Below are positions 1 to 64,000 of a stretch of DNA of 64,000 bases, one piece after another. The translations under genes and the position numbers were made by a program. This DNA comes from Candidatus Desulfovibrio intestinavium. Lineage in GTDB: Bacteria > Desulfobacterota > Desulfovibrionia > Desulfovibrionales > Desulfovibrionaceae. The stretch spans positions 1-64,000 of the forward strand of contig DWZD01000047.1 in NCBI GenBank assembly GCA_019118345.1, read 5' to 3'. The stretch's first letter is position 1, and every line of letters begins with the position of its first letter. Under the pieces are notes generated by a model. It ran no database searches and was not told where the DNA came from. It saw only the letters and a list, made by a program, of their open reading frames with translations.

Positions 1-146
1 TACTTCTTGAAGGCCTTGGCGGCGTAACCCTGTTCGGAATCTTCAGGGTCGCCCACGGCCACACGGAAAACTTCCGCCGCCGAAGCGGTGGCGCTCCAGA
101 GGAACAGGGCCGCAAGCATGAGGGTGAGAACTCGTTTGAATGTCAT
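1..146 (-). CDS. N-terminal fragment of a periplasmic solute-binding protein, probably TRAP-transporter DctP type (continues off window)
   Basis: Reverse complement from ATG at 146 reads MTFKRVLTLMLAALFLWSATASAAEVFRVAVGDPEDSEQGYAAKAFKKY: signal peptide plus DctP-like N-terminus. Confidence 0.6.
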   Translation of the reverse strand, partial: MTFKRVLTLMLAALFLWSATASAAEVFRVAVGDPEDSEQGYAAKAFKK

Positions 147-677
147 CCGTCTACTCCTTGTTAGGATGGTATTGAGTGAACTATGGCAAAATATAGTTAA
201 AAAAATCACAGCGAGCCAGTATTGACTTCCCCTTTGTTTTGGATAAAATTAAAAGATTCTAGATGGATGTGAGTATTTTTTTGGCAGATTCTGCTTTTAT
301 TTCATAATGTTACGAAGTTTTGCAAAGCGTGGCGAAACCCCGTAAAACGCTCTGAAATGGCAGGCCTTCCGGTGGGGGTAAATGTATTTTATTGTAACAA
401 GTTGTTTTTGTTTGCAAAAATTTTTCAAAAAATTTTTTTCACATTCGCGGCTCTTTTTTGGGAAAAAAATTTCCCTGCTCGGGCTGGCCATAGGGGAGCA
501 ATCCCTGTTTATCCTTTTTTCCCGGTATGTTGTCGATGATTCCTGCGGTAACGGGATCGTGTCGCCGCCCCGCTGGGGACGCCGCCGGTCGTGCCGCCGC
601 AGCACCCCGTTCAGGCTGAACGCGGGCCGGCATGCGGGTGACCGCGGGGTGCGTGCGGCCAATGACGGTGAGAACGG

Positions 678-1524
678 TCAGCGGCGAGCGATGGTGGGCA
701 AGCTCCGGGCTTGGCGGGCGGCTTGAGCGTCGCAGGCTTGGCGCACAAAGGGGTTGTCATTGCCCTGCAGCCGCGCAATGCGGCGTTCGCGTTCGCATTC
801 CCAGCCATCGGGCGGAAAGAGCCTGTCCCAGGCCCGGAACAGCTTTTGCTGAGAATCGCTGAGGCGGAAGATCGGATAGGCTTGCCATGTAGAGCAAGGC
901 GCGGGCCACGGTTCCCTTGGCCGCATCCGGCGGCTCCACCTTGCGCCGTGTAATCCTGACGGCGCAGGTGCCGAAGGTGGGCGGCACATCCGGCAGCATC
1001 TGCATGGCGTAGTTGGAGCGGGCGGCGTTGACCGCGCCAATGGCCGGGAAGAGATTGTGCATGTCGGCCTGCATGCGGCGGAATACCGGGCTGACCTTTT
1101 CTGCGCAACGGCGGCCCCGGTAGGGGCGGCCCTTTCCGTTCACGCAACGCGCGTCGCCGTCCCGCCACGCCGGAAAAAAGCGCCCGAAGTTTTCCGCCGG
1201 CACCACATGTTCCCATTCCATGCGCGTGGCGCGTTCCCGGTGATGGGTCGCAACAAAACCCGGCGGCACGTCCACACGGCGATCAGAATGAAAGGGGGCG
1301 CGGCAATAGAGCGTCAGCCGATGATCCGCATAGACGTTTTCCAGCAGCAGGCGTTTGACCTGGGCAAAGCTCTCGAAGCGGGCATTGCCGGGCACAGGTG
1401 CTTGCCCGGCGGCATGTGCCGTCAGGGCGCCGAAGCCGCAGAGCAGCGCCAGACAAGGCAGGCACATCACGCCAAGCAGGAGGCGTCGGGCCGGCTGCCG
1501 AAGCTGTTGAAAATAAGTATTCAT
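678..1524 (-). pseudogene. endA: Endonuclease I (EndA/NucM) family nuclease, interrupted by a +1 frameshift near 880
   Basis: N-terminal frame (757..1524) carries REREATRMEWEHVVPAENFGR and NLFPAIGAVNAARSNY; the C-terminal part YPIFRLSDSQQKLFRAWDRLFPPDGWECERERRIARLQGNDNPFVRQAC lies in another frame (678..1040). Together they give a full EndA-like protein. Confidence 0.75.
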
Positions 1525-1773
1525 AATTAAATATAGACTGTCGCCTGAATTTCGACAAGCGGTCGAGGCGGCGCGTCAGCGATCATGCTGGGGGCAGGTG
1601 ATTCCAGAATCAGGAATTGCCGGCCTGGCCGGAAAAAACGTCAGGGCGGAAAGGATGAGCGGGCTGACGTCACTGGCGGACGTGCCCGGCGGGGCGTCGC
1701 CTGAACGGAAGGCGACGCGCAAACTGTCCGACCGGCGGGCGGGGCAGGCCCGCATGGTCGGTGATGCGTGCGG

Positions 1774-1804
1774 CAAAAAAAACGAGGCCCCGCAGGGCCT
1801 CGTT
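1774..1804 (-). terminator. Rho-independent terminator downstream of the Snf2-family gene
   Basis: Minus strand AACGAGGCCC-TGCG-GGGCCTCGTT followed by a T run. Confidence 0.8.
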
Positions 1805-1874
1805 CAGCAGGCGACGGCAGGCCTCGCCCGGCATGCGGCGCAACAGGGCGTCCGCAATGTTGCGATGCGATGCG

Positions 1875-4800
1875 CTACACCTCGAAGAGCATTTCCAGAT
1901 CCTCGCGGGTAAGCGACTTCCAGGTGTCCTGTCCCGGAATGATGGCTTCGGCCACGCCGCGCTTGGCCTCCTGCAGCTTGAGGATCTTTTCTTCCACCGT
2001 GTTCTGGCAGATGAGCTTGTAAGAAAAGACCTGCCGGGTCTGGCCGATGCGGTGCGTGCGGTCGGTGGCCTGACTTTCCACGGCGGGGTTCCACCACGGA
2101 TCGTAGTGGATGACGTAATCGGCGCTGGTGAGGTTGAGGCCCGTGCCGCCCGCCTTGAGCGAGATCAGGAAGATGGGAATATCCGGGCTGTTGTTGAAGC
2201 GATCCACCTGCTCGAAGCGATCCTTGCTCGCGCCGTCCAGATAGCAGAAGGGCAGCTGCGAAAATTCCAGCCACTGCCGGATGATGTGCAGCATCTGCAC
2301 GAACTGCGAGAATACGAGCACCTTGTGGCCGCCTTCCACGATTTCCTGCACCATGTCCTTGAAGGCGTCGAACTTGCCGGACGGCAGGTTGGTGGAAAAG
2401 CCCGGCAGATCGAGCTTGAGCAGGCGCGGGTGGCAGCAGATCTGCCGCAGCTTGAGCAGGGCATCCAGAATGGACATCTGGCTGCGGGCCAGCCCCTTTT
2501 CGTCCACGTCGGCCAGCACCTGCGCCCGCAGCTTGCGGGCCAGCACGGCATAGAGTTCGGCTTGCGTTTCTTCCAGGGCGCAGCAGGTGACGCTTTCCAC
2601 CTTGGGCGGCAGATCCTTGGCCACTTCGGCCTTGGTACGCCGGAGGATGAAGGGACGCACGCGGGTGCGCAGGTATTCCAGGGTTTCGGCGTCGCCGTCC
2701 TTGATGGGCTTGACGATGCCGCGCTGAAAGGAATGCTGCGAACCGAGGAAGCCCGGCATGAGGAACTCGAAAAGACTCCAGAGTTCAAAGAGATTGTTCT
2801 CGATGGGCGTGCCCGAGAGGCAGAGCCGCATGCGCGCATTAATGCGCCGCACGGCGCGGGCCGTAATGGTATTGGGGTTCTTGATGTTCTGGGCTTCGTC
2901 GAGGATGACGGTGTTGAACTCGTACTTCTCCATTTCCTCGAGGTCGCGCCGCAGCAGGGCATAGGTGGTGATGACCAGATCCGACTGGCCGATGCGCCGG
3001 AACATGCCCTCGCGTCGCGTGCCGTAAATGGTCAGGCGGCGCAGATGCGGCACGAACTTTTCCGCTTCGCGTTCCCAGTTGGGCAGCACGGAGGTCGGCA
3101 CCACGATGAGATTCGGCCCCTGATAATGGCGTTCCACCATATGCTCGATGAAGGCGAGGGTCTGCACGGTCTTGCCGAGGCCCATTTCGTCGGCCAGGAT
3201 GCCGCCGAAGCCGTATTCCGACAGGAAATTGAGGTAGGAAAGCCCCTGCAGCTGGTAGGATCGCAGGGTGGCCTGCAGGTTGCGGGGCGCGGGAACCGGG
3301 CGTACCTCGCGGAAGGAGCGGATTTTCTCGCGCAGATTGTTCCAGAAGGAATCCGTGCTGGCGCCGGGCAGATCCTCCAGCAGGCTGTCCAGTACCGGGG
3401 CTTCGAACTGCTTGAAGCGGGTCTGCGGCGGCTTGCTGGCGTCAAGGCCCAGGGCGGTCAACTTGTGGGCGATCTTTTCCAGCCATTCCTGCGGCAGGCT
3501 GGTATAGGAACCGTCCTTGAGCTGCACATAACGCTTGCCGCGCGTCCAGGCCTTCCAGATCTTTTCCAGCGGCAGGGACTGCCCCTCGTAATCCACGGAA
3601 ATTTCCAGCGAGAACCACTTTTCCTTTTCGTTGCTCACCACCTGGGCGTTGATGGTGCTCTTGGCCGTGCGCACCTTGTAGCGGGAAAGGGCCTTTTCGC
3701 CGTAAACGCGATAATAATCCACCAGTTTGGGATACGAATCGAGCAGGAAGGAAATGGCCTCCTCAGGCTCCAGAAACCAGAGGCGGTTGGAGCGGGCCTG
3801 AAAATCCATGGCCGCCAGCTCGCTCATGAGCTGGGCCTCCTCCTCCTGATGACGGCGCACCAGATAGGTATGCCCCTCATAGGTATAGCTGCCGGTCTGG
3901 AAGTCGGGGTTCGGCCCGTTGAGCGTGAATTCGCCGTGCTTGGTTTCGTAGATATTGTCGATTTCCAGGGTGAGCAGGCTGCCTTCCTCATCCAGAAAGA
4001 GCTTGGGATTGTAGGTGGCCGGCTGGAACACCGGTTCCATCTGGCGCAGAAACTGCTGCGGTTCGTAGAGTTCCGAGGCGGGCAGGCGCGTCCAGACCCG
4101 GTCGAGAAATTCGGAAATCTCCTCGTGCGGCACCACCGGGCGCTCATAGATGAGGCGACGCACCAGCGAGGGGGCAAGGCCCGTCTGCACGGGGTAGAAG
4201 TTATGCTGATAGCAGACCCAGAGCGGCATTTGCCCGTGAAAGGTGATGGGCGCGGCTTCCGGCTTGGTCTCGTCCTCGCTTTCGCCGTCCTGGCTCACGA
4301 TGGGCAGGGGCTGACGCCCTTCGCGCTTGAGCAGCACGTCAAAGCGGAAGCCCGCATCATCCAGATGGGGTTTGAGCTTGAGGGCAAAGGGGGTGCTTTC
4401 GATGCGGCAGGGCTTGTCCGTATCCTTCCAGAGCAGGTAGTATTCCCGGCGCACGGCCCAGAAGAACCACGAGGTCAGGCCGTCGGGAATTTCCACCCGA
4501 TGGCCGTAGTAATCCAGATGCTGGCCGATCTGGCGCGCCACCAGCGGCAGTTGCGGCGAAAATTCGCACCAGTCGGTATTGTGGATGATCTGATCGAGGG
4601 TCACCTCGTTGTGCACGCTGGAAAGGCCGGACTTGTTCTGCCGCCCCCGGAAAAAGGAAACCAGCAGGCGGCCGGGTTCCGGCTCGAAGCGGAAAATGAG
4701 GTAATGCCGCCCCGGTTCAGGCTCCATGTCCGTGGAAAAGAAGGAGCGGAAACTTTCCTTCCAGTCCGAAGCCGGCGTGGGCATGGCCTTGTCCTGGCCC

Positions 4801-5123
4801 TGTTCCTTGCGCAGCTCTTCCAGCAGACGCAGGGCCAGCGCCGCCACATGGCGGCAGATGCCGGTGAAGGCGTCGGAACAGTTGCACTGGTGGCGCGTGC
4901 TGCGGTCGGCAAGGCTGAAGAGGAGGCTGGGCGTGTAGACCTGAAGATCCTCCCCCTGAATGACGCCTTGCACTTCCCAGGGATCGCCTTCCTGAATATT
5001 TATTTTTTGCACACCGCCTTCGGAGAGGATAGGGTAGGCCGTGTCACGGATATACTCGGGCACGGAATCGTGCAGAAAGGCCTCGCACATTTCCGTGATG
5101 ACAATCTGTTCGGATCTGCTCAT
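1875..5123 (-). CDS. SWIM zinc-finger / Snf2-family DEAD-like helicase (HepA/RapA-like)
   Basis: Motifs GILADEMGLGKTVQTLAF, DEAQNIKN, LSGTPIENNL, TDRTHRIGQTRQVFSYKLI; N-terminal CNCSDAFTGICRH SWIM-like motif. Start trimmed to MSRSEQIV at 5123. Confidence 0.93.
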   Translation of the reverse strand: MSRSEQIVITEMCEAFLHDSVPEYIRDTAYPILSEGGVQKINIQEGDPWEVQGVIQGEDLQVYTPSLLFSLADRSTRHQCNCSDAFTGICRHVAALALRLLEELRKEQGQDKAMPTPASDWKESFRSFFSTDMEPEPGRHYLIFRFEPEPGRLLVSFFRGRQNKSGLSSVHNEVTLDQIIHNTDWCEFSPQLPLVARQIGQHLDYYGHRVEIPDGLTSWFFWAVRREYYLLWKDTDKPCRIESTPFALKLKPHLDDAGFRFDVLLKREGRQPLPIVSQDGESEDETKPEAAPITFHGQMPLWVCYQHNFYPVQTGLAPSLVRRLIYERPVVPHEEISEFLDRVWTRLPASELYEPQQFLRQMEPVFQPATYNPKLFLDEEGSLLTLEIDNIYETKHGEFTLNGPNPDFQTGSYTYEGHTYLVRRHQEEEAQLMSELAAMDFQARSNRLWFLEPEEAISFLLDSYPKLVDYYRVYGEKALSRYKVRTAKSTINAQVVSNEKEKWFSLEISVDYEGQSLPLEKIWKAWTRGKRYVQLKDGSYTSLPQEWLEKIAHKLTALGLDASKPPQTRFKQFEAPVLDSLLEDLPGASTDSFWNNLREKIRSFREVRPVPAPRNLQATLRSYQLQGLSYLNFLSEYGFGGILADEMGLGKTVQTLAFIEHMVERHYQGPNLIVVPTSVLPNWEREAEKFVPHLRRLTIYGTRREGMFRRIGQSDLVITTYALLRRDLEEMEKYEFNTVILDEAQNIKNPNTITARAVRRINARMRLCLSGTPIENNLFELWSLFEFLMPGFLGSQHSFQRGIVKPIKDGDAETLEYLRTRVRPFILRRTKAEVAKDLPPKVESVTCCALEETQAELYAVLARKLRAQVLADVDEKGLARSQMSILDALLKLRQICCHPRLLKLDLPGFSTNLPSGKFDAFKDMVQEIVEGGHKVLVFSQFVQMLHIIRQWLEFSQLPFCYLDGASKDRFEQVDRFNNSPDIPIFLISLKAGGTGLNLTSADYVIHYDPWWNPAVESQATDRTHRIGQTRQVFSYKLICQNTVEEKILKLQEAKRGVAEAIIPGQDTWKSLTREDLEMLFEV

Positions 5124-5217
5124 AATTCTCCCACCCAGCGCAAGCAACAAGGGCACTGCGGCAATTTTGGGACAGTACCACAAACCAAACCCTTAAGGCA
5201 ACAAAAGATTCCAAGCT

Positions 5218-6936
5218 ATGTACAATCGTTATCAAAAAGCGCGCAACGACAGGCAGGCAAGGCCTTGCCCGTCTCGGGGGCCGCATGGCCGCCGGGCGTC
5301 GGGCCTGATCCCGGGCATCCTCGTGTTCGTGCTGTCGCTGCTTGCGCCGGCGGCCGGCACGGATGCTTCCGCTTCCCCGGGAGACCGGGCGGCGCAAAGC
5401 CTCTCTGCGCCGGTGGACGGCGACCGCATCATCTTCGGCAGCATCGGGGAAGCCTCCAATCTCATTCCCTACCTCTCCTCGGATTCCGCCTCGCACGATG
5501 TGGCGGACATGCTCTATGTGGCGCCCCTGCGCATGGACAAGAATCTCAATCCCGAAGTCTGGGCCGCGGAAAGTTACCGCGTGGAGGACGGCGGCAGGCG
5601 CTACCGCTTCACCCTGCGCAAGGGCATTCTCTGGGAGGACGGGCAGGAACTCACCACCGAGGATGTGGCCTTCACCTGGAAGCTGGTCTGCGATCCGGCC
5701 ACGGCCAGCCCCTATGCCGACGACTTTTTGCGGGTGAAGGAGCTGAAGGTCATTGACCGCTACACCTTTGAGGTGCATTACGATCAGTTCTTCGCCCGGG
5801 GCATCTTCACCTGGATGAATCCCATCCTGCCCAAGCACATTCTGGAAGGACAGGATATCCGCACGACATCCTTTGCCCGCAAGCCCGTGGGCGCGGGGCC
5901 GTACCGCCTCAAAAGCTGGGAGGCCGGCTCCCGCATCACGCTGTCGGCTTCGCCCACCTATTTTGCCGGACGCCCGCACATCGACGAGGTGGTCTATCGC
6001 ATCATTCCCGACATGGCCACCATGTTTCTGGAAACCCGGGCCGGGCAGCTGGATGTCATGAACCTGAGTCCGCTGCAGTACCTGCGGCAGACATCCGGCC
6101 CGGAATGGAGTCGGAATTTCAATAAATACCGCTACCTTGGCGGGTTGTATGTCTTTCTGGGCTTCAATCTCCAGCATCCCTTCTTCGCGGATGCGCGGGT
6201 GCGCCGGGCCATTTCGCAGGCCATTGACCGGCAGCGCATCGTGCGGGTGGTGCTGCTGGGCGAGGGCGAACCGGCCTTTGGCCCCTACAAGCCCGGCACC
6301 TGGCCCTACCATCCCACCCTCAAGCCCGTGGCATGCGATCCCGCCGCCGCCCGCGCCCTGCTGGAGGAGGCCGGTTTCCGCGATACGGACGGCGACGGCG
6401 TGCTGGACAGGGACGGCAAGCCCCTCGCCTTCACCATCCTCACCAATCAGGGCAATGAGGAGCGCATCCTCACGGCCACCCTCATTCAGGGCCAGCTCAG
6501 GGAGATCGGCGTGGCCGTGGAAATCCGGGTGGTGGAATGGGCGGCCTTCATCCGCGAATTCGTGAACAAGGGGCGCTTCGACGCGGTCATGCTGGGCTGG
6601 ACCATCACGTCCGACCCGGACATCTATCAGGTCTGGCACAGTTCGCAGGCCGTGGACGGCGGCCTGAACTTCACGCGCTACAAGAATCCCGAACTGGATC
6701 GCCTGCTGGAAGAGGCCCGCACCACGCCGGATCAGGAAACGCGCAAGCGCCTCTACTGGCGCGTGCAGGAAGTGCTGGCCGACGATCAGCCCTATTGCTT
6801 CCTGTATGTGCCATATTCCCTGCCCGTGGTGCAAAAGCGCTTCAGGGGCATCAAACCCGCGCTGGCGGGCATCATGTACAATTTCGAGGATTGGTGGGTG
6901 CCGCGCGAGCTGCAACGCCATACGGTGATGCCGTAG
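5218..6936 (+). CDS. ABC transporter oligopeptide/dipeptide substrate-binding protein (SBP_bac_5)
   Basis: Signal-peptide-like N-terminus; EASNLIPYLSSDSASHDVADMLYVAPLRMDKNLNPEVWAAESY and DARVRRAISQAIDRQRIV are typical of DppA/OppA-like proteins. Confidence 0.9.
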   Translation: MYNRYQKARNDRQARPCPSRGPHGRRASGLIPGILVFVLSLLAPAAGTDASASPGDRAAQSLSAPVDGDRIIFGSIGEASNLIPYLSSDSASHDVADMLYVAPLRMDKNLNPEVWAAESYRVEDGGRRYRFTLRKGILWEDGQELTTEDVAFTWKLVCDPATASPYADDFLRVKELKVIDRYTFEVHYDQFFARGIFTWMNPILPKHILEGQDIRTTSFARKPVGAGPYRLKSWEAGSRITLSASPTYFAGRPHIDEVVYRIIPDMATMFLETRAGQLDVMNLSPLQYLRQTSGPEWSRNFNKYRYLGGLYVFLGFNLQHPFFADARVRRAISQAIDRQRIVRVVLLGEGEPAFGPYKPGTWPYHPTLKPVACDPAAARALLEEAGFRDTDGDGVLDRDGKPLAFTILTNQGNEERILTATLIQGQLREIGVAVEIRVVEWAAFIREFVNKGRFDAVMLGWTITSDPDIYQVWHSSQAVDGGLNFTRYKNPELDRLLEEARTTPDQETRKRLYWRVQEVLADDQPYCFLYVPYSLPVVQKRFRGIKPALAGIMYNFEDWWVPRELQRHTVMP

Positions 6937-7152
6937 GCGGTCGTTGCGTGCAGGGATTCTCCGGGGGAGGAGGAAAGAGCGTCTCGCCCCGCACGTCCGC
7001 TCTTCGTCTGCCCGTCCCCCCCGCAGGATGGAGGAGGGGAGAGGGGCCTTCGTGCGCCTGTGCGGCAGCAGGCTGCGTGTGGAAAAGACAAACGGAGGAG
7101 GGGAAAGGCCCTCCTCCGCAAAAAAGACGGCGGGAAGCGGGAAAAGGGGCAA

Positions 7153-7692
7153 TCAGGCGGCCTTGGCCCCGCCGCTCTTCATCTGCTTTTGCAGTTCATT
7201 GATGAGCTGCTTTATTTCGGCCACAGCCTGCCGGGCTTCGGGATTCTGCCCGGCCTGGGCGGAAAGTTCGGCCATTTGCTGCACAAGGCTTTCCAGCTCC
7301 TTCTGCATGGCTTCCAGCGCCTCGGGATCCGCCTCGCCGGCGGCGCGGTTGACCTCGTAGCTGCCGTCCTCATTCATGCCGAGGGCGGCGCGGTATTCAG
7401 CGGCAAGGTCGCGTGCCGATGCGGCGGCGCCCGTCGTACCGACGGCAAGCGTATCCTGCCGGAGGGCGGACGCCGTCGCCGCCTGCTTCCGGCCGCTCAG
7501 CATGGCCTCGGCCAGCGCCCGGCCCTCCTCGGAGATGGTCACCGTATCGCCGCGCTGACGGGCGGCGGCCAGTACGCTGGAGAAGGAATTTCCCTGATTT
7601 CCGACCCGCGAGGTCTTCTGCGTCCGCAGGATCCCGGACAGGGGCGAGTTCTGTTGCGGCGTATCCGCGGAAAGGAGCGAAGGGGTGTTCAT
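7153..7692 (-). CDS. Hypothetical protein, Q/A-rich with coiled-coil C-terminus
   Basis: 179-aa ORF with helical LESLVQQMAELSAQAGQ...LINELQKQMK region; no family recognised. Confidence 0.6.
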   Translation of the reverse strand: MNTPSLLSADTPQQNSPLSGILRTQKTSRVGNQGNSFSSVLAAARQRGDTVTISEEGRALAEAMLSGRKQAATASALRQDTLAVGTTGAAASARDLAAEYRAALGMNEDGSYEVNRAAGEADPEALEAMQKELESLVQQMAELSAQAGQNPEARQAVAEIKQLINELQKQMKSGGAKAA

Positions 7693-7891
7693 GGCGAGCC
7701 TCCGGCAAGAATTGCCGTCTCAGCATCATGCAATAATGGATCCATGTTTTTCCGCGGGCAAGACGGCCGGGGCGGCGCAACCCGTTGACAAGCGGCGGAT
7801 CTTGACGGACAGTCAAAAGATGCAAGCGTGCGCGCTGTCATCCCTTGCGGATGTCGGGCCGCGCCAACGTCCTATCCCTCATGAGGCGGTC

Positions 7892-10060
7892 ATGATCCGT
7901 ATTCAGGAAATTCTCGACAAGGTGGCTGCGGGCAATCCCGACGCCGATCTGGAGCTTATACAGCGGGCCTATGTGTTTGCCGCAACGGCACACGCGGGGC
8001 AGACGCGCCTTTCCGGCGAGCCGTACCTCTCGCATCCGCTGGCCGTGGCCTATACGCTGGCGGAAATGGGCTTTGACGAGCCGACGGTGGCCGCCGGGCT
8101 GCTGCATGATACGGTGGAGGACACCAAGGCCACCATTGAGGAACTTGACGAAAACTTCGGCGAGGAAGTGGCCGATATCGTGGACGGGGTGACGAAAATC
8201 AGTCTCATCCCCTTTGACAACAAGGAAGAGGCGCAAGCCGAGAATATCCGCAAGATGATCCTGGCCATGAGTCACGACATGCGCGTGCTCATGGTCAAGC
8301 TGGCCGACCGCCTGCACAACATGCGCACGCTGGATTTCCAGAAGGCGTACAAGCAGCGGCGCATTGCGCAGGAAACCATGGATATCTACGCGCCGCTGGC
8401 CAACCGTCTGGGCCTCTATCTGCTCAAGCGCGATCTCGAAGACCTGAGCTTCAAATATCTCCAGCCGGACATTTACAATCAGATCGATCATTGGCTGGAC
8501 AAGCATCAGGTGGTGGAAAAGAAGATCATCGAAAAGGTGGTCTCCCTCATTCGCGATCTGCTGGATTCCAACAAGGTCAACGGGCAGGTCTACGGGCGCA
8601 TAAAGCACAAGTACAGCATCTGGAAAAAGATGCAGTCCCAGAATCTGACCCTTGACGAAATGCACGACATCATGGCCTTCCGCGTGCTGGTCAAGGACAT
8701 CAAGGATTGCTATGCCGTGCTGGGACTTGTCCATTCCCAGTGGAAGCCGGTACACGGGCGCTTCAAGGATTACATATCCATGCCCAAGTCCAACGGCTAC
8801 CAGAGCCTGCATACCACGGTCATCGGGCCGGAGGGCGAGCGCATCGAAATCCAGATCCGCACCGAGGACATGCACCGGCAGGCCGAGCACGGCGTGGCCG
8901 CGCACTGGCTCTACAAGGAAAAGGGGCGGGTCAATCCCCGCGATCTGGAACAGTTCTCCTGGCTGCGGGAAATTTTCGAGCGTCAGGGCGATGAGGCCGA
9001 CTCCCGCGAGTTCATGCACTCGCTCAAGCTCGACCTCTTCAAGGACGAAGTCTACGTCTACACGCCCGCCGGACAGGTCAAGGAATTGCCCGAAGGGGCC
9101 ACCCCGCTGGACTTTGCCTTCCTTATCCACACCAAGGTGGGGCACCACTGCGCCGGGGCCAAGATCAACGGCCGCCTCATGCCCCTGAGCACGCCGCTCA
9201 AGAACGGCGATACCGTGGAGATCATCACCGACCCCGCGCGCAATCCCAATCGCGACTGGCTCAAGATGGTCAAGACGGCCCGCGCCCGTACCCGCATTCA
9301 GCGCTATCTGCGCACCGAGGAGCGCGCCCATGCCATCACCCTTGGTCGGGACATGCTGGAGAAGGAAGGCCGCAAGATGAATCTCAATGTCAGCCGCGCC
9401 ACCAAGGACGGCCATCTGGCCATTGTGGCGCAGGACATGAATTTCGAGAATGCGGACGAGCTGACCGCCGCCGTGGGATATGCCCACATCACGCCCCGTC
9501 GCGTGCTCAACAAGCTCTATGCGGTCATGCATCCCGAGGCTGCGGCCGCCGCCGAACAGCCCGCCGCCCCCAGCATCAAGGAAAGCAAGGAAACCGCCAA
9601 GCGCAAGAGCGAGGGCGTGGGCATTTCCGGCGTGGATGGGGTGCTCATGCGCTTTGCCAAGTGCTGCAATCCCGTGCCCGGCGATCCCATCATCGGCTAC
9701 ATCAGCCGAGGCATGGGGGTGACCGTGCATCGTTCAGACTGCGCCAATGTGGCCAACATGGAGCCGGAGCGCCTCATTTCCGTGCACTGGGACGGCGCGG
9801 AAGAACAGCAGAAGCCCTATGAGGCGGGCATCTTCATCCTGGCGAAGAACGAACGCGGGGTGCTGGCCGACGTGACCCGCACCCTGGCCGGGGCCGACAT
9901 CAATATCATGAGCCTGACCGCCGTGAGCCTGCTGGACGGCCGTTCCGAAATCCATGTGACCGTAGAGGTCAAGGACGCCAGCCAGCTCTATGAACTCATT
10001 GAGGCCATCCGCAAGCTGCCGCTCATTCTCGAGGCGGTGCGCGATACTGAGGATGCCTGA
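7892..10060 (+). CDS. spoT: Bifunctional (p)ppGpp synthetase/hydrolase RelA/SpoT
   Basis: HD region (AGLLHDTVEDT), synthetase (YGRIKHKYSIWKKMQ, KSNGYQSLHTTV), TGS and C-terminal ACT. Start trimmed to MIRIQEILDKV at 7892. Confidence 0.95.
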   Translation: MIRIQEILDKVAAGNPDADLELIQRAYVFAATAHAGQTRLSGEPYLSHPLAVAYTLAEMGFDEPTVAAGLLHDTVEDTKATIEELDENFGEEVADIVDGVTKISLIPFDNKEEAQAENIRKMILAMSHDMRVLMVKLADRLHNMRTLDFQKAYKQRRIAQETMDIYAPLANRLGLYLLKRDLEDLSFKYLQPDIYNQIDHWLDKHQVVEKKIIEKVVSLIRDLLDSNKVNGQVYGRIKHKYSIWKKMQSQNLTLDEMHDIMAFRVLVKDIKDCYAVLGLVHSQWKPVHGRFKDYISMPKSNGYQSLHTTVIGPEGERIEIQIRTEDMHRQAEHGVAAHWLYKEKGRVNPRDLEQFSWLREIFERQGDEADSREFMHSLKLDLFKDEVYVYTPAGQVKELPEGATPLDFAFLIHTKVGHHCAGAKINGRLMPLSTPLKNGDTVEIITDPARNPNRDWLKMVKTARARTRIQRYLRTEERAHAITLGRDMLEKEGRKMNLNVSRATKDGHLAIVAQDMNFENADELTAAVGYAHITPRRVLNKLYAVMHPEAAAAAEQPAAPSIKESKETAKRKSEGVGISGVDGVLMRFAKCCNPVPGDPIIGYISRGMGVTVHRSDCANVANMEPERLISVHWDGAEEQQKPYEAGIFILAKNERGVLADVTRTLAGADINIMSLTAVSLLDGRSEIHVTVEVKDASQLYELIEAIRKLPLILEAVRDTEDA

Positions 10061-10273
10061 ACCGACGCGCGTTTGCGCGCATGGATGCAAGATCATGCCG
10101 GGCTGGCCCGGCAACAAGGAGAGGGGCGCAGCCGCAGGAAGGAAAACGGGTGCGCCCCTCATGTCTTGTGGCCGCAAGGAGGAAATTTCTTGGCGCGGGC
10201 GTGGGGAAAAGCGCCCGCACGCTACGGCAGTGAAGGCGGGACGGTTGCGGGGCCGCCCCGCCTTCTGAGAGTG

Positions 10274-11812
10274 TTAGAAGGTGTAGGCAAGGATGAGCTG
10301 GGCTTTCCAGGCATCCTGCTTGCTGTAGTAGCCGGTATTGTAGGTGCTGTGCCGCCAGGTGTCCCTGTCAATCATGTTGACGATGTAGCCCAGCTCGAGG
10401 TTGGCTTCCAGATTTTCGTAAATCTGGTAGCTGTTCACGAGATTGAATTCCAGCAGGCCGTCGTTGGTGGTCAGGTAGGGGCCGTCCTGATTGTAGGCGC
10501 CCGTATTCCACGAGGCTGCGTTGTTCATGTACTTGACCATGGACGGACTGTTGGTGCCGCCCCAGTAGGCAATGCGGAAGGTGTGCTTGAGATCTTCCAC
10601 AAAGCTCATGTCAGCCAGCTGCAGACCGACGCCCCAGGTGCCGGCATAGGTCAGGTTCATGTCGTAGCCGCCGGTGCTGAGTGTGCCCCAGGCCAGATTG
10701 CCGTCACCGATGAAGGAGGTGAAATTGCCCGCGCCCGCAATGGAGGGCAGGCGCTCGGAGCCGTTCTTCACGCTGCCGTCGTCGCCCGAGGCGTACCAGC
10801 CGAAGATGCCGGGCGTGCCCCAGTCCATCTTGTATTCCACAAGCGCCTTGACCAGCCAGCCCTGACGCTGGCTGCTGCCGCGCCGCAGATCAACGCCGCG
10901 CTTGATCACGTCATAGCGTCCCATGGCTTCCACATAGCCATAATTGATGTCGAATTCGATGTTCAGCGGATCCCAGAGGCTAAGGGTCACGGGCAGTCCG
11001 GCCCAGAACATGCTGCCGTAGGCCTTGGAGGTTTCGCCCAGGGCAAGGCCGTTGAAGTCGGGATAGTAGCCGGGCAGGGTGAAGCCCAGGGCGCCGTCAG
11101 CCGTCTCCACGCCGCCTTCATTGAAGCGCGTGTTCCGGCCCTGGAAGCCCAGCATGACCCACGGGGTCAGCTCCACGCCGTCAAAGGTCAGGGGCAGCGT
11201 GAGGGCAAAGAGATCCATATTGTCCAGATAATTGGTGTAGCCGTTTCCGTAGGGCTGGCCGTCGGCATCGACGCCGTTGTAATTGTCGTTCAGCGGGCGC
11301 ATCCAGAGGGCGGTCAGACCCACGTTCTCGTTGAACTGATAGGAGGCCACCACACCGGCGGCATCGCCGTCCATAATGGCCGAGCCGCCCGCCGCGTTGG
11401 GCAGGGTAATGCCCTGCAGGCCCATGCGGAAGCGCAGATCGGTATTGGGCACGAGCCAGTCAAGATAGGCATTCTTCACCTTGATGACGTTGTTGCCGTC
11501 CGCGCCGAGGGCCGCCCCTTCGGCATTCCGCCCCCAGAACTGGTCGCCGATTTCAAAGAATACCGTGCCGGACAGGGACTCGGAGGCCACGGCATCCAGC
11601 TGCAGGCGAATGCGCTGGCCCGCGTTGAAAATATCTTCGGTATCCTTGATCCTGTTGCCGTTGCCGTCGCGGTAGGACTGCAGCAGCGAGCCTTCGCCCG
11701 CGCCGAAGCCGAACAGCCATTCGCCCGAAGCCCTGAAGTCAATGGCCCGGGCGCCGGTGGCGGCGCCGAAAAGCATGCCGGCGGCCAGCGCCAGCGTCAT
11801 GATGCGTTTCAT
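10274..11812 (-). CDS. Outer-membrane homotrimeric porin (Desulfovibrio type)
   Basis: Signal peptide MKRIMTLALAAGMLFGAATGARA, alternating beta-barrel pattern, terminal aromatic LILAYTF. Confidence 0.85.
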   Translation of the reverse strand: MKRIMTLALAAGMLFGAATGARAIDFRASGEWLFGFGAGEGSLLQSYRDGNGNRIKDTEDIFNAGQRIRLQLDAVASESLSGTVFFEIGDQFWGRNAEGAALGADGNNVIKVKNAYLDWLVPNTDLRFRMGLQGITLPNAAGGSAIMDGDAAGVVASYQFNENVGLTALWMRPLNDNYNGVDADGQPYGNGYTNYLDNMDLFALTLPLTFDGVELTPWVMLGFQGRNTRFNEGGVETADGALGFTLPGYYPDFNGLALGETSKAYGSMFWAGLPVTLSLWDPLNIEFDINYGYVEAMGRYDVIKRGVDLRRGSSQRQGWLVKALVEYKMDWGTPGIFGWYASGDDGSVKNGSERLPSIAGAGNFTSFIGDGNLAWGTLSTGGYDMNLTYAGTWGVGLQLADMSFVEDLKHTFRIAYWGGTNSPSMVKYMNNAASWNTGAYNQDGPYLTTNDGLLEFNLVNSYQIYENLEANLELGYIVNMIDRDTWRHSTYNTGYYSKQDAWKAQLILAYTF

Positions 11813-11841
11813 GACAATTCTCCTTTACTCTCAACAGATGG

Positions 11842-12288
11842 TTACGGGTTGTGCTGCCTGCCGCTCGCCCCATGAGCGGCGGCTGATTCCCTGGCCTCGT
11901 TCCGCGCCCTGGCGCGGGCCTTCTTGTGCCGGCACTTGCAGTCCGGGCAGGTTCCCCGGCAGACATGCTTGGCGTTTTCGGGCACAATGAGCACCTTGTT
12001 GCCGCCCACGGCCAGTTCAAAGCCCAGCCTGCCCTTGAAGGCAATGCGCTGCATGCCTATCTGGCTGAGGGGCAGCGACGCGCGCAGACTTGCTGCGGCC
12101 TCCTGCTCGAGGCGCGTCACCTGACGCACGTCAATGAAAAAGCGTTTGCAGCTGTCCTTGCGCGCATGCAGAAGCTGCATGATGCCTTCCGCTTGCGGCA
12201 TGTCCAACGTTTGTCCGACGGAAATGTGAAGATTATGGGCGCTTTCCCGGCAGTTGAGCTGCGGGGGGGGTGCAGGATGCGTATGCAT
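11842..12288 (-). CDS. STAS-like hypothetical protein with Cys-rich basic tail (CRGTCPDCKCRHKK)
   Basis: NCRESAHNLHISVGQTLDMPQAEGIMQLLHARKDSCKRFFIDVRQVTRLEQEAAASLRASLPLSQ resembles STAS-like helices/strands; start at MHTHPAP (12288). Confidence 0.55.
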   Translation of the reverse strand: MHTHPAPPPQLNCRESAHNLHISVGQTLDMPQAEGIMQLLHARKDSCKRFFIDVRQVTRLEQEAAASLRASLPLSQIGMQRIAFKGRLGFELAVGGNKVLIVPENAKHVCRGTCPDCKCRHKKARARARNEARESAAAHGASGRQHNP

Positions 12289-12521
12289 GGCTGGCTCCTT
12301 GTCGTCTGCGCCGGCAGTGCCGGAAAGGGCGCTGCCGACTGATACATCGGGCGGGGAGGAGTCTGTGCATGCGGCAAACCGAATACATGATGCCATCCAG
12401 TGACTGAGGTGATGGTGCCAAGGGCCTGCCCGGGCAGCGGCGCTTGCCCTTGCCTGTCGTGGCGTCCGTGGCGAGGCGGTGGAACCTTTCTACGGCAGTG
12501 CGCCGTGAAAGTCAACAGAAA

Positions 12522-12536
12522 TGAAAATTATTTTCA
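12522..12536. promoter_or_regulatory. Fur-box-like 7-1-7 palindrome TGAAAATTATTTTCA
   Basis: Perfect 15-bp palindrome in the intergenic region about 98 bp upstream of the EamA-type transporter. Confidence 0.65.
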
Positions 12537-12633
12537 ATTTCTTTTTTCGGGAGCGGCGGAAATTGACGCGTCCCGCATCCTGCGCTACAGCAATGCCCGC
12601 AGACAAACGGGGAACGGCGATACGGAGTGAAGC

Positions 12634-13623
12634 ATGACACGCACGGACAACAGGCATTTTTACGGACTGCTGGCACTGACGGCGGCCATCTGGGGCTTGC
12701 AGCCCCTTTTCATCAAGCTGGTGGTGGCCGAACTGACGCCGACCACGCTGACCGCCGTCCGTTATGCGATCATTGTCGTGTTTTTTTTCGTCATCGTTTT
12801 TTGGCGGGGCGCTCCCGTGCTGCCGCGCCGGGATTGCCTGCTGCCCCTGATCTGCATGGGGCTGACGGGCGTGGCCTTCAACAATATTGCCCAGTTTTCG
12901 GGCCTGCAATATTCCAGCGTGGGCAATGCCACCCTCATCGGCTCAACGACGCCTGCCTCCACGGCTCTGCTGGCCGCCGTCTTTCTGCGCGAAAAGCTGA
13001 TGCCCATCGAATGGCTGGGCATCCTCTCCTCCCTGCTGGGCACGCTCTTTCTCGTCTCACATGGTTCGCTGGACATGATTCTTTCCCTCTCCTTCAACCG
13101 GGGGGATCTGCTTTTTTTTGCCTGCCAGCAGGGCTGGGCCATTTATTCCCTCATCGGCGTGCGGGTCATGACCCGTCTGTCGGCGCTCACGGCCACAACC
13201 TGGGCGGGAGTGTTCGGGGTGGGCTGGACGGTGCTCTACGGTCTCACCAGTGGGGAATTGCGCCTTGTGCCGGCCTCGACAACCTGCTGGCTGGCCCTGG
13301 GCTATGTGGTTTTTTTGGGCGGCATCTTTGCCATGCTGGCCTGGAATCTTTCCCTCAAGGCCGTCGGCGCGGGCAGGGCGGCCATCTTTCTGAACCTCAT
13401 GCCGCTGGCGGGGGTGACCGCCGGGGTTGTGCTGCTGGATGAACCCTTTGTCTGGCAGCAATGCTTCGGGGCCGTGGGCATGCTGGCCGGCATTTACATT
13501 CTCACCCACAGCCATCAGATCATGCGGTACACCAACCGCCGGCTCCTGCGGCGGGCAAAGGCGCTTTCCCACCTGCGCAGGCCCCGACGGGAACAGCCTG
13601 TGCCGCCGTGGCAGAAGCGCTGA
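12634..13623 (+). CDS. EamA/DMT-superfamily transporter
   Basis: About 10 TM helices, two EamA repeats (ALTAAIWGLQPLFIKLVVAELTPTTLTAVRY). Confidence 0.88.
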   Translation: MTRTDNRHFYGLLALTAAIWGLQPLFIKLVVAELTPTTLTAVRYAIIVVFFFVIVFWRGAPVLPRRDCLLPLICMGLTGVAFNNIAQFSGLQYSSVGNATLIGSTTPASTALLAAVFLREKLMPIEWLGILSSLLGTLFLVSHGSLDMILSLSFNRGDLLFFACQQGWAIYSLIGVRVMTRLSALTATTWAGVFGVGWTVLYGLTSGELRLVPASTTCWLALGYVVFLGGIFAMLAWNLSLKAVGAGRAAIFLNLMPLAGVTAGVVLLDEPFVWQQCFGAVGMLAGIYILTHSHQIMRYTNRRLLRRAKALSHLRRPRREQPVPPWQKR

Positions 13624-13731
13624 AGGATTTTCTTGCGGTCAGCGATTGGCGACGCCATGCCGCAGCGCGGCACGGGGGAGGAGCCGCCTTGTCGTTTCGT
13701 TTTGCGGCCCGGCATGGCGGTTGCGCCAGCC

Positions 13732-13769
13732 TTGACAGCGGGCCTTGCTATGGCTATTTTGCCAAAAAG
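13732..13769 (+). promoter_or_regulatory. Sigma70-like promoter with overlapping TGGC-N6-GCCA operator-like palindrome upstream of arsR-like gene
   Basis: TTGACA, 17-bp spacer, TATTTT; TGGCTATTTTGCCAAAAAG at 13751-13769 overlaps the -10. Confidence 0.65.
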
Positions 13770-13784
13770 ACAATGAGGGCAATC

Positions 13785-14108
13785 ATGCTTCGTCATCACC
13801 AGCTACTTGCCGAGCAGGCAAAGATCTTCAAGGCCCTGGGGCATCCCAGCCGGCTGCTCATGGTGCACGCCCTGCGCGAAGGGGAAAAGTGCGTCTGTGA
13901 CCTGCAGTCCCTCATCGGGGCGGACATGTCCACCGTGTCCCGGCATCTGGCCGTCCTGCGCGAGGCCGGGGTGGTAAAGAGCGAAAAGCGCGGCGTCAAT
14001 ATCTATTATACGCTGGCCATGTGCTGTCTGGACACCTTTCTGGCCTGCACCAGCTCGCTGGTGGAGGGGCGCATCCGGGAAAAGGCGGACTTGCTGGCGG
14101 AGCGCTGA
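13785..14108 (+). CDS. ArsR-family winged-helix transcriptional regulator
   Basis: AKIFKALGHPSRLLMVHALREGEKCVCDLQSLIGADMSTVSRHLAVLREAGVVKSEKRGVNIYYTL is the ArsR HTH with an ECVCDL-like metal-binding segment. Confidence 0.93.
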   Translation: MLRHHQLLAEQAKIFKALGHPSRLLMVHALREGEKCVCDLQSLIGADMSTVSRHLAVLREAGVVKSEKRGVNIYYTLAMCCLDTFLACTSSLVEGRIREKADLLAER

Positions 14109-14130
14109 GCATTTTTTTTCGGCATTTATT

Positions 14131-14149
14131 TGGCTTTTTTGCCAATAAG
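14131..14149 (+). promoter_or_regulatory. Second copy of operator-like palindrome TGGCTTTTTTGCCAATAAG upstream of permease
   Basis: 17/19 identical to 13751-13769; 20 bp upstream of the permease ATG. Confidence 0.6.
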
Positions 14150-14168
14150 CAAAAAATGGGGAATACAC

Positions 14169-15269
14169 ATGGGAAGCTGTTGCAATGGTCATGCGGCCCG
14201 CGCGAGCCGCGCAACGAATCGTCCGACGCCGCTGCGCATGCTGCTTGTCGGCATGGCGGCGGCAGCGCTCTGGACGGCTCTCTATCTGGGCATTGCGCCT
14301 CTGGCCCGCATGCTGACCTATCAGGCAGCCGGACTGGCCGCAGGCTCGCCCGCGGCGGCGGCGCTGGAATTTTTTTTGTATGACACGGCCAAGATTCTGC
14401 TGCTGCTTCTTCTCATGGTCTACGTCATCGGCTGGCTGCGGGCCGGGCTGCGCGTGGAGCGGGTGCGGGACTATCTGTCCGGCAGACGACGTCTGCTGGG
14501 CTATGCCCTGGCCGCTGGCTTCGGCGCGGTGACGCCCTTCTGCTCCTGCTCGAGCATCCCGCTCTTTCTGGGCTTCAGCACGGCGGGCATTCCGCTGGGC
14601 ATCACCCTGGCCTTTCTCATCACCTCGCCGCTGATCAATGAAATCGCCGTGGTGCTGCTCTGGGGCCTGTTGGGCGCAAAGCTGACCATCATCTATGTGC
14701 TGGCCGGACTGGGCGCGGGCATGGCGGGCGGCTGGATCATGGATCGCCTGCATGCGGAACGCTGGCTGCAGCCCTATCTGCTTGAAACGGCCCGCCGCGG
14801 TATGCCGCAGGGGGCCATGAGCGAGCTGAGTCCGCGCCTCACCGCCTACGGGCGTCACTGCTTTGCCCTGCGGGAAACGCGCGACATTTTCCGCCGGGTC
14901 TGGCGCTGGGTCATTCTGGGGGTGGGGCTGGGAGCCGTGCTGCACGGCTATGTGCCGGAAGACTGGTTTGCCCGGCATCTGGGCGCCGGACAATGGTGGT
15001 CCGTGCCCGCTGCCGTGACCGTGGGCATCCCGCTGTATACCAATGTCACCGGCATCGTGCCCGTCATGGAAAGCCTGCTGCTCAAGGGACTGCCCGTGGG
15101 AACGACGCTGGCCTTCTGCATGAGCAGCGTCGGGGCCAGCCTGCCGGAAATCCTCATGTTGCGGCAGGTCATGCGCCCGCCGCTGCTGCTGCTCTTTCTG
15201 GCGACGCTGCTCGTGCTGTTCACCCTGCTGGGCTGGCTGCTCAACAGCATGCAGCTGTGGCTGGCCTGA
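14169..15269 (+). CDS. Permease of the YraQ/ArsP (DUF318) family
   Basis: TPFCSCSSIPLFLGFSTAGIPLGITLAFLITSPLINEIAVVLL signature; N-terminal MGSCCNGH Cys pair. Confidence 0.88.
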   Translation: MGSCCNGHAARASRATNRPTPLRMLLVGMAAAALWTALYLGIAPLARMLTYQAAGLAAGSPAAAALEFFLYDTAKILLLLLLMVYVIGWLRAGLRVERVRDYLSGRRRLLGYALAAGFGAVTPFCSCSSIPLFLGFSTAGIPLGITLAFLITSPLINEIAVVLLWGLLGAKLTIIYVLAGLGAGMAGGWIMDRLHAERWLQPYLLETARRGMPQGAMSELSPRLTAYGRHCFALRETRDIFRRVWRWVILGVGLGAVLHGYVPEDWFARHLGAGQWWSVPAAVTVGIPLYTNVTGIVPVMESLLLKGLPVGTTLAFCMSSVGASLPEILMLRQVMRPPLLLLFLATLLVLFTLLGWLLNSMQLWLA

Positions 15270-15494
15270 GGCGGCCTGCGGCAAATCCGGGGCTGACCGG
15301 GAAGGGAGAAAGGCCTCTTCTCCGCCAGTCCCGGATAACGCCTGTTCGGGCGGCGCGGCATGAAGGCTCGCGCTGTTGCGCGCCGAGGCTGAGGGCTGCC
15401 GGCAAGGGGAGAAGGGCTTTCACTCTGGCGATGTGCAAGGGCGGCTTTTCACAAGCCGCGCTGACCGCCGGGGAGCGTGCGCCGACCGGCTGGA

Positions 15495-16004
15495 TCAGGC
15501 CTTCTGCTGCGTGGCGATGATGCCGCGGCGGGCCAGCTCGTCCACGACCTTGCGGCAGAATTCGGGCAGCATGGCTTCGGCCTGCGGGCTGAGACGCATG
15601 ATCATGCTGTGATAGTCGAAGGGTTGCAGGCCGAAGGCAATGGCCTGCGGGCGATGACCGGCCAGCTCGCAGGTGGCGAGGGTATCCAGCAGATCGGTCT
15701 GGTGCATGGAGTCGCGGAAGCTGAGGCTTTTGCGCAAGTCGTCATTTTCCAGCAGATAGACGGTGCCCGGCGCTTCGCCGCCCAGCACCACGTCCAGCAC
15801 CACAAGCAGATCGCAGGCCTGAATTTCCGGCATGAGCATGATGCCGCCGGTTTCGCCGGCCAGAAAGCTGACATTGTCCGGCCAGCGGTAGTGTGCCTCC
15901 AGATATTCCACGGCGCGCACGCCGAAACCTTCGTCGCAAAGGAGCACATTGCCGACGCCCATGATCAGGATGCGGGGCAGGGAAGAAGCAGGAGTCTGCG
16001 TCAT
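15495..16004 (-). CDS. hynD: [NiFe] hydrogenase maturation endopeptidase
   Basis: ILIMGVGNVLLCDEGFGVRAVEYLE and DVVLGGEAPGTVYLLENDD; immediately follows the hydrogenase large subunit. Confidence 0.92.
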   Translation of the reverse strand: MTQTPASSLPRILIMGVGNVLLCDEGFGVRAVEYLEAHYRWPDNVSFLAGETGGIMLMPEIQACDLLVVLDVVLGGEAPGTVYLLENDDLRKSLSFRDSMHQTDLLDTLATCELAGHRPQAIAFGLQPFDYHSMIMRLSPQAEAMLPEFCRKVVDELARRGIIATQQKA

Positions 16005-16015
16005 GCGGATGTCCG

Positions 16016-16043
16016 AAAAAAGGCGGGGGCCGCAGCCCCCGCC
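16016..16043 (-). terminator. Intercistronic hairpin plus U-tract between hynA and hynD
   Basis: Minus strand GGCGGGGGC-TGCG-GCCCCCGCC-TTTTTT. Confidence 0.7.
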
Positions 16044-16064
16044 GACAGGGTAACAGGTTTTTGC

Positions 16065-17741
16065 CTACAGCACCTTGAACTTGTGCACTTCGTTGCTTTC
16101 GCCGTCAATGACGTGCACGGCGCAGGCGATGCAGGGGTCAAAGGAGTGGATGGTGCGCAGGATTTCCACCGGACGCTTGGGATCGGCCACCGGGGTGCCG
16201 ATGAGGGCGTGCTCGGCCGCGCCCATGACGTCCTTGGCGTCGCGGGGGCCAAGGTTCCAGGTGGTGGGCACCACCAGCTGGAAGTTGCCGATCTTGCCGC
16301 CCTCGATGCGCAGCCAGTGGGAGAGACCGCCACGGGGCGCGTTCACAAAGCCCGCGCCGCGCGCTTCCTTGGGAATCACGCAGTCTTCCACGATCTGCTG
16401 ATCCTTGGCGATATTGTCCTGATAGCTCTTGAGCCAGGCATCCATCTGCTGGGCAATGGCCAGGGTTTCGATGCCGCGGGCCGCCGTGCGGCCGAGGGTG
16501 GAGAAGAGGGCTTCGGGGCCGACATTGAGGGCCTTGAGCACATGATCCACCAGCGGTTTGACGGTCTTGTGGCCCTGAGCGTAGCTCACGAGCACCTGCG
16601 CCAGGGGGCCGGTTTCCACGGCGGTTTCGTTGTAGCGCGGGGCCTTGAGCCAGGAGTAACGGTCGGTGTCGCCCAGTTTGGTGAAGTGGGGCACGGTCAC
16701 GCCCTCATAGGGCGGCAGGGCCTTGTCGCCTTCAAACCAGCTGTGGCGGACATGTTCGGCAATCTTGGCCGGGTCGAATTTCTGAAGGTCATCGAGCTTG
16801 CGCTTATAGATGACGCCGGGCTTGAGCCAGCGGCTTTCCAGATCGCGTTCGCCGCCCGGAGCCGGGAATTCGCCGAAGGTCATGAAGTTTTCGGTACCGC
16901 CGAAGCCCGCCCAGTCCTTGTATTTGCTGGCCACCATGAGCAGGTCGGGAATGTAGACCTGTTCCACGAAGTCGCGGGTTTCCTTGTAGAGATCGGTGAA
17001 TTCCTTGATGCGCGCGGGCGTCAGGGATTCATAGCAGGTCACGCCGCCGGCCACGAGGAACTGCGGATGCGGGTTCTTGGCGCCGAAGGCGGCCATGGCG
17101 CGGGCCGTCTTGACCTGCACGCGCAGGGCTTCCAGATAGTGGGCCGTGGCCACGAGGTTTTCTTCGGGGGTCAGGTAGTAGGCTTCATGGCCGCCGAGGA
17201 AGTAGGCGTTGGTGAAGGGCCCGAGCTGACCGGAGGCCACAAAGGCTTTGAGCTTGTCCTGCACGGCCTTGAAGTCTTCGGCCTTGGCCTTGCGCGGCGA
17301 AATGGAGGAGGCCAGCTGGGCGGCCTTGGCCGGATCGGCCTGCAGGGCGCTGGTCACGTCCACGAAGTCGAGGGCGTGCAGATGGTAGAAGTGCACGAGG
17401 TGGTCGTGCAGGAACTGCGCGCCGAGCACGAGGTTGCGGATATAGGTGGCGTTGGCCGGCACCTTGACCTTGATGGCGTCTTCCAGGGCGCGGGTGGAGC
17501 ACAGGGCGTGAGTATAGGTACAGACGCCGCAGGTGCGCTGGGTGATGTGCTGGGCATCGCGGGGGTCACGTCCCTTGAGGATGTTTTCCAGGCCGCGATA
17601 CAGGGTGCCGCAGCTGCGAGCATCCTTGATTTTGCCGTTTTCCACTTCCACTTCGATGCGGAGGTGCCCCTCGATACGGGTCAGGGGGTCCACCACAACA
17701 GGGCCGGAGTAGGTGCTCTGGGGGGTTTTCTTATCGCTCAT
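16065..17741 (-). CDS. hynA: Periplasmic [NiFe] hydrogenase large subunit
   Basis: N-terminal RTCGVCTYTHALC, C-terminal DPCIACAVH followed by a 15-residue processed tail. Confidence 0.96.
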   Translation of the reverse strand: MSDKKTPQSTYSGPVVVDPLTRIEGHLRIEVEVENGKIKDARSCGTLYRGLENILKGRDPRDAQHITQRTCGVCTYTHALCSTRALEDAIKVKVPANATYIRNLVLGAQFLHDHLVHFYHLHALDFVDVTSALQADPAKAAQLASSISPRKAKAEDFKAVQDKLKAFVASGQLGPFTNAYFLGGHEAYYLTPEENLVATAHYLEALRVQVKTARAMAAFGAKNPHPQFLVAGGVTCYESLTPARIKEFTDLYKETRDFVEQVYIPDLLMVASKYKDWAGFGGTENFMTFGEFPAPGGERDLESRWLKPGVIYKRKLDDLQKFDPAKIAEHVRHSWFEGDKALPPYEGVTVPHFTKLGDTDRYSWLKAPRYNETAVETGPLAQVLVSYAQGHKTVKPLVDHVLKALNVGPEALFSTLGRTAARGIETLAIAQQMDAWLKSYQDNIAKDQQIVEDCVIPKEARGAGFVNAPRGGLSHWLRIEGGKIGNFQLVVPTTWNLGPRDAKDVMGAAEHALIGTPVADPKRPVEILRTIHSFDPCIACAVHVIDGESNEVHKFKVL

Positions 17742-17757
17742 GTGGAGTTCTCCCTAA

Positions 17758-18705
17758 CTAGTTCTGGTAGAAGGGCGACAGATCGTCCCAGAAGTTGGGT
17801 TCGCTGCAGCCGATGCAGGGGTGACCGGCACGCACGGGCCAGTTGGTTTCATTGAACAGGGCCTTGGGGCAGTTGTTGAAGGTGCTGGGGCCCTTGCAGC
17901 CCAGCTGGTAGAGACACCAGCCCTTGCGCGCTTCCTCGGAATTGAAGGAGGGCGCGAATTCGCCGGCTTCAAAGTGCTTCAGGCGTTCGCACTGATCGTG
18001 CACGGACTGGCCGTAGAACATGGTGGGACGGCCATTGTCGTCCAGCTCGATTTCCTTGCCCTGCAGGAAGGCCACGATGGTGCCGACGAGGTTGAGCGGA
18101 TTGGGGGGGCAGCCGGGAATGTTGATGGCCTTGATGCCCAGATCGGCATAACAGTCGTTGACGCCCTTGGCCTGGGTCGGATTGGGTTTGGCGGCCTGCA
18201 CGCCGCCGAAGGCGGCACAGGTGCCCATGGTGATGACGGCCTTGGCCTTGGGCAGGATGCGCTTGCCGATGTCGTACATGGTATGGCCGGCCACATAGCC
18301 GAACTTGCCCATGTCGGCGGTGGGAATGGCGCCTTCCACGATGCAGATGAAGCTGTCGGGGCTTTCCACGGCCTTGTTCAGGGCGTCCTCGGCGGCTTCG
18401 CCCGCGGCGGCCATGATGGTTTCATGGTAGTCGAGGGAGATGGTGTCGAGGATCAGGGTGTCAAGGAAGGGTTTGTAGGTGCGCAGCACGGCTTCGGAAC
18501 AGCCGGTGCATTCAGCGAAATGCAGATAGACCACGGAAGGACGCTTGCCCGTCAGGGCGGCGGCCACCTGCGGCGCAAAGGCCGGGCCCATGCCCATGGT
18601 CACGGCCACGGCCGTGCAGAATTTCATGAAATCGCGGCGGCTGACGCCGGCACCGTCAAGGCGCTGTTCCGCATCTTGTTTGCCCAGTCCCACGGCAATA
18701 CGCAT
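17758..18705 (-). CDS. hynB: Periplasmic [NiFe] hydrogenase small subunit with Tat signal
   Basis: Tat motif [45 protein letters not shown]. Start [10 protein letters not shown] at 18705. Confidence 0.96.
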
Positions 18706-18818
18706 AAGAGCCTCCTGGCAAGAAGGTGAACACAAGGCGAAATGGCGGGCTGCTGCCCGCTTGCCCGCGAACAAGGCAACAACGCGTTGCCCGCGGGTTT
18801 GCATGTCTGGATACCTGA

Positions 18819-18847
18819 ACGATACTCCCTTGCCAATGGCAGGTCAA
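18819..18847 (-). promoter_or_regulatory. Predicted promoter of hynB-hynA with TGCCA-A-TGGCA dyad in the spacer
   Basis: Minus strand TTGACC - 17 bp - TATCGT; spacer includes TGCCATTGGCA. Confidence 0.45.
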
Positions 18848-18963
18848 TAGGAAGCCGCATTTTGCGCAGGATGTGAAAAAGATGTCAGGTGCGACCGGTT
18901 GCCTTGCGGCGCGCCCTGACGTAAGGTGGCGCCGATCATTCAGCACATTCAGCGAGGTTTTGC

Positions 18964-20232
18964 ATGAAAGAAGCGTCTCTCTGCCTCTACGCGGGATATA
19001 CGCCGGGCAACGGGGAACCGCGGGTTCTGCCCATCAGCCAAAGCACCACCTTCACCTATGCCTCCACGGCCGAGGTGAGCAAATTGTTCGATCTCGAGGC
19101 CGAAGGCTTTTTTTATACCCGGCTCGGCAACCCCACCGTGGACGCGGTGGAGAAGAAGATCGCCGCCCTCGAGGGCGGCGTGGGCGCGTTGTGCACCGCG
19201 TCGGGGCAGGCGGCCAACATGCTGGCCGTGTTCAATCTGGCCCGCAGCGGCGATCACATCGTCAGTACGGCCAGCATTTACGGCGGCACGTTCAACCTGT
19301 TTGCCGTGACGCTCAAGCGCATGGGCATCGAGGTCACCTTTGTGGATCAGCACGCCTCCGATGAGGCCATTGCCGCGGCCATTCGCCCCGAAACAAAGGC
19401 CGTTTTCGGGGAAACCCTGTCCAACCCCTCCATGGATGTGCTGGATATCGAGCGTCTGGCCCGGCTGGCCCATGCCCACGGCCTGCCCCTCATTGTGGAC
19501 AATACCTTTGCCACGCCCATCCTTTGCCGCCCCATCGACTTCGGCGCGGACATCGTGACCCATTCCACCACCAAGTATCTGGACGGCCATGCCGTGCAGA
19601 TGGGCGGCGTCATCGTGGACAGCGGGCGCTTCGACTGGGCGGCCAGCCCGCGCTTTCCCGAATTCGTGGAGCCGGACGCCTCCTATCACGGCCTGATCTA
19701 TACGCGAACCTTCGGCAAGGCGGCCTACATCGTCAAGGCCCGGGTGCAGCTCATGCGCGACATGGGCGTGTGTCAGACGCCGCAGGGGGCCTTTTACATC
19801 AATCTGGGCTTGGAAACCCTGCCCCTGCGCATGGAAAAGCACTGCGCCAATGCGCTTCTGCTGGCGCAGTGGCTGAGCGGACACGCAAAGGTGGAAGAGG
19901 TGCGCTATCCCGGCCTGCCCTCCAGCCCCTGCCATGCGCTGGCGCAAAAGTACCTGCCCAAAGGCTGCAGCGGGGTGGTGTCCTTCACGCTCAAGGGCGG
20001 GCGCGAAGCCGGGGCGCGCTTCATCGACGCCCTGAAGATGATTTCGCTGCAGGTGCATGTGGCCGACATCCGCTCCTGCGTGCTGCATCCGGCCAGCTCC
20101 ACCCACCGTCAGCTCAGCGACGAGCAGCTGGTGGAAGCGGGCATCACGCCCGGCATGGTGCGCCTCTCCGTGGGGGTGGAGCATCCCGACGATCTGCTGG
20201 CCGATCTGGCGCAGGCGCTGGAACAGGCCTAG
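18964..20232 (+). CDS. O-acetylhomoserine sulfhydrylase / Cys-Met metabolism PLP-dependent enzyme
   Basis: PISQSTTFTYASTAEVSKLFDLEAEGFFYTRLGNPTVDAVEKKIAALEGG and the PLP-lysine region DIVTHSTTKYLDGHA. Confidence 0.93.
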   Translation: MKEASLCLYAGYTPGNGEPRVLPISQSTTFTYASTAEVSKLFDLEAEGFFYTRLGNPTVDAVEKKIAALEGGVGALCTASGQAANMLAVFNLARSGDHIVSTASIYGGTFNLFAVTLKRMGIEVTFVDQHASDEAIAAAIRPETKAVFGETLSNPSMDVLDIERLARLAHAHGLPLIVDNTFATPILCRPIDFGADIVTHSTTKYLDGHAVQMGGVIVDSGRFDWAASPRFPEFVEPDASYHGLIYTRTFGKAAYIVKARVQLMRDMGVCQTPQGAFYINLGLETLPLRMEKHCANALLLAQWLSGHAKVEEVRYPGLPSSPCHALAQKYLPKGCSGVVSFTLKGGREAGARFIDALKMISLQVHVADIRSCVLHPASSTHRQLSDEQLVEAGITPGMVRLSVGVEHPDDLLADLAQALEQA

Positions 20233-20348
20233 TTCCGTCCTTGGCGGACGATGGATGCGCCCGGCGGCTCGTTCCGTCGGGCGCTTTTTTGCGACAGCCA
20301 GTGTGTCCCCGAACGCCGTTCCGATTGCCGCCGGACGGCGCGCCTGCC

Positions 20349-20383
20349 AACAAAAAAAGCCCCGTTGCCGGGGCCTTTTTGTT
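20349..20383. terminator. Bidirectional terminator between convergent genes
   Basis: CAACAAAAAAAGCCCCGTTGCCGGGGCCTTTTTGTTG. Confidence 0.85.
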
Positions 20384-20400
20384 GGGTGCGGGATACGGGG

Positions 20401-22479
20401 CTATTCCACGAGCTTGTCGGCGACCTTCTGCAGCTCGTCGAGTTCGCGCGTCAGGGCCTGGGTGGATTCCGTGGCCTGGGCCATGTCGTTGACCAGCTCC
20501 TGACTGATGTTGTTCACATCCTCCACGGCGGCGTTGATCTGGCTCGAGGTGGCGGATTGCTCCTCGCTGGCCGCCGCAATGAGGCGCACCATGTCCGCCG
20601 CCTCGGTGGAAAGGTTGACGATGTCGGCCAGATGTTCGCCCGAGGCATGGGCCAGCTCCGTCACATGATTGATGCCGCTGACCGCCTCGTCCACATTCTT
20701 CATGTTGGTCACGGCATCGCGCTGGATGCTGCCCATGGTCGTATCCACCTCGGTGGTGGCGGCCATGGTCTTTTCAGCCAGCTTGCGCACCTCGTCGGCC
20801 ACCACGGCAAAGCCGCGTCCGGCCTCGCCGGCGCGGGCGGCCTCAATGGCCGCATTGAGGGCCAGCAGGTTGGTCTGATCGGCAATGTCGGAAATGACGG
20901 TCATCACCTGGGTGATGTTCTGGGCTTCATTGTGCAGATGTTCCATATCCGCGCGCAGGCGCAGGGACTTTTCCTGTACGGCATTGATGGCCGTCACCAC
21001 TTCGTTGACGATATCCTGCCCTTCGCTGGCCTTGTCGCGCATGGTGGCCGAATGGGAGGCGGCGTCCCCGGCGTTCTTGGCGATATTGAGCACCGCGGCG
21101 TTCATCTGTTCCATGGCGGTCATGGTTTCGGACATGCGCTGCGAGGTCAGGCGCGAGGAGTCATCGGCCTTGGCGATGATCCGGCCCACGCTTTCGCAGG
21201 CCGTGTTGGCGGTGCTGATGCGCATGGTGGTTTCATTGGCGGCACTGTGGATGCGTTCGGCCGTTTCCTTCATGCGCCGCTGCTGGCGGGTGATTTCCGT
21301 GTAATCCAGCCAGACGACCAGCGTATCGTGGACATTTTGCTGATCGTCGAAAATGGGCGTGGCCACGGCCGCGCCGAAGGCTTCCCCCTTGCCGGGGACA
21401 TCCAGCCGCCGGTCTTCGCGCAGCATGGTGCGGGCATCCACGCAGCGGCGGCAAATGTCGTCATCGGCGCCGATGAAGGTGCGCATATGGGTGCCCACAT
21501 AGCTTTCCGGGTCGCCGGTATGGGCAAAGAGGTTCAGCATGGGCGTATTGACGAAGCGGATGATTTCCTCCGTGTCGCAGACCATGACCGGGATGGGCAT
21601 GGAACTCAGGATGCCCCGGGAAAAGCTGAGCTGGGCCACCAGCTTGTCCAGCATGTTGTCCAGAACGCGGGCCAGGTCGCCTATTTCATTCTGACGCGTA
21701 TTGTGCAGGCGGGAGGAGTGATCCCCCTCGACAACCCGCCGGGCAAAACGCGATGTGGCGTCCAGCGGCCGGCAGATGCCGCGCTGAACATAGATCAGGG
21801 AGTAGACAAGCGTGCCCGCCAGCACCACGAGGGCCAGGCCCAGCAGCAGGATGCCCCGCATGACGCGGGCGCGGCTGGCCTCCACCTGCTCCGCCGTGCG
21901 CGTGGACAGCCGTTGGAAGAACTCGGCCAGCGGCTCCATGATCTTGTCGGTCTGCTGCTTGTAGGCATCGCCGAAGACGAGGGAGCGGGCCAGCTCGAGA
22001 TTGGGCTCGCCGGTGATGACGCGACCGTCGGGAGTGGGCGTGATGCCCTTGACGGCATTCATGGCCCGGGTTTCGAGGATGACGAGTTCGTTGGAAAGGT
22101 CATTGGCCCGCTTGACCAGGGCGAATTCCTCTTCCGTGAAGCCGTTTTCGCGCATGAGATCCGTCAGGCTGACGGTGCGCCCGGGGGCTACGCTCTTGCT
22201 CTGCGAACGGGGAATCTTGCCCGCCCGCTCATCCACAATATTGAGATAGATTTTTTCGTACTCGCTTTCCCCGGTGACGGAATATTCCCGCACATTGTTT
22301 GTAAGCTGTTTGGAAGATTCCATAAGCTCGTTGGCCAGCTCCAGGGCGACATCCTTCTGTTTGTTCATGCGGATGTTGCTTTCCACGTTATTGTAAAGAT
22401 TGAAGATGAGCAGGGCCACACAGCAGAGCAGAACCAACATGACGCCATTGAGCAGTGAGGTCGAGCGCGAGATGGTCAT
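20401..22479 (-). CDS. Methyl-accepting chemotaxis protein with HAMP and a PAS-like sensor region
   Basis: Signalling tip [40 protein letters not shown] helices and HAMP-like region; [29 protein letters not shown]-like. Confidence 0.93.
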
Positions 22480-22604
22480 ATGGATTTCCCCTTGCGGATA
22501 AGATTTCCTACTGTATCGGCTTGCTATTCGAAAAGATTAGCTTTTGGCTCTGTTTTTTTCAGGAAAAAACGCGATAGGGGAAGCCGTGCGCCGGGTGCCG
22601 GAAA

Positions 22605-22635
22605 GGCGGGGAGGATCACGTCGCTCCTCCCCGCC
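22605..22635 (-). terminator. 11-bp perfect stem-loop downstream of the glutamate synthase operon
   Basis: GGCGGGGAGGA-N9-TCCTCCCCGCC. Confidence 0.55.
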
Positions 22636-22644
22636 GGAAGGGAA

Positions 22645-24951
22645 TCAGGCGGCGGGGGCATTGTCCTCCATGCGCCAGATGCCGCAGGGGCAGACGCCCG
22701 CGCAGATGCCGCAGCCCACGCAGCGGGCGGGATCGGAATCGTAGCTCACGGAACCGTCGGCCGCCACCTTGCGCGCAATGGCCTGCTGCGGACAGGCGGT
22801 GAGGCACATGCGGCAGTCGCGGCAGGTGCCGCAACTGATGCAGCGTTGATGATCATGTGCCGCTTCCGGGCGCTGATCCGCCGGGCAGGGCGCAAACCAG
22901 GCCGTGTGCAGCCTGTCGGCCGGGATGCACGGAAGCGGCGCGGGCCGGACGGCTTCCGGGGCTTCGCCGCGCAGGCGGGCGTCCACGGCAAGCGCCACGC
23001 GCCGACCGGAACCGATGGCATCCACCAGCAGGCCGGGCCGCACCACGTCGCCCACGGCAAAGACATTGTCCAGTACCGAGCCGTCGGCGGTCGGGGCCAG
23101 CCAGTCGCGGAAGCGGGGGGCCGTCTCGGGCACGAAGTCCAGTTCGGGCGTTTCGCCCACGCTGATGATCACCATATCCGCCGGGAAGAGGCGGCCTTCC
23201 TCGTCCACAAGACCCTGTTCCGTGATCTCCCGCGTGCGCACCGGCCAGACGATCCTGCCGCCGAGGGCTTCGATATGGGCCATTTCATGCGGGAAGGCGG
23301 CGGGCTTCTGCACATCGACGCAGGTAACTTCCCGCGCGCCGCGGGCAAAGGCCCCGGCGGCCACGTCCATGCCCGCATTGCCGCAGCCGATGACCACCAC
23401 CCGTTCCGGCACGGCAGGCGCTTCATTCCGGTTCACGGCCTTGAGGAAGTCGATGCCCGCCACCAGCCGTTCCTTGCCCGGCCACGGGAAGAGGCGCGCC
23501 CTGTGGCCGCCGGTGGCGATGATGAGGGCATCGTGCTCCTTGCGCAGGGCGGCAAAACGTGCGGCATCCACCCGGCAGCCGGTGCGGACGTGCACGCCCG
23601 CGTCGCGGATGCGTTGCAGTTCGGCATGGAGCACGCTTGCGTCAAGGCGGGCATGGGGGATGACCTGCCTGAGCTTGCCGCCAATCTCCTCGTCGGCCTC
23701 GTAGACGGTGACTGTATGGCCCAGGCGCGCGAGCTGCCAGGCCGCGCTGAGGCCGCCCACGCCGCCGCCGATGATGCCCACGCTTTTGCCGCTGGCCGGA
23801 GCGGCGGGTGGCGGTGCGATGTCGGCCGAGAGACGGCCCAGCGCGCCGATCTGCACGGCGGCGTCAAGCTGGTTGCGGCTGCAGACGCCCTCACAGAGAT
23901 TGGGGCAGACATGCCCGCAGACCGAGGCCGGGAAGGGGCTGTAGTCCAGCACGAGGCGCAGGGCCTCTTCGACGCGGCCTTCGCGCAGCAGGTTGAAGCG
24001 GCGCTGGGAGGGAATGTCCGCCGGGCAGGCGTGTTCGCAGGGGGCGGCATGGCGGGCGTTTTCCCAGAGCGGGCGGCGCAGGCGATCCGCAGCGTGCGCC
24101 AGCAGGGCATTGACCCGGAAGTCATCCGGGCAGACATCGCCGAAGATGCCGTCCGTCACCCAGCGGTTGCGGCGAAAATCGCGCATGTCCGGCAGTCCCT
24201 GATGATTGTCTGCGGCGTGGGGGGCGGGCAAGAGCTTGCGCCAGTGCTTCCAGACGGTCAGTTCGCGCCGCAGGCGGGGGCGCTCCACGGCCTCGAGGAA
24301 GCCTTCCAGTCCGCTGTCCAGAAAGGCGATGTCGTCCCCGTCCAGCGGATGGGCGGCCACGTCCGGCGGCAGTTCGCCCAGCGGGCCGCGCACATAGACG
24401 ACGCCGCCCACCATGCCCACGCAGGGCCGCTCGCCCAGCACGCTGGGCAGGGTCTGGCTGTCCCAGCCGCAGACCACGGCCTTGCCGCCGCCCATGAATT
24501 CAAAGGAGAAGCTGCCCACGCTCTGCAAAATCCAGAGTTCCGGAGCCTCGTATTGGGGGTCGTGCTTCATGAGCGAGCCGGATCGCGTTCCGGCCCGGCC
24601 GCCGATGTAGATGCGTCCCGCCGCCGCGCAATGCCCGGCGGTGTCTCCGGCGTCGCCGCGCACCACGATGCGTCCCCCGGCATTGAGCCAGCCCACGTCC
24701 GCCGGGGCCGGGCCGTTGACAATGACCTCGGTGTCCGGCAGGCACATGCCGCCCACGCGCTGCCCGGGATTGGTGACGGTAAAGCGCAGGGGGCGGCCCT
24801 CGCGATTCCAGAGCGGGCCGCCGATGTCGTGCTGGCCCGAAGCCTCGATGACAAATTCGGTTTCGCCGCGTTCCACAGCCTCCTCGATGCGCAGGAGGAG
24901 ATCCTGTGTGGACAGGCGGTGGTGATCATGAACGGTCGTCAGATGCAGCAT
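22645..24951 (-). CDS. Glutamate synthase GXGXG domain fused to GltD-like FAD/NAD(P) oxidoreductase with C-terminal 4Fe-4S clusters
   Basis: GDAGDTAGHCAAAGRIYIGGRAGTRSGSL (GXGXG); SVGIIGGGVGGLSAAWQLARLGHTVTVYEADEEIGGKL; CISCGTCRDCRMCLTACPQ and CVGCGICAGVCPCG. Confidence 0.9.
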   Translation of the reverse strand: MLHLTTVHDHHRLSTQDLLLRIEEAVERGETEFVIEASGQHDIGGPLWNREGRPLRFTVTNPGQRVGGMCLPDTEVIVNGPAPADVGWLNAGGRIVVRGDAGDTAGHCAAAGRIYIGGRAGTRSGSLMKHDPQYEAPELWILQSVGSFSFEFMGGGKAVVCGWDSQTLPSVLGERPCVGMVGGVVYVRGPLGELPPDVAAHPLDGDDIAFLDSGLEGFLEAVERPRLRRELTVWKHWRKLLPAPHAADNHQGLPDMRDFRRNRWVTDGIFGDVCPDDFRVNALLAHAADRLRRPLWENARHAAPCEHACPADIPSQRRFNLLREGRVEEALRLVLDYSPFPASVCGHVCPNLCEGVCSRNQLDAAVQIGALGRLSADIAPPPAAPASGKSVGIIGGGVGGLSAAWQLARLGHTVTVYEADEEIGGKLRQVIPHARLDASVLHAELQRIRDAGVHVRTGCRVDAARFAALRKEHDALIIATGGHRARLFPWPGKERLVAGIDFLKAVNRNEAPAVPERVVVIGCGNAGMDVAAGAFARGAREVTCVDVQKPAAFPHEMAHIEALGGRIVWPVRTREITEQGLVDEEGRLFPADMVIISVGETPELDFVPETAPRFRDWLAPTADGSVLDNVFAVGDVVRPGLLVDAIGSGRRVALAVDARLRGEAPEAVRPAPLPCIPADRLHTAWFAPCPADQRPEAAHDHQRCISCGTCRDCRMCLTACPQQAIARKVAADGSVSYDSDPARCVGCGICAGVCPCGIWRMEDNAPAA

Positions 24952-24963
24952 GGCAGGCCTCCG

Positions 24964-26595
24964 TCAGCAGGCAAAGGGGATGTGCAGGGCATCGGCCACC
25001 TCCCTGCTGGTGGAAACCAGCGCGTCGGAGCGGCCCACGGGCAGGGAGCTGTTGCCCACCGGGGCGAGCAGCTTCCGCAGCTCGTCGTCAAAGGTCAGCA
25101 TGTAGTCCACGATGTTCTGCGCGCCCCTGTCCACGTCCAGACGGCGCACGAGGCGCGGATCCTGCGTGCAGATGCCGGTGGGGCATTTGCCGGTGGCGCA
25201 GGCATTGCAGCGGCCCTGCTCGTTGCCCACGCAGCCCAGCAGCTGGATGAGCAGCTTGCCCATGATGATGCCGTTGGCCCCCAGACAGATCATCTTGAAG
25301 GCGTCGGCGGCGGCGTTGCCGGTCATGCCCATGCCGCCGCCCGCCCAGAGGGGGATCTGTCCCTGCAGACCCTGCGAAACGGCGGCCAGATAGCAGTCCC
25401 GCAGCTTGGAGACGACGGGATGGCCGGTGTGATCGAGGGAAATCTCGTTGGCCGCGCCGGTGCCGCCCTGTATGCCGTCGATGAAGAAGCCGCCGCAGAT
25501 GCGATAGGGATCGCGCAGCAGGTTGTTGTAGACCGAGACCGAGGTGGCCGAGGCCGCGCACTTGATGGCCACCGGCACCCGGAAGCCGAAGGCCGCATTG
25601 AGCGAAAGGTGCATCTTCTGCACCGATTCCTCGATGGAGTAGAGGCCCTGATGATTGGGCGGCGAGTGCAGGGTGGCGCGCGGCACGCCGCGAATGGCCT
25701 GAATGTGCGGGGCCACCTTGGCCGCGGGCAGCAGGCCGCCGTCGCCGGGTTTGGCCCCCTGGCCGATCTTGATGAGCACGCCCGCCGGGTCGGTCTTCAT
25801 GCGGGGCAGGGCGCGCAGGATGCGATTCCAGCCGAAATGCCCGGAGGCGATTTGCAGGATCAGGTAGCGGAGCTGATCGGATTCCAGCAGGCGCACGGGT
25901 ACGCCCCCTTCGCCGGAGCACATGCGCACGGGCAGGCCGCAGACCTCGTTGAGGTAGGCCGTAGCAAGGGCAATGGCTTCCCAGGCGCGGGTGGAGAGCG
26001 CGCCGATGCTCATGTCGCTGAAAATGACGGGATAGATCCAGTGGACGGGTGGGGTGCGGCCCTCCAGCAGCAGATTGTCCCCGTCCCGGCGCAGGGGCAG
26101 ATCGCGCGCGAGCATGACGCGGCCCAGCGGGGCGCGCATGTCGAAGGTATGGCGCTCGGCATCCAGCGCCGGGTCGGTCATCTGGCTGATGCGGCCCACC
26201 ACGATGGCATCCAGCGTGCGTTGCGTATTGAGGTTGGTGCGCCCGCCGCGCTTGAGGGGGCCGCCCGCCCGGGCCAGCAGGGCAAAGCGGTTGTCGGCAT
26301 TGCGCACGGGCCGGATGGCCCCGTTGGGACAGATCTTTTCGCACATGCCGCAGCCCACGCAGGCCCGGGCCATGTCGGCACGCTGCCGGATGACCGGACG
26401 CGGACGGTGTTCCGTGCGGGGCGCGGGAAAGGGCCCGTCGGACAGGGGCAGGCTGTGCCGCCGCACGTCCACCGCAATGGCGTCAAAGGTGCAGGCCGCC
26501 ACGCAGGAGCCGCAGAGGGTGCAGCTGGCCTCGTCATAGTCGATCCGCCAGCGCAGATCGTTGCGCCCGATGTCCTGAGTTCTTACTGCTTCCAT
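24964..26595 (-). CDS. Glutamate synthase central/FMN-binding domain protein with N-terminal ferredoxin clusters
   Basis: CTLCGSCVAACTFDAI, CVGCGMCEKICPNGAI; GVLIKIGQGAKPGDGGLLPAAKV; FFIDGIQGGTGAANEISLDHTGHP. Confidence 0.92.
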   Translation of the reverse strand: MEAVRTQDIGRNDLRWRIDYDEASCTLCGSCVAACTFDAIAVDVRRHSLPLSDGPFPAPRTEHRPRPVIRQRADMARACVGCGMCEKICPNGAIRPVRNADNRFALLARAGGPLKRGGRTNLNTQRTLDAIVVGRISQMTDPALDAERHTFDMRAPLGRVMLARDLPLRRDGDNLLLEGRTPPVHWIYPVIFSDMSIGALSTRAWEAIALATAYLNEVCGLPVRMCSGEGGVPVRLLESDQLRYLILQIASGHFGWNRILRALPRMKTDPAGVLIKIGQGAKPGDGGLLPAAKVAPHIQAIRGVPRATLHSPPNHQGLYSIEESVQKMHLSLNAAFGFRVPVAIKCAASATSVSVYNNLLRDPYRICGGFFIDGIQGGTGAANEISLDHTGHPVVSKLRDCYLAAVSQGLQGQIPLWAGGGMGMTGNAAADAFKMICLGANGIIMGKLLIQLLGCVGNEQGRCNACATGKCPTGICTQDPRLVRRLDVDRGAQNIVDYMLTFDDELRKLLAPVGNSSLPVGRSDALVSTSREVADALHIPFAC

Positions 26596-27689
26596 CTTTG
26601 CACCGCCAGATCGTTGTCGATGAGCACAAGCTCCCGTTCGTTGGGATAGATGTCCCGCGCGGCGTCGCGGTCGGGCATGATCGCATTGAGGCCGCAGACT
26701 TCCGAGGCAATGGCCACCATGCCGCCGTCACGGCCCACCACCACGGGGCGCAGCTTCTTGGCGTCGCAGCAGGTGAGCATGCCGCCGTCGGGCAAAAGGC
26801 CGATGACGGCATTGGGGCCGTTGATTTCCAGATGGGCCAGCGATTCGCGGATGCGGGTCAGCACCGCGCGATCCGGGCGGCTGGCCATTTCGGCAAAGGG
26901 CAGGGGCGTGATGACGTGCTTGAAGTAGCGCAGGGGCCACTTCAGCTCGTGCAGCACATAGTGCAGGGTGTACAGGAAATTCTGCGAGTCGGACTCGAAG
27001 CCCACATAGCCCCGGTGCAGGGCTTTCTGAAATTCCGTGTTCTTGGTGAAAAAGGTGTTTTCGCCATTGGCGCAAAGCGTATAGCCCTGCAAAAAGAAGG
27101 GATGGGCCGCATAGCGCACGATGTCGTAATTGGTGTTCTGGCGGCACTGGGCCACGATGTTGCGGGCCAGCAGGCGGGAATCGTCATCCCACAGGCGGAA
27201 GTAGGCGGCAATGTCCGCCGGATCCCCGATTTCCTTGAGGGTCAGCACATCGGGCCAGAAGGAATAGACATAGCCCGCATCATGGGCTTCCAGCAGACGG
27301 CGCAGGGCCAGACGGGTGTCCACGAGCAGTTCTTCGCGCTCCTCCCGGCTGCGATAATGGTAGACTTCCGGATAATCGTAATTGCGGAAGATGTAGCGCG
27401 GCATGGCCTCGATGCGCAGGCCCGGACGCCGATCCACGTCCGGCACCCATTGCGCCGCCTGCACAAAGCCCTTGCGCTCCATGTAGTCGTTGACCAGCTG
27501 CACGCCCTGCGGCGTACAGGCCAGCGAAAGCAGGGGCTTGTCCTTGTAATGGGCAAAGACGCCCTCCAAATCCTGCATGACCAGCGCAAAGCCTGAATTG
27601 TCGTGCCCTTCCTGCTGCGGCAGCATGAGTTGCAGGGCCGCCGATGGCGCAAGGGGCGTCAGGCTCTTGATGGATCCGATTCGGCACAT
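26583..27689 (-). CDS. Class II glutamine amidotransferase (glutamate synthase domain 1)
   Basis: Starting at MCRIGSIKS the catalytic Cys is residue 2; GHDNSGFALVMQD and FAHYKDKPLLSLACTPQG support GATase2. Confidence 0.88.
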   Translation of the reverse strand: MCRIGSIKSLTPLAPSAALQLMLPQQEGHDNSGFALVMQDLEGVFAHYKDKPLLSLACTPQGVQLVNDYMERKGFVQAAQWVPDVDRRPGLRIEAMPRYIFRNYDYPEVYHYRSREEREELLVDTRLALRRLLEAHDAGYVYSFWPDVLTLKEIGDPADIAAYFRLWDDDSRLLARNIVAQCRQNTNYDIVRYAAHPFFLQGYTLCANGENTFFTKNTEFQKALHRGYVGFESDSQNFLYTLHYVLHELKWPLRYFKHVITPLPFAEMASRPDRAVLTRIRESLAHLEINGPNAVIGLLPDGGMLTCCDAKKLRPVVVGRDGGMVAIASEVCGLNAIMPDRDAARDIYPNERELVLIDNDLAVQRWKQ

Positions 27690-27794
27690 GATTTCTGTCC
27701 TGTGGCGGCCCGCGCCCGCCGAGTTCGGGGAGACGGACGCGGGCCTGCGTATTGTAGGGTGTTTGTTGGTGTGTCGGCTATGGTCAGGTTGTTT

Positions 27795-27817
27795 GGGGGG
27801 AGGGGCCCCTTCCCCCC
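27795..27817. repeat. GC-rich intercistronic hairpin between type III glutamine synthetase and GATase genes
   Basis: GGGGGGAGGGGCCCCTTCCCCCC. Confidence 0.6.
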
Positions 27818-27828
27818 GCATCATCCCG

Positions 27829-30018
27829 CTAATGCGTCCAGAGCAATTCGGCATAGGTGGGCAGGGGCCAGAGATCGTCATCCACCAGCAGTTCCAGGGC
27901 GTCGGCATGTTCGCGGCAGAGCCGCATGGCGGGCAGCACGGCGTCGCGGGCCGTGCGGGCCATGCCGTGCGCATCCGCGGCGGCGCGGCAGGCGGCAAGG
28001 GCCTCGCCCAGCGCGGCGGCGGCTCCCTGCAGGCCCGCAGCATGTCCGCGCAGACGCAGGAAGTGTTCGGCCTCGGCCTCATCCGCATCGCTCACGGCGC
28101 GCACATGGGCCAGCAGGCGGGCGGCGCGATCCTCGGCTTGGCGTACGGCGGGCAGGATCTGCCGGTTGACCATCCGCAGCAGCACGTCGCCCTCGATGCG
28201 CACGGTCTTGGCATAATGCTCAAAAAGGATTTCCTGCCGGGCGAGCATTTCCCGCTCGCCGAGCACGCCCGCGCGCAGGAAGACCTGCATGACCCCGGCG
28301 TCGCTGTAGTGCTCCACGGCGGTGACGGTATCGGCGTAATCGGGCAGGCCGCGCCGGGCGGCCTCCTCCTTCCAGGCGGGGGCGTAGCCGTTGCCGTTGA
28401 AGAGCACCGGGGCATGTTGACGGAAAAGGCGCGGCAGCAGATCCTGAAGGGTCGCATTGAGGGATTGGCCTGCCGCCGTCGCCCTTTCCAGCTCGTCGGC
28501 AATGTCCTGCAGGGCGCAGGTCATGGCCGCATTGAGAGCGATGTTGGCCGGGGCCACGGACTGGGAGGAACCCACGGCGCGAAATTCAAACTTGTTGCCC
28601 GTGAAGGCAAAGGGGCTGGTGCGATTGCGATCCGAGGTGTCGATGGGCAGGGGCGGCAGGCTGGAGACGCCGATTTCCATGACGCTGTCGCCCGTGTGCG
28701 GTGCGGGCGTGCCCGTGATGATGCCCTCGATGACGCCGGTCAGCTCCTGCCCGAGAAAGACGGAAATGATGGCCGGCGGGGCCTCGTTGGCCCCGAGGCG
28801 ATGATCGTTGCCCGCGCCGATGGCCCCGAGGCGCAGGGCCGCGCCGTGCAGGTGCACGGCCCGCAGCACCGCCGCCAGAAAGACGAGGAACTGGGCGTTG
28901 TCCTGCGGGGTGGAGCCGGGATTGAGCAGATTGTTGCCGTCGGAATCGGTGAGCGACCAGTTGTTGTGCTTGCCGCTGCCATTGACGCCCGCAAAGGGCT
29001 TTTCGTGCAGCAGGCAGAGGAAGCCGTGCCGCGCGGCCAGATGGCGCAGCATGTTCATGGTCAGCATGTTATGATCGCAGGCCAGATTGGCTTCCTCGTA
29101 GATGGGGGCCAGCTCGAACTGGCCCGGGGCCACCTCGTTGTGGCGGGTCTTGGCCGGGATGCCGAGCTTTTGCAGTTCCCGTTCCACATCCTGCATGAAG
29201 GCCATGACCCGGGCCGGAATGGCCCCGAAATAATGATCCTCCATTTCCTGTCCCTTGGGCGAGGGTGCGCCCAGCAGGGTACGGCCCGTGAGCAGGAGGT
29301 CGGGCCGCAGGGCCGCCAGCCGCCGATCCACAAGGAAATATTCCTGTTCGGGGCCGACGCTGGCCCGCACGCGCCGGGCCGTGGTATTGCCGAACAGGCG
29401 CAGGATGCGCAGGGCCTGCGTGGACAGGGCGTCCAGCGAGCGCAGCAGGGGGATCTTGCGATCCAGCGCCTCGCCGGAATAGGCATAGAAGAAGGTGGGG
29501 ATATGCAGGGTTGCCCCGTTGTCGTTGCGGATGATGAAGACCGGCACCGAAGGATCCCAGGCCGTGTAGCCGCGCGCCTCGAAGGTGGAGCGGATGCCGC
29601 CCGAGGGGAAGGATGAGGCGTCCGGCTCGCCGCAGATGAGCATCTTGCCGGAAAATTCGTTGATCATGTGGCCGTCGGGCGTGGGCGACAGGAAGGCGTC
29701 GTGCTTTTCCGCCGTGAGGCCGGTCATGGGCTGGAACCAGTGGGTATAATGATCCGCGCCCATTTCAATGGCCCAGTCCTTCATGGCATTGGCCACCACA
29801 TCGGCAATGGCGGGATCGAGACGACCGCCCTCGCTGATGATGCGGGCAAGGCGGCGGTAGACGTCCTTGGGCAGGCGCTTGCGCATGGCGTCAAGGCCGA
29901 AGACAAGGCTGCCGAATGCCTCAGCGCCGTCGGCGCAGGCGGGGCAGGGTGTTTCAGGCAGGCGCAGCGGGGCGGTGGACAGGGCTTCCTGCAGGGCGGA
30001 AGAGCGTTGGTGCTTCAC
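27829..30018 (-). CDS. glnN: Glutamine synthetase type III
   Basis: Long GS (729 aa) with GPEQEYFLVDRRL, HNEVAPGQFELAPIYEEANLACDHN, CLLHEKPFAGVNGSGKHNNWSL. Confidence 0.95.
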   Translation of the reverse strand: MKHQRSSALQEALSTAPLRLPETPCPACADGAEAFGSLVFGLDAMRKRLPKDVYRRLARIISEGGRLDPAIADVVANAMKDWAIEMGADHYTHWFQPMTGLTAEKHDAFLSPTPDGHMINEFSGKMLICGEPDASSFPSGGIRSTFEARGYTAWDPSVPVFIIRNDNGATLHIPTFFYAYSGEALDRKIPLLRSLDALSTQALRILRLFGNTTARRVRASVGPEQEYFLVDRRLAALRPDLLLTGRTLLGAPSPKGQEMEDHYFGAIPARVMAFMQDVERELQKLGIPAKTRHNEVAPGQFELAPIYEEANLACDHNMLTMNMLRHLAARHGFLCLLHEKPFAGVNGSGKHNNWSLTDSDGNNLLNPGSTPQDNAQFLVFLAAVLRAVHLHGAALRLGAIGAGNDHRLGANEAPPAIISVFLGQELTGVIEGIITGTPAPHTGDSVMEIGVSSLPPLPIDTSDRNRTSPFAFTGNKFEFRAVGSSQSVAPANIALNAAMTCALQDIADELERATAAGQSLNATLQDLLPRLFRQHAPVLFNGNGYAPAWKEEAARRGLPDYADTVTAVEHYSDAGVMQVFLRAGVLGEREMLARQEILFEHYAKTVRIEGDVLLRMVNRQILPAVRQAEDRAARLLAHVRAVSDADEAEAEHFLRLRGHAAGLQGAAAALGEALAACRAAADAHGMARTARDAVLPAMRLCREHADALELLVDDDLWPLPTYAELLWTH

Positions 30019-30078
30019 GGGAATCCTCCGGGGTGAACTGCGGCCCGCGCGGGAGGCGCGCGCCGTTGCATCCCGTAA

Positions 30079-30094
30079 GGCAGGAAACGTGCCA
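30079..30094 (-). promoter_or_regulatory. Sigma54 (-24/-12) promoter of the glnN operon
   Basis: Minus strand TGGCACGTTTCCTGCC: GG-N10-GC spacing; about 60 nt upstream of the glnN ATG. Confidence 0.75.
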
Positions 30095-30293
30095 GATAAA
30101 AAAATTTTGTTTATCTTGCAAAAATGATAGGATTTTTTTTGACGGATATCCGCGTGCGCGGTGGACTGGGCACGGTAGGCGGGCAGAAAGATTCATTTAT
30201 GTAGAAAATGGGCCGAATGCGGCCAAACAGGCCGGGGCCGCCGGGCGGCAGTTCGGCGGCAGCCGGGGAACGCTGGGGAAAATCAGAAAAATG

Positions 30294-30342
30294 CAAAAAT
30301 GTCGTTTTGTGCCATGCACAGACAAAAAACGACGTTTTTGTC
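30294..30342. promoter_or_regulatory. Two tandem A/T-armed dyads, candidate upstream activator sites
   Basis: CAAAAATGTCGTTTTG (30294-30309) and CAAAAAACGACGTTTTTG (30323-30340), centres 30 bp apart, about 200-250 bp upstream of the -24/-12 element. Confidence 0.5.
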
Positions 30343-30485
30343 GAAAGTCATGGCGCGGAAGGCGAGTCCTTGCAGCGCGGCAGGGCCGCGTGCCCGGCCG
30401 CGGGCAAGGGCGGTCGCGGGTCGGGCGTATGCCCGCCGCCTGCGGGAACCGGGCAGGCCGGGCGGCGTTGTGCCCGGCTGCGGAA

Positions 30486-32063
30486 TCAGGCGTTCGTCTT
30501 GCGGTGGCGGTAGGACTGATAGCGCAGGCCGTACTTGCGCATGCGCAGGCCCATGATGCGCTCGGTGAGGCCGAGGGCCTGCGCCGCCTTGCCCATGTGT
30601 CCGTTGCTGGCGGCCAGGGCTTCCGCAATGCAGGAGCGTTCCAGCTCCGCGATGCGTTGCGGCAGGGTAGCGGCGTGGGCGGGCAGGAGACAGCACTGCT
30701 CCGGCAGGCTTTCCTGTGCGGCGCGGTATTCGCCATGCAGGGAAAGCGGCAGATGCTGGGGCAGGATGATGTCCTCGGTGCCAAGCAGGAGGACGGCGCG
30801 TTCCATGACGTTTTCCAGTTCGCGCACATTGCCGGGCCAGTCATGGCGTTGCAGCATATCCATGACCGCTGAGGACAGGCGGGCATCCTCACGGCCATTG
30901 GCGCGGGCAAAGCGCAGGGCAAAGCGGCTGGCCAGCGGCAAAATGTCGTCCCGGCGTTCGCGCAGGGCCGGCAGGCGAATGGGAAAGACATTGAGCCGAT
31001 AGAAAAGATCGCGGCGAAAGCTGCCGTCCTCCACCATCCGCTCAAGATTGCGGTTGGTGGCCGCGATGATGCGCACATCCACATGCAGGGTCTGCGTACC
31101 GCCGAGGCGCTCGAAGCAGCGTTCCTGCAGGACGCGCAACAGCTTGGCCTGCACGGGCAGGCTCAGTTCCCCCACCTCGTCCAGAAAGAGCGTGCCGCCG
31201 TGGGCCAGTTCAAAGCGCCCCTTGCGCAGGCTGTTCGCGCCGGTGAAGGCCCCGCGCTCGTGACCGAACATTTCGCTTTCGATGAGATTTTCCGGCAGGG
31301 CGGCACAATTGAGGGAAATGAACGGCCCGGCGGCCCGGGGGCTGGCCGCGTGTATGGCCCGGGCGGCCACTTCCTTGCCGGTGCCCGATTCTCCCTGCAG
31401 AAAGACGGTGGTTCCGGCATGGGCCACATGCTCCATCTGCTCCAGCACATGGCGCATGGCCGGCGAACTGGTGTGAAAGCGATCGGCAAGGGTGGGCGCG
31501 GCTGAGGAACGATCGTCCATGAAGCGCTGCCCCTCGAAGGCCGCATGTCCCAGCAGGGTGGCGATGATGCGCAGCAGGTTCATATCGGCCCCGAGCGTGG
31601 CGGCATCGGCGGGCTGCCTGTCCACGGCCAGCGCGCCCACAGCCTGCCCGGCCAGCAGGATGGGCACGCAGAGGAAGGCAATGGCCTCATGTTCCAGATC
31701 CCGCGAGCCGGTGCGGTTGAGAAAGAGCGGTTCCTCGGCGGCATCGGGGATGCACATGGCTTGCCCGGTCTGGATGACGCGCCCGGTCACGCCTTCGCCC
31801 CGGGCGTAGCGGCCGCGCAGGCGTTCCGCATCCTTGAGGCCGCAGGACGCCTCGATGCGGATTTCGCCGGTGGCCGGCGAGATGAGGGTGATGCTGCCGC
31901 GCAGGATGGGCAGGGTGCGCCGCATCTCTTCCAGCACCTGTTCCAGGGCCTCGCGCACAGGGGCCGACGCGCCCATGACGGTCGCGATGGATTGGAGAAG
32001 TTGCAGTCTGGCGGATTCATCCGGGACAAGGGAAGGGGCAGGGGCGGAAGCGTGCATGGGCAT
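30486..32063 (-). CDS. Sigma54-dependent transcriptional activator, GAF-AAA+-HTH (NifA-like)
   Basis: GESGTGKEVAARAIH, GAFTGA, GGTLFLDEVGELS, C-terminal Fis-type HTH; GAF-like N-terminus. Start chosen at MPMHAS to avoid overlap with the upstream gene. Confidence 0.93.
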   Translation of the reverse strand: MPMHASAPAPSLVPDESARLQLLQSIATVMGASAPVREALEQVLEEMRRTLPILRGSITLISPATGEIRIEASCGLKDAERLRGRYARGEGVTGRVIQTGQAMCIPDAAEEPLFLNRTGSRDLEHEAIAFLCVPILLAGQAVGALAVDRQPADAATLGADMNLLRIIATLLGHAAFEGQRFMDDRSSAAPTLADRFHTSSPAMRHVLEQMEHVAHAGTTVFLQGESGTGKEVAARAIHAASPRAAGPFISLNCAALPENLIESEMFGHERGAFTGANSLRKGRFELAHGGTLFLDEVGELSLPVQAKLLRVLQERCFERLGGTQTLHVDVRIIAATNRNLERMVEDGSFRRDLFYRLNVFPIRLPALRERRDDILPLASRFALRFARANGREDARLSSAVMDMLQRHDWPGNVRELENVMERAVLLLGTEDIILPQHLPLSLHGEYRAAQESLPEQCCLLPAHAATLPQRIAELERSCIAEALAASNGHMGKAAQALGLTERIMGLRMRKYGLRYQSYRHRKTNA

Positions 32064-32073
32064 ACCGATGGGA

Positions 32074-33150
32074 TCAGCGTGAAGGCGCCGCCCCCGGCTG
32101 GGGAACAATGGCGCACTTGATGCAGCCGTCGCGACGATGGGCAAAGACATCATAGGCGTCGGCGATATTTCCTAGTGGAAAGGTATGCGTGATAAGGGGC
32201 CGGGTGTCAAGCCGTCCCAGCTCGATGAGCCGGATGAGGCGGGCGCTGTGCACGGCATCCACGCCGCCGGTCTTGAAAATGAGATTCTTGCCGTACATGT
32301 GCGGCAGGGGCAGGGTCTGCGGCGCTTCATACAGGGCCACCAGCGCCACGCAGGCATTGGGCCGGGCCGCCTGCCAGGCCAGTTCAAAGGTGGCGGCCTC
32401 GCCCGCGCATTCGATGACCGCATCGGCCCCGCGCCCCTGCGTCAGCTCGCGCACCAGTCCGGCCATGTCGGCCGTGCCCATGCCGTCCGCCGCCCGGATG
32501 AGCGTATCCGCCGCGTTCATGCGGCGGGCCAGCTCCAGGCGGTCGGCACGTCTGTCCACGGCAATGATGCGCGCCGGGCCGAAGAGGCGCGCGCAAAGCA
32601 TGGCGCAGATGCCCACCGGCCCGGCTCCGATGACGAGTACCGTGTCGCCGGGACGAATGGCCGCCAGTTCCGCGCCGAAATAGCCGCTGGCCAGCACGTC
32701 CCCCACCAGCAGGGCCGAGAGGTCGTCCACGCTGTCCGGCAGCGCATCCAGCCCGTTGTCGGCAAAGGGCACGCGCACATATTCCGTCTGACAGCCGTCG
32801 ATGCGGCAGCCCAGTTCCCAGCCGCCCCGCTCGCAATTGTTGACGAAGCCCTGCCGGCAGAAAAAGCACTGCCCGCAGAAGGTTTCCACATTGACGGCCA
32901 CACGTTGTCCCGGTCGTACCCGCCGGACTTCCGCGCCGGTCTCCACCACCTCGCCGACAAATTCGTGCCCGAGGATGATGCCCGGCCGGGCGCGGGGCAC
33001 GGAGCCGTTCAGGATGTGCAAATCACTTGTGCAGATGCTGGAAAGGGTCACGCGCACCAGCGCATCGGTGGGGGCCTGCAGTTGCGGCAGGGGCCGCTCC
33101 TCGAGCCGGGCGTCGCCGGTAGCGTGATAAACGAGAGCCTGCATGGGCAT
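32074..33150 (-). CDS. Zinc-dependent alcohol dehydrogenase family (MDR) oxidoreductase
   Basis: GHEFVGEVVETG; CGQCFFCRQGFVNNCE; VLVIGAGPVGICAMLCARLFG. Start MPMQALVYH at 33150. Confidence 0.92.
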   Translation of the reverse strand: MPMQALVYHATGDARLEERPLPQLQAPTDALVRVTLSSICTSDLHILNGSVPRARPGIILGHEFVGEVVETGAEVRRVRPGQRVAVNVETFCGQCFFCRQGFVNNCERGGWELGCRIDGCQTEYVRVPFADNGLDALPDSVDDLSALLVGDVLASGYFGAELAAIRPGDTVLVIGAGPVGICAMLCARLFGPARIIAVDRRADRLELARRMNAADTLIRAADGMGTADMAGLVRELTQGRGADAVIECAGEAATFELAWQAARPNACVALVALYEAPQTLPLPHMYGKNLIFKTGGVDAVHSARLIRLIELGRLDTRPLITHTFPLGNIADAYDVFAHRRDGCIKCAIVPQPGAAPSR

Positions 33151-33415
33151 GGCGGCACCTCCTGCGCCGTTTTTTTGCGTACCGCGGCCAGAAGGCCTGC
33201 CGTCCCTGCGGCCTTCTGGCGAGAACATACACCGTTGCGGGGAGAGTAGCGCAAGATGCCCGGCCTGTCATGCCGCGCCGTTCAGCCCGTCTGCCGCCGC
33301 GGCGGATCTGGCCGGACGGGAGATGGATTTTCCCTTGCCATGCCCTGTTCCTCCCCGTACATTGAGCATCGCATATGTCCGTTGCGTTGGTGCGCATTGC
33401 GGTAGGGGGGAAATC

Positions 33416-36319
33416 ATGGCTCGCTTTGACTGGAAATTCGGCCTGCTTGCGGGGATGCTCGTTCTGTGTTGCCTTTGCCGGGAAGCCCGTGCCGAAAACC
33501 CGCAACAGGAGATCGCCGCGACCGCCCCCTTTCATTTCTTTCTGCCGGAAACCATGCGGCAGGATTATGCCGCGCAGCGGGTGGTGCGGGTCGGCTGGTT
33601 TGACCAGCATGCCGTTTTCATGGAGGAGGGGGGTCGGGTTTACGGCTATGCGCCGTCCCTGCTGGAAGCCCTTTCCCGCTATACCGGCTGGCGTATCGAA
33701 TGGATCCCCATTCCCTTCGAGGAGCTGGCGGACAAGCTCAATAACGGCGAGATCGACATTTCCTGCGGCATTTCCCGGACGCCGGAGCGTGCGCGGCAGA
33801 TGACCTTTTCCAAGCTGCAGGCAGGCTTTGAGATCACCACTCTGCATGTGCCCATGCAGAGTTCCATTCATTTCATGGATTTCAAGGACTTTGACGGACT
33901 GCGGCTCGGTTTTTTCCGGGGCGCGTACGAGCAGGACATTTTTCGCCGTCTGGGCAGGCAGTTCGGTTTTTCCTTCGATATCGTCGAGTTTGACGAGAGC
34001 CTGCCCATGCTGCAGGCCGTGCGTGATGGCCAGGTTGACGGCTATGTGGACGGCTGTCTGTCCGGCGTGGATACCAAGGTCGCGGGCACCTTTGCCATTG
34101 AGCCATTCTACTTTGTCTCCCGCAAGGGAGATACCACCTTCATGCCGCGCATCGACGAGGCCATGCGGCAGATGCAGCTGGTCAGCCCGCGCTATTTCGC
34201 CGCGCTTTTTGACAGTTTTCTCAATGTGGGCAGCAATGTGTCCATTACGCTTTCCCGGGGGGAGGAAGCGTGGCTGGCCCAAAAGCCCATGCTGCGCATG
34301 GCCTACAGCCGGCAACTGGAGAGCATGAATCCGGCGGGCGGGCCTCTGTTTGCCAAGCTCGCGCAGGAACTGGCCAAGCGGGCAGGCATCGGGCTGACAA
34401 TGGTTCCCGCCGAGTCCTATGAGGAAGCCCTTGCCATGCTCCGCCGGGGCGAGGCCGACATTGTCAGCGACCTTCTGCCCCTGGCCGACTTTACCCGGCG
34501 TTTCGGCCTGTTTGCCGGAGAGGTTCATTACAATGCGCCCATTGCCCTGGCCTCCACCAGGAACGTCCAGCCCGGCAGCGGCCTGCGCATCGCGGCCACG
34601 CGCGAATTTCTCAGCGTGGCCGAGGCCTATCGCCAGATATATCCCGCCGACAACATCGTTTTCTACCCGACGGAAAAAGAATGCGAGGCGGCTTTCAAGA
34701 AAGGGGAGGCCGACGCCTGGCTGCTTGTCTATCCCGGATCGGCAGAGCTGTTCAGCCGTGCGCAGCCCTACAATCTCAGCATAACCCAGGCCTTTTATCC
34801 CATGGCCTTCGGCTTCGGGCCACATGTTTCGCCCTATGCCGTTTCCATCTTTGACAAGCAGATCCTGGCCCTGTCCGGTGGGCAGGTGGAAACCTTCATG
34901 CGGGATCACACGCCGCGCACCGCCCAGGATATGCTGTTCGACATGCTGGCCCGCCATATTCTGTGGGTCATTGCGGGCATTATCCTGCTGGCGGCCCTGC
35001 TGTACTGGCGCAGGGGACAGGTCAACCGCCGGAACGTGCAGGTGCTGGAAAAGGCCGCCTATACCGATTCCGTGACCGGCGGCATCAATCGCGCCCGCTT
35101 TCTTATCGAAGGCGACGACCTGCTCATGGACGGGGCTGCGGAACATGTGGTCGTCAGCGTCAACATTCACAAGCTCACGCAGATCAATCGCTCCTGCGGT
35201 TACAGCAGCGGCGACTGGACCATCCGGCGCTGCTACGCCGAGTTGCAGAACCTGACATCCGGTCGGGAACTGGTGGCGCATGTGGGGGGCGGGCGTTTTC
35301 TCTGCCTGTGGCAATGTCCGGACGACAGCGATGTGGAAAGGCGGATGTCCCAGCTTTTCCATGCCGCCACCGTCCTGGGCGGGGAACTGCGGCACACCCT
35401 GGTGCTGGCTTGCGGCGTGGCCCGCATCCGTCAGTTTGACGGCAAGGTGGAACCCTTCGTGGCGGCGGCGGAAACCGCACAGGCCAGCATCGGCGACAAT
35501 ACCTACAAGTCGTCCTATGCCTTCTACGACGCGGAACTGGACACCATCGTGCAGCGCATGGCCGCACTGGAAAATCGCATGCAAGCGGCGCTGGACGCCG
35601 GCGAATTCGTGGTGCACATTCAGCCGCAGATCGAGCTGGCCTCCGGCAGCGTCAGCGGCGGCGAGGCGCTGGTGCGCTGGATGCCGCCGGACGGCAGCAA
35701 GATTTATCCCGACGAGTTCATTCCGCTTTTCGAGAAAAATGGCTTCATCCGCGAACTGGACATCTATATGCTGGATCAGGTCTGCCATTGGCTGCGCCAG
35801 CGGCTGGATGCGGGCAAGCGCGTGGTGCCCATCAGCATCAATCAATCCAAGGCCCTGTTCCTGACGGAGTCCTATTGCGACACCTTCCTGGCCGTGCTGG
35901 ATCGGCACAATACGCCGCATGACCTCATCGAGGTGGAAGTGACGGAATCCCTGGCGGCCTTCAATGAGGGGCTGGTGGTGGCCAATCTGCAACGGCTCAA
36001 GGCCTGGGGCATCAAGGTGGCCCTGGATGACTTCGGCAAGGGCTATTCCTCGCTGACGGCCCTGCAGCTCTTCCCGGTGGACGTGCTCAAGCTGGACAAG
36101 GAGTTCCTTTCGGATCGCTCCAGCCCGGCCATGCTGGAATCGCTCGTGCATCTTGGCGGCAAGCTGGGCCTCAAGGTGCTTTGCGAGGGCATCGAGACGC
36201 TGAAGCAGTTGCGCTTCCTCTCCAGCATCGGCTGCAATTACGGGCAGGGCTATTTCATTGCCCGGCCCATGCCCCTCGCGGAATTTGAGGAATTTCTGGC
36301 GCAGCGGGCCAGCCTGTAG
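33416..36319 (+). CDS. Sensor protein: two SBP_bac_3-like periplasmic domains, TM helix, degenerate GGDEF, EAL phosphodiesterase
   Basis: ERARQMTFSKLQ SBP-like; GGGRF in place of GGDEF; intact EAL residues GGEALVRW, INQS, EVTES, LDDFGKGYSS, KLDKEF, CEGIET, QGYFIARPM. Confidence 0.88.
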   Translation: MARFDWKFGLLAGMLVLCCLCREARAENPQQEIAATAPFHFFLPETMRQDYAAQRVVRVGWFDQHAVFMEEGGRVYGYAPSLLEALSRYTGWRIEWIPIPFEELADKLNNGEIDISCGISRTPERARQMTFSKLQAGFEITTLHVPMQSSIHFMDFKDFDGLRLGFFRGAYEQDIFRRLGRQFGFSFDIVEFDESLPMLQAVRDGQVDGYVDGCLSGVDTKVAGTFAIEPFYFVSRKGDTTFMPRIDEAMRQMQLVSPRYFAALFDSFLNVGSNVSITLSRGEEAWLAQKPMLRMAYSRQLESMNPAGGPLFAKLAQELAKRAGIGLTMVPAESYEEALAMLRRGEADIVSDLLPLADFTRRFGLFAGEVHYNAPIALASTRNVQPGSGLRIAATREFLSVAEAYRQIYPADNIVFYPTEKECEAAFKKGEADAWLLVYPGSAELFSRAQPYNLSITQAFYPMAFGFGPHVSPYAVSIFDKQILALSGGQVETFMRDHTPRTAQDMLFDMLARHILWVIAGIILLAALLYWRRGQVNRRNVQVLEKAAYTDSVTGGINRARFLIEGDDLLMDGAAEHVVVSVNIHKLTQINRSCGYSSGDWTIRRCYAELQNLTSGRELVAHVGGGRFLCLWQCPDDSDVERRMSQLFHAATVLGGELRHTLVLACGVARIRQFDGKVEPFVAAAETAQASIGDNTYKSSYAFYDAELDTIVQRMAALENRMQAALDAGEFVVHIQPQIELASGSVSGGEALVRWMPPDGSKIYPDEFIPLFEKNGFIRELDIYMLDQVCHWLRQRLDAGKRVVPISINQSKALFLTESYCDTFLAVLDRHNTPHDLIEVEVTESLAAFNEGLVVANLQRLKAWGIKVALDDFGKGYSSLTALQLFPVDVLKLDKEFLSDRSSPAMLESLVHLGGKLGLKVLCEGIETLKQLRFLSSIGCNYGQGYFIARPMPLAEFEEFLAQRASL

Positions 36320-36397
36320 AAGGGCGGCCCCCCCTCGCCTTTCCGGCTGCCTCGCCCGTCCGCAAAGGTCTCATGGCCTGCGCGGCGGGATGAACAG

Positions 36398-37699
36398 TCA
36401 GTCGGCGGGCTGTTCCCGCATGTCACGTTCGCGGCGTTCCTCGGCCTTGCCCAGCAGGCGCACGGGAATATGCCCGTCCAGCGGAAACTGGGCAATGCCC
36501 AGCACCGGCCGGCAGGCAATTTCCTGTGAGCCGAGGCGCAGGGGACGGGCAAATTGCAGATTGAGCGTTTTCATGAGCGGGCCTGTGGTTTCGCGATCCA
36601 GCAGGAGGGCAAAGATGCAGGTGTCCGTGCGGTACAGGCGTGCCGAACGCGGCATCATGCTGCGCAAGCGTTGCGCCATGCCCAGGATCAGCCTTTCGCC
36701 CGTATCATAGCCGTAGCGTCCGTTCAGGGCGCTGAAGTTCGCCAGGCTCAGGCTGATCAGGCAGAATTTGTCTCGCGAGGCAATCCAGTCGGACAGATCC
36801 TGCAGCAGGGCGCTCCTGTTCGGACAGCGGGTCAGCGGATCCCGATTGTCCGCCATGATCGGTGAGGCGAGCTGCGGCAGGCAGCCGAAAAACCGGCAGA
36901 CCAGCAGACTCAGCAGGCCGCTCAGCAGCAGGCTCAGACCGCACAGACTCGCCGTAAGCCACGCGGGTTTCCAGCCGCCACTGGGTTCAATGGCAAGAAA
37001 CCAGGGGCCGTTGGGCATGATGCTGCTGATTTCCAGCGGCGCGGCAAGCGCCTCGCGCTCAAGACCGGCAAGGCGGATGCGCTTGCCGTTGTTGCCCCGG
37101 CGGTAAAGGGCAAAGCGGAGGTCGGACAGATTGCCGAACGCGGCATGGAGCTGGGCAAGCAGTCTGTCCAGATCGAGGATGGCGCTGCTGAAGCCCCAGA
37201 AGGTGCGCGACTCCTTTCCCCGATAGATGGGCAGGCGATAGATGATGCCCCGGCCGCCCTGCCGCAGGTCGATGGGGCCGATGATGAATGGCTGCCCCGT
37301 TTCCCGGCAGTTGAGGGCATCCTCCTTCTCGGCGGCTTCCGTGAAAAGATCCCGTGGCGGCTTGGTGAGCGACAGGGGCGGGTAGACATAGACAATCCGT
37401 CCGTCCGGGGCCAGCTGCATGGCCCGGATGATGTCCGGGATCATGAGGCTGCGGGCGGTTTGGGGAAAGGCCGTCACGCCGCCGTCGGGCAGAACGCAGC
37501 GTTCCGCGAGAATGCGCGCGGCATTGAAGGCGTTTCCCATCTGGCGCGTCAGACAGCCCAGCTGGGATTGCGCCATGCCATAGCAGTGCTGCCGTTCCCG
37601 CAGTTCCAGTTTGTTGAGCACAAGCAGGCTTCCCGCCAGACTCAGGACAAACAGACTACAGATAATGATTGCCAACAGGGCTTTTTTCTTGATGGTCAC
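36398..37699 (-). CDS. Membrane protein with periplasmic cache-like sensor domain and degenerate GGDEF domain
   Basis: N-terminal TM; DPLTRCPNRSALLQDLSDW GGDEF-fold start; signature site reads YRTDTCIF. Confidence 0.75.
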   Translation of the reverse strand: MTIKKKALLAIIICSLFVLSLAGSLLVLNKLELRERQHCYGMAQSQLGCLTRQMGNAFNAARILAERCVLPDGGVTAFPQTARSLMIPDIIRAMQLAPDGRIVYVYPPLSLTKPPRDLFTEAAEKEDALNCRETGQPFIIGPIDLRQGGRGIIYRLPIYRGKESRTFWGFSSAILDLDRLLAQLHAAFGNLSDLRFALYRRGNNGKRIRLAGLEREALAAPLEISSIMPNGPWFLAIEPSGGWKPAWLTASLCGLSLLLSGLLSLLVCRFFGCLPQLASPIMADNRDPLTRCPNRSALLQDLSDWIASRDKFCLISLSLANFSALNGRYGYDTGERLILGMAQRLRSMMPRSARLYRTDTCIFALLLDRETTGPLMKTLNLQFARPLRLGSQEIACRPVLGIAQFPLDGHIPVRLLGKAEERRERDMREQPAD

Positions 37700-38171
37700 G
37701 GGTGGTCTCCGTCAGTGGTTGCAGGGTACGGTCGGGACGGCGGAAGGTCAACCTCGGCCCGGCGTCAATGCAAGGAAAAAAAAGCCCATGCCCCGAAAAA
37801 GCGCACATTCCGCATTCTGACGGCGGGCGTGGGGGCCGTGCGGGAGCGCCCGTGGCGAAGGGACAGCCCCCCTGAAGCGCGTTTTTCCCTCCGTGACGCC
37901 CTGCGGGAGGCGGTACGCCTTGGCCCGACCTCGGCGGCCAAGGATGGACAATCGTCACAAGATGTGGGAAAGAGGCGAAACGTCCCTTCTGTCGCCATGC
38001 GGTGGTATGGCGGCGGAATACCGTGCTTTTGTAACAAAATATTTCCCGCTGCCGGCCTGCGGAAGCTGAGGCGGGCAGAGAGGGAAAACGTATTCGGCTT
38101 TGCCGCGGCGCTGTACGGCATTTCCGTCGGGACAGCATGCCGCGACAGTGCAGAGCCGGGAGGGAGATGCC

Positions 38172-39647
38172 TTGCGCGCCAATATTCTGTGTGCCGGTCT
38201 GGGGACGCGTCTGCGTCCGCTTACCTATATAAAACCCAAGCCCCTGCTGAGCATCGGCGGCTTCCCGCTGGTGGAGCGCACCATTCGCCAGCTGCGCGCC
38301 GACGGCGTGAGCGACATTGCGCTGGTGGTGGGCTACAAGCGGGAATGTTTCGACTATCTGCAAGAAAAATATGGCGTTCGGCTCATTGTTTCCGAACGCT
38401 ACGACACGGCCAACAACTTTTCCTCGCTGGAACTGGTGGCGGATCGTCTGGGCGACAGCCTGGTCATTGACGGCGATCTTTATATCCGGCGGCCCATTGT
38501 GCCGCTGGTGCGGCCCGGCGTTTCGCAGTTCATCTGCCAGAAGACGCAGCGCGGCACGGAATGGGAACTGCTCACGGATGCGCAGGATCGCGTGGTGGGC
38601 GTGAAAAAGGACTCGCCCGACGGCTATGCCATGTCCGGCATTTCCTACTGGACGGAAGAGGCCGCCGCGCTCCTGCGCGAGGAACTGGCCCGCAGCGGCC
38701 CGGACGACTACTGGGAAGATGCGGCCATCCGCATCCTTGATCGCACGCCGGTCTACGCCGTGCGGACAAAACTCCTGCAATGCGAGATCGACAGCCTTGA
38801 GGATGTGCTCTCCCTCGGCCTGCTTTCGGCGGACGAACTGGCCGACCAATGCTCGGAAACGAGCATGGCCGAAAAGCTCAAGAGCCTGACCAACGATACC
38901 TACCTCATCCGCCTGCACGGCAGGGATGTGGTGTTGCGCATCCCGGGCCGGGGCACGGATCAGATCATCGACCGCAGTCTGGAATCGGCCATGCTGGAGC
39001 TGCTGCGCGGCATGGACATCACGCCGGAATGCACCTTCTATTCCGGCGGCATCAAGACCACGGACTTTTTGCGGGGCTACGGCATCCTGACCCCGGAGAC
39101 GCTGGATGAGGCGACCATCGCCGGCGTGGCGCGGCTCATGGGGCGGCTGCATGCCATTCCCATGCCGCCGGGCTTTGACGCGCTCCACGGCCCCAATGCG
39201 GCCCTGTCCGTCCTCAATGAGGTCAAGCTCTACGAGCGGCAAAGCGGCATCAACCTGCTGGCCGACGAGGAACGCGACCTGCTCTACGACTTTGCCCGCG
39301 AAATGGACAGGGATGAAAAATGCTTCTGTCATCGTGACTTCGTGCTGGAAAATATCCTGCGGCGCGGGGACAGCATGCAGCTCATCGACTTTGAATATGC
39401 CTGCTTCTGTTCCCGCTACTGGGATTACGCCAGCTTCGTGACGGAAACGCGGCTTTCCGACGACCGTCTGGCGTCCTTTGTCCGCACCTGCGGGCTGGAT
39501 GAGCGGCGTCTGCTCAAGGCCGTGATCATCGTGGACTATATCTGGGGCCTGTGGGGCTTTTATCGCGAATGCATCGACTACGGGCGCGGCCGCATTGCGG
39601 AGATGGATCGCAATCTGCGTCGCTATCAGGCCGGAGGCACGTTGTGA
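38172..39647 (+). CDS. LicC-like nucleotidyltransferase fused to LicA/choline-kinase-like kinase
   Basis: ILCAGLGTRLRPLTYIKPKPLL plus CHRDFVLENIL...QLIDFEYA. TTG start at 38172 preceded by GGGAGGGAGA Shine-Dalgarno. Confidence 0.85.
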   Translation: MRANILCAGLGTRLRPLTYIKPKPLLSIGGFPLVERTIRQLRADGVSDIALVVGYKRECFDYLQEKYGVRLIVSERYDTANNFSSLELVADRLGDSLVIDGDLYIRRPIVPLVRPGVSQFICQKTQRGTEWELLTDAQDRVVGVKKDSPDGYAMSGISYWTEEAAALLREELARSGPDDYWEDAAIRILDRTPVYAVRTKLLQCEIDSLEDVLSLGLLSADELADQCSETSMAEKLKSLTNDTYLIRLHGRDVVLRIPGRGTDQIIDRSLESAMLELLRGMDITPECTFYSGGIKTTDFLRGYGILTPETLDEATIAGVARLMGRLHAIPMPPGFDALHGPNAALSVLNEVKLYERQSGINLLADEERDLLYDFAREMDRDEKCFCHRDFVLENILRRGDSMQLIDFEYACFCSRYWDYASFVTETRLSDDRLASFVRTCGLDERRLLKAVIIVDYIWGLWGFYRECIDYGRGRIAEMDRNLRRYQAGGTL

Positions 39648-40993
39648 GCCGCTCCCGCCTTCTCCTGACGGGGCTGTGCCTCTGCCTTCTGCTGGAGGCG
39701 GCCTTTCCCGCCCCCGCGCACGCCTATCTTGACCCCGGCACGGGCAACATCCTTGTTTATGTGGCCATCAGTCTGGTGGGGACGGTTCTCTATTTCCTGA
39801 AAAATCTGGTCTACGCCCTCATGGGGCGCGCCCGGGGCGAACGGGCAGGGGGGCGGGAGCTGCATCATGAGCGCATCCTGATCTTTTCCGAGGGCCGTTC
39901 CTACTTTTATACCTTCAAGCCCATCATCGACGCCCTCTTGCGGCGGGAAATCCCCTTTTCCTACATCACGATGGACATGGAGGATCCGGCCCTGACCATC
40001 GAGAACGATCTCATGGATTCCCGCTACATCGGCAACGGCGCGGCGGCCTATGCCCGCGCGGCAGGCCGTCGGGCGGACGTCATGCTTTCCACCACGCCCA
40101 ACATCGGCACGCCGGGCTTTCCCATGCCGCGTCCGCGCCGGGTGAAATGTCTGGCCCATGTCTGCCACGGCGTGGGAGACATTGCCATGTATCAGAAGGG
40201 ATCGCTTGATCATTACGACGCCGTGCTCATGGTGGGGGATTTCATGCTGCCGAGCATTCGCCGTCTGGAGGAAATGCGCGGCCTGCCCGCCAAGGAATGC
40301 GTGTCCCTCGGCCTGCCCTATCTGGACGAGCTGGCCGCGCGGGCGCACCCCCGGCAGGGGAGAAACGCGCCGCCCGTGGTGCTGGTGGCGCCGTCCTGGG
40401 GCAACAAGGGCTGCCTTTCCGTCTGCGGGCCGCAATTTCTCGTGGATCTGGCCAGGGCCGGCTACGAGGTCATTTTCCGGCCCCATCCGCAATCGCTCAG
40501 GGTGGAAACGGAGATGCTGGCCTCCATCCACGAACTGTTGCGCGACTTCGACAATGTGACCTTTGATACGGACATGGATGCCACGGCCTCCATGAGCCGG
40601 GCCGACGTGATGATTTCCGACAAGTCCTGCGTGCGCTTCGACTTCGCCTTTCTCTACGAACGGCCGGTCATCACCCTGGACATCCCGGTGCGCAATCCCG
40701 AACTCTACGAGGTGGCGGATCTGGGCGTGGTCTGGGAAGATACCGTGGCCGCCCGTCTGGGCGAGGTGGTCGCACCGGAACACTTTGACCGTATTCTGCC
40801 CGCCGTGGAACGGGCGCTGACCATGCCGCCAGCGGCGCTGGCCGCCTTTCGCGACGAATGCGTGGCCTGCTGGGGCCGCAGCGGGGAAGCCATTGCGCAA
40901 TGGACGCTGGACAAGCTGCGGGCTGACGGCGGGCCGTGCGATGAGGGCGATGCCCCTGCCGCCGCGCCGGACGCGGCCCCGGCGCAACGCTAG
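39644..40993 (+). CDS. CDP-glycerol glycerophosphotransferase (TagB/TagF)-like protein with N-terminal membrane segment
   Basis: GTG start overlapping previous stop; AYLDPGTGNILVYVAISLVGTVLYFL; VLVAPSWGNKG...VIFRPHPQSLR...DVMISDKSCVRFDFAFLYERPVITLD. Confidence 0.82.
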   Translation: MSRSRLLLTGLCLCLLLEAAFPAPAHAYLDPGTGNILVYVAISLVGTVLYFLKNLVYALMGRARGERAGGRELHHERILIFSEGRSYFYTFKPIIDALLRREIPFSYITMDMEDPALTIENDLMDSRYIGNGAAAYARAAGRRADVMLSTTPNIGTPGFPMPRPRRVKCLAHVCHGVGDIAMYQKGSLDHYDAVLMVGDFMLPSIRRLEEMRGLPAKECVSLGLPYLDELAARAHPRQGRNAPPVVLVAPSWGNKGCLSVCGPQFLVDLARAGYEVIFRPHPQSLRVETEMLASIHELLRDFDNVTFDTDMDATASMSRADVMISDKSCVRFDFAFLYERPVITLDIPVRNPELYEVADLGVVWEDTVAARLGEVVAPEHFDRILPAVERALTMPPAALAAFRDECVACWGRSGEAIAQWTLDKLRADGGPCDEGDAPAAAPDAAPAQR

Positions 40994-41146
40994 ACCCTGC
41001 GGCGGGCGCGGGAGGACACGGGCTTTTCGGCCTGTCGCGCTCCCGTGCTGAAAAGCATTCCGCGTCGGCGCGACCCCTGCGCGGGCCGCAAGCCGCCGCA
41101 CAGCTTCGCGGCCTGACGCGCCGCGCCCTTTGGAGACAAGACGTCC

Positions 41147-43687
41147 ATGATGTCGCTACTGTACGAAATATTCATCCTGCCCATCGAAATCATCTATCGC
41201 GCCATTTACCTCGGCAGCGTGCAGCTCACCGGCAATTACGGCCTGAGCATCCTTGTGCTGTCCGCGGTCAGCGCCGTGGCCTTCATACCGCTGGGCCGTC
41301 TGGCCGTGGGCATGCAGGCCGGGGAAAAGAAGGTGCAGCAGATCATGGCCCCGCAGCTGGCCCGCATCCGCAGCGAGTCCAGGGGGGCTGAGCGTCAGCG
41401 CCGCATCAACAAGCTCTACCGGCGTTATGCCTATCACCCGCTGCTGGCCATTCGCTCGGCCTTTGGCGTTGCCCTGCAGATTCCCTTCCTGACCGGGGCC
41501 TACTACATGATTCTGAGCCTGGATCAGCTGCAGGGCCAGTCCTTCCTCTGCATTGCCGATCTCTCGCGGCCCGACGGCCTGCTGTGGGGCGTGAATTTCC
41601 TGCCCATTCTCATGACCGTGGTGAACATCACCGCCACCTTCACCACGCCGGGCTTGAGCCGCAAGGACAGACTGCAGGCCGTGATCATCGCCTTCTTCTT
41701 CCTGCTCCTGCTCTACGGCGCGGCCTCGGCCCTGCTCATCTTCTGGACCATGAACAACGTCTTCTTCCTGCTCCAGAATCTGCGCCTGCCGGTGAAGCTG
41801 CCGCGCTTCCGCAAGCCCGTCTTTGCCCAGGGCGCCATGAGCACGGCCACGGGCAGCCTGTTGCGCTCCGTCTATGCCCTGTCCTGCGCGGGTCTTGCGG
41901 CCCTGCTCTTTCTCTATGTGCCCTTTCAGGCCTATGCCTCGGATCCGGCCTTCTTCGCCAGCGGGGCGCTGGACGTGCTGCTGGGCATGGTGCGCTATCT
42001 CTCGCTGACCTTCTTCATCGTCTTTGTGCTCTGGCTCTGGTTTCCGGCGCGGGGCAAGGTCATCCCGGCCTTTGTGGCCTTCTGCGCCCTCTGCGTGGCC
42101 TTTGTGAACGTCTTTGTCCTGCCGGCGGATTTCGGCGCGCTGGACGGCACCCGTTTTCTGGATGAGGCCCGCATCGGGCGGCCCATGCGGCTTTTGAGCG
42201 ACGCCCTGCTGCCTGTCATCGGCGGCATGGCCGTGGCCTCGCTGTGCTTCGCCCTTGTGCGGGTGCGCCGCGTGCTGCCGCAGGCGCTCGCCATCGCGCT
42301 CTTTTCCCTGCTGGTGCTGTCGGGCTACGCGGGGCTGACCGCGCCGGGCGCGGTCAAGGAGGAGAGCGCCTTCACACCGCCGCCCTATGCGCGGGCCATG
42401 CAGTCCTATTCCCGCCATGATGAAAACGTCATCGTGGTCATCATGGACATGTTCACCGGCGGCCATGTGGAAAAGATGCTGGATGATCCGTGGTTCGAGG
42501 ATTTCCGTGCCGGCATGGACGGTTTTGTCTGGTATCCCGATACGGTATCCATGGCCGACGCCACGGTGCTGAGCCTGCCCAGCATCTACGGCGGGCACGG
42601 CTACAGCCCGGCAGCCACCAATGCACGCCGTTCCCTGACCCTGGAAGAGAACATCAACAAGGCCTTTGCCCTCATGCCGCGCAATTTCGCGGCCCATGAC
42701 TACGATGTGACCATCGTCAACGGTCTGGACTACTTCAATGAGGAGCTGTACGCCCGCCACGGCGGCGCGGCCGACAACATCCTCACCGTGCCGCGCGTGC
42801 GCCGCACCTTCCTGCGCAAGTATTACGACGACGTGAGCCTGCGGGACTTCAGCAGCTTCTTTGCCATGCTGGGCCTGTTCCAGGCCGTGCCGGACATGTT
42901 CCGGCAAAAGCTCTACGATGACGGCAACTGGAAGAATGCCGGGGACGGCATCCTGGCCGCCAGCATGGATTATTACAAGGAGGAGGACGCCTGGTTCCGC
43001 TATGTCTTCACCTCCGGCATCACGGCGGATGCCCCGCGCGGCACGGCCAAGATCTTCTATACCATGCTGTCGCATTACATGTGGCACTATGCGCCGGATC
43101 TCGCGGACGGCGCGCCCCGCATCGTGGCCGATCCCTGCCCGGAGACCGAAGGCCAGCTCATCCACAAGGGCGGCGTCCTGCCGGAACACTATTATGCGGA
43201 ACGCCACCTCATGCGCTATCTCCTGATTTTTTTCCGGCAGCTCAAGGAAGCGGGCGTGTACGACAATTCGCGCATCATCCTTGTCTCCGATCACGGCGAA
43301 CGCGACAGTCAGATGGTGGCCCGCGCCTACAACGAAGGCCGGGAATTTGCCGACGGCGTACCCTACGGCAGCGGTCGGTACGCGCCGGGACGGCCCCATG
43401 CCCTGCTCATGGTCAAGGAGCCGGGCGCGCGCGGCCCGTTGCGCATCAATGAGGCCTTCATGTCCAGCGCCGACGTGCCGCTGCTGGCCCTCAAGGGCAT
43501 CGGCGCCTGCGACGAGTTCGAACTCTACGATCCGGCCCGCGCGCCGAAGCCGCGCGTCCTCACCCATGCCCGGGGCGGGGCGCGCTGGAGCGAACACGGC
43601 GAAAAGGCCTATATCTATGAGCAGCACCGGCTGGAGGGGACGCTCTTTGATCCGGCCAAAAACACCTATGACGGGGATTATGATTAG
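41147..43687 (+). CDS. YidC/Oxa1-like membrane insertase domain fused to alkaline-phosphatase-superfamily (sulfatase / phosphoalcohol-transferase-like) domain
   Basis: N-terminal YidC pattern NYGLSILVLSAVSAVAFIPL...YRRYAYHPLLAIRSAFGVALQIPFLTGAYYMI...FLCIADLSRPD...FWTMNNVFFLLQNL; C-terminal NVIVVIMDMFTGGH...DNSRIILVSDHGERD. Confidence 0.85.
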   Translation: MMSLLYEIFILPIEIIYRAIYLGSVQLTGNYGLSILVLSAVSAVAFIPLGRLAVGMQAGEKKVQQIMAPQLARIRSESRGAERQRRINKLYRRYAYHPLLAIRSAFGVALQIPFLTGAYYMILSLDQLQGQSFLCIADLSRPDGLLWGVNFLPILMTVVNITATFTTPGLSRKDRLQAVIIAFFFLLLLYGAASALLIFWTMNNVFFLLQNLRLPVKLPRFRKPVFAQGAMSTATGSLLRSVYALSCAGLAALLFLYVPFQAYASDPAFFASGALDVLLGMVRYLSLTFFIVFVLWLWFPARGKVIPAFVAFCALCVAFVNVFVLPADFGALDGTRFLDEARIGRPMRLLSDALLPVIGGMAVASLCFALVRVRRVLPQALAIALFSLLVLSGYAGLTAPGAVKEESAFTPPPYARAMQSYSRHDENVIVVIMDMFTGGHVEKMLDDPWFEDFRAGMDGFVWYPDTVSMADATVLSLPSIYGGHGYSPAATNARRSLTLEENINKAFALMPRNFAAHDYDVTIVNGLDYFNEELYARHGGAADNILTVPRVRRTFLRKYYDDVSLRDFSSFFAMLGLFQAVPDMFRQKLYDDGNWKNAGDGILAASMDYYKEEDAWFRYVFTSGITADAPRGTAKIFYTMLSHYMWHYAPDLADGAPRIVADPCPETEGQLIHKGGVLPEHYYAERHLMRYLLIFFRQLKEAGVYDNSRIILVSDHGERDSQMVARAYNEGREFADGVPYGSGRYAPGRPHALLMVKEPGARGPLRINEAFMSSADVPLLALKGIGACDEFELYDPARAPKPRVLTHARGGARWSEHGEKAYIYEQHRLEGTLFDPAKNTYDGDYD

Positions 43688-43801
43688 ACAGGGGCTGGCC
43701 TGCCCCGCCGAAGCGCTCATGCCGTCGGCAACACGGGGCTGCCTGCCGTCCGCGCCGCAAGAAACCGCCACAAGGGGCGATGCACATCCCGGGGGAACCA
43801 T

Positions 43802-44890
43802 ATGGAAGCATTGACAGCAATGACGGGCCATCCGGCCGCGACGACCGCCCGCAACCGGCTCTTTCGCCGGTATCGGGCCTGGGGCATTACGGTAGCCGTG
43901 CTTTCCGGCATGTCCTATGGCCTGTATTCGGCCTTCATGACTCTGGGCATGGGCCTCGGCGTCTGGAAAGGCTGGTACGGGGAGGCTTCCGGCCTCTCGG
44001 CCTTTGCGACGCTCTTTCTGCTGAGCGCGCTGGGGGCGGCGGTGACGGACTGCTGCAGTGCGGTCTGGGCCGTCCTGCTGGCCGCGCTCAAGGGCAAGCT
44101 CGGCGACGTGCCGCGCAGCTGGAAAACACGGCCCGGCCTGATCATGACCGTGGCCGCCTTCATCGGCGGGCCGCTGGCCAGCACCTGCTATGTGCTGGGC
44201 CTGCAGAACGCCGGCTCGGTGGTGGTGCCCCTGAGCGCCCTGTGTCCGGCCATCGGGGCCATTCTGGGCCGGGTGGTGTTCAGGCAGATGCTCAATGTGC
44301 GGATCATGGCGGGCATTCTCATCTGCTTTGCCGCCAGCTTCATGATCGGCAGCACGGGACTCACCGGGGAAGCGCCCGCCAATCTGTATCTGGGGCTGGC
44401 CTTCGGCCTGCTGGCCGCTCTGGGCTGGGGCATAGAGGGCTGCGTTTGCGGCTACGGCACGGCGCTCATTGATCCCGAGGTGGGCATCACCATCCGGCAG
44501 ATCACCTCCGGCCTGTCCAATCTCATCCTGCTGGTGCCGCTTTTCGGCTGGATCGGCGGGGCGGATGCGCTGAACATGGCCTGCGCCGCCTTTGCGGACG
44601 GCCATTCCATAGGCTGGTTCGTTCTGGCCGGTTTTTGCGCCTATTTTGCCTTCATGCTCTGGTATCAGGGCAACGCCATGTGCGGGGCCGCGCTGGGCAT
44701 GGCCTGCAACGGGGCCTTCTCCTTCTGGGGGCCGTTCTTCATCTGGCTGGTGCTGGGGGTGGGCTACGGCATGGAAGGCAAGAACATGCCGCCCATCGCC
44801 TGGCTGGCCTCGCTGGTCATGGTCTGCGGCATTTTCCTCATTGCCGTGAATCCGTTGCAGCTGTTCCGCCGCGAAGGGGAAGGGAGGTAG
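43802..44890 (+). CDS. DMT-superfamily (EamA-like) 10-TM transporter
   Basis: GITVAVLSGMSYGLYSAFMTLGMG; LQNAGSVVVPLSALCPAIGAILGRVVFRQMLN repeat pattern. Confidence 0.8.
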   Translation: MEALTAMTGHPAATTARNRLFRRYRAWGITVAVLSGMSYGLYSAFMTLGMGLGVWKGWYGEASGLSAFATLFLLSALGAAVTDCCSAVWAVLLAALKGKLGDVPRSWKTRPGLIMTVAAFIGGPLASTCYVLGLQNAGSVVVPLSALCPAIGAILGRVVFRQMLNVRIMAGILICFAASFMIGSTGLTGEAPANLYLGLAFGLLAALGWGIEGCVCGYGTALIDPEVGITIRQITSGLSNLILLVPLFGWIGGADALNMACAAFADGHSIGWFVLAGFCAYFAFMLWYQGNAMCGAALGMACNGAFSFWGPFFIWLVLGVGYGMEGKNMPPIAWLASLVMVCGIFLIAVNPLQLFRREGEGR

Positions 44891-44894
44891 GCCC

Positions 44895-45182
44895 ATGAAG
44901 CCGCTCAATTTTGCCATTCTGGATTACATGACCACCGTGCCCGAAGCCTGCGCCGAGGAGGTGGTGGCCGCGTTGCGCCCGGCATACGGTTCCTTTCGGG
45001 CGCTGAACGTGAAAGCCGTGCGCACGGCCCTGCTCACGGCCACGGTCAACGGCCTGTTGGAGGAAAGCCGCTGCGAACTGGACGAGGCGCAAAACCTGCG
45101 TCTCTACTTCCGCGCTCATCCCGAGGGGGCGGCCACCATCGTCAAATATACCGGCGGGCCGCTCTCCCGCCCCGTGGACTGA
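44895..45182 (+). CDS. Small conserved-looking hypothetical protein (95 aa)
   Basis: ATG 5 bp after preceding stop, GGGAGG SD-like region; soluble alpha/beta-like composition. Confidence 0.6.
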   Translation: MKPLNFAILDYMTTVPEACAEEVVAALRPAYGSFRALNVKAVRTALLTATVNGLLEESRCELDEAQNLRLYFRAHPEGAATIVKYTGGPLSRPVD

Positions 45183-45295
45183 GAACATCAGACGAGCGCG
45201 GGCATCCGTCCCGCCTGCGCGGGCTGCGGGGCGCATGGGGGAAGGGAGCGCGCAAAAAAACACTTGCTTTTTGCCGGTTTTTAACATAGTGAATT

Positions 45296-45337
45296 TTGTC
45301 TGATTTTAACAGACAGACAATGCGGGCTTCAGCCCGC
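45296..45337. promoter_or_regulatory. Nested inverted repeats TTGTCTG...CAGACAA followed by GCGGGCT-TC-AGCCCGC hairpin
   Basis: TTGTCTG (45296-45302) pairs with CAGACA (45310-45315) or CAGACAA (45314-45320); hairpin at 45322-45337. Confidence 0.45.
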
Positions 45338-45566
45338 CGACCATGCGAATATCGGGCCGTTGGCTCGTCAGAAATTGCTGGAAGCGGAGTGGTGTTATCC
45401 CGGGGGGGAAGATGCATCGCTCTGCTTCCGGCATTTTTGCGTTCCGGCAAGGGGAGATCGCGGGCTTTCTTTACTTTCCCGAAGTGAGTGCCTATACTTT
45501 TTTTGATTGGAAAACGTCGGAAGCCGCATGACGGCAGGGGTCGCAAGCTGCCAAAGGACAAAGGGA

Positions 45567-46430
45567 ATGAAAGCCATCAAGTTTACCAAGATGCAGGGTT
45601 TGGGCAACGATTACGTCTATATCAACGGCTTCGAGGAGCATGTGCCCGATCCGAGCGCGTTGGCCAAACGGGTGAGCGACCGCCATTTCGGCATCGGTTC
45701 CGACGGTCTGGTGCTCATTCTGCCCTCCAACAAGGCCGATGTGCGCATGCGCATGTTCAACCCTGACGGCAGCGAGGCGGAAATGTGCGGCAACGCCATC
45801 CGCTGCGTGGGCAAGTTCGTCTTTGACAATGGTCTGTGCACCAAGGACACCGTGCAGGTGGAAACGGCGGCGGGCATTCGTATCGTGCGTCTGCTCAAGG
45901 ACGGCGGCGAGATTACCGGCGCCACCGTGGACATGGGCGCACCCGTCCTGAATCCGGCGGATATTCCCGCCAACCTGCCCGAAGGCATGGAGGGAAAGCC
46001 CTTTGTCAACTGTCCGGTGATGGTGGACGGCGTGACCTATGAGGTAACCGCCGTCTCCATGGGCAATCCCCATGCCGTGATCTTTCTGCGGGGCATCGAC
46101 AGTCTGGATTTGCCCGATCTCGGCCCGAAATTCGAGCATCATCCGCTCTTTCCGCAGCGTACCAACACCGAATTTGTGGAGGTGGTCTCCCGCAGCCGCG
46201 TGCGCATGCGCGTCTGGGAGCGCGGCACCGGCGAGACCCTGGCCTGCGGTACCGGGGCCTGCGCCGTGGCGGTTGCCTGCGTGCTCAATGAACTGACCGA
46301 ACGCAGTGTGGACGTGGAACTGCCCGGCGGGGTGCTGCGCATCGTCTGGGACAAGGCGGACAATCACGTCTATATGAGCGGCCCGGCCAGCAAGGTGTTT
46401 GACGGCGCGCTGTCGGCCTGGAAGGAGTAG
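45567..46430 (+). CDS. dapF: Diaminopimelate epimerase
   Basis: [39 protein letters not shown]. Confidence 0.96.
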
Positions 46431-46434
46431 GCGC

Positions 46435-47658
46435 ATGCTGTCCGTCAATCCGTCCTTCAATCTCCTGCAGAGCAATTATCTTTTTGCCGACATTGCCCGC
46501 AAGGTGGCGGCCTTCCGCGAGGCGCACCCGGATCGGCGCGTCATCAGCCTGGGCATCGGGGACGTGAGCCGTCCGCTGTCGCCCGCCGTCATCACGGCCC
46601 TGCACAAGGCCGTGGACGAAATGGGCACGGCGGCCGGCTTTCACGGCTACGGGCCGGAACAGGGCTATGCCTTCCTGCGCGAGGCCATTGCCGCGCAGGA
46701 CTACGCCACGCGCGGCGTGCATCTGGATGCCGACGAAATTTTCATCAGCGACGGCGCCAAATGCGACGTGGGCAATTTTCAGGAACTCCTTGCCCGGGAA
46801 TGTGTGGTGGCGGTCATGGATCCCGTCTATCCGGTCTATGTGGATTCCAACGTCATGGCCGGTCGCGCCGGAGAAATGACCGACAGGGGCTGGAGCGGCC
46901 TCGTCTATCTGCCCTGCACGCGGGACAACGATTTCGTACCCGATTTTCCCGCTGTCCGACCGGACATCATCTACCTCTGTTATCCCAACAATCCCACCGG
47001 GACGGTGCTCGGGCGCGAGGCGCTGGCGGAGTGGGTGGCCTATGCCCGGCGCGAGGGCTGCCTCATCCTCTACGATTCGGCTTATGAGGCCTTCATCCGC
47101 GAGGAGAATGTGCCCCACAGCATCTATGAGATCGATGGCGCGCGGGAAGTGGCCGTGGAATTTCGCAGTTATTCCAAGACGGCGGGCTTCACGGGCCTGC
47201 GCTGCGCCTATACCGTGGTGCCCAGGGACGTACGCATACCGGACGGCCGGGGCGGCAGCCTGAGTCTCAATGCCCTCTGGAACCGCCGCCAGTGCACCAA
47301 GTACAACGGCTGCCCCTATATCGTGCAGCGCGCCGCCGAGGCCACCCACAGCGAGCAGGGCCGCCGCGAGGCCCGCGAAACCATCGACGCCTATCTGGCC
47401 AACGGGGCGCGCATCGCCGAGGCCGTGCGCGGCATGGGGCTGGAGGTCTACGGCGGCATGAACGCGCCCTACCTCTGGGTGCGGGTGCCCGGCGGCATGA
47501 CCTCCTGGGGCTTCTTTGATCATCTGCTGCAAAAGGCGGCCCTTGTCTGCACGCCCGGTGCGGGTTTCGGCCTGAACGGCGAAGGCTATGTGCGTCTGAC
47601 CGCCTTTGGCTCGCCGGACGATACCACGGAAGCCATCGAACGCCTGCGTTCCTTCTAG
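46435..47658 (+). CDS. dapL: LL-diaminopimelate aminotransferase
   Basis: [65 protein letters not shown]. Confidence 0.95.
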
Positions 47659-47685
47659 GGGCTGTCAACACTATCAGCATGTGTT

Positions 47686-47775
47686 TGGGGGGAAGGGGAA
47701 CCCCTCGCCTCGCGCGTGATGGCCCAGCCTTTTCGCAGCGGAGCGAGAAAAGGCGTTCCCGTCATCCTTCCCCCC
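47686..47775. repeat. Large imperfect inverted repeat (GGGGGGAAGG ... CCTTCCCCCC) downstream of dapL
   Basis: 10-nt arms separated by about 70 nt; similar G/C-rich motif also at 27795-27817. Confidence 0.45.
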
Positions 47776-48110
47776 AATCCCCCCATCCCTTCCCCAGCGC
47801 GCTTTTCTTGGGGGAAGCGGCAGGGCACGAGGCCACCTTGCCCTCAAAGGCAAGCTGAGTGTGTACAGTTTTTTGTTTTATTTGTTGAAATTATTTGTAA
47901 AATTGTGCTGTAGCGGGAGCGTTATCCGTTTGAAACGCCTTGCGTTGCAAGCCGTGCGGCCTGTCATTTCGCGGAAAAACGCGGTTTTTCCATTCACCTT
48001 GGGCCGGGCGGCGCTGTGCTGCCGCCTCGTGTGTTGCCTTTTTCACTGGCAAAACGCTCCAGCCAGGCGCGTGGGTGTGTCCGCTTGCCGGGGAAAACGC
48101 GAAGGAAAGA

Positions 48111-48144
48111 ACGGAAGCCCGCATCAGGCGGGCTTCCGTTTTTG
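48111..48144 (+). terminator. Strong rho-independent terminator
   Basis: ACGGAAGCCCGC-ATCAG-GCGGGCTTCCGT-TTTT: 12-bp perfect stem. Confidence 0.88.
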
Positions 48145-48221
48145 CGTTATGCGGCATTGCCTCGTGCCCCTGTCGCTTTCTCTGGCAAATGCGCGCCGGA
48201 AAGGAAGGGGGGTGACTGGCC

Positions 48222-48632
48222 CTAGTCCTGCCAGACGAAGGTAAAGACCTGCTCCGTATCGGGATGCAGGCTCATGCGCACGGGGCAGGTATGGGCGGCC
48301 CGTTCGATGGAGGCCTTTTCCTTGTCCGAATAGGCCCGTTTGGGCATGGTGAAGGTCACTTCCAGCTTGCCGATGCGGCGCGGGTCGGCGCTCATGGTTT
48401 TGTTGACCGCCATTTCCATGCCGCTGACGTCCACGCCGTGGGTCTGGGCATAGATGCCGATGATGGTCATGGCGCAGGCCCCAAGCGCCGCGCCCACCAT
48501 GTCCGTGGGCGAAAAGGCCTCGCCCTTGCCGTGATTGTCCACCGGGGCGTCGGTCACGATGGTGGCCCCGCTCTGCTCATGGCGCAGTTCCACACGCAGA
48601 TCGCCGAGATATTTGCCTGTTGCCGTTGCCAT
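48222..48632 (-). CDS. OsmC family peroxiredoxin-like protein
   Basis: GEAFSPTDMVGAALGACAMTIIGIYAQTHG; AAHTCPVRMSLHPD. Confidence 0.92.
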   Translation of the reverse strand: MATATGKYLGDLRVELRHEQSGATIVTDAPVDNHGKGEAFSPTDMVGAALGACAMTIIGIYAQTHGVDVSGMEMAVNKTMSADPRRIGKLEVTFTMPKRAYSDKEKASIERAAHTCPVRMSLHPDTEQVFTFVWQD

Positions 48633-48764
48633 AGCGGCCTCCTTGGAATGAGGGGAAGGGAAAGGGCGTGCGCCCGTGCATCCGTGTGCGCGGCCGCGGC
48701 CGGTCTGTTTGTTTTCTTGTACGGCAAAAGCCCGCGCGGGAAAAGGCCGGGCAGGCGTCGGCCC

Positions 48765-49070
48765 TCAGTCCGCAGGAGGCAGGTGATGCGCGGGCAGGGG
48801 CAGGCTGTCGCGCAGCAGGGCGCGGGCCTCCCCGGGCAGTTCCGTTTCATGCACCGGCGTGAAGCGCCGTACCTCGCGCCAGTCCGGCAGGCGGGCCAGA
48901 CCGAGAAACTCCGCTTTCGGTCGGGAAAAGAGGGCGTAATCCGAGGGGTAAAGCGTGCGATAAATGATGATGGGCGAGTCGTCGCGGGTATCCAGCCCCT
49001 CGCCCACCACCTGATAATAGTTGCCTTTGAAATGTCGGTAAATGGCCGCCATGTATTCTCCGGTGTTCAT
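48765..49070 (-). CDS. DUF1653-like small protein
   Basis: YRHFKGNYYQVVGEGLDTRDDSPIIIYRTLY. Start MNTGEYM at 49070. Confidence 0.8.
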   Translation of the reverse strand: MNTGEYMAAIYRHFKGNYYQVVGEGLDTRDDSPIIIYRTLYPSDYALFSRPKAEFLGLARLPDWREVRRFTPVHETELPGEARALLRDSLPLPAHHLPPAD

Positions 49071-49072
49071 GG

Positions 49073-49744
49073 TTACGGGATGCACAAGAGCATGCAACTG
49101 CCCGCAATGAGCAGAACGGGCAGCATGATGAGCCAGAAAAGCGCCCGCTCGACGGTCTGCCGGAATTTCCGAAAGTCCGTGAGCGGTCGCCGGGTCAGCA
49201 GGTTGAAGCCGCCCCAGAGTATGCGCTCGAAGACCAGAAGGGCAAGAAGGCATTGCATGACCCGGATGAGCAAATCCCCCGCGTACAGGTGGAGCTGAAA
49301 CAACGCCTCCCATATGCGGTCGCTCGCGTTGGGCATTTCCGGTCGAACAAGGTTCAGCAGCGGGGCGGCAGGGCTGATCAGCAGGGTCAGCCGCAGAAAA
49401 CGGGCCTGTGCTTCCTGCCGGGGGCGCTCCCTTCGTCGGGCCTGCCACAGGGCCGCCAGCGTCAGCGCAAGGGCCGCCGCAAGAACAAGGCATGAGCTGC
49501 CGAGGGCATGCCGGGCAAAGAGATCCGCCATCCGCGCCGCCATGTCGTCGGGGATGCGGAGAGCGGCAGGAAGCAGGGGATTGCGGGTGACGGACAGATG
49601 CAGAACAAGGCCGCCGAGTAAAAGAAGGCCGTCGCACAGCACAAGGGCATAGGCCGCCGTCAGCAGGCGGGAAACGCCCTCCGTATCGTGTCCGGCGGCA
49701 GGGGGATTCCCGGTGGACGGGCTGTCGGCGTGGCGGTCGGTCAT
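49073..49744 (-). CDS. Hypothetical membrane protein
   Basis: Multiple hydrophobic helices; start MTDRHADSPST at 49744 overlapping the stop of the upstream gene. Confidence 0.65.
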   Translation of the reverse strand: MTDRHADSPSTGNPPAAGHDTEGVSRLLTAAYALVLCDGLLLLGGLVLHLSVTRNPLLPAALRIPDDMAARMADLFARHALGSSCLVLAAALALTLAALWQARRRERPRQEAQARFLRLTLLISPAAPLLNLVRPEMPNASDRIWEALFQLHLYAGDLLIRVMQCLLALLVFERILWGGFNLLTRRPLTDFRKFRQTVERALFWLIMLPVLLIAGSCMLLCIP

Positions 49745-50535
49745 GGGATGCTCCAGTGCAGGCCGACGGAAAAGACAAGCAGCCATACCGCTGCCATGAA
49801 AGACGCCATGACGTGTCGGACGAGCCAGCCGGGATCTTTTTGCTGCAGCAGGGTCGTGCAGCCCATGACAACGCGCAGGACGGCCCAGCAGCCCAGCATG
49901 AACGCCGTGTACTCGCAAAGCCAGGAAAACAGGCGGGCCGGGAACTCGATGATGAACATGAGCACCTGGAGGAAGCCCGCGCTTTCCACAGGCCCCGCAG
50001 GCCCCGGGTCGGCTTCCACGGAGAGGAACCACAGCAGGCAGGCGTCGACGCCGTAGAGCAGGCTTGTCAGCAGGGCACGGGCATGGGCCGCCGCGCCGGC
50101 ATTGTCCTCCCGGCGGGCGCTCCACAGCCCCCACAGGGCCAGGATGATGGCCGGGCCAAAGCAGACAGGCAGCATCTGCGGGGTCACGCGGGAGGTGTCG
50201 ATGCCCGTCAGCGCCCCGCAGGTGAGCAGCGGCAGGAGGTAGCCGATCAGGAGCCGCCGGGTGAGACGGCCCGCGCCCCCCGTCGGCGGGGGCGTCTCGC
50301 CGCTGACCAGCTCTGCCCAGTCGGAGCGGCCCGAGGGTTTTGTGCCAAAGACAAGGCTGTCCCAGTCAAATTTGCCGATGCTGGACACTTTTTTGCCGTT
50401 CCGCAGGGGCGTGCTGCGGGAAGCGTTTTCTTTTTCGCCGGAAGAACGGGCGCGAGGCTTCGCTTCTCCGCCCGGCGGCGTTGTGCCGGAAGCAGGGCTT
50501 TTCCGGTCATGGGCAGGCGTGTCGGGCAGGGACAT
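49741..50535 (-). CDS. Hypothetical membrane protein, paralogue A of tandem pair
   Basis: Shares RVVMGCTTLLxQKxPGWLxRxVMASF and FGPAxILALWGLxSARREDN with 50708..51361. Confidence 0.7.
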   Translation of the reverse strand: MSLPDTPAHDRKSPASGTTPPGGEAKPRARSSGEKENASRSTPLRNGKKVSSIGKFDWDSLVFGTKPSGRSDWAELVSGETPPPTGGAGRLTRRLLIGYLLPLLTCGALTGIDTSRVTPQMLPVCFGPAIILALWGLWSARREDNAGAAAHARALLTSLLYGVDACLLWFLSVEADPGPAGPVESAGFLQVLMFIIEFPARLFSWLCEYTAFMLGCWAVLRVVMGCTTLLQQKDPGWLVRHVMASFMAAVWLLVFSVGLHWSIP

Positions 50536-50639
50536 GGCGGCGCTCCTTTTGCCACAGACGGAGAAACATGCTTTTTGAGGCTAGCACGAACGCAAGGTGC
50601 TGGCAACGAGTGGAAGGGAAGGATGCTCCCGGGAGCAGA

Positions 50640-50711
50640 GCTGCCCTCCGCACCGTGTGCGGCGGCGGAGGATTTCCCGGCGGATGAGCTTTCGGCGTGT
50701 CGGTCGCTCAT
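50640..50711 (-). pseudogene. Truncated copy of the 5' end of the 49073..49744 gene between the paralogues
   Basis: MSDRHAESSSAGKSSAAAHGAEG versus MTDRHADSPSTGNPPAAGHDTEG. Confidence 0.65.
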
Positions 50712-51361
50712 GAGACGGCCCAGAGCAGACCGAGGGAAATGCCAAGCAGCCATACCCCTGACAGGAAAGACGCCATGACGCGCCGGGCGAGCCAACCGGG
50801 AGCTTTTTGCCGCAACAGGGTCGTGCAGCCCATGACAACGCGCACAACGGCCCAGCCTCCCAGCAGGATCGCCCCCCACTGGCAAAGCCGGGAGAACAGG
50901 CGGGCCGGGGCCAGGAAGAGGAAGTCGAGCACTTGGAAGAGATCCCCGTAGTACACGGGTGGCCCCGGATCAACTTCCACGGAGAAGATCCGCAGCAGGC
51001 AGGCGTCGGCGCCGTACAGCAGGCTTGTCAGCAGGGCGCTGGCATGGGCTGCCGCGTCGGCATGGTTCTCCCGGCGGGCGCTCCGCAGTCCCCACAGGGC
51101 CAGGATGGAGGCCGGGCCAAAGCAGACAAGCACCACCAGCATCCGCAGGGTCACGCGAGAGATGTCGATGTTCGCAGCAAGGCGCGCATGGGCCGAAGCC
51201 GGAAGGGAATGGAGCGCCAGCAGCACCGCAAAGGTGAGCAGCGGCAGAAGATAGCCGATGAGGATCAGCCGGGTGAGACGGCCCGCCCCCGCCATCCCGT
51301 CCCGCGTCGTGTCGGGAGCAGGACGTTCCCGGTCACGAGAAGGCTTGGCGGGCACGGTCAT
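50708..51361 (-). CDS. Hypothetical membrane protein, paralogue B of tandem pair
   Basis: Same fold and sequence as 49741..50535, without its about 65-aa Ser/Lys-rich insert. Confidence 0.7.
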   Translation of the reverse strand: MTVPAKPSRDRERPAPDTTRDGMAGAGRLTRLILIGYLLPLLTFAVLLALHSLPASAHARLAANIDISRVTLRMLVVLVCFGPASILALWGLRSARRENHADAAAHASALLTSLLYGADACLLRIFSVEVDPGPPVYYGDLFQVLDFLFLAPARLFSRLCQWGAILLGGWAVVRVVMGCTTLLRQKAPGWLARRVMASFLSGVWLLGISLGLLWAVS

Positions 51362-51486
51362 GGCGGCGCTCCTTTTCCGGCAAAAGATGAATCCTTTTCC
51401 ACGCTAGCACGGACGGAGATAGGGAGCAAGGACGCGGCAGAGCTGGCCTTTCCGGCGGCGCGACCTGTCCGCCCCGTGATTTTTTC

Positions 51487-51516
51487 TTGGCGGGAGGCGC
51501 CAGAGGCGGCTATCAT
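51487..51516 (+). promoter_or_regulatory. Predicted sigma70 promoter, copy 1 of duplicated leader
   Basis: TTGGCG - 18 bp - TATCAT. Confidence 0.55.
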
Positions 51517-51539
51517 GGATCAGACAGCAGGAGACGCCC

Positions 51540-52244
51540 ATGCCGCATTTCCCGTCCTTATCCTTTTTTCTGAAGCAGCGTCCGCCCTGTCCCGTCGTAT
51601 CGGCGCGTCCGGCAGCGCTTCCCCTCAAGGGGCCTTGCCGGGAAAGGGGCGGCCTCCTGTCGCGCCCCGGTCGCCTTGCGGCATGGCTGCTTGTCTGGGC
51701 CAGTCTGACGCTTGCCGGTTGCGCCGTCAAACCCGTCATGGGGCCGGAGGACGCCCTTGCGCCGGAAACGCATGCCCCGGCCCTGCGCGGCGTGCTGCGG
51801 CACGGCGACTGGATCGTGGCGCGCACCATCCGTACCGGCGGCAATCTGGTGGCCTCGGTCACGCAAAAGCCCTTTTCCCATGCCGCGCTCTACGATGCGG
51901 AATATGACAGCGTCATTGAGGCTACGGCCAACGGCGTGCACCGTTCCTCCCTGGAAGACCTCGTGGGCCGCTCGCAGCGCATGCTCGTCATCCGGCCCTT
52001 GTGGGCGGACGAAACCAGCAGGCGCGTCGCCGTGGAGCGGGCCAGAGTCCTGCTCGGCAAATCCTACGATTTTACCGGGCTGGTGGGGCTGGGCACACGG
52101 GAACGCTACTACTGCACGGAATTGTGCATCGAGTCCTACCGGCCCTTCATGGGCAGGGAAAAGCCGGACAATCCCATTCCCCGCATCATCCAGCCCGGCG
52201 ACATGTACTTCTGGGGAACCATCGTTCACGATACCGGCCCCTGA
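51540..52244 (+). CDS. Lipoprotein with YiiX/YebB-like permuted NlpC/P60 cysteine hydrolase domain
   Basis: Lipobox LTLAGC; LRHGDWIVARTI; PFSHAALYDAEYDSVIEA; YYCTELCIESY. Confidence 0.75.
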   Translation: MPHFPSLSFFLKQRPPCPVVSARPAALPLKGPCRERGGLLSRPGRLAAWLLVWASLTLAGCAVKPVMGPEDALAPETHAPALRGVLRHGDWIVARTIRTGGNLVASVTQKPFSHAALYDAEYDSVIEATANGVHRSSLEDLVGRSQRMLVIRPLWADETSRRVAVERARVLLGKSYDFTGLVGLGTRERYYCTELCIESYRPFMGREKPDNPIPRIIQPGDMYFWGTIVHDTGP

Positions 52245-52330
52245 TCGTCCCGCCATCCTGGGGCCGCGGGGCGGGCAGGAGCGCTTCCCGTAGCGGCGGG
52301 CAGCCGTCCGGCCCCTGTCCATCTTTTTTC

Positions 52331-52360
52331 TTGGCGGGAGGCGTCTGCGGCGGCTATCAT
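52331..52360 (+). promoter_or_regulatory. Predicted sigma70 promoter, copy 2 of duplicated leader
   Basis: TTGGCG - 18 bp - TATCAT, within a block nearly identical to 51480-51546. Confidence 0.55.
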
Positions 52361-52385
52361 GCCGGCAAGCCGCAGGAGAAAGCCC

Positions 52386-54167
52386 ATGCCGCAGCCCCCC
52401 GTGACCACCGCCCCTGATTGCGTCTCATCCGTCGCCGGGCCATCCGATTTTCCGGCCCGCATTCCCGAACATTCCCCGGCCCTCATGGCCGTGGCCTCGG
52501 GCGGCAGACCGCTGCGCGTGGGCGATTATCTTTTCTTCCACAGCGGGGATCAGCTCATCGGCATCGGCTACGCCCTCACGGGCGGTTCCTCGCCCGCCGC
52601 CTTCGCGGCGGCCTTCCGCGAGGCCCGGCGGCAGACGGGAGCCGTGCGCTTCCATCTCATGGCCCCGCGCCTGCCTGCGGAATGGCGGGCGCATGTGACG
52701 GAAACGGATCGCTATTATGTCCTGCCGACGCAGGCACAGGTGCCGTCCCGCCTGCGCGCGCCCGTGGCCCGTGCCCGGGCCGCGCTGCGGCTGGAGGCCG
52801 GGCGGGAGTTCACGCCCGCGCATCGCCGCCTCTGGGGGGAATTTCTGGGCCGGGCCGCCCTGCCTCCGTCCGTGCGCGCCCTGTATGGCCGGGTGGAGGA
52901 TCTGTTGCGCGACCCGTCCTGCCGCGTCAGCCTGCTCAACGCCTTTGATGGCGGCGGGCATCTGGCCGCCTGCCTGCTCATGGACGAGGCCCCCGCGCAT
53001 TTTGATGCCTATCTGCTGGGCGCGCATTCGCGGGAATATTACACGCCCCATGCCGCTGACGCCCTCTTTGCCCTCATGCTGGAACGCGCCCGGCAGCGCG
53101 GCAAGCGTTTCCTGCATCTGGGGCTGGGCGTCAATGAGGGCATAGCGCGCTTCAAGCGCAAGTGGGGCGGGCGTCCGGCCCTGCGCTATGTGCGGGCCGA
53201 CTGGGAGGAGCGGCAGGGGGGCGAGGCCTTCATGGAAGCCCTGCTGGCCGGGCTGCGCGCCGATCCTGATGCCGCATGGCGCGAGGCCCAGCGGGAGATG
53301 GAGCACGCGCAGGTGCAGCGGCCCTTCCGCATGCTCTGGCGGGTGGAGAAAAACGGCCGCACTTCCTGGATCGGCGGCACGGCCCACTTTTTCCCCTATT
53401 CCTTTGAAAGCGCTTTCAAGCGCCTGTTCAGGCAGGTGGATACCGTGCTCTTTGAAGGTCATCTGGACGAGGACAGCCTCGAGAGCGTGGCTCGGGCCGG
53501 GAAGCGTCCGCCCGCGCCGGAAGCCTGCCTGTACGATTTGCTGACCCCGCACGAACGGGCCGAACTGGCCCGCGTGGTGCGCGGCCCGGAAGGGCCTTTC
53601 TGGCGGGCGCTCAATATGGAAGCCCCGGAAAAGGCCGACGTGGACTGGTTTTTGCGCCGCACCCGGCCGTGGTATGCCTTCTTTTCCCTCTGGTGCGCCT
53701 ATCTGGAGCGGCGGGGCTGGCGCTATTCCGTGGATCTGGAAGCCTGGCGCACGGCCCACGACATGGGCAGGCGCGTGCTGGCCCTGGAAGACATGGCGGA
53801 ACAGCTGGCCGCGCTGGAGAGCGTGCCGCCCGCCCGGGCTGTGGCCCATTTCCGGGCCTGCCGTCAGTGGGGGGCCTATCTGCGGGCCAATGTGCGCACC
53901 TACCTGCGCGGCGATCTGCTGGGCATGATGGGCACGAGCACCGAATTCCCCACCCGTACCGGGCAGGTCATTGCCGAGCGGGATCAGCGCTTCCGCGAGC
54001 GTATGCGCCCCTATCTGGAGCGCGGGCGCTGCTGTGCGCTGGTGGGATCGGCCCATCTGCTCAATCTGCGGCATATGCTGCGGGAGGACGGCTTCACCGT
54101 GACCCCCGAAGGGCGCGGCCCGCTGTTCCGCCTGCGGCAGTGTCTCGTCGGCAGGGAGGACGACTGA
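52386..54167 (+). CDS. N-terminal GNAT/FemAB-like domain fused to C-terminal TraB/GumN-like domain
   Basis: N-term LHLGLGVNEGIARFKRKWGG; C-term TSWIGGTAHFFP, TVLFEGHLDE, ALVGSAHLLNLRHML. Confidence 0.75.
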   Translation: MPQPPVTTAPDCVSSVAGPSDFPARIPEHSPALMAVASGGRPLRVGDYLFFHSGDQLIGIGYALTGGSSPAAFAAAFREARRQTGAVRFHLMAPRLPAEWRAHVTETDRYYVLPTQAQVPSRLRAPVARARAALRLEAGREFTPAHRRLWGEFLGRAALPPSVRALYGRVEDLLRDPSCRVSLLNAFDGGGHLAACLLMDEAPAHFDAYLLGAHSREYYTPHAADALFALMLERARQRGKRFLHLGLGVNEGIARFKRKWGGRPALRYVRADWEERQGGEAFMEALLAGLRADPDAAWREAQREMEHAQVQRPFRMLWRVEKNGRTSWIGGTAHFFPYSFESAFKRLFRQVDTVLFEGHLDEDSLESVARAGKRPPAPEACLYDLLTPHERAELARVVRGPEGPFWRALNMEAPEKADVDWFLRRTRPWYAFFSLWCAYLERRGWRYSVDLEAWRTAHDMGRRVLALEDMAEQLAALESVPPARAVAHFRACRQWGAYLRANVRTYLRGDLLGMMGTSTEFPTRTGQVIAERDQRFRERMRPYLERGRCCALVGSAHLLNLRHMLREDGFTVTPEGRGPLFRLRQCLVGREDD

Positions 54168-55051
54168 TGACAACGGATTGGCAGACGTTCAGCCTTTCGG
54201 CCCTTGTGCCCGAGCAGCTCACGCACTATGTGGGAAGCCTGAGCGCCATGCGGCCTGTGCGGGCGGGCGACTGCCTGGGCTGGCAGTACGGCAGCCGTCT
54301 TGTGCTGGCGGCCTTTCCGCTCACGGAGCCGCCCTTCGGCCCGGCGGAAGAGGCCGTGGTGGAAGAGGCCGCCGCCCGGGCCGTCAGTCTGCCCGGCGTG
54401 CGCCATCTGGTCGTGCTCGCGCCCTTCCGGCCCGCCGCTGTCCCGCCCACGGCCCATTGCCATGAAGATGCCTGGTGGAGCGTGCCCCTGCCTGTGCCGA
54501 CCCCGCGCGGCAAGCTGGGCAATCTGCTGCGTCGCGCCCGGCGTGATGTGCGTATCGAGCAGCACGGGGCCGAGGGCTGGACAGACGAACACGAACGCCT
54601 TGTGCGGGAGGCCGTCCAACGTCTGGAGGCGGCCCCGGGGGATCGCGCCCTGTCCGAAGCCTCGGCCCAGCTCTTCGGGGGCATCGGCGCCTACCTGCGG
54701 CAGGCCGGGGATCGCGCCCGCTGCTATGCGGCCCGCCTTGTCCGCGACGACCGCCTCTGCGCGCTGGCCGTGGGCGATCATGCCGCCTATGCCACGGCCT
54801 TCTACCTCTTTGCCTTCCGCAGCCCCGAGGCTCCGCCCGGCACGGCCGACGCCCTCCTGCACGCCCTCATGGAAGAGGCCGCCCGGCGCGGGCAGCGCCG
54901 CTGCAATCTGGGGTTGGGCGTGCATCCCGGCATCCGCTTCTTCAAGCGCAAGTGGGGGGCGGAACCGTGGCTGCCGCAGGTGGAATGCGCCTGGGACATT
55001 GCGCCCGCCCGCCGTCCTTCCCTGCTGGCCCGTCTGCTGGGCAAGGCCTAG
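54167..55051 (+). CDS. Stand-alone GNAT/FemAB-like protein paralogous to the N-terminus of the preceding gene
   Basis: CNLGLGVHPGIRFFKRKWGAEPW; ATGA overlap with preceding stop. Confidence 0.72.
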   Translation: MTTDWQTFSLSALVPEQLTHYVGSLSAMRPVRAGDCLGWQYGSRLVLAAFPLTEPPFGPAEEAVVEEAAARAVSLPGVRHLVVLAPFRPAAVPPTAHCHEDAWWSVPLPVPTPRGKLGNLLRRARRDVRIEQHGAEGWTDEHERLVREAVQRLEAAPGDRALSEASAQLFGGIGAYLRQAGDRARCYAARLVRDDRLCALAVGDHAAYATAFYLFAFRSPEAPPGTADALLHALMEEAARRGQRRCNLGLGVHPGIRFFKRKWGAEPWLPQVECAWDIAPARRPSLLARLLGKA

Positions 55052-55139
55052 AGCCAACGCCGCCCCGCCCCTTTTGCCATTGTCCGAAACGCCCGCACTC
55101 AGTCGCCGCTTCCCCCGCCGCGGGGCAGCGGTGCAACAA

Positions 55140-55170
55140 AAGCCGTGTTCCTCTGACAGGGACACGGCTT
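55140..55170 (-). terminator. Terminator downstream of the iadA-like gene
   Basis: AAGCCGTGT ... ACACGGCTT stem; minus strand continues TTTTGTT. Confidence 0.65.
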
Positions 55171-55209
55171 CCGGCGCGGGTTTGCACCCGCACGACCGAC
55201 GGCGGACGC

Positions 55210-56394
55210 TCAGTTTTCAAAGGTGCCGCGCACCAGCGGCACGCCGTCGCGCAGCATGAGGCGGCCGCGGGCAAAGAGGGTTTGCGGCCGCAGGTCGTCG
55301 TTCCAGATGAGAATATCCGCGTCGCTGCCGGGGGCGAGTTCGCCCTTGGCCGGATGCAGGGAAAAGGCGCGGGCCACGTTGCCGGTAACGGGCAACAGGG
55401 CCGTGGAGAGCGGAATGCCCTCCTCCCGGACACAATCGCGAAATTCGGCGGCCAGAGTATGCAGATCCGAGGCGACAAGCCCTTCCACATGCCCCGCATC
55501 ATCGTAGCGGGCGGCGCTGCCGTAGCCGTCGGAACTCATGAGGATATGTTCCGCCGGAACCCCGTCGCGCAGGGCGCGGGCAATGGCCGTCGAGGGCTTG
55601 AGACAGTCCGGGCCGAGGGTTCGGGCATTGAGTCCCGAGGAAATGTCCATGTAGCCGCCGCGCCGCGCCAGGGCTTCGGCCTGCTCAAAGACGGACGGCG
55701 AGCGGTTGATATGGGTGGCGATGAGGTGCCGGGCCAGATAGGGACAGCTGTCCACGACCTCAAAAATGCGGGCCAGCCCTTCAGGAGCCGCGCCGATGTG
55801 GATGATCAGCATGCCCACGATGCCGCGCAGCATGCCGCCCACGCGCGCATCGGTGGCCAACGCGGCCAGCTGTTGGGCGCTGACCGGGGCCACGCGATGA
55901 TCAGCAATGGCCACCTTGGCCCCGCGCACCTTGTGAACGCAGGCAAAGTCCCGCTGCACGCTGCCGGTGATGGTGGGAGAGGGGAGGGGATAGCCTCCGG
56001 TCATGATGAAGGTGGAAAGGCCTTCCTCTTCCAGCGAGCAGGCCTTGGCCAGCACGTTGTCCACATGCCGGGTAATGCCGTCCGTACCCAGCAGACCGCC
56101 GATGGTGGTGACGCCGCCCGTTACCGGTACGGAAAGCGGCAGGGGCGGCACCTGGGTATGAAAGCCCGCCTCGCCGCCGCCGCCGGTGATATGCACATGG
56201 GCATCCATGAGGCCCGGGGTGGTGAGGCAGCCGGCGGCGTCCACGTCCACGGGGTCGGCGGCGTCCCCGGCCCACGGCGGCAGCTCGACGTGCGGGCCGA
56301 TGGCGGCAATGCGGTCGTTGACGATCAGGATATTGGCCCGCCCGAGGGGGGCGGGGGCATGAATGTCCGCGTTGCGAATAATGGCGATGTTCAT
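55210..56394 (-). CDS. iadA: Isoaspartyl dipeptidase-like metal-dependent amidohydrolase
   Basis: GLMDAHVHITGGGGEAGFHTQVPPL; GGVTTIGGLLGTDGITRHVDNVLAKA; HIGAAPEGLARIFEVVD; LMSSDGYGS. Confidence 0.9.
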   Translation of the reverse strand: MNIAIIRNADIHAPAPLGRANILIVNDRIAAIGPHVELPPWAGDAADPVDVDAAGCLTTPGLMDAHVHITGGGGEAGFHTQVPPLPLSVPVTGGVTTIGGLLGTDGITRHVDNVLAKACSLEEEGLSTFIMTGGYPLPSPTITGSVQRDFACVHKVRGAKVAIADHRVAPVSAQQLAALATDARVGGMLRGIVGMLIIHIGAAPEGLARIFEVVDSCPYLARHLIATHINRSPSVFEQAEALARRGGYMDISSGLNARTLGPDCLKPSTAIARALRDGVPAEHILMSSDGYGSAARYDDAGHVEGLVASDLHTLAAEFRDCVREEGIPLSTALLPVTGNVARAFSLHPAKGELAPGSDADILIWNDDLRPQTLFARGRLMLRDGVPLVRGTFEN

Positions 56395-56458
56395 GGCATG
56401 TTCTCTCGTGGCAGCAATGAAACCGGGGAATGCCCCCAAGGGGCGTTCCCCGGAAGGA

Positions 56459-57882
56459 TCAGGCATTTTGCGCTTCCCGCTGTTCCGCCGCCATTTCTTC
56501 GGGCGTCAGGCGCGTCATGGTGATGTTGCACAGGGAATAGAGGATGGAAAAGCAGGGGGTAAGGAACAGGAGGTAGACATAGGGGATGTAGTCCAGATAG
56601 GCCACGCTCAGAGTCGCCATGGGGAACAGGGCATTGTTGGCCCAGGGCACAAGCGGCCCGCCGAGGGTGCTGGCGTCCTCCACCACGCGGGAGCAGTTTT
56701 CCGTGCGGAAGCCGTGCCGCCGGAAGACCGGCGCCATGAGCGTGCCGGTCATGACTATGCTGAAATAGATGGCCGCCGTAAGCATGAGGGTGCCATAACC
56801 CACCACAAGGGTGGAGAGCACCAGTCGGAAACCGGTATTGGCGCGTCGGGCTAGCGGCTCCAGCGCCACGTCAATGACGCCCATGCGCCGCAGCATGCCG
56901 CCCAGACCGCAGGCCAGCACCACGAGGCACATGATGTTCAGCATGCTGGTGACGCCGCCGCGATTGAGGAGCTTGTCAAGCATGGGGGAATCGCCGAAGT
57001 CGGCATGAAAGCCCTTCCACATGCTGTTGAAAGCCGCCGAAACATCCATGCCGTTGCAGACCACGGCCACCAGCACCCCGCAGAGCGCGCCGCAGGTGAT
57101 GGCGAGAATGGGGCTGCAGCGCCTGAGCAGCATGACAAGGACAAGCAGCATGGGCAGCACGGCCCCGACGCCGAGATGGAAATGATGGGACAGGCCGCTG
57201 AGGATGATGTCGATCTGCTCGGGGGACATGGCGTCGGGCGTCTGCCGGAAGCCCATGATGAGATAGATGCAGAAGGTGATGATGTAGGCCGGGGTGATGG
57301 TGAACCACATGTGCCGGATATGGCGGAACAGGGGCGTGCCGCAGACGGCGGCGGCCATGTTGGTGGTGTCGGAAAGGGGAGACATCTTGTCGCCGAAGAA
57401 GGCGCCGCAAATGATGGTGGCCGCCGTGAGGCCGGGATCAAAGCCCAGACCCGAGCCGATGCCATGAGGGCCACGCCCTCCGTGCCGATGGTGCCCCAGG
57501 AAGTCCCGGTAAAGATGGAGGTCAGCGAGCAGACAATGAGGCTTGTCACGAGGAACAGGCTGGGGGAAATGATTTTCAGGCCCGCGTAGATCATGATGGG
57601 CACGGTGCCCGAGGAGATCCAGGCCCCGATGAGCGCGCCCACGCAGACAAGGATGAGACAGGCCCCCATGGCCTTCTGGATGAGTTCAAAGGCTCCGGCT
57701 TCCAGTTCTTCATAACTGTAGCCGAGCAGCTTGCCGAGAATGGCGCAGACCACCCAGCCGCTGAGCATGAGCAATTGCAGTTGCAGTTTGAAGAAGATGA
57801 TGCCGCCGGCAATGAGGCCGATGATGAGCAGCAATGAAACAAGGGCAAAGAGAAAACCGGGTTTTCTGGGCTGTGAGGCCAT
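56459..57882 (-). pseudogene. nhaC: NhaC-family Na+/H+ antiporter split by a -1 frameshift near 57463
   Basis: 57942-frame: SIFTGTSWGTIGTEGVALMA; downstream frame IGSGLGFDPGLTAATIICGAFFGDKMSPLSDTTNMAAAVCGT. Start MASQPRKPG at 57882. Confidence 0.8.
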
Positions 57883-58004
57883 GATGACTCCTTGCCGCCG
57901 GCACGATGGGCCGCCGACGCGCGTTTTTGTCATGCATGACACAGGAGGCGGGGAGGGGCAAGGGGATTTTTCCGAGCATTCCGGGGCGTTCGGTTCGTCT
58001 GCGC

Positions 58005-59087
58005 CTAGACGAAGGTTTCAAAGCGCTTGGGGCAGCGCACGCAGGGCCGGGGCGGCACATCATGGGCGAGATCGCCGCGAAAGTCGGCAAAGGCTTGCCG
58101 GTTCCAGACCTCCCACGGATCGTCGGCGGGAACCCGTCCGAAAACCCGGGGCGCTGAGCCGTCTTCCGGGGGGCGGCCGCAGGGAACATTGACGTAAATG
58201 CAGGGGGAAATGGCCCCGTCCGCGTCAATGTAGCAGCTCCTGTCGATGTCCTCGCGGCAGGCATGAATGGGACGGGCCTGCGGCAGGCCGTAGCGGATGG
58301 AACGGCCCTCACGGGCGGCGCGGGCGCTGGTCTCCTCCAGCAGGGCGCGGGCGGCGGCGATCTTTTCGTTTTCGTGCGGGGCAAAGGCGAGATGCCAGTG
58401 CTCGGGGAGAACGGGCAGATCGAGGGTGCTGACCACGCAGGCCGCCACATCCCATTCCCGCATGAGTTCCGGCAGGCGGCGGGCGCTTTCCTCATGGCCC
58501 GCCAGCAGCAGATAGGCCAGATGCAGGCGCGGCGTGGCGCTGCGCCGGCGGCGTCTGGCCGCGTGCAGGCAGGCCACGGCCTCGGCCACGCGCTCGAAGG
58601 GAACGTTCCGCCGGGCCGCATTGGCGACGGCATCGGTGCCGGTCAGGGAAAAGGCCAGCACATCCATGCCGCTGCGCACAAGGCCGTCGGCCAGCGCCTC
58701 ATTCATGCGCAAGCCGCAGGTGGTGCTGGAAACGGCGCAGCCCGCGGCCCGCGCCAGGGCCACATAGTCCAGAAAGCGCGGATGCAGGAGCGGTTCGCCC
58801 CAGCCCTGCAAATGAACGCGCCGGCTGCGGCGCATGAGGGGCCAGAGCGCCGCGAAGGTGGCATCGGCCATGTGACGCGCCCGCCAGGTGCCGGCATGGA
58901 TGGCACGCGGACAGTAGATGCAGGCCCCGGGACAGTGGGAGGTCACCTCCACCTGAATATGCTGCAGAGGCCGCCGGTCGCCCGTGCAGTATTCCCGCAG
59001 GCGTTGCAGCGGCCCGGGGCGGCGGCGGGCAGCTTGGGCCAGAGGGTCGGCGGGGGGGCTGTCCCCGGCAGGGCGGGCTGGGCACAT
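58005..59087 (-). CDS. Radical SAM protein with SPASM-like C-terminus
   Basis: EVTSHCPGACIYCPRAI (CX3CX2C); C-terminal SCYIDADGAISPCIYVNVPCG and CVRCPKRF. Start MCPARP at 59087. Confidence 0.88.
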   Translation of the reverse strand: MCPARPAGDSPPADPLAQAARRRPGPLQRLREYCTGDRRPLQHIQVEVTSHCPGACIYCPRAIHAGTWRARHMADATFAALWPLMRRSRRVHLQGWGEPLLHPRFLDYVALARAAGCAVSSTTCGLRMNEALADGLVRSGMDVLAFSLTGTDAVANAARRNVPFERVAEAVACLHAARRRRRSATPRLHLAYLLLAGHEESARRLPELMREWDVAACVVSTLDLPVLPEHWHLAFAPHENEKIAAARALLEETSARAAREGRSIRYGLPQARPIHACREDIDRSCYIDADGAISPCIYVNVPCGRPPEDGSAPRVFGRVPADDPWEVWNRQAFADFRGDLAHDVPPRPCVRCPKRFETFV

Positions 59088-59104
59088 GATTCCCCCCGAT
59101 GCGG

Positions 59105-62100
59105 CTATTGACGGACAATGCTGCCGTTTTCCACCCGGAAGACGGCGCAATGGGGCTGGGCTTCACGCAGCAGGGCCGCCATATGCGGGTGGCAGGTGAA
59201 GTAGAGCAGCTGATGCGGGCGACCGTGGCGGCCCTCGGACAGTTCGATGAAGGTACGGGCCGCGCGGGCCGCGCGTTGCGGATCGAAATTGACCAGCACA
59301 TCGTCCATGATGACCGGCAGGGGGGTTCCCCGTTCGGCATGGTTCTGGATGTAGGCCAGCCGCAGGGCGAGGTAGGCCTGCTCCTGCGTGCCGCGGCTGA
59401 GGGCCTCGGGGCTGAGGGCCTCGCCGTAATGGGGCAGGATCTGCAGGCTGGTGTCGTCCAGCGAGGCGCTGATGCCGCGCCAGCTGCCGCCGGTGATGGA
59501 TGCGAAGATGGTGGACGCCAGCCGGATGACCTGCGGCTGACGCTCGCGTTCAAAGGTATTCTTGGCCCGCATGAGGAGTTCGCGGGCCAGGGCGCAGGCG
59601 CTCCACTGCAGGCCCAGCCGGCGCATGCTTTCCAGCCGCAGGGCTTCCTGCTGCCGCAGCCCGGCCAGAGTATCCGTACCGACCAGACCGTTGACCCGGG
59701 CCGTGAGGCTGCCCACCTCGTCGGCAAGGCGTTCCTCCTGTTCCTGAATTTCCCGCAGCTCGGCCGTCAGCGCCGCGCAGCGACTTTCCTGCGTGGCCTG
59801 ATCCTGTTCCTCGAAGGAAGCCAGAAATTCCGCAAAGGGCTGCGTGCCGGCGGCCACGCGCAGACTTTCCTGCAGACTGTCGCGCAGGCGCTGCGTTTCC
59901 CGGCTTTGGGCAAGAATATCGGCCAGGCGCAGAAATTCGTCGGCATCGGCGGCTTCGGCCATGTGCAGGAGGGTGGCTTCGGCGTGGCGGGCTTCTTCCA
60001 GCGCGGCCGAGGCGGCCCGCAGTTCGGTGTCCTGTTCGGTCAGCAGGCTGTCCAGACGGCGGGCTTCGGCGTTGATTTCGGCGGCCTGTTCGGCAGCTTC
60101 CAGCGCTTCGTCCAGGGCGGCCAGCCAGTGGATGCTGCCATCCTCGTTACGCGGCAGGGTACGGGAGAGTTCGGCCAGCAGGCTTTCCAGCGGCTGGCGC
60201 AGGCCCGCCATTTCCTGTTCGTTCTGGGCCAGCTCGGCGGCCAGCCGCTGACAGGCGACATCCAGGGCCAGGCAGGTGTCCATGCACTGCAGGGCCTTGC
60301 GCACGGTTTCGGGATCCAGATCCTCGCCCAGTCCCAGACCGGCCAGACACTGGCCCCAGTCGCGGCGGGCGCTTTCCAGACGGGTCTGGGCCTGTTCCAG
60401 CGCGGTTGAGGCCTCGTGCTGGCGGCTTTGCAGGCGTTCCAGCTCGTCCTTGTGATGTTGGAGCGTGGCCGCCGCCTTGATGCGCTGTTCGCGGGCGGCA
60501 TCGGCTTCGCGGCAGGATTCCAGCACCTGCCGCGCGGCCTCCAACAGGGCGGGCAGATCGCCCGGTTCGTGCAGGGCTTCCCGCACAGGTTCAAAGCCGC
60601 GCAGCGTCGCTTCATACTGGGCAAGGTCGGCATGCAGGCCCGCCAGATCGGCCTGGGCGTTTTCCACGCCGTCCCAGGCGGCGCGGGCCGATTCGGCACG
60701 GGCAAAGAAGCTCTCGGCACTTTCGGGCGCGGGCACATTGGCCACGCGCAACATGCTCATGAAGTCCTGCCAGCGGCGGCGGATGCGCTGCACCACGGCC
60801 TGCATCTCATGCGCGCGGCTCTGCAGCTCGGCGATGCGCGTGCGGGTCGCGGCGATTTCCCGTTGCAGATCCTCGGCGTCCTTGTGGTTGCGCTCCTGAT
60901 TGACGCACTGTTCCCGCTTGCGTTCAAGCATGACTTCCACGGCCTCGAGGGTTTCGGGATCCATGCTGTCCACGCCCGCTTCCTGACAGAGCTTGCGGGC
61001 CTTGTCGCCCAGTTCGGCCACATGCAGGGCGCAGGTTTCACGCCGGCTTTCCAGTTGCAGGCGCTCCTGCCGGTAGCGTTTGGCCTCCGGCCCGCTGCGC
61101 CGGGGCAGGCCGCCGCACAGGGCCAGCGCACCGCAGACAAGCACCAGATAGCCCGACCACAGGGTGGTGGGCAGATGCAGATTTCCGGTAATGGCGAAAT
61201 ATTCCAGCCCGAACTTCCACTGGCCCACGAGGATGATCAGCCCCAGCAGCACGAACAGGCCGCCGATGACAAGCAGGGCAAGATTCTTGACGGCGGCGGG
61301 TTCCTTGTCGGCGCTGAGGCGATCGCTCAATTCCTTGAGACGTTCCTGTTCGGTGTCCAGCGAGGAGGAAAGGGCGCGCAGGGAGCGCAGGGCGGCGGCG
61401 CGATTGTCGAGGGCCTCGCGCGTGGGGCTGTTGCTGCCGCGCTGTTCCTCGCGCAACTGCTCAAGGCGCGTGCGCAGCAGTTCGGCCTGTTCCTCGGCCT
61501 GCTGCACGGCCCGCACCGCTTCGGCGGTGTTGTTGATGCTCTCCTGCACCTCCCGGGCCAGGTTGAGGGCCTCCTCGCGCTTGGCCAGCAGATTGTCCAG
61601 GGCGGCGCGGGGATCGTCCGCCGCAAGGCGCAGCCGCTCCTGTGCGCGTTCAAAGCCGTGCCGGGCCTGCTGCAGGGCGCGTTCGCGCGCGGGCAGGCGC
61701 TGCCGCCCCTCCTCCAGCAGGACAAGGGTCTGGCGCAGCCTGTCCCGGTCGGCCTCATTCAGCGCGGCCACGGGGTCAGGCAGAAGCTCCAGCGCCGCCG
61801 CCGCCGAGGCGATGTCGCGTCCGCACATCTCCACATCGCGGTTGAGCCGGGCAAGGCCGTCCACGGCTGCCTGATGGGAGGAATCGGCGGCATTGAGTTC
61901 GCGGGCCTGCCGTTCCAGATCCTTGTCGGCAAAGATGCCGCGATCCGTCTGCCGGATGCGCTCGCAATTCCAGTCCGGGCCGAGGCGCTCCAGTTCGCGG
62001 GCCAGATCGGCGTCGGCGCGTTCCTTTTCGGCCCGCAGGCGGGGCAGGGCCAGCTGGGCCTGCCGGTAGCCGCTTTTGCGCTCGGCCAGGGTTTTCAGGC

Positions 62101-63067
62101 GGGGCAGGGCTTCCAGCAGGGCGGGCTGTTCCGTCAGGGCCGCACGGCGCTCGCGCAGGCGATCCATCTTTTCCTGCTGGGCGGCCATCTGGCGTTCGCA
62201 GGTTTCGCGCGCTTCCTGTGCGCGCGCAAGACGGGCCGGGCCGTCCTCGGGAAAGGCGGCGCTGAGGACGGGATAGGATTCCAGCCGCAGACCGCATTTG
62301 CGCCATTCGTCCCACTGCTGCCAGACATTGAGCCGCCGCTCCAGACGGCGACGCTCGTCGTCCAGGCGTTCCCGGCGCTGACGCAGGGCGGCCAGATCTT
62401 CCTTCTTGTCGTTCAGGCTGCCGGCAAGCTGATCATAGCCCGCCGACTCCTCGCGCACGGTGCTGATTTCGCCGCGCAGCTTCTCCAGCTCGCCCAGTTC
62501 CTCATTGAGGCGCGGCTTGCTGGCCCCGGGGCGGAACAGGGCATCCTTGCGCTTGTCCAGCTCCTTGAGGGCCTCCACGGGCGAGCGCAGACCCGCGCCG
62601 AAGCTGGCCCCGTAGAGGGCGTTGCGCACGCCGTCGCCGGACAGGCTCTCGAAGTTCTGCAGCTCGTTGAGGCTGAAGCCGAACACGTTGCGGTAGACAT
62701 CGCGATTGATGCCGAACAGCAGCTGCTGCAGTACCGTGCTTTCCAGCGTTTCGCCCGCCCCATTGCTGAGGGTCAGCACGCCGCCGTCCTGTCCGGGGCG
62801 GCGGGTCAGGTGGATTTCGCCCTGTTCCTCGCTGACAAGATGCAGGCTGCCGCCGGGGCGACCGCCGCGCAACAGCGGCGGGATGCTCCGGGCCTCCGTC
62901 TTGCGGTTGCCGGGATAGCCCACGAGCATGGTGCGGAGAAATTCCAGACAGGTGGATTTGCCGGCCTCGTTTTCGCCCAGAAAGACCGTAAGGCCCGGGG
63001 GCAGGTTGTCCACCTGCACATCCGCAAAGATGCCGAAGCCGTCGATATGAAAGGACTGGATATACAT
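59105..63067 (-). CDS. yhaN: Large SMC/Rad50-like AAA ATPase (YhaN family)
   Basis: IDGFGIFADVQVDNLPPGLTVFLGENEAGKSTCLEFLR Walker A; long coiled coil with TM pair; C-terminal LSRGTQEQAYLALRLAY and PVIMDDVLVNFD. Confidence 0.93.
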   Translation of the reverse strand: MYIQSFHIDGFGIFADVQVDNLPPGLTVFLGENEAGKSTCLEFLRTMLVGYPGNRKTEARSIPPLLRGGRPGGSLHLVSEEQGEIHLTRRPGQDGGVLTLSNGAGETLESTVLQQLLFGINRDVYRNVFGFSLNELQNFESLSGDGVRNALYGASFGAGLRSPVEALKELDKRKDALFRPGASKPRLNEELGELEKLRGEISTVREESAGYDQLAGSLNDKKEDLAALRQRRERLDDERRRLERRLNVWQQWDEWRKCGLRLESYPVLSAAFPEDGPARLARAQEARETCERQMAAQQEKMDRLRERRAALTEQPALLEALPRLKTLAERKSGYRQAQLALPRLRAEKERADADLARELERLGPDWNCERIRQTDRGIFADKDLERQARELNAADSSHQAAVDGLARLNRDVEMCGRDIASAAAALELLPDPVAALNEADRDRLRQTLVLLEEGRQRLPARERALQQARHGFERAQERLRLAADDPRAALDNLLAKREEALNLAREVQESINNTAEAVRAVQQAEEQAELLRTRLEQLREEQRGSNSPTREALDNRAAALRSLRALSSSLDTEQERLKELSDRLSADKEPAAVKNLALLVIGGLFVLLGLIILVGQWKFGLEYFAITGNLHLPTTLWSGYLVLVCGALALCGGLPRRSGPEAKRYRQERLQLESRRETCALHVAELGDKARKLCQEAGVDSMDPETLEAVEVMLERKREQCVNQERNHKDAEDLQREIAATRTRIAELQSRAHEMQAVVQRIRRRWQDFMSMLRVANVPAPESAESFFARAESARAAWDGVENAQADLAGLHADLAQYEATLRGFEPVREALHEPGDLPALLEAARQVLESCREADAAREQRIKAAATLQHHKDELERLQSRQHEASTALEQAQTRLESARRDWGQCLAGLGLGEDLDPETVRKALQCMDTCLALDVACQRLAAELAQNEQEMAGLRQPLESLLAELSRTLPRNEDGSIHWLAALDEALEAAEQAAEINAEARRLDSLLTEQDTELRAASAALEEARHAEATLLHMAEAADADEFLRLADILAQSRETQRLRDSLQESLRVAAGTQPFAEFLASFEEQDQATQESRCAALTAELREIQEQEERLADEVGSLTARVNGLVGTDTLAGLRQQEALRLESMRRLGLQWSACALARELLMRAKNTFERERQPQVIRLASTIFASITGGSWRGISASLDDTSLQILPHYGEALSPEALSRGTQEQAYLALRLAYIQNHAERGTPLPVIMDDVLVNFDPQRAARAARTFIELSEGRHGRPHQLLYFTCHPHMAALLREAQPHCAVFRVENGSIVRQ

Positions 63068-64000
63068 CAGCGGGCCTCCAGCAAATCAATGCACAGGCGT
63101 TGGGCCGCATCAAGCAGGCGTTGGCGTTCCTCCTCGTCCGGCGGGACAAGGGCCTTGCTCATGCGGCTGTGTTTGAACAGCGGATCCAGGGCGGCCTCGC
63201 CCAGGGCGGCGAACTGCTCGGGATTCTGCCGCATGCTTTCCACAAGGCGCATGGTTTCACCGAGCAGATCCTCGCGGCGGCGGTATTCGGCCTCATCCGT
63301 GAGCGGGCGGGTATCCAGCGGCAGATCCTTGATCCAGATGCGCGGCGAATTGGCGCCGAGATGGAGCAGGCGCTCCTGCAGGTCGGCGCGGACGGAGGGA
63401 TTGCGCAATGGTTCATCCAGCACGGTGCGCCCGCAGAGGCACACGCGGGCCACAAGGGCTTCGCAGCCGGCGTCCAGCTGGCCGGCCTTGTCCTCCAGCA
63501 GGCGGGTGAGGTTTTCTTCCAGCTGATCAAGGCTGTCCACGCCGTCGAGAGGCAGATCGTAGCGTTGCCATTCCACAGGCCCGAGGCGCAGAAATTCGCT
63601 TGTGCATTGCCAGCGCCCGCCGTCGGGGCGGGCCGTGACCAGCAGGCAGCCGCGCGGGCCGGTTTCGTTGATGTGCAGGCCCTGGGCGTTGCCGCTGTAG
63701 GCAATGAAGCTGTCCCCCTCCCACTGGCGGCGTTGATGAATATGGCCCAGCGCCCAGGCGTCAAGCCGGCTGCGGCGCAAATCGTCGAGCGAGCAGGGGG
63801 CATAGCGGTCGGTCGCGTGTTCGCCTTCCACGGTACAGTGCAGGACGCCCAGCTGAAAGACCTCCTGCGCATCGTCGCGCCGGAAGAGCTGGGCCAGATT
63901 GCGGCCTTCGCGGGAACCGGCATGGCTGATGCCGTGGATCACGGCAATGGGCTGCCCGTCCCGTTCCAGCACATGGCTCTCCACATCCGGGCCGAAGACG
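63067..64000 (-). CDS. yhaO: DNA repair exonuclease YhaO-like metallophosphoesterase, C-terminal part (N-terminus off window)
   Basis: VFGPDVESHVLERDGQPIAVIHGISH; DAWALGHIHQRRQWEGDSFIAYSGNAQGLHINE; ATGA overlap with yhaN. Confidence 0.88.
   Translation of the reverse strand, partial: VFGPDVESHVLERDGQPIAVIHGISHAGSREGRNLAQLFRRDDAQEVFQLGVLHCTVEGEHATDRYAPCSLDDLRRSRLDAWALGHIHQRRQWEGDSFIAYSGNAQGLHINETGPRGCLLVTARPDGGRWQCTSEFLRLGPVEWQRYDLPLDGVDSLDQLEENLTRLLEDKAGQLDAGCEALVARVCLCGRTVLDEPLRNPSVRADLQERLLHLGANSPRIWIKDLPLDTRPLTDEAEYRRREDLLGETMRLVESMRQNPEQFAALGEAALDPLFKHSRMSKALVPPDEEERQRLLDAAQRLCIDLLEAR

Follow-up and report, generated by a model that had tools for sequence, protein, structure and literature searches.

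Several described systems resemble parts of the locus studied here, which lies in a 64,000-nucleotide stretch (the window) of the 2.53-Mb, 99.98%-complete genome of a sulfate-reducing gut bacterium of the Desulfovibrio group. The lic1 loci of Haemophilus and Streptococcus (LicA, LicB, LicC and LicD) share with it the predicted LicA and LicC activities and their motifs, the choline cage and CDP-choline as the likely donor, whereas here LicC and LicA are fused, the genome has no LicD, the output appears to consist of a TagF-like protein and a fusion of YidC-like and alkaline-phosphatase-superfamily domains (YidC::AP), and the transporter next to them has no sequence match to solved LicB. The AP-superfamily proteins EptA/MCR-1, LtaS and PptA likewise have a nucleophilic Thr, a set of metal-binding Asp/His residues and transmembrane helices that precede a periplasmic domain; unlike them, the AP protein of this locus bears an N-terminal YidC-like domain, is genetically linked to a TagF-like protein and to an enzyme that forms CDP-alcohols, and scores below the Pfam Sulfatase cut-off. 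The pilin phosphocholine transferase PptA demonstrates that the AP superfamily can transfer phosphocholine (PMC10434233). With TagF, TarL and Cps3D (PF04464) the locus shares a protein of GT-B fold with His/His-Pro/Ser-Asp motifs, TagF being the best structural match, but this protein has a two-helix YLDPGTG anchor, a single catalytic domain and a constant YidC::AP partner. Finally, phosphonyl tailoring (Ppm/Ppd/AEPT/PntC) also relies on nucleotide activation of a small surface head group, and relatives carry the TagF-like and YidC::AP genes inside such clusters; the window instead relies on licCA, and PEP mutase is absent. The steps that follow nucleotide activation in surface phosphonate tailoring were called unknown by Rice et al. 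in 2019 (PMC6697681), and the two proteins described here, with their conserved catalytic residues, are candidates for them.

The main result of this analysis is that the TagF-like and YidC::AP proteins form a reusable output module with swapped supply genes. The pair is apparently new as far as open-access papers show: searches of open-access full text, where annotation names could hide a mention, turned up no paper linking YidC with LicD, with phosphonate cytidylyltransferases or with the fusion described here. As judged from sequence, the cassette in the window probably decorates an envelope molecule with phosphocholine (phosphoethanolamine being the less likely head group) and does so in the absence of LicD, the same pair being used elsewhere with CDP-2-aminoethylphosphonate-type donors. 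A more tentative possibility, somewhat short of an even chance, is that the pair is a general machine that loads a membrane carrier from a CDP donor, the cargo being a phospho- or phosphono-alcohol, takes it over the inner membrane via a repurposed YidC fold and attaches it to surface molecules; many pathways for phosphonate tailoring or for LicD-less phosphocholine decoration would thereby gain their missing output step.

A three-gene cassette and its activation enzyme

The first-pass annotation had listed five genes on one strand, the first two overlapping, and all five were found on the forward strand. They encode a LicC-LicA fusion (licCA, 38172..39647, TTG start), with a LicC-type cytidylyltransferase in residues 1-215 and a LicA-type choline kinase in residues 223-491; a TagF-like GT-B phosphotransferase (39644..40993); a fusion of YidC-like and AP-superfamily domains (41147..43687); a DMT/EamA transporter that is a candidate choline importer (43802..44890); and a family-less protein of 95 amino acids (44895..45182). 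The longest open reading frame of the tagF-like gene begins at 39551, but GTG at 39644 is the likelier start, because it gives a 4-bp overlap (GTGA) with the licCA stop, as in a relative (L035) where ATGA overlaps join licCA to tagF and tagF to yidC-AP. Both fusions proved real, LicC-LicA by PDB and Pfam matches and YidC::AP as 846 amino acids in one frame.

The earlier reading of all five genes as one conserved cassette held for the first three only. The genes licCA, tagF-like and yidC::AP are kept together in the clade of the window and in D. piger, and the same order is seen again in about ten relatives and also at greater evolutionary distance, so that chance association can be set aside. 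The transporter and 95-aa genes are not kept with them; they form a separate pair, present in 31 of 79 genomes of the genus, mostly without the cassette, and are sited elsewhere in the D. piger genomes, and the cassette is therefore taken as three genes. No match for plasmid or phage carriage of the cassette was obtained, and neither RNA elements nor tRNAs occur near it.

In LicCA, residues 2-215 match the solved LicC (PDB 1jyk, E 1e-33; 120 bits, vs 48 bits to the NTP-transferase/aminotransferase 6pd1), and residues 223-468 match a solved LicA-type choline kinase (PDB 4r77, E 8e-15), the kinase part scoring 66.5 bits against PF01633 with a cut-off of 29. In pneumococcal LicA the choline cage is formed by Tyr197, Glu213, Trp251 and Trp254 (PMC4364537). 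The catalytic and cage residues of LicA correspond to D389, N394, D406, Y409, E425, W458 and W461 of LicCA, among which the catalytic Asp/Asn and the cage are conserved as D389, N394, Y409, E425, W458 and W461. The proposal that the pair makes a CDP-alcohol would have been undermined by a kinase or cytidylyltransferase stripped of catalytic residues; instead, both the LicC and the choline-kinase motifs are intact, and LicCA is predicted to make CDP-choline, possibly CDP-ethanolamine. The reported lack of LicD extends from the locus to the whole genome, in which no PF04991 match was found.

In Treponema denticola a licCA fusion serves lipid synthesis, which lends some colour to a phosphatidylcholine route here, with a CDP-choline pathway ending in a CPT-type enzyme and the TagF-like and YidC::AP proteins as unrelated neighbours. 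This route is extremely improbable, given that linkage of the three genes extends across genera and that the only PF01066 CDP-alcohol phosphatidyltransferases in the window genome are PgsA and PssA; a phosphatidylcholine pathway was discarded for the window organism on this absence of a CPT-type enzyme (CDP-choline:diacylglycerol cholinephosphotransferase). De novo phosphonate synthesis in the same organism was likewise rejected, as PEP mutase is absent from its genome.

The TagF-like and YidC::AP proteins

The presence of a TagF-like protein, as first annotated, is borne out by a PF04464 score of 23.5 bits (cut-off 22.1, with some relatives falling under it), by matches of its family profile to Cps3D, TagF and TarL in the PDB, and by a structure model of GT-B fold (pLDDT 86) whose best structural match is TagF (3l7l, E 9e-12). 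Its catalytic motifs are intact: H175, H281-P282 and S328 are invariant in 19 members and S325 is nearly so (numbering from the 39644 start). The protein is anchored by two membrane helices with a periplasmic YLDPGTG loop between them, and positive charges after helix 2 place the enzyme domain in the cytosol. No sign of polymer synthesis supports its description as a polymerase; with YidC::AP as its partner, it may do no more than load a carrier. Family resemblance to TagF, TarL and LtaS would suit a teichoic-acid-like polymer, with phospho-alcohol units joined by the TagF-like protein and an LtaS-like role for the AP domain. From the supply genes, however, the expected head groups are choline, ethanolamine and 2-aminoethylphosphonate (AEP); none of them keeps a free hydroxyl once transferred, so a poly(alcohol phosphate) backbone would require a further unit, which makes such a polymer highly improbable.

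The fusion protein, found at full length in seven relatives (73-91% identity), consists of a YidC-like domain (residues 1-212), five extra transmembrane helices (about 233-398) and a periplasmic AP-superfamily domain (about 420-846), the latter two recognised from hydropathy and a structure model (pLDDT 84.5). The model matches the folds of PbgA, EptA, LtaS, MCR-1 and sulfatases, and because these span PbgA, EptA, MCR-1, LtaS and sulfatases alike, fold alone leaves the reaction unfixed. By profile, the AP domain matches MCR-1 (6e-8) and LtaS (4e-7), and it has the Thr nucleophile, the metal-binding Asp/His residues and the overall fold of EptA and LtaS: Thr473 aligns with the nucleophile region of MCR-1 and Asp715-His716 with its SDHGE motif, while D434, T473, H643, D715 and H716 are invariant in 23 diverse members. 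Against PF00884 (Sulfatase) the domain gave 15.4 and 17.1 bits, under the cut-off of 25; besides YidC::AP, one very weak stretch was the only other sign of this family in the window genome, and neither exceeds the cut-off.

These residues bear on whether one transferase would suffice. Acting in the cytosol on a glycan precursor linked to a lipid, the TagF-like protein alone could stand in for LicD, as its catalytic residues are intact and its relatives Cps3D and TarL use CDP-alcohols directly on glycans; YidC::AP would then serve another step of the same pathway, such as export or trimming of the product. This arrangement is unlikely, though it deserves some weight: YidC::AP equals the TagF-like protein in conservation and in tightness of linkage, and together with its invariant EptA-type active site this suggests that YidC::AP is a second transferase.

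The YidC domain departs from its housekeeping counterparts in the groove. The first 212 residues of the fusion carry the 60KD_IMP domain (62.7 bits, cut-off 35) and the fold of YidC/Oxa1 proteins, including the cytosolic hairpin. Strict conservation of the basic groove residue throughout the YidC homologues has been reported (PMC8920935), and the housekeeping YidC of the window genome and those of 15 relatives all have Lys there. None of 24 aligned YidC::AP proteins has Arg or Lys at this position (16 have Asn, 4 Ala, the rest others), the window protein having Ala at position 43. E. coli YidC can do without the groove Arg provided that a hydrophilic or aromatic residue stands at position 517; Trp200 of the window fusion lies near the place of residue 517. 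Loss of the groove charge, which the first-pass annotation missed, is good evidence, short of proof, for a changed role of the YidC domain: the E. coli protein withstands removal of the Arg in some contexts, and in view of Trp200 the domain may still act as an insertase. Its dedicated role might in particular be to insert the TagF-like anchor or the AP domain, with no part in head-group handling, as the retained fold and hairpin and the nearby Trp200 would allow; this is improbable given the uniform loss of the groove charge and the presence of a housekeeping YidC that should suffice, and it would alter only the membrane-passage step of the pathway set out below, with which it is otherwise compatible. 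A YidC fold that lacks its hallmark groove charge and is fused to a transferase bears on the wider abilities of the YidC superfamily.

The locus thus appears to combine a potential for CDP-choline synthesis, a membrane transferase of CDP-alcohol type and a periplasmic AP-type transferase that are genetically tied, and a carrier-based pathway through them is plausible. LicCA is strongly predicted to phosphorylate choline and make CDP-choline in the cytosol. With CDP-choline as donor, the TagF-like enzyme would then transfer phosphocholine at the inner leaflet to a lipid carrier or some membrane-bound acceptor, and, more speculatively, the YidC-like domain might provide a dock, or a passage through thinned membrane, by which the loaded carrier reaches the outer face. 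The AP domain, to judge from its invariant residues and modelled on the handling of phosphoethanolamine by EptA/MCR-1, would unload the carrier by taking the head group onto Thr473 and hand it to a lipopolysaccharide, glycan or protein acceptor; it could also act on something other than a carrier-borne head group. The earlier proposal that the locus takes up and activates an amino-alcohol and attaches it to the envelope is thereby supported for activation and for attachment without LicD, while the uptake gene falls outside the conserved unit. Surface phosphocholine is predicted for Desulfovibrio piger, a cultured gut species, with a bearing on host recognition and on choline use in the gut.

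Distribution of the output module and its supply genes

The TagF-like/YidC::AP module was identified in Desulfovibrionaceae, Photobacterium, Spirochaetota and Bacillota, which answers the call for co-occurrence in other phyla; a Gastranaerophilales MAG contig (L062) may be mis-binned and was left out as evidence for another phylum. A scan of the collection gave 32 loci. Across the loci with complete flanks, nearly all have the TagF-like gene next to yidC::AP, in either gene order. Trees of the two proteins largely agree and share their main groups, and the supply label requires 5-6 changes on them. The sister loci L059 and L061 carry unlike supply modules, and one genome (G178) has one licCA version and one AEP-import version.

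What all supply modules have in common is a small head group, a phospho- or phosphono-alcohol, that they synthesise or import. LicCA is the supply in the window and its relatives, and elsewhere HTH-licCA occurs with an SSS symporter (L041) or with EutH on another contig (L121, in a genome with tandem YidC::AP), and LicC with BCCT (L109). Supply of the cytidylyltransferase type is mostly paired with a 2-aminoethylphosphonate importer, as in L050 (Photobacterium), L108, L113 and L115, where a TagD-like cytidylyltransferase accompanies PhnS2/PhnT2/PhnU2. PEP mutase occurs with the module in L064, L073 and L134, phosphonopyruvate decarboxylase alongside, and L134 also has an AEP aminotransferase (418 bits, cut-off 361). 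This sharing of the pair with phosphonate pathways was missed by the first-pass annotation. Its placing of the TagF-like protein and a membrane AP protein in the position of LicD agrees with their intact catalytic residues and their linkage to activation enzymes, apart from a few YidC::AP copies with no nearby supply gene (L118, L119 and L055).

The association was also counted across genomes of the class, in three scans that drew slightly different samples (349, 346 and 343 genomes). Any AP match was obtained in 43 of 349 genomes, and 26 were counted as YidC::AP carriers, comprising 25 strong matches and G070, whose copy is cut at a contig end. Full-length LicCA is present in 15 of 346 genomes, 14 of which carry the module, and a specific cytidylyltransferase in 11 of 343, with the module in 10. 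A supply enzyme was thus found in 24 of 26 module genomes vs 3 of about 320 others (Fisher p 1.5e-31, a value that ignores relatedness); for that reason, the independent lineages and the supply swaps are a stronger argument than the p-value.

Several individual loci depart from the common arrangement. A complete 2-aminoethylphosphonate synthesis set is interleaved with the TagF-like and YidC::AP genes in a Lachnospiraceae locus (L134, 4669-13485). In L106 the supply is a nucleotidyltransferase::aminotransferase fusion with an aminotransferase part of class I/II (CobD-like), beside an octopine-dehydrogenase-like gene and next to the module (12029-15162), possibly indicating a different head group. 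The sole LicCA genome without YidC::AP (G152) has, directly before licCA, a gene for a 439-aa protein with no Pfam or NCBIfam match (L110, 637-1956), which may be another output enzyme. A Solobacterium MAG (L074, 4353-13075) encodes LicA, LicC, a YidC::TagF fusion of 698 aa whose groove keeps Lys, and a separate AP protein, with LicD adjoining. Treponema putidum (L063, 416-16925) has a tandem array of about five YidC/AP copies, several split into separate frames, and two TagF-like genes, with a PEP mutase/PPD/nucleotidyltransferase-aminotransferase cluster about 37 kb upstream. Phase variation was considered for the broken copies and not adopted, a clear homopolymer tract being absent from the breaks.

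The transporter and the 95-aa protein

The DMT protein scores 28.1 bits against EamA, just below the cut-off of 28.2, and its identification as LicB by sequence found no support, as neither sequence nor profile comparison matched it to solved LicB in the PDB. In 9 genomes its gene lies within about 3 kb of a gene for CutC (TIGR04394, 1656 bits, cut-off 1050), and this vicinity of a choline TMA-lyase makes the transporter a candidate choline importer of wider use; together with its small partner, and with no obligate tie to the cassette, it may import choline. The 95-aa gene is conserved and adjoins the transporter gene in every locus checked, its product having no Pfam or NCBIfam match. In two relatives (L139 and L140) the pair stands beside genes for a BMC shell protein, acetaldehyde dehydrogenase and CutC, and the 95-aa protein is a candidate small partner of the choline TMA-lyase cluster.

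Follow-up and report, generated by a model that had tools for sequence, protein, structure and literature searches.

The third of four genes in a cluster of Candidatus Desulfovibrio intestinavium encodes a protein of 846 amino acids in which a YidC/Oxa1 core is fused, within one uninterrupted open reading frame that starts with ATG, to a domain of the alkaline phosphatase (AP) superfamily. The cluster lies in the window, i.e., the whole stretch of 64,000 nucleotides that was analyzed, and its gene order is LicC-LicA fusion, Glyphos, YidC-AP, EamA permease. The fusion protein (YidC-AP) probably acts as an extracytoplasmic transferase together with Glyphos and CDP-activated headgroups, and its gene neighborhoods point to decoration with choline, ethanolamine or aminoethylphosphonate (AEP). 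More specifically, we propose, with confidence that is evenly balanced, that it is an extracytoplasmic phospho- or phosphonyl-headgroup transferase with a built-in membrane module of the YidC fold, broadly understood as one that the headgroup crosses or sits in, and that it is the final component of a three-part system for surface decoration. The features of the cluster are as follows.

38172..39647, + strand: LicC-LicA fusion of a CTP:phosphocholine cytidylyltransferase with a choline kinase (start codon TTG, preceded by GGGAGG; PDB and Pfam matches)
39644..40993, + strand: Glyphos_transf (TagF/TarL-like) CDP-alcohol phosphotransferase, here Glyphos, with an N-terminal YLDPGTG-TM anchor (PF04464, profile, motif, AlphaFold2)
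41147..43687, + strand: YidC-AP fusion protein (single open ORF, PF02096 match, AP-superfamily fold)
41237..41782, + strand: YidC/Oxa1 core domain, residues 31-212, five TM helices and a cytoplasmic helical hairpin (PF02096, AlphaFold2 helices, groove column)
41789..41833, + strand: flexible linker joining the two modules, residues 215-229 (AlphaFold2 confidence, pLDDT <50)
41843..42340, + strand: second membrane block, EptA/LtaS-like, five TM helices, residues 233-398 (hydropathy, AlphaFold2 helices)
42389..43684, + strand: AP domain, about residues 415-846, with D434, T473, H643, D715 and H716 (conservation, Foldseek, LtaS profile match)
43802..44890, + strand: EamA/DMT-family permease (PF00892, 28.1 bits, narrowly below the 28.2 cutoff)

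The preliminary description, made from the sequence alone, had read the first ~220 residues as a YidC core. Indeed, the Pfam family PF02096 matches residues 31-212 (E = 5.4e-17, 62.7 bits) above its gathering cutoff of 35, and a PDB search retrieved the YidC structures 3wo7 (2.1e-9) and, from Escherichia coli, 3wvf (3.6e-6). The AlphaFold2 model of the fusion (pLDDT 87.9, pTM 0.81) places helices of this part at residues 31-77, 80-93, 98-123, 151-166, 172-188 and 194-211. The protein resembles the YidC/Oxa1/Alb3 insertases in its PF02096 match, its helix order and its helical hairpin. The further TM helices expected after the YidC part are also present: five precede the AP domain in the model, and the corresponding hydropathy peaks are at 245-256, 282-301, 308-325, 357-365 and 382-394.

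The remainder had been described as similar to sulfatases and phosphoethanolamine transferases. Single-sequence HMM searches with this part gave weak matches (Pfam Sulfatase, 0.012; DUF229, 0.0032), and the Sulfatase domain sought in the fusion, PF00884, scored 15.4 bits, under the cutoff of 25. The AP fold is recovered by other means, namely a profile of 91 fusion proteins, which matches LtaS at 1e-7 and also sulfatases, the AlphaFold2 model and the Foldseek search with that model, where the best PDB matches were PbgA (1.6e-7), a phosphonate monoester hydrolase, LtaS (3.8e-7) and EptA (4.5e-7), with MCR-1 close behind. Judged from the model, the nearest folds of the AP part are thus those of lipid-headgroup transferases and of phospho- and phosphonate hydrolases. 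The order of five TM helices followed by an AP domain with an Asp/Thr/Asp-His site is shared with EptA/MCR-1, PptA and LtaS, from which the fusion differs in the additional N-terminal YidC core and in sequence (about 11-15% identity in fold alignments). Given the ten TM helices and the usual topology of YidC, with the N-terminus out, we infer that the AP domain is located outside the inner membrane. The AP assignment of the preliminary description therefore stands, and gene context indicates a system for choline, ethanolamine or AEP headgroups over a generic sulfatase or ethanolamine transferase.

The two halves of the protein differ in what they conserve. Among 91 aligned fusions, D434 is present in 90, and T473, H643, D715 and H716 are found in all; by homology, these residues would be the metal ligands and the nucleophile of AP-superfamily transferases, T473 being the putative nucleophile, in line with the metal site and Thr/Ser nucleophile anticipated from the sequence (D434, T473, D715, H716). 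The hydrophilic groove of YidC contains a positively charged residue (R73 in Bacillus halodurans, R366 in E. coli), and a conserved Arg had been suggested as a residue to look for here as well. It is absent: the groove position is A43 in the window fusion and N, T, S or A in 89 of the 91 fusions, with Arg or Lys in none of them, whereas Lys occupies it in 18 of 20 genuine YidC proteins of the same order, the other two being short fragments. Apart from this loss, the fusions differ from genuine YidC in the invariant residues S39, Y96, T157, N160 and Y190, and N150 lacks a counterpart; S39, T157 and N160 are invariant polar residues inside predicted TM helices of the YidC part. A separate, normal YidC is encoded elsewhere in the same genome. 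The loss of the groove charge and the new invariants, in a protein whose AP domain keeps the expected metal and nucleophile residues, support a repurposed YidC fold. The earlier proposal that the insertase fold may have been repurposed as a scaffold or lipid groove is thus supported in part, with respect to the repurposing; scaffold and groove are weighed against each other below.

The fusion is a real single gene. A scan of species genomes yielded 248 related stretches; the 74 loci retained come from Desulfovibrio piger and its relatives, Mailhella, Photobacterium, many Treponema, Oscillospiraceae, Lachnospiraceae and Gastranaerophilales. As one gene, the fusion recurs in Desulfovibrio, Mailhella, Photobacterium, Treponema, Clostridia and others. 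Relatives in the form of a single ORF are 73-91% identical when they come from Desulfovibrio, whereas those of other groups share about 24-40% identity. Within the family of the host, Desulfovibrionaceae, 12 of 149 sampled genomes contain matches, nearly all of them full-length, and two to four copies of the fusion are present in 32 of the 74 loci. That two genes were joined by an artefact of assembly or annotation might be suspected because some Treponema putidum copies consist of two ORFs split near the linker. However, the single fused ORF is found in dozens of independent assemblies from several phyla, complete genomes included, and close relatives carry the same fused gene rather than separate ones; since the same ORF recurs in Desulfovibrio and other groups, assembly fusion is ruled out, and the probability that we assign to an artefact is negligible.

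Two variations within the family deserve mention. Several longer Desulfovibrionaceae fusions of about 955-1035 aa (L006, L007, L009, L010, L014, L076) contain an extra insert, probably a membrane segment, between the YidC core and the five-TM block. Two Glyphos genes accompany an array of YidC-AP copies at positions 2064051-2083274 of T. putidum (L066, L134-L137); several of the YidC-AP copies consist of a YidC-only ORF and a TM-AP ORF or are otherwise broken near the linker, perhaps by decay or phase variation.

The most consistent neighbor of the fusion is Glyphos, which is encoded in 58 of the 74 loci; in 45 loci it is read in the same direction as the fusion and is at most 200 bp away from it. 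The median spacing is 6-18 bp and many of the genes overlap. Many of the loci without Glyphos stop at a contig edge, and in five loci with long flanks (L036, L050, L068, L081, L092) it was not found nearby. Across the 149 Desulfovibrionaceae genomes, Glyphos is present in 11, all of which are among the 12 with the fusion (Fisher p = 9e-16, a value that overstates independence because the genomes are related). The Glyphos protein of the window matches PF04464 (2.8e-5; 23.7 bits, cutoff 22.1), its profile matches Cps3D (5.2e-9), TarL and TagF, and its AlphaFold2 model (pLDDT 90.3) has GT-B-type fold matches. The likeness to the TagF/TarL CDP-alditol phosphotransferases thus lies in the profile matches; unlike these enzymes, Glyphos is a protein of about 450 aa with a YLDPGTG-TM anchor, and its neighbors indicate choline, ethanolamine or AEP headgroups, which are unable to chain into a polymer. 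Considered as a polymer synthase, Glyphos is an unlikely candidate, choline phosphate having no free hydroxyl for extension; since choline phosphate cannot polymerize in the manner of glycerol phosphate, Glyphos is more likely a loading or capping enzyme.

The motif YLDPGTG(S) followed by one TM helix is found at the N-terminus of 61 of 63 Glyphos partners (that of the window and 62 homologs from L025-L098). Conversely, all 68 ORFs in these loci that have this pattern are Glyphos, and no other protein there displays it. We hypothesize that the motif may be a docking or targeting signal. At every locus, fusion copies are at least as numerous as Glyphos copies (103 vs 65 in 56 loci). In three-part glycan-tailoring systems, a single loading enzyme can serve several outer transferases, and the copy pattern observed here resembles that arrangement.

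In the window itself, the supply module is of the choline type. The LicC-LicA fusion matches LicC (PDB 1jyk, 1.8e-33), a choline kinase (4r77, 7.6e-15) and Pfam Choline_kinase (3.3e-18). The EamA permease is, by its position, a probable choline uptake protein with a LicB-like role; a PDB search with it gave no match and so lends no support to LicB homology. A homolog of this permease adjoins choline kinase in L071. The cluster thus resembles the Lic-1 phosphocholine pathway (LicA, LicB, LicC, LicD) in combining fused choline kinase and CTP:phosphocholine cytidylyltransferase homologs with a small permease. It differs from Lic-1 in that LicD (PF04991) was not detected in the host genome, which is rated 99.98% complete, and Glyphos and YidC-AP appear to replace it. 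A search of this genome for LicD or an extra CDP-alcohol phosphotransferase as the consumer of CDP-choline found neither; the only CDP-alcohol phosphotransferases are PgsA and PssA (named from reading ORFs and context), which leaves Glyphos as the only visible user of CDP-choline.

Three chemistries recur beside the fusion, choline, phosphonate (AEP) and, as a prediction, ethanolamine, with a CMP-activated zwitterion as the common element. A cytidylyltransferase is encoded in 50 of the 74 loci, about a third being without one in the flank covered. The choline chemistry (choline kinase/LicC) includes a choline kinase in seven loci. The phosphonate module combines PEP mutase, phosphonopyruvate decarboxylase (Ppd) and an NTP-transferase/AEP aminotransferase; PEP mutase lies beside the fusion in L040, L048, L064 and L077, and in L040 PEP mutase, Ppd and AEP aminotransferase each score above the NCBIfam cutoff. 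T. putidum is different in that 31 kb separate its phosphonate genes from the array of fusions. The third type of module, present in 28 loci (L039, positions 6115-7914, and 27 others), joins an NTP-transferase and a CobD-like decarboxylase in one protein; it matches PDB 6oux (4.6e-44), annotated as threonine-phosphate-decarboxylase-like, which we take to be SMUL_1544. The latter protein has been proposed as a source of ethanolamine phosphate (PMC4585668), and from this match the module is predicted to supply CDP-ethanolamine. We rejected the assumption that the NTP-aminotransferase fusions of Treponema and Clostridia are all PntC-AEPT, as PDB and NCBIfam matches distinguish two kinds, one with AEP aminotransferase (L040) and one with a CobD/phosphoserine-decarboxylase-like part (L039). 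The latter is a candidate by which Treponema and Clostridia would convert phosphoserine to CDP-ethanolamine with a single protein. The types of supply module are intermixed in the tree of the fusions, suggesting repeated exchange of the headgroup supply around a constant Glyphos/YidC-AP pair.

In Photobacterium and Mailhella (L032, L033, L035), the fusion is paired with an importer of AEP (an AEP ABC transporter in L032) and a small cytidylyltransferase (CTP_transf_like), which suggests that these bacteria scavenge phosphonate and display it at the surface.

Starting from the architecture, the AP-site conservation, the altered groove and the gene association observed in sequences and models, we infer a lipid-linked donor that the YidC domain would flip or position, in the following order. 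Cytoplasmic enzymes would make a CMP-activated zwitterion, in the window CDP-choline produced by the LicC-LicA fusion; membrane-anchored Glyphos would load the headgroup from CDP onto a lipid carrier in the inner leaflet; the YidC-derived domain, which lacks the positive groove residue that serves peptide insertion, would allow the polar headgroup to traverse the bilayer or reside in it; and at the outer face the five-TM AP module would accept it on T473 and hand it to a surface glycan, lipid or protein. AP-type transferases such as EptA and LtaS draw headgroups from lipids at the outer face, and a lipid loaded inside must cross the membrane, a passage that the fused YidC core would supply. 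E. coli YidC has been shown to scramble lipids in vitro (PMC10491306, preprint). By analogy, a specific role of the YidC domain in the lipid path may be envisaged, with confidence slightly short of even. Speaking against such a role, the same preprint found less scrambling in simulations of insertion mutants, among them a mutant of B. halodurans YidC. Still more tentatively, and less likely than not, evolution of a YidC-type fold could have produced a dedicated flippase for headgroup lipids that is joined to its own transferase. A single polypeptide would then move choline, ethanolamine or phosphonate groups derived from CDP to the outer side and attach them there, which would represent a new class of three-part systems for surface modification. 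As counterpoints to the model, about a third of the loci show no cytidylyltransferase in the flank covered, the five long-flank loci show no Glyphos nearby, and the phosphonate genes of T. putidum are distant from the fusions; moreover, Glyphos might directly decorate a cytoplasmic glycan, with the AP enzyme then acting on another substrate, e.g., phosphatidylethanolamine (PE).

Among other explanations of the fusion, we consider it unlikely, to a lesser degree than the two that follow, that the YidC fold is a docking platform that holds Glyphos, via the YLDPGTG-TM anchor, beside the AP module, coupling the cytoplasmic and outer steps while the lipid moves by another route. YidC folds bind TM helices, and docking would fit the near-universal motif, exclusive to Glyphos in these loci, as well as the tight coupling of the two genes. 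Nevertheless, it leaves the invariant polar TM residues unexplained and offers no account of how the donor crosses the membrane, and the frequent presence of several fusion copies per Glyphos also speaks against it.

A further alternative, which appears improbable, is that the donor of the AP module is an ordinary membrane lipid, PE or PG, as it is for EptA and LtaS, two of its best fold matches. The CDP-headgroup genes would then serve a parallel modification carried out wholly by Glyphos in the cytoplasm, and the YidC part would provide only anchoring or folding. The host does appear to make PE, its PssA gene adjoining an ORF that reads as Psd; yet the repeated co-location of three different CMP-activated zwitterion pathways and the matching phyletic patterns of the fusion and Glyphos argue for one pathway. 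Least credible of these is a working insertase joined to an unrelated hydrolase merely for coupled expression. The helices and cytoplasmic hairpin of YidC are retained in the model, and certain functions of YidC withstand removal of the groove Arg, but the host encodes a YidC of its own, and in all 91 fusions the groove charge is gone, with new invariants elsewhere. The groove without Arg or Lys, the new invariants and the attachment to an enzyme are also what sets the fusion apart from the YidC/Oxa1/Alb3 insertases.

A three-part decoration system with YidC-AP as its last component would bear on two gaps in the literature. The Pnt (phosphonyl tailoring) pathway with PntC of Treponema denticola (PDB 6pd1) resembles the Treponema loci, where fusions adjoin PEP mutase, Ppd and the PntC/AEP-aminotransferase fusion (at a distance in T. 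putidum); its steps after CMP-AEP were left unknown, and the text contains no YidC or sulfatase genes (PMC6697681). In a survey of phosphocholine genes, no evidence was found of Lic-1 and PptA-type enzymes in the same species, and undiscovered routes were suspected (PMC10434233); the window has a Lic-like CDP-choline module beside an AP-type enzyme other than PptA. The Glyphos/YidC-AP pair is a concrete candidate for both. If the proposal is correct, it would fill the final steps of bacterial phosphonate decoration and of LicD-less phosphocholine decoration, would exemplify the conversion of an insertase fold into a component of an enzyme, and would offer a test in a natural protein of the claim that YidC folds move lipids. 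An open-access literature search combining YidC with sulfatase, AP, phosphonate or Lic found no paper on this architecture and no characterized member.

Upstream of the cluster, at 33143-36319, there is a large ORF which, judged by eye, encodes tandem solute-binding-like regions and a C-terminal GGDEF/EAL-like part.
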